A DNA stretch of 11,019 nucleotides from Fulvivirga aurantia. Lineage in GTDB: Bacteria > Bacteroidota > Bacteroidia > Cytophagales > Cyclobacteriaceae. Both the position numbers and the translations under genes were made by a program. The DNA is taken from contig NZ_SMMD01000847.1 in NCBI RefSeq assembly GCF_009711475.1, positions 1-11,019 of the forward strand, read 5' to 3'. Positions within the stretch are counted from its first letter, which is position 1, and every line of letters begins with the position of its first letter. Positions 1 to 11,019 of this stretch are shown piece by piece. The notes under the pieces were generated by a model that saw only the letters and a program-made list of their open reading frames with translations, had not been told where the DNA came from and ran no database searches.

Positions 1-7
1 ATATATA

Positions 8-45
8 AGTCATCCTCAAACAGGAGGGGGTGGAGGGGGATGACT
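8..45. repeat. 8-bp inverted repeat enclosing a G-rich tandem octamer
   Basis: The arms AGTCATCC (8-15) and GGATGACT (38-45) are perfect complements around a 22-nt loop. The inner loop and right arm hold two copies of GGAGGGGG (23-30 and 32-39) separated by one T, giving four G-tracts on the plus strand. It lies downstream of the leftward GH57-like gene, beyond that gene's terminator. It could be a second terminator-like hairpin, or a G-quadruplex-prone element on the plus strand. What lies to its left is outside the window, so its role cannot be settled. Confidence 0.55.
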
Positions 46-57
46 CAATACAATATA

Positions 58-87
58 TTTTTACCGCAAAAAGTCCCCAGAGGGGAT
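58..87 (-). terminator. Intrinsic terminator of the leftward glucan operon
   Basis: Read on the minus strand, a short GC-rich hairpin (TCCCC, loop TCT, GGGGA; plus-strand 74-86) is followed immediately by C and a run of five T, then GCGG and another A/T stretch. It begins a few bases after the stop codon of the GH57-like gene, where a Rho-independent terminator is expected. The stem is only 5 bp but all its pairs are intact. The five A and five T flanking ACCGC could add pairing for transcription in the other direction. Confidence 0.6.
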
Positions 88-89
88 GT

Positions 90-1073
90 TTATGTGTGGC
101 GCAGGGCTATGGCTGTGAGTATATTCATGCTGTAAATAAAGGCCTGATAGGGGTTTTCATCTGTACCGTCTTTGAGGTTAAGCAGTTTCTCAGGTTGACA
201 TAAAAGCATAAGTATTTTCCATTCATCATCCGATAGCCTATCAGCATGAGCATCGATCAGCGACTTTATCTCCCTGATCAGGGCTTTTTGTAGCGGGCCG
301 GAAATGTAATAGGTGATGGGTAACACCCACTCCGGAGAACTCAGGGGCATACTCGCCAGGTATATGTCTTTTGATTGATGCGCAGAAAGCTTATTTCTCA
401 GCTCATAGATGCCTGCATGTTGAACTTCCTTTTGTTGATAAGAAGAGCCATAGCCATCGGCCAGGGATACATACTCGCTGTTATGCTGGTCACCGTTGGC
501 CAAAATAACCTGAAGTGGCTGCTCACCGGCAGACCAATGTACCTCACCCGGGGTTACCCCGGATAGGTGCCAGCTATTCGCAGGAGCGACAGTCGTTTTG
601 TATCCTATTTCATGAAGATAACTGCAGAGGTCGTTGTCATACAATCCTGCTGTATTGATAAAAAACTGTGCTTCCTGATCAAAGTGCTCTCGATAAGATT
701 GCTGATGAAGCTCAATCTCTTTGCGAAATAGCTGCTTGTGGCACAAATAGCTCAGCGAGTGATAAGCGCAGGATCCGATAAGCTCAACCTGACCAGCATC
801 CAGGTACTTCTTGATTTGGTTTATTGTAGCCACATTTTGCAATGCCAAATGACTCAGAAAAGGCGCGCTAAAATATACCAGCACCTGATTACCTTCTTTT
901 AGGTGATTGATCAGGTGAGAGAGCTTGTCTTTTATTTCTTTCTCAAAAGCCTCGGCAAATCGTTTTTCATCTATTTCTTCCTCAGATAAGTTGCCCGATT
1001 TTCCAACTTCCAGAAAAGAGAGGTTTTTAAAGCTCAACGTAAAATGATAATGTAATACCTGAAACTTATTCAT
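90..1073 (-). CDS. GH57-like (alpha-amylase-like) protein, catalytic residues apparently lost
   Basis: This 327-residue protein resembles family GH57 alpha-amylase-like proteins but is shorter than the 400 or more residues of typical active members. The GH57 scaffold is visible: a histidine-containing N-terminal strand (LHYHF, 7-11, in place of the usual HQP motif), VELIGSCAYHSL (96-107, resembling the family's E-L/I...YYHP motif), INTAGLYDND (139-148) and a C-terminal NPYQAFIYSMNIL (307-319) like the family's SPYDAFxNxMN ending. In active enzymes the third motif reads NTEL(I)Y, with Glu as nucleophile; here Ala142 occupies that place. The DxETxGE motif carrying the catalytic Asp is not recognisable between residues 185 and 225. 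It has no signal peptide, so it is presumably cytoplasmic. Its start overlaps the end of the GT4 gene by 8 bp (ATGAATAA), which suggests translational coupling. A binding or regulatory role on alpha-glucan is inference; an active enzyme with relocated residues is not excluded. Confidence 0.75.
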   Translation of the reverse strand: MNKFQVLHYHFTLSFKNLSFLEVGKSGNLSEEEIDEKRFAEAFEKEIKDKLSHLINHLKEGNQVLVYFSAPFLSHLALQNVATINQIKKYLDAGQVELIGSCAYHSLSYLCHKQLFRKEIELHQQSYREHFDQEAQFFINTAGLYDNDLCSYLHEIGYKTTVAPANSWHLSGVTPGEVHWSAGEQPLQVILANGDQHNSEYVSLADGYGSSYQQKEVQHAGIYELRNKLSAHQSKDIYLASMPLSSPEWVLPITYYISGPLQKALIREIKSLIDAHADRLSDDEWKILMLLCQPEKLLNLKDGTDENPYQAFIYSMNILTAIALRHT

Positions 1074-2274
1074 GCTGAGCAGCTATAATATCAAATATCT
1101 CATCTCCAACATGTGCCCATTTTCTTTGTGCTACCATTTCAGTGTTTTCAGCGATACCCTGTTTCACAATTTTAGAACCACTGAGCACCAACTCAACCTG
1201 CTCTACATAATCATTCACACTGTCGGATTTTGGTATAAAAGCACCTGTTAACACTTCAGAAGCGCCACTATTCGGGCTTATGACCAACGGAAGATCGTTT
1301 AGCGCTGCTTCAAGAGCTACAAGACCGAAAGGCTCAGACACGGAAGGAACGACCATTACTTTACTTTCTTTCATCAAACCATGAAGTGCCTCACGTTCCA
1401 GAAGACCGGTAAAATTAAAATATGGCTGTAGTCCCTTTTCGTTTACCCTGCTTACCACTTCCTGTGAAAGCTCACCATCACCCGCTACGATAAATCTCAG
1501 ATTATCATCTTGGGCCAGTAACCTTTCAGCTATTTCTATAAAAGTGAAAATGCCTTTTTGTTGACTCAATCTGCCGGCAAAGAGTATAATTTTCTCCTTA
1601 AAGGGAGACTCGTAAGCAGCTGCTCGAGCTGGATCTATCCCAAGGTGTACCACCGTGATTTTATCTTCATTTATACCGTATACTTTTTGCATAACCTGCG
1701 CATGGTAGTTACTCACAGCAATGATGTGATCAGCCTTTTGCATGCCTTCTTTCTCCAAATCAAAGACCCAGGAAGCGGTTTTTTTTCCTACCCGGTCATA
1801 ATCGAGGGCGTGTATGTGCAGCACCAATGGTTTATTGTATTTGGCTTTGAGTTGCAATGCAGCACCTATAGACAGCCAATCGTGGGCATAAATTACGTCA
1901 TATTCCAGCGAGCTCGTACGCTCGATCACACTTTGGTTATAGGCTTGCAGTGCATCTTGTAGCTCCAGCGCAATATCAGACTCGTCCTTTGTTTCTGTTT
2001 TTGCCTGACTGTGATAAAAGTAAGGGGTAAGAGCTGAAGAAATATTAATGTGAACCGCTGTAGCATCTACAGTTTTTGTGTCAAGCAAAACACGTTGTAC
2101 ACCAATAGTCATATTTTCAGTCTCTTCAACCGTTTCAGCTTCAGCTACTTGTGCTGGAGAAACAATGGTCAATTCTGTTTTGGCACTTAGGTGTTTGGCG
2201 ATGTTTTCTGTAGCCAGGCCTAATCCATAATTTTGAATTTCTGACTTGGCGGGTCCAATCATTAATACTTTCAT
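1066..2274 (-). CDS. GT4-family glycosyltransferase, probable alpha-glucan synthase
   Basis: This 402-residue protein has the two Rossmann-like domains of a GT-B glycosyltransferase. The N-terminal domain begins MKVLMIGPA with a glycine-bearing loop (YGLGL, 16-20). AHDWLS (130-135) resembles the HDW motif of starch/glycogen-synthase-like enzymes. The C-terminal donor domain shows GRLSQQKG (234-241) with the Arg and Lys that contact donor phosphates, VAGDGEL (263-269), and an E-x7-E pair at Glu314 and Glu322 (EPFGLVALE), all typical of CAZy family GT4. It is the middle gene of the leftward operon, 21 bp after the GH31 gene and overlapping the GH57-like gene. This association points to alpha-glucan synthesis, but the donor (UDP- or ADP-glucose) and acceptor cannot be read from sequence. 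No strong Shine-Dalgarno precedes the ATG. The family call is firm; the exact reaction is inferred from context. Confidence 0.85.
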   Translation of the reverse strand: MKVLMIGPAKSEIQNYGLGLATENIAKHLSAKTELTIVSPAQVAEAETVEETENMTIGVQRVLLDTKTVDATAVHINISSALTPYFYHSQAKTETKDESDIALELQDALQAYNQSVIERTSSLEYDVIYAHDWLSIGAALQLKAKYNKPLVLHIHALDYDRVGKKTASWVFDLEKEGMQKADHIIAVSNYHAQVMQKVYGINEDKITVVHLGIDPARAAAYESPFKEKIILFAGRLSQQKGIFTFIEIAERLLAQDDNLRFIVAGDGELSQEVVSRVNEKGLQPYFNFTGLLEREALHGLMKESKVMVVPSVSEPFGLVALEAALNDLPLVISPNSGASEVLTGAFIPKSDSVNDYVEQVELVLSGSKIVKQGIAENTEMVAQRKWAHVGDEIFDIIAAQHE

Positions 2275-2295
2275 TGGGGTCGTGGTTTAGGTGAT

Positions 2296-4734
2296 CTAAT
2301 ATTCGATTTTTATCTCTTTAAAGTGTTTAGGTATCATGAATTTTATGTTATTTCTTTCCTGAAGAAAAGCCACTGACTCACCATCAACATCTACAGTCTC
2401 CAGTGCGTGTGCTAAACCGTGTAAAATCACTTCAAATTGCTTAAATCCAGACTCAAAATCTCCTTCGGTTGTTTGCGTAAGCGTATATAAGTTGCCGTCA
2501 TGCTTTTGTATGAAAGTTCTCACCAAACTCACACCCCTTTCGAAGTCTTTGGTGTGGCCATCATCTTCATAAAGTACCGATGCTGTTGGCTCATTGCCAG
2601 GGTACACGTTTAATGTAAGTGCTTCCGGCTCGAACTCATCGACATATTGCATTTTTGGCTGCATGGCCACCACTGCTCCGGCCTTTACAAAAATTGGTAT
2701 TTGATCTAGTGGCGCATTTACTTTTATTTCTCTTTTTCCTTCCAGTACCTCATGTGTCCAATAGTTAAACCACTGGCCTTCGGGCAGATACATGGTGCGA
2801 CTGGTGGCACCTTTCTCAGAAATCGGGCAAACCAAGATATGGTCACCAAACAAGAACTCTTCTTCCCGGTTGAGGGTCTCTGTATCATTTTGGTAAACCA
2901 TAGAAATTGATTTTAACATCGGATTGCCAAACTCTGCATACTGCCAGTAAGTGGTGTATAAATAAGGCATTAATTCATACCTCAACTCAATAAACCTTCT
3001 TACTATGCTCAGGTATTTATCCTCAAACTGCCAGGGCTCTTTGTCTCCATGGTCGCCTGAAGAATGTGTTCTAAAAAACGGGTGGAAAGTAGCCAGTTGA
3101 ATCCAGCGGGTATATAATTCACCATCAGGTGAGCCTATAAAGCCCCCTACATCTGAACCGACAAAAGAAACTCCCGAGGCTGCTAAGCGCTGGCACTGTA
3201 CGTTGGCAATTTTCAAATGCTCCCAAGTGGCAATATTATCACCAGTCCAAACAGAGCTAAACCGCTGGATGCCAGCAAAAGCTGATCGGGTGATGGTAAA
3301 ACTGCGTTCATTACCATTAAATCTTTTGAGCCCGGCATAAGTTGCTCTCGCCATTTGCATACCATACACGTTATGCCCTTTTCGGTGGCTACACGGGTGG
3401 CCGTCATAATCATGCCTTACATCCCGAGGGAAGGTGCCTGTTTCAAACACAGCAGGTTCGTTCATATCATTCCAAACACCGGCTATGCCATCATTTACGA
3501 GGCCGCTAAATAAACCTGACCACCATTTTCGGGCTTCCGGATTGGTGAAATCGGGGAAGTGGCACGGACCGGGCCAAACGCTACCTTTAAAACGGGCACC
3601 ATCCATGCGTGTGCAAAAGTAATTGTGGTGAACCCCTTGCTGGTACACCGGATAATAAGGGTCGATTTTAATGCCCGGGTCAATAATAACAATGGTTTTG
3701 AAACCCTCAGCCCTAAGGTCAGCGATCATTTTCTTTGGGTCAGGAAATCGCTCATTGTCCCAGGTAAAGCATCGGTAGCCATCCATATAGTCGATGTCTA
3801 GATGGATCACGTCACATGGGATTTTTTTTGATCTGAAATTATCGGCCAGCTCCCTTACGGTACTTTCAGGGTAGTAGCTCCACTTACTTTGGTGGTAGCC
3901 CAGCGCCCACTTGGGTGGCATCGGTGCTCTTCCGGTAAGTTCTGTGTATTCTTTCACTACATCGAGTAGGTCAGGGCCATAAATGAAATAGTAGCGCATT
4001 TCACCACCCTGAGCCCAAAAGCTTAGGGCTTCTTTTCTTTCTTTTCCGAAATCGAAAAAGGTTCTGAAAGAATTATCTAAAAAAATACCGTAACCGCGAC
4101 CATTTTTGAGTCCGGTGAAAAATGGAATGTTTTTATAAACCGGATCGGTTTCATTGCCATAGCCGTAGCAGTCTGTACCCCATAGTTCACGTCTGGTGCC
4201 GTTTAAGTTGAGGCGACCTGTTTTATCGCCAAGGCTATAATATTTGTAGCTAGGATCAGATTTGAGCGTGGTGATTACAACATCTCCTCCAAACTTCTTT
4301 TCTTCTTTCCAATGGTAGCCTTTTTCATCTTCCATAATGACCTCATCGTGCTCATTACAGATTTTGATTGTAAACTGCTTTTTTGATATGTAGCACTTCA
4401 GAAGTGCAGTTTTTATAAGTATATGATCAGGCTGGTCTTCAAACCTATAGCGGCTATCGCCATGCTCGTAGTCCGGGTCGATAGCGTAAGAAAAATCGTC
4501 TTCGAAATAGCCATCATTAGAAAACCTGAACTTCAGTATTTTCTGATCAATGATACTTAGCTGTAAAACTGTGTTTTTGGCGTATATTTTTAAAGATTGC
4601 TTTTTTAGCTTCCAGCTGATTAACTCACCAGGGTAATACTCAACCTCGGCTGCATCCTTAAATTTCTCAATATAATTCCCCTCAAACTCTGTGTCTTTCT
4701 GTGTTGTGGTTTCCTTGTGTGTTTCTTCCATCAT
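2296..4734 (-). CDS. GH31 family alpha-glucosidase, cytoplasmic
   Basis: This glycoside hydrolase family 31 enzyme (812 residues from this start) probably releases glucose from the non-reducing ends of alpha-glucans or maltooligosaccharides. The order is an N-terminal galactose-mutarotase-like beta domain (to about 265), a TIM barrel (about 270-605) and C-terminal beta domains. In the barrel, HLDIDYMDGY (311-320) shapes the substrate site, VWNDMNEP (420-427) carries the nucleophile Asp423, and WTGDN (496-500) the acid/base Asp499. RTHSSGDHG (555-563) is the family's conserved Arg/His segment. The catalytic set looks complete. There is no signal peptide, so it acts inside the cell. I place the start at the ATG pair at 4734/4731 because GGGAG (4737-4741) lies just upstream; an in-frame GTG at 4776 would add 14 residues but has no clear ribosome site. 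It is the first gene of the leftward operon. Substrate preference (alpha-1,4, alpha-1,6 or other) is not determined by these motifs. Confidence 0.93.
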   Translation of the reverse strand: MMEETHKETTTQKDTEFEGNYIEKFKDAAEVEYYPGELISWKLKKQSLKIYAKNTVLQLSIIDQKILKFRFSNDGYFEDDFSYAIDPDYEHGDSRYRFEDQPDHILIKTALLKCYISKKQFTIKICNEHDEVIMEDEKGYHWKEEKKFGGDVVITTLKSDPSYKYYSLGDKTGRLNLNGTRRELWGTDCYGYGNETDPVYKNIPFFTGLKNGRGYGIFLDNSFRTFFDFGKERKEALSFWAQGGEMRYYFIYGPDLLDVVKEYTELTGRAPMPPKWALGYHQSKWSYYPESTVRELADNFRSKKIPCDVIHLDIDYMDGYRCFTWDNERFPDPKKMIADLRAEGFKTIVIIDPGIKIDPYYPVYQQGVHHNYFCTRMDGARFKGSVWPGPCHFPDFTNPEARKWWSGLFSGLVNDGIAGVWNDMNEPAVFETGTFPRDVRHDYDGHPCSHRKGHNVYGMQMARATYAGLKRFNGNERSFTITRSAFAGIQRFSSVWTGDNIATWEHLKIANVQCQRLAASGVSFVGSDVGGFIGSPDGELYTRWIQLATFHPFFRTHSSGDHGDKEPWQFEDKYLSIVRRFIELRYELMPYLYTTYWQYAEFGNPMLKSISMVYQNDTETLNREEEFLFGDHILVCPISEKGATSRTMYLPEGQWFNYWTHEVLEGKREIKVNAPLDQIPIFVKAGAVVAMQPKMQYVDEFEPEALTLNVYPGNEPTASVLYEDDGHTKDFERGVSLVRTFIQKHDGNLYTLTQTTEGDFESGFKQFEVILHGLAHALETVDVDGESVAFLQERNNIKFMIPKHFKEIKIEY

Positions 4735-5002
4735 GTCTCCCTTTTCTGTAAAATGGGTCAACAGCTCAACATGCACCTTTCTACATTTTTTTAAATGAGT
4801 CGAAAGGCTGGGTTGGTGTCAATTCTTATACAATTTAAGATACTTATTGTACATTTTACACTAAGTACCCCGAGTATTTTTTATCAGACCCAATGATATT
4901 TGGTGATTTATAGAATGATGTTGAAATCATTTTTTAACTTAAAATAGAATTAGAGGAGGAAGTAAAGTCGCGTAATATTCTATAGAGGCAAATAAAAAAT
5001 AT
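4735..5002. promoter_or_regulatory. Divergent intergenic region between the two glucan operons
   Basis: These 268 bp are strongly AT-rich, contain no credible gene, and must hold the promoters of both the leftward GH31 and the rightward GT3 transcripts. I found no convincing Bacteroidota -33/-7 pair. The nearest -7-like word for the rightward direction is GATATTTG (4895-4902, one mismatch to TAnnTTTG) without a -33 partner 19-21 bp upstream. A perfect AGGAGG lies at 4954-4959, but no ATG, GTG or TTG follows at a usable distance. The GT3 ATG at 5003 is instead preceded by the weak AGAGGCA (4984-4990). A 6-bp dyad lies at 4914-4931. Shared regulation of both operons is likely from the layout, but no operator is identified. 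Confidence 0.6.
4914..4931. repeat. Small inverted repeat in the divergent promoter region
   Basis: AATGAT (4914-4919) and ATCATT (4926-4931) are perfectly complementary around a 6-nt loop (GTTGAA), followed by more T residues. It lies 72-89 bp upstream of the glycogen synthase start and could be an operator half-site pair or a leader hairpin. A 6-bp AT-rich dyad is not rare in such DNA, so chance is a real alternative. Confidence 0.35.
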
Positions 5003-6826
5003 ATGGCAGAAAGCAATACACTAAATGCAGATGAGCACTTACTGGCCGAAATCGCCTGGGAGGTTTGTAATCAGGTAGGAGGTATTTACACTGTTATCAG
5101 GTCAAAAGTACCTACCATGGCCAGGCATTGGGGTGAAAATTATGTATTGCTTGGGCCGTATGCTAAAAAAGAAGCCAGCACCGACTTTGAAGAATGTGAG
5201 TTTGAGCATAAAATTCTGAAAGAGGCCATCGACAACTGTCGGGCCAAAGGTTTAGATATTAAAAGCGGGTTTTGGCTGGTTTCAGGTAGGCCAAAAACGA
5301 TTTTATTCAATCACTTCTCAGTTTACCATGAGCTGGGCACTATCAAATATTATTACTGGCAAAATCATAGGATAGATTTCAACCAACACAATCCGTTGAT
5401 GGATGAGGTGTTGGCGTTTGGGTACATGGTGCACCTTTTTCTTTCTGAGCTTACCCGTGTAGCATTGAAACATAAGGTGAAGCCACTGGCTCATTTTCAT
5501 GAATGGATGGCCGCTTCTGCCTTGCCAAATCTCAGGAGAGATCAGGTGCCATTACAAACCGTTTTTACTACTCATGCTACCTTGCTCGGGCGTTATTTGG
5601 CGATGAATGACCCTAAGTTTTACGATCATTTGCCATTTATGGACTGGCAGAGTGAGGCAAAAAATTTCAATATTGAAGCCAATGTAATGCTTGAAAGAGC
5701 CTGTGTGCATGGCGCTCATGTATTTACTACGGTAAGTGAGGTTACCGGTAAGGAGTGCTTGCACCTGCTGGGCCGGAGTCCTGATCTTATTTTGCCCAAT
5801 GGGCTTAATATCGAGCGTTTTTCTGTAGTGCATGAAGTGCAAAATCTACATCACAAATACAAAGATGTGCTTGAGCAGTTTGTGATGGGCCACTTTTTTC
5901 AGAGCTATTCTTTCGATCTTAATAAGACACTATACTTTTTTACGTCAGGGCGGTTTGAGTATTCCAATAAAGGTTATGACCTCACACTAGAGGCGCTGGC
6001 CAGGCTCAACCATCATCTTAAGCAAATGAATTCACCTCTAACAGTGGTGATGTTTTTTGTGACCAAACAACCGGTTCAATCCATCAACCCGGATGTGTTA
6101 AATGCACGAGCTATGCTCGATAAAATTCACACCAATAGTGATGCAATTGTAGAGCAGGTAAAGCAAAGGCTTATCCGTCAATCGGCCGCAAGCAAAGGCG
6201 ATTATAAATTACCTGACCTTAATGCATTGGTTGACGATTACTGGAAATTGCGCCACAGACGCACTATACAATCATGGAAAACTGACCAATTGCCGCCAGT
6301 AGTCACACATAATTTGGTAGATGATAACAATGATGAGATTCTGAATTTTTTGCGTTGCTCAAACCTTGTAAATAACAAAGAAGACAATGTGAAAATCGTT
6401 TATCATCCAGACTTCATTTCTTCTACCAATCCTTTGTTTGGTATGGAGTATGATGACTTCGTGAGGGCTTGCCATCTGGGTGTTTTCCCTAGTTACTATG
6501 AGCCTTGGGGTTACACACCACTTGAGTGCCTGGCACGTGGGGTGTCTGCTGTTACTTCAGATTTATCCGGTTTTGGAGATTATATGAAAAATGTGCCCAT
6601 TGGAGATGAACAACATGGTATTTTCATAGTTAAAAGAGCGAACAAGAGCTTTGATGAAGCTGCTGAAGACTTGTGTAGTACCATGTTGAAGTTTATACAA
6701 AACAGCAGCAGAGCTCGTGTAGATATGCGAAATAAATCAGAGGATTTATCAGAATGCTTTGATTGGAAAAATTTGTACAGGGCCTATGAGCAGAGTTACA
6801 TAAAAGCCGCATCTACACTTTTTTAA
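5003..6826 (+). CDS. GT3 family (eukaryotic-type) glycogen synthase
   Basis: This 607-residue protein is a family GT3 glycogen synthase, the type known from fungi and animals and from some Bacteroidota. It extends alpha-1,4-glucan chains, in characterised members from UDP-glucose. The N-terminal domain opens with AEIAWEVCNQVGGIYTVI (15-32), the GT3 signature with the donor-contacting GG. HFHEWMA (164-170) and TTHATLLGRY (189-198) are also family-typical. The donor domain has GRFEYSNKG (316-324, Arg317 and Lys323) and an E-x7-E at Glu500/Glu508 (EPWGYTPLE). It is shorter than the roughly 700-residue eukaryotic enzymes, lacking their phosphorylated terminal extensions. The C-terminal helix that carries the eukaryotic glucose-6-phosphate-sensing arginine cluster is recognisable (569-588), but only Arg570, Arg572 and Arg576 remain; later positions are Lys578 and Asp581. 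It is the first gene of the rightward operon, 23 bp before the DUF4301 gene. The family call is very firm. Confidence 0.95.
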   Translation: MAESNTLNADEHLLAEIAWEVCNQVGGIYTVIRSKVPTMARHWGENYVLLGPYAKKEASTDFEECEFEHKILKEAIDNCRAKGLDIKSGFWLVSGRPKTILFNHFSVYHELGTIKYYYWQNHRIDFNQHNPLMDEVLAFGYMVHLFLSELTRVALKHKVKPLAHFHEWMAASALPNLRRDQVPLQTVFTTHATLLGRYLAMNDPKFYDHLPFMDWQSEAKNFNIEANVMLERACVHGAHVFTTVSEVTGKECLHLLGRSPDLILPNGLNIERFSVVHEVQNLHHKYKDVLEQFVMGHFFQSYSFDLNKTLYFFTSGRFEYSNKGYDLTLEALARLNHHLKQMNSPLTVVMFFVTKQPVQSINPDVLNARAMLDKIHTNSDAIVEQVKQRLIRQSAASKGDYKLPDLNALVDDYWKLRHRRTIQSWKTDQLPPVVTHNLVDDNNDEILNFLRCSNLVNNKEDNVKIVYHPDFISSTNPLFGMEYDDFVRACHLGVFPSYYEPWGYTPLECLARGVSAVTSDLSGFGDYMKNVPIGDEQHGIFIVKRANKSFDEAAEDLCSTMLKFIQNSSRARVDMRNKSEDLSECFDWKNLYRAYEQSYIKAASTLF

Positions 6827-6849
6827 AACAACATTAACAGAGAAAATAA

Positions 6850-8355
6850 ATGGATCAAGTGCTAAAAGACGATATTAAAAAAATGGGAAAATCAATCGAC
6901 CGGGTAGAACAACAACTCGACCGATTTAAAAATGGATTCCCTTATCTCACCATCACTAAACCGGCTACTGTGGGTGATGGCATTATTAGGTTATCTGATG
7001 ATGATTTGGATCAAAATATATCTTCTTTTGAGCGGAATGCTGATCAATATCATATCACGAAGTTTGTGCCCGCAAGTGGTGCTGCGAGTAGGATGTTTAA
7101 GCGTTTATTTTCCTTTTTGGAAGAAGATGAGTCTGTAGTAGAAAATGACGAGTTTCTTACCCAATTTTTTGATGACTTGCAGCATTTCGCTTTTGCCAAA
7201 TCCCTCGATGAAGAAATGCAAAAGAATGGCCAAACGCTCGAGGAGGCCAGAAAAGATAAGAAATACCACGAGATTGTAAAGGCGCTGCTTTTACCGGAAG
7301 GACTAAATTATGGTCAGCTGCCAAAAGGACTTTTAGAGTTTCATAAATATGGCACTGATGCCAGAACAGCGACAGCCGAACATTTCGCAGAGGGAGAACG
7401 CTATGCCAAAGGCAAAAACGGAGAGGTGCACCTTCATTTTACGGTTTCTCCCGAGCATCAGGAAGCTTTTGATCAGCATGTAAAAGAACTAAAGCAGGGC
7501 TATGACAAGTTTACAATAGACTTCTCGCAACAAGACCCGAATACAGACACCATTGCTGTTACACCTGACAATGAACCGTTTCGTGAAGATGACGGAAGCA
7601 TTTTATTCAGACCCGCAGGGCATGGGGCGCTGATAGAAAACCTCAACAAGATAGATGCCGATATTGTGTTTGTGAAAAACATAGACAATGTAGTGCCTGA
7701 CCATCTCAAGGAGCCCACTGTAAAGTATAAAAAGGCGCTGGGAGGTTTATTGATCGATACACAACAAAAGCTATTTGCTTACGTGCGAGAATTGGAAAAT
7801 GAGGTGAATGAGAATCAACTGAAAGAGATCGAAGCTTTCGCTAAAGATAAGCTCATGCTTAGTTTTAAATCTGGGTATGATGCTATGTCGATTAATGAAA
7901 AAGCTACCTATTTAAAACAACAGCTAAACAGACCTTTGCGAGTTTGTGGTATGGTGCCCAACACCGGAGAGCCCGGAGGAGGCCCTTTTTGGATAGAAGA
8001 AAAAGACGGCTCCAATAGCCTGCAGATTGTAGAAACATCGCAGTTTAACCCAGATGACAAAGAAGCCCAGGGCGCATTACAATCGGCCACTCACTTCAAT
8101 CCTGTAGATCTCATTTGTGCGTTTAAAGATCATAATGGCAGTAAATTTGACCTTACTAAATATGTAGACCCGGACACAGGTTTTATCACAGAAAAGTCAA
8201 AGAGTGGCAAATCGCTCAAAGCCTTGGAGCTACCCGGCCTGTGGAACGGAGCCATGTCAGATTGGATCACCCTTTTTGTTGAAGTGCCAATAGAAACCTT
8301 CAACCCGGTGAAGACAGTCAATGATTTGCTCAGAGAGCAGCATCAGGGTGTTTGA
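6850..8355 (+). CDS. DUF4301 family protein, candidate sugar nucleotidyltransferase
   Basis: This 501-residue protein matches the DUF4301 family, which has no function that I know of. Key stretches are KFVPASGAASRMFK (71-84), LPKGLLEFHKY (157-167), FRPAGHGALIENL (253-265), VKNIDNVVPD (275-284), VCGMVPNTGEPGGGPFWI (365-382) and LQIVETSQFNP (391-401). Order and content resemble UDP-glucose/UDP-N-acetylglucosamine pyrophosphorylases: G-rich loop ending in R(M/L), PKG, a TSE-like segment (TVSPEHQ, 198-204), FxQ (FSQQ, 225-228), PxGHGD (here AGHGA), NIDN, then GG...L.E.AQ with a later FN...L. The main departure is an inserted helical segment of about 70 residues between the G-loop and PKG, which are close together in known enzymes. 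Context fits: it follows a UDP-glucose-dependent glycogen synthase in an apparent operon. I infer a GT-A-like nucleotidyltransferase fold; UDP-glucose formation is only a hypothesis. Its 3' end is 4 bp from the convergent SDR gene, with no terminator visible between. Confidence 0.85.
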   Translation: MDQVLKDDIKKMGKSIDRVEQQLDRFKNGFPYLTITKPATVGDGIIRLSDDDLDQNISSFERNADQYHITKFVPASGAASRMFKRLFSFLEEDESVVENDEFLTQFFDDLQHFAFAKSLDEEMQKNGQTLEEARKDKKYHEIVKALLLPEGLNYGQLPKGLLEFHKYGTDARTATAEHFAEGERYAKGKNGEVHLHFTVSPEHQEAFDQHVKELKQGYDKFTIDFSQQDPNTDTIAVTPDNEPFREDDGSILFRPAGHGALIENLNKIDADIVFVKNIDNVVPDHLKEPTVKYKKALGGLLIDTQQKLFAYVRELENEVNENQLKEIEAFAKDKLMLSFKSGYDAMSINEKATYLKQQLNRPLRVCGMVPNTGEPGGGPFWIEEKDGSNSLQIVETSQFNPDDKEAQGALQSATHFNPVDLICAFKDHNGSKFDLTKYVDPDTGFITEKSKSGKSLKALELPGLWNGAMSDWITLFVEVPIETFNPVKTVNDLLREQHQGV

Positions 8356-8359
8356 AGTC

Positions 8360-9160
8360 TTATAATATAGGTTTACTGTCTGCAACCAGGGTTTGTCTTA
8401 AATAGTCACACCACGAAATTTTTCCATATTTGGCTCTCGGGCACAAATTAATTTTCGTGGTAAATAAGCGATGCATCTCACTTATTGGTGGAACAAACTC
8501 TATTTTGTTCTGCCTTTTTAACAGAAATAGGTAAGCCTCAGCCATTTGCTCAAATTTTAAGACTTCAGGGCCACCGATGTTTATTGTTTTATTGATTGGT
8601 CCTAGCGTTGTCAATTCCAGCACCTTTCGGGCCACATCATTTTTGTCGATAGACTGAAAATATAGGTCTGACGGGATTTGGAGATTGTTTTCTAAGCCTG
8701 TATCGATTGGTTTGATCAACCAATGATATATAAAATCGTGAAATTGCGTGGCTCGAATGATGGAGTAGGGCAGGCCCGATGCAATTAGAAAGTCTTCTAC
8801 ATAAACCTTGCTCTTGTAGTAATCAAAACTGCTTTGATCGACACCGACAATCGAAATGTAAATGAAGTGTTTGATCCTGCTCGTTGATATGGCACTGATG
8901 AGATTTTGAGATCCTTCAATATCGATCGCTGCAGTATTTAATGCATTGCTCGCACAGTGGATTATAATATCGAAAGCGTTTTCTAACCCTGAAAGGCTGT
9001 TGGCTATGGCTAAATTGCCATAAGTATAACTCACATGGTTAGTGGTAGGTAGGTAGTTTTGAGAGGTCAATACCGTTACATCACAATTATTTTTTATTAA
9101 CAATGCGACAATGGCTTTGCCTAAATTGCCTGTGCCCCCGGTTACAAGGATGCGATTCAT
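8360..9160 (-). CDS. Atypical SDR / NmrA-like NAD(P)-binding protein
   Basis: This 266-residue Rossmann-fold protein belongs to the atypical short-chain dehydrogenase group (NmrA / NDUFA9-like). The dinucleotide-binding loop GGTGNLG is at 8-14, and FDIIIHCAS (63-71) is the beta-4 strand where typical members have an N-A-G-like motif. YISIVGVD (101-108) and Y114-x3-K118 match the usual SDR Ser/Tyr/Lys region. LPYSIIRATQFHDF (130-143) is characteristic of this atypical group. It is soluble, with no signal peptide. Such proteins act as oxidoreductases or redox-sensing regulators, and the substrate cannot be told. It is convergent with the DUF4301 gene, 4 bp apart, and 101 bp separates it from the GNAT gene upstream, so it probably has its own promoter, though I saw none convincing. 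Nothing links it to glucan metabolism. Confidence 0.85.
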   Translation of the reverse strand: MNRILVTGGTGNLGKAIVALLIKNNCDVTVLTSQNYLPTTNHVSYTYGNLAIANSLSGLENAFDIIIHCASNALNTAAIDIEGSQNLISAISTSRIKHFIYISIVGVDQSSFDYYKSKVYVEDFLIASGLPYSIIRATQFHDFIYHWLIKPIDTGLENNLQIPSDLYFQSIDKNDVARKVLELTTLGPINKTINIGGPEVLKFEQMAEAYLFLLKRQNKIEFVPPISEMHRLFTTKINLCPRAKYGKISWCDYLRQTLVADSKPIL

Positions 9161-9261
9161 TGATCACGTAACAAAATGAGATTGACTAACCTATCAATAC
9201 GTATAAGTGGATGTGCTTGTTTTAACTTCAGATGAGAATTTCGGTGTGCGCTTTAAGATTT

Positions 9262-9753
9262 TTATTGTACATATTTTCTGTAGCAGGAAATAGTCTTTTC
9301 AGCGTTTTGGGCTGTGTAAATAAACCCGAGTTGATTTAATATTTTAAGCGAGGCCTGGTTTTCATGGTGGCACCATGCAATCACTTCCTTAAAGTCATAT
9401 TTTTCTTTAATCATGCGCAACAGCTCTTTAACAGTTTCCTTTCCGTAGCCCCTTCCCCAGTATTGGCGACCGATGGAATAGCCAATTTCACATGCGTGGG
9501 GTGTATCATGATCGATGCTAAGCATTACGCTTCCAATGAGCTGTTTTGTGTCATTTAAAATAATGCCCTTTCTAAAAATTTGAGACCGCTCTGTAGTAAC
9601 ATTTTTATTGTCTATGAACTCCACTGCATCACTCTTAGACGTCATAGGTTTGCTGGTTCTGTACTTCATCGCCTCCCTGTCGGAGTAGATTTCGTACAAA
9701 TCTTTGGCATCATTGATTGATAGTTCTCTAAACCTGAGAGAGGGTGTTGGCAT
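9262..9753 (-). CDS. GNAT family N-acetyltransferase (RimJ/RimL type)
   Basis: This 163-residue protein is a GCN5-related N-acetyltransferase of the RimJ/RimL-like subgroup (Acetyltransf_3 type), of normal length for the family. The N terminus LRFRELSINDAKDLYEIYSD (6-25) is the usual first strand and helix. IGYSIGRQYWGRGYGKE (90-106) is motif A, with the acetyl-CoA pyrophosphate-binding R/Q-x-x-G-x-G/A loop at about 96-104. WCHHENQASLKILNQLGF (127-144) is the motif B region with the conserved N-x-x-S and the L-G-F ending. It transfers an acetyl group from acetyl-CoA to an amine. Substrates in this subgroup include protein N termini, antibiotics and small amines, and nothing here chooses among them. 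It is cytoplasmic and apparently monocistronic, with 101 bp downstream and 58 bp upstream to its minus-strand neighbours. Confidence 0.9.
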   Translation of the reverse strand: MPTPSLRFRELSINDAKDLYEIYSDREAMKYRTSKPMTSKSDAVEFIDNKNVTTERSQIFRKGIILNDTKQLIGSVMLSIDHDTPHACEIGYSIGRQYWGRGYGKETVKELLRMIKEKYDFKEVIAWCHHENQASLKILNQLGFIYTAQNAEKTISCYRKYVQ

Positions 9754-9787
9754 AGAAATTACACTAAACTATTAATGGGTGAAGGTA

Positions 9788-9800
9788 TCTAAAATTTAGA
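9788..9800. repeat. 13-bp odd palindrome between DUF2834 and GNAT genes
   Basis: TCTAAAATTTAGA is a perfect palindrome around a single central A. It sits 35-47 bp upstream of the GNAT start and just past the DUF2834 stop. A one-base centre cannot form a hairpin loop of normal size, so a protein-binding site is likelier than a terminator. It is AT-rich and may be chance. Confidence 0.35.
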
Positions 9801-9811
9801 AGTACTGAAGC

Positions 9812-10141
9812 TTAACGCTCGGTTTTAGCTTTTTCTTTCATGTACAAATAAAGAGGAAACCCTCCAGCGAGGCCAAAGAGCATAGTCAGTAGCCATACCA
9901 GATAGATATTCTTGACTTCCGATTTTTTGGCGTCATGGTATGACCATATGAAGAATACCAACACAGCAAATAGGAGGTCGATCATAAATATCGTAGAAAT
10001 CCTGTTGGCAAACATTCCCTCTATTGTATCCATCAAATGAGCGTAAAGCAAAATATTACCAGTTTCTACAGACTCGATGGTAACTAAAACACTGGGTAAA
10101 ATAAACCCGATGATCGCCAGGGTGAGGTATAGCTTCTTCAT
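9812..10141 (-). CDS. DUF2834 family small membrane protein
   Basis: This 109-residue integral membrane protein matches the pattern of the DUF2834 family, which is about 100-110 residues with three transmembrane helices. The helices are at about 4-22 (following MKK, as an uncleaved signal anchor), 46-67 and 78-101. The family-like features are the KKLYLTLAIIGFILP opening, the FANxIST segment (44-50) before helix two, and PLYLYMKEK near the C terminus. Positive charges (KK at 72-73; KEKAK near the end) flank the second and third helices. The function of DUF2834 proteins is unknown to me. It lies alone on the minus strand, with 224 bp upstream and 58 bp downstream. The family call is from pattern memory, but length, topology and motif positions agree. 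Confidence 0.8.
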   Translation of the reverse strand: MKKLYLTLAIIGFILPSVLVTIESVETGNILLYAHLMDTIEGMFANRISTIFMIDLLFAVLVFFIWSYHDAKKSEVKNIYLVWLLTMLFGLAGGFPLYLYMKEKAKTER

Positions 10142-10365
10142 GGTTCTTGAGTTTTTTATTTATACGGAATGTACTACTTCAAGGTAGTGACAGGAGAGGA
10201 TAATTGCAGGAAGGAGGAAAAGAATGTTATGGCATTGGCACTTTTAAAACGAGTAAAAAAAGTATGGAAGATTGGTCACACAAATATTTGATACCACAAA
10301 GTAATGGAATGCCATTTTGAGTTTTAGAAATAGAAATTCTTTTTGGAATTTTATAGAATACTTCT
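10142..10365. other. Intergenic region without a gene; two weak hairpins
   Basis: No credible coding sequence was found here on either strand. The part next to 10142 must hold the promoter of the leftward DUF2834 gene, but no clear -33/-7 pair was recognised. Two small inverted repeats lie just downstream of the 91-residue gene (minus strand): AATGG-AATG-CCATT (10303-10316) and AAATTC-TTTTTG-GAATTT (10334-10351). Either could help end that transcript, but neither has a long T-tract on the minus strand, so I do not call a terminator. Confidence 0.5.
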
Positions 10366-10641
10366 TTACCCGAGATAAGTTGCTTCCACTGTTACAGGTT
10401 CGGACACTGAATCTAAAGCGGCAATTGAAATTTCGGTAGCAGTAATGAATGCTTCATCACCTGCCGGTAATTTACAGATTTCTGAAACACTGCCATTACG
10501 CTTAAATGTTTGAACAGAGATATCAAGACCGGAATCTGACTTTTCTGTGTTGATAAGAAAAAATGTTCTTTCCGTAGTTCCAATATGAATAGGTACGGGT
10601 TCCGTTTTTGGTATTGAAATAAATTTTCTAGAGAGTGTCAT
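10366..10641 (-). CDS. Hypothetical protein, 91 residues, unrecognised
   Basis: I do not recognise a family for this 91-residue protein. It has no signal peptide, membrane segment or cysteine pair; its single Cys is at 56. Alternating hydrophobic and polar residues (RTFFLIN, DISVQTF, PVTVEATYL) suggest short beta strands, and a small beta-sandwich fold is plausible but inferred. Support for it being real comes from a continuous reading frame with ordinary codon use, a plausible Bacteroidota promoter ending 28 bp upstream of the ATG, and weak hairpins after the stop. It stands alone between the VOC and DUF2834 genes. No partner or pathway is suggested. Confidence 0.6.
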   Translation of the reverse strand: MTLSRKFISIPKTEPVPIHIGTTERTFFLINTEKSDSGLDISVQTFKRNGSVSEICKLPAGDEAFITATEISIAALDSVSEPVTVEATYLG

Positions 10642-10669
10642 TGGATCAGGTGTTTAAAAGATTATACAA

Positions 10670-10701
10670 TAAAATTACTTACCTGAAACTCTGCAGTCAA
10701 T
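10670..10701 (-). promoter_or_regulatory. Putative Bacteroidota-type promoter of the 91-residue gene
   Basis: On the minus strand ATTG (plus 10698-10701) is followed after exactly 20 bp by TAATTTTA (plus 10670-10677). The Bacteroidota consensus is TTTG, 19-21 bp, then TAnnTTTG; each element here differs from it at one position. It ends 28 bp from the ATG at 10641, a reasonable leader length. Such short motifs occur by chance in AT-rich DNA. Confidence 0.4.
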
Positions 10702-10718
10702 ACCTAACCTTGGGTATT
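10699..10718. repeat. Dyad AATACC-N8-GGTATT at the putative -33 element
   Basis: The arms AATACC (10699-10704) and GGTATT (10713-10718) are perfect complements 8 bp apart, and the dyad overlaps the -33 element of the putative promoter of the 91-residue gene. The arrangement suits a repressor or activator site for a dimer. It could instead be a weak terminator for the VOC gene, but on the minus strand it is followed by GACTGC rather than a T-tract. Confidence 0.4.
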
Positions 10719-10756
10719 TTAATCGATTTTAATGCTTGTTGAGCCAATCCTTATTT

Positions 10757-11019
10757 CTATTCCGGTGCTGAATATGTTACAATATCAATCCCAATTCCAT
10801 TTGGGTCTGTGATAGCGAAATGTCTGTCTCCCCAGGGCTCGTCTCTTATGTCAATTTCGATGGCTATGCCTTTGCTTTTCAGCTTTTCATAAACTTCATC
10901 TACATCATCGACTTCGATGGTTAAGTAGACCCCTTTGCCAGCAAAAGGCGCCTGAAAAATAGGTTTCTGACTGGGGTGATTAGGAAGTAAGAAGGATAGT
11001 TCAGCTTGTTGATTCGGAA
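10757..11019 (-). CDS. VOC superfamily (glyoxalase/bleomycin-resistance-like) protein, partial
   Basis: Only the C-terminal 86 residues and the stop codon are in the window; the 5' part lies beyond 11019, so the frame opens without a start. The visible part matches the second beta-alpha-beta-beta-beta half of a vicinal oxygen chelate protein: VYLTIEVDDVDEVYEKLKSKG (strand and helix, residues 30-50 of the fragment), then the EPWGDRHFAITDPNGIGIDIV segment (60-80), whose PWG-R-F---DP-G pattern is typical of the superfamily. The fragment shows no Glu in the usual late metal-ligand position (Asp occupies the I-D-I-V site), so metal dependence is uncertain. Members include glyoxalases, dioxygenases and antibiotic-binding proteins, and no specific activity can be assigned. 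It is soluble, and the 115 bp to the next gene suggests a separate unit. Confidence 0.85.
   Translation of the reverse strand, partial: PNQQAELSFLLPNHPSQKPIFQAPFAGKGVYLTIEVDDVDEVYEKLKSKGIAIEIDIRDEPWGDRHFAITDPNGIGIDIVTYSAPE

Follow-up and report, generated by a model that had tools for sequence, protein, structure and literature searches.

The stretch of DNA analysed here, called the window below, comprises 11,019 nucleotides of a Fulvivirga aurantia contig (NZ_SMMD01000847.1), and its forward strand carries at positions 6850..8355 an open reading frame for a protein of 501 amino acids that we propose to be a divergent pyrophosphorylase of the UGP/UAP type. The protein matches the Pfam family PF14134 (DUF4301) over its full length with an E-value of 3.8e-222 and 739.1 bits against a cut-off of 27, and the genome search returned a single DUF4301 match in the window's genome. 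NCBIfam gave no match to it at E <= 1, and a single-sequence search of the PDB sequences gave unrelated weak matches only. On the same strand, and ending 23 bp upstream as the original prediction had noted, lies a gene for a GT3 glycogen synthase (5003..6826; PF05693, E 4.9e-197), and the two genes probably form one operon. The complementary strand between 90 and 4776 holds GH57, GT4 and GH31 genes that are divergent from GT3-DUF4301, and together with that pair they look like an alpha-glucan cluster.

Of 296 genomes sampled from the phylum, 51 contain DUF4301. In our literature search the family was named in a single paper, as a table row, and PF14134 nowhere, and the search found no account of a GT-A UDPGP protein in Bacteroidetes. 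The viral contigs searched contained no DUF4301; the phage records that do are three unannotated fragments of 4.6–7.5 kb from human faeces, and the plasmid records number four, all from Bacteroidales. At G289:C54:1491357-1492843 the match to the DUF4301 gene is split in two, and a stop was noted.

Conservation was assessed in two alignments, A1 with 128 DUF4301 sequences and A2 with 90 whose mutual identity lies below 66% and which are 30–62% identical to the window protein; the A2-invariant residues named here are a selection, and further ones exist. The original prediction had picked out nine motifs (RM, PKG, TVSPEHQ, FSQQ, GHG, NIDN, GGGPFW, LQIVETSQ and HFNPVDL), all of which were recovered at the residues where it had placed them. 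Eight of the nine contain A2-invariant residues, the exception being TVSPEHQ (198-204; 7441..7461), in which T198 is nearly invariant and for which there is no alignment support. Reading from the N-terminus, with all features on the forward strand, the candidate nucleotide-binding loop is PASGAASRM (74-82; 7069..7095), placed by order and by the invariance of P74, A75, S76, G77, R81 and M82; it ends in RM at 81-82 as predicted and, with one glycine, is not the G-rich loop that had been described. Spacing then points to a family-specific insertion of 75 residues (83-157; 7096..7320) between M82 and P158, where plant UGP has 4 (M94 to P99), in agreement with the roughly 70 residues foreseen. Behind it stands PKG (158-160; 7321..7329; P158 and K159 invariant), by order a candidate counterpart of the UGP GPK lysine.

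The middle of the protein contains FSQQ (225-228; 7522..7533; S226 and Q228 invariant), whose Q228 is a candidate for the base-binding Gln of UGP: hhalign and the long-gap alignment described below both set it opposite the Gln in UGP TFNQ, with the F off by one place, and FSQQ lies outside the best local path of the per-segment alignment. PAGHG (255-259; 7612..7626) follows the invariant R254, is itself invariant at P255, G257, H258 and G259 and variable at A256, and by the alignment of region 205-290 appears to be the counterpart of UGP PPGHG. NIDN (277-280; 7678..7689; N277, D279 and N280 invariant) aligns with UGP NSDN and would contribute the putative metal-binding Asp. After a further invariant group, R361, P362 and R364, comes GGGPFW (376-381; 7975..7992; G376, G377 and P379 invariant), a candidate counterpart of UGP KGGTL by order only; in the long-gap path KGGTL was paired with ALGGLL at 296 and not with GGGPFW. 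QIVETSQ (392-398; 8023..8043; E395 and Q398 invariant) is matched to UGP QLLEIAQ by the alignment of region 360-430, and HFNPVDL (415-421; 8092..8112; F416 and P418 invariant, N417 nearly so) aligns with UGP FNTNNL.

Beyond the invariant K449 and E460, the C-terminal part holds a signature specific to DUF4301, PGLWNGAMSDW (462-472; 8233..8265), in which P462, G463, L464, W465, N466, G467, M469 and W472 are invariant. It is followed by a PVK...DLL motif additional to the nine, VPIETFNPVKTVNDLL (479-494; 8284..8331; F484, P486, V487, K488, D492 and L493 invariant), which the alignment of region 455-501 pairs with the UGP segment VPRSRFLPVKATSDLL that contains an essential lysine. The protein stops 7 residues past DLL and, judged by its sequence, has no C-terminal beta-helix domain.

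Kinship to the UGP/UAP superfamily was measured against the plant UGP profile, and evidence for it came from Pfam as well. In a Pfam scan of the A2 members at E <= 1, UDPGP (PF01704) was matched by 31 of 90, with a best E-value of 1.7e-4, and the next family besides DUF4301 and UDPGP by 3 of 90; the window protein gave no match to PF01704 in the scan. When ten members were scanned in detail, three matched PF01704 at 10.9–14.3 bits, against a cut-off of 22, over profile positions 238-343. A PF01704 search of 148 genomes found matches in 6, and in one of these (G009) the match, at E 5.5e-4 and under the cut-off, lies inside the DUF4301 gene; that gene is not among the three just mentioned. A side product of this work were four loci (L137-L140) with frames of 1113-1134 amino acids whose middle resembles UDPGP positions of about 159-295 (E 5e-6 to 1e-10) and which are not DUF4301.

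Profile comparison with hhalign, using A2 or A1 against plant UGP, placed Q228, PxGHG and NIDN against the corresponding parts of UGP and aligned LQIVETSQ...FNPVDL...VPIETFNPVKTVNDLL with QLLEIAQ...FNTNNL...VPRSRFLPVKATSDLL. The two UGP segments had P-values of 0.013 and 0.017 and a probability of about 3%, as compared with controls of P 0.59 for GT3 and 0.37 for a TonB receptor. A rerun with fewer gap columns gave as its top match another short segment (44-65 on UGP 18-39) at the same P, a global run of DUF4301 against plant UGP returned nothing, and a PDB sequence search with profile A1 produced unrelated weak matches only, UGP being absent.

A profile alignment tolerant of long gaps, with gap settings chosen by us and one set used throughout (slightly lower extension in the per-segment run), joined the 90 DUF4301 sequences and 14 plant UGPs in a single colinear path of blocks with a score of 32.0, as against 13.1 +- 2.1 and a maximum of 23.9 in 60 column shuffles. 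Six single plant UGPs scored 30.2–33.3 against the DUF4301 profile, and 272 neighbour proteins (one for each cluster of mechanically called open reading frames of 350-700 amino acids around DUF4301 genes) had a mean of 13.1, a standard deviation of 1.9 and a maximum of 21.2, from which a p of about 1e-6 was fitted. Taken segment by segment, with 150 shuffles each, the scores were 20.6 for 205-290 and 21.4 for 455-501 (both reached by no shuffle), 11.9 for 360-430 (reached by 4), 6.4 for the loop segment 60-100 (reached by 15) and 7.3 for 60-215, which spans the loop and PKG (reached by 119; best local pairing PKGLLE/PKSVIE). The C-terminal half scores above its shuffles, so that its kinship to plant UGP can be regarded as well supported at the level of sequence; the loop alignment does not, and the loop is therefore placed by order and conservation and PKG, likewise, by order and invariance. 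The same profile gave background scores with E. coli GalU (13.8), GalF (12.6), GlgC (11.4), GlmU (15.7), RfbA (14.4), KdsB (12.7) and NadR (10.5), which argues for kinship to the UGP branch in particular.

We therefore put at about 0.72 the probability that DUF4301 belongs to the eukaryotic-type UGP/UAP pyrophosphorylases (UDPGP, GT-A) as a divergent branch and would carry out pyrophosphorylase chemistry. The relationship proposed in the original prediction is thus borne out by the C-terminal alignment, the Pfam UDPGP matches and the pattern of invariance, and not by the alignment of the loop and PKG, which does not rise above shuffles. We infer the GT-A fold, the N-terminal correspondences, the activity and the substrate pair. 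Under this reading the protein would make a nucleotide sugar from a nucleoside triphosphate and a sugar-1-phosphate, with release of pyrophosphate, and the family would acquire a testable function.

The residues expected to carry out such a reaction can be named from the Aspergillus enzyme. According to PMC10470519, Lys135, His228 and Lys403 of this UGP act on the phosphates and Asp258 on Mg2+; the uridine is contacted by Leu121, Gly123, Gly124, Gln198 and Gly227 and the glucose by Asn256, Asn329, Asn331 and Glu307. The same paper reports the equivalents of Lys135 and Lys403 to be essential in Leishmania and human UGP and Gly123 to be sterically limited to glycine (PMC10470519). DUF4301 keeps counterparts in K159 (by order only), H258, K488, D279, Q228, G257, G77, N277, N417 and E395. 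In our set of 135 DUF4301 loci, some of them duplicates, K159, H258, K488, D279, Q228, G257, N277 and E395 do not vary, and N417 is S in three. The conservation expected of Arg81, Lys159, His258 and Asp279 accordingly holds, R81 being invariant in A2 and the other three across the 135 loci. By its sequence the active site looks intact: the phosphates would be held by K159, H258 and K488 and Mg2+ by D279, with Q228 and G257 as presumed contacts of the base and N277, E395 and N417 of the sugar. Two positions depart from UGP. The position of Gly123 is S76 in 135 of 135 loci, with G77 kept, provided that the loop is placed rightly, and that of Asn331 is V419, itself T in eight loci; with these replacements the preference for base or sugar may differ, and S76 is the strongest hint in the sequence of a possible change in base or geometry.

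In the window, DUF4301 would most likely provide its upstream neighbour, the GT3 glycogen synthase, with UDP-glucose, and UTP plus glucose-1-phosphate is our tentative choice of substrate pair, held at somewhat less than even odds. Several observations make a supplier of this kind welcome. A passage in PMC4432691, which cites a paper of 1997, ties UDP-glucose pyrophosphorylase activity to glycogen in Prevotella bryantii, and GlgC is described as absent from Bacteroidetes in the relevant part of PMC10395257. The window's genome has no match to GalU at E <= 1e-30 and none to PF01704, although in the same search no control genome matched PF01704 either. Over the cut-off, GalU was found in 2 of 62 genomes with DUF4301 and 3 of 80 without it (7 of the 80 at E <= 1e-30). 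These observations fit DUF4301 as a UDP-glucose source, and do not single it out as the missing UGP, because GalU is equally rare where DUF4301 is lacking. DUF4301 may supply an activated sugar in bacteria without a recognised enzyme for it, and with P. bryantii reported to make glycogen via UDP-glucose, Bacteroidetes reported to lack GlgC and GalU rare in the genomes searched it is a candidate source of UDP-glucose.

How far the link to GT3 extends can be gauged from gene order and co-occurrence. GT3 lies directly upstream of DUF4301 in 7 of the 135 loci (the window, L002, L003 and L174-L177), and this adjacency needs two changes on a tree of 80 rows, so that either an old operon was lost once or the arrangement arose twice. 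Counted over the cut-off, 15 of 62 genomes with DUF4301 have GT3, as do 11 of 80 without it (p 0.13, uncorrected for kinship). Within the window's genus (g1) the figures are 9 of 9 with DUF4301 against 1 of 6 without (p 0.002, uncorrected for kinship), whereas among the remaining f1 genomes GT3 is rarer with DUF4301 (1 of 6) than without it (4 of 4; p 0.048, likewise uncorrected). The GT3-DUF4301 link is real for the clade of the window without being general; the partnership suggested in the original prediction has its support in the window's genus and is weak as a rule.

Another reading is a UGP-related nucleotidyltransferase of general glycan metabolism whose product is not UDP-glucose but a different nucleotide sugar, or whose base is a different one, a possibility that overlaps with the main reading at the level of the family and that we consider worth keeping in view, if doubtful. 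The replacements at S76 and V419 would suit it, as would the lack of GT3 in 47 of the 62 DUF4301-containing genomes and a few neighbours seen at one locus each, namely mannose-6-phosphate isomerase (L181), GlgX (L129) and a sugar-kinase-like gene (L050). It is countered by the retention of the UGP base residues and most sugar-contact residues, and by the neighbourhoods, in which no sugar-specific gene was found to be kept across groups in the 135 loci. The remaining neighbours are scattered, among them RelA/SpoT, directly upstream on the opposite strand in 22 loci, and a 5-oxoprolinase subunit in 5.

That DUF4301 has another fold and resembles UGP through convergence or chance seems unlikely to us: the weak hhalign results and the PDB profile search speak for it, but the colinear blocks, the shuffles, the background of neighbour proteins and the Pfam counts all speak against it.

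A different sort of evidence comes from family f7, where PnuC lies upstream of DUF4301 in 23 of 23 examined loci, with a NadR-type kinase between them in 21. Thirteen of these 21 loci (L158-L167 and L169-L171) have it fused to DUF4301, and it is a separate gene directly upstream of DUF4301, behind PnuC, in eight (L132, L145, L147, L150, L152 and L154-L156); at L133 and L168 PnuC directly precedes DUF4301. In the remaining three DUF4301-containing f7 genomes PnuC lies within about 600 bp, and G289 has PnuC and DUF4301 with no kinase between. Among representatives, PnuC passes its NCBIfam cut-off, the separate kinase matches the kinase half only of TIGR01526, and the fused protein consists of AAA_28 and DUF4301. 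On the tree the fusion requires three changes, L158 standing outside the main clade, so that either fusion happened twice or a single fusion was followed by splits. PnuC occurs in 38 of 50 genomes with DUF4301, a count made on DUF4301-containing genomes only, and in the window's genome a PnuC-kinase pair sits apart from DUF4301, on a separate contig (L193; G000:C216). Neither this association nor the C-terminal PVK...DLL motif and the missing beta-helix had figured in the original prediction. Nine loci (seven with PnuC and DUF4301, L194 and L201) contained no riboswitch, the RNAs found there being two tRNAs and one Flavo-1 RNA only.

It is tempting to read this arrangement as a nicotinamide riboside salvage pathway, in which PnuC imports the riboside, the NadR-type kinase phosphorylates it and DUF4301 adenylylates NMN to NAD, replacing the adenylyltransferase half of NadR; the gene order, the repeated changes in fusion state, the rarity of full-length NadR (3 of 62 DUF4301-containing genomes) and a like chemistry, with a phosphate attacking the alpha-phosphate of an NTP, are all in its favour. 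We nevertheless judge it very unlikely. Kinase-half matches occur in 45 of 80 genomes without DUF4301, of which 6 also have full-length NadR, and are absent from 16 of the 62 genomes with DUF4301 (14 outside the class and 2 in family f11); three f7 genomes (L200, L201 and L202) have consecutive genes for PnuC, the riboside kinase and ArfB and no DUF4301, and L133, L168 and G289 have no kinase in between. Moreover, the f7 loci differ at 85% consensus only at A114 and R495, neither of them an active-site position, so the f7 active site is unspecialised, and the similarity to E. coli NadR is at background. Complementarity of DUF4301 to a NadR half was considered and rejected, kinase-only matches being common in genomes that lack DUF4301. 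A variant, in which DUF4301 would be an NMN adenylyltransferase on a UGP-type scaffold unrelated to NadR and would complete, with PnuC and the riboside kinase to which it is often fused, a route from nicotinamide riboside to NAD, is a long shot. The simplest reading is that DUF4301 catalyses the same reaction in all its contexts, and the f7 kinase fusions offer a sharp and cheap way into the substrate question. The degenerate, non-catalytic sensor of a sugar nucleotide that the original prediction had also allowed for, to which divergence from characterised pyrophosphorylases and the lack of a known activity might point, is hardly credible, because no presumed catalytic position varies and all 135 loci keep the Lys, His, Lys and Asp, as a decaying active site would not.

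If DUF4301 is a UGP/UAP-type pyrophosphorylase, as we favour, it can be set beside several known systems. GalU, GlgC, GlmU and RfbA are bacterial enzymes with the expected GT-A pyrophosphorylase chemistry, but their scores against the DUF4301 profile (11.4–15.7) are those of the background. FKP is a bifunctional kinase-pyrophosphorylase in which a kinase is fused to a pyrophosphorylase-like domain, a layout that the f7 fusions resemble, except that their kinase is of the NadR ribosylnicotinamide type (AAA_28) and not a sugar kinase. The nucleotide loop of UAP/AGX1 has an Arg, as DUF4301 has in R81, and the UAPs in the PDB match plant UGP by sequence; the C-terminal PVK...DLL segment of DUF4301 is UGP-like and would set it apart from UAP/AGX1. 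The closest likeness is to UGPase-A (PF01704), with which DUF4301 shares colinear Gln, PxGHG, NxDN, ExxQ, FN and VPxxxFxPVKxxxDLL blocks and the conservation of the catalytic counterparts. It differs from UGPase-A in the 75-residue insertion before PKG, in the one-glycine loop PASGAASRM, in the PGLWNGAM signature, in having Val for a sugar-binding Asn and, if the loop is placed rightly, in having Ser for a strict Gly, such that the two uridine-flanking loop glycines are not both present (S76, G77); the left-handed C-terminal beta-helix of UGP is absent. Should the assignment prove true, the architecture of the UGP/UAP group would be widened to include proteins that lack the beta-helix domain and carry a new insertion.
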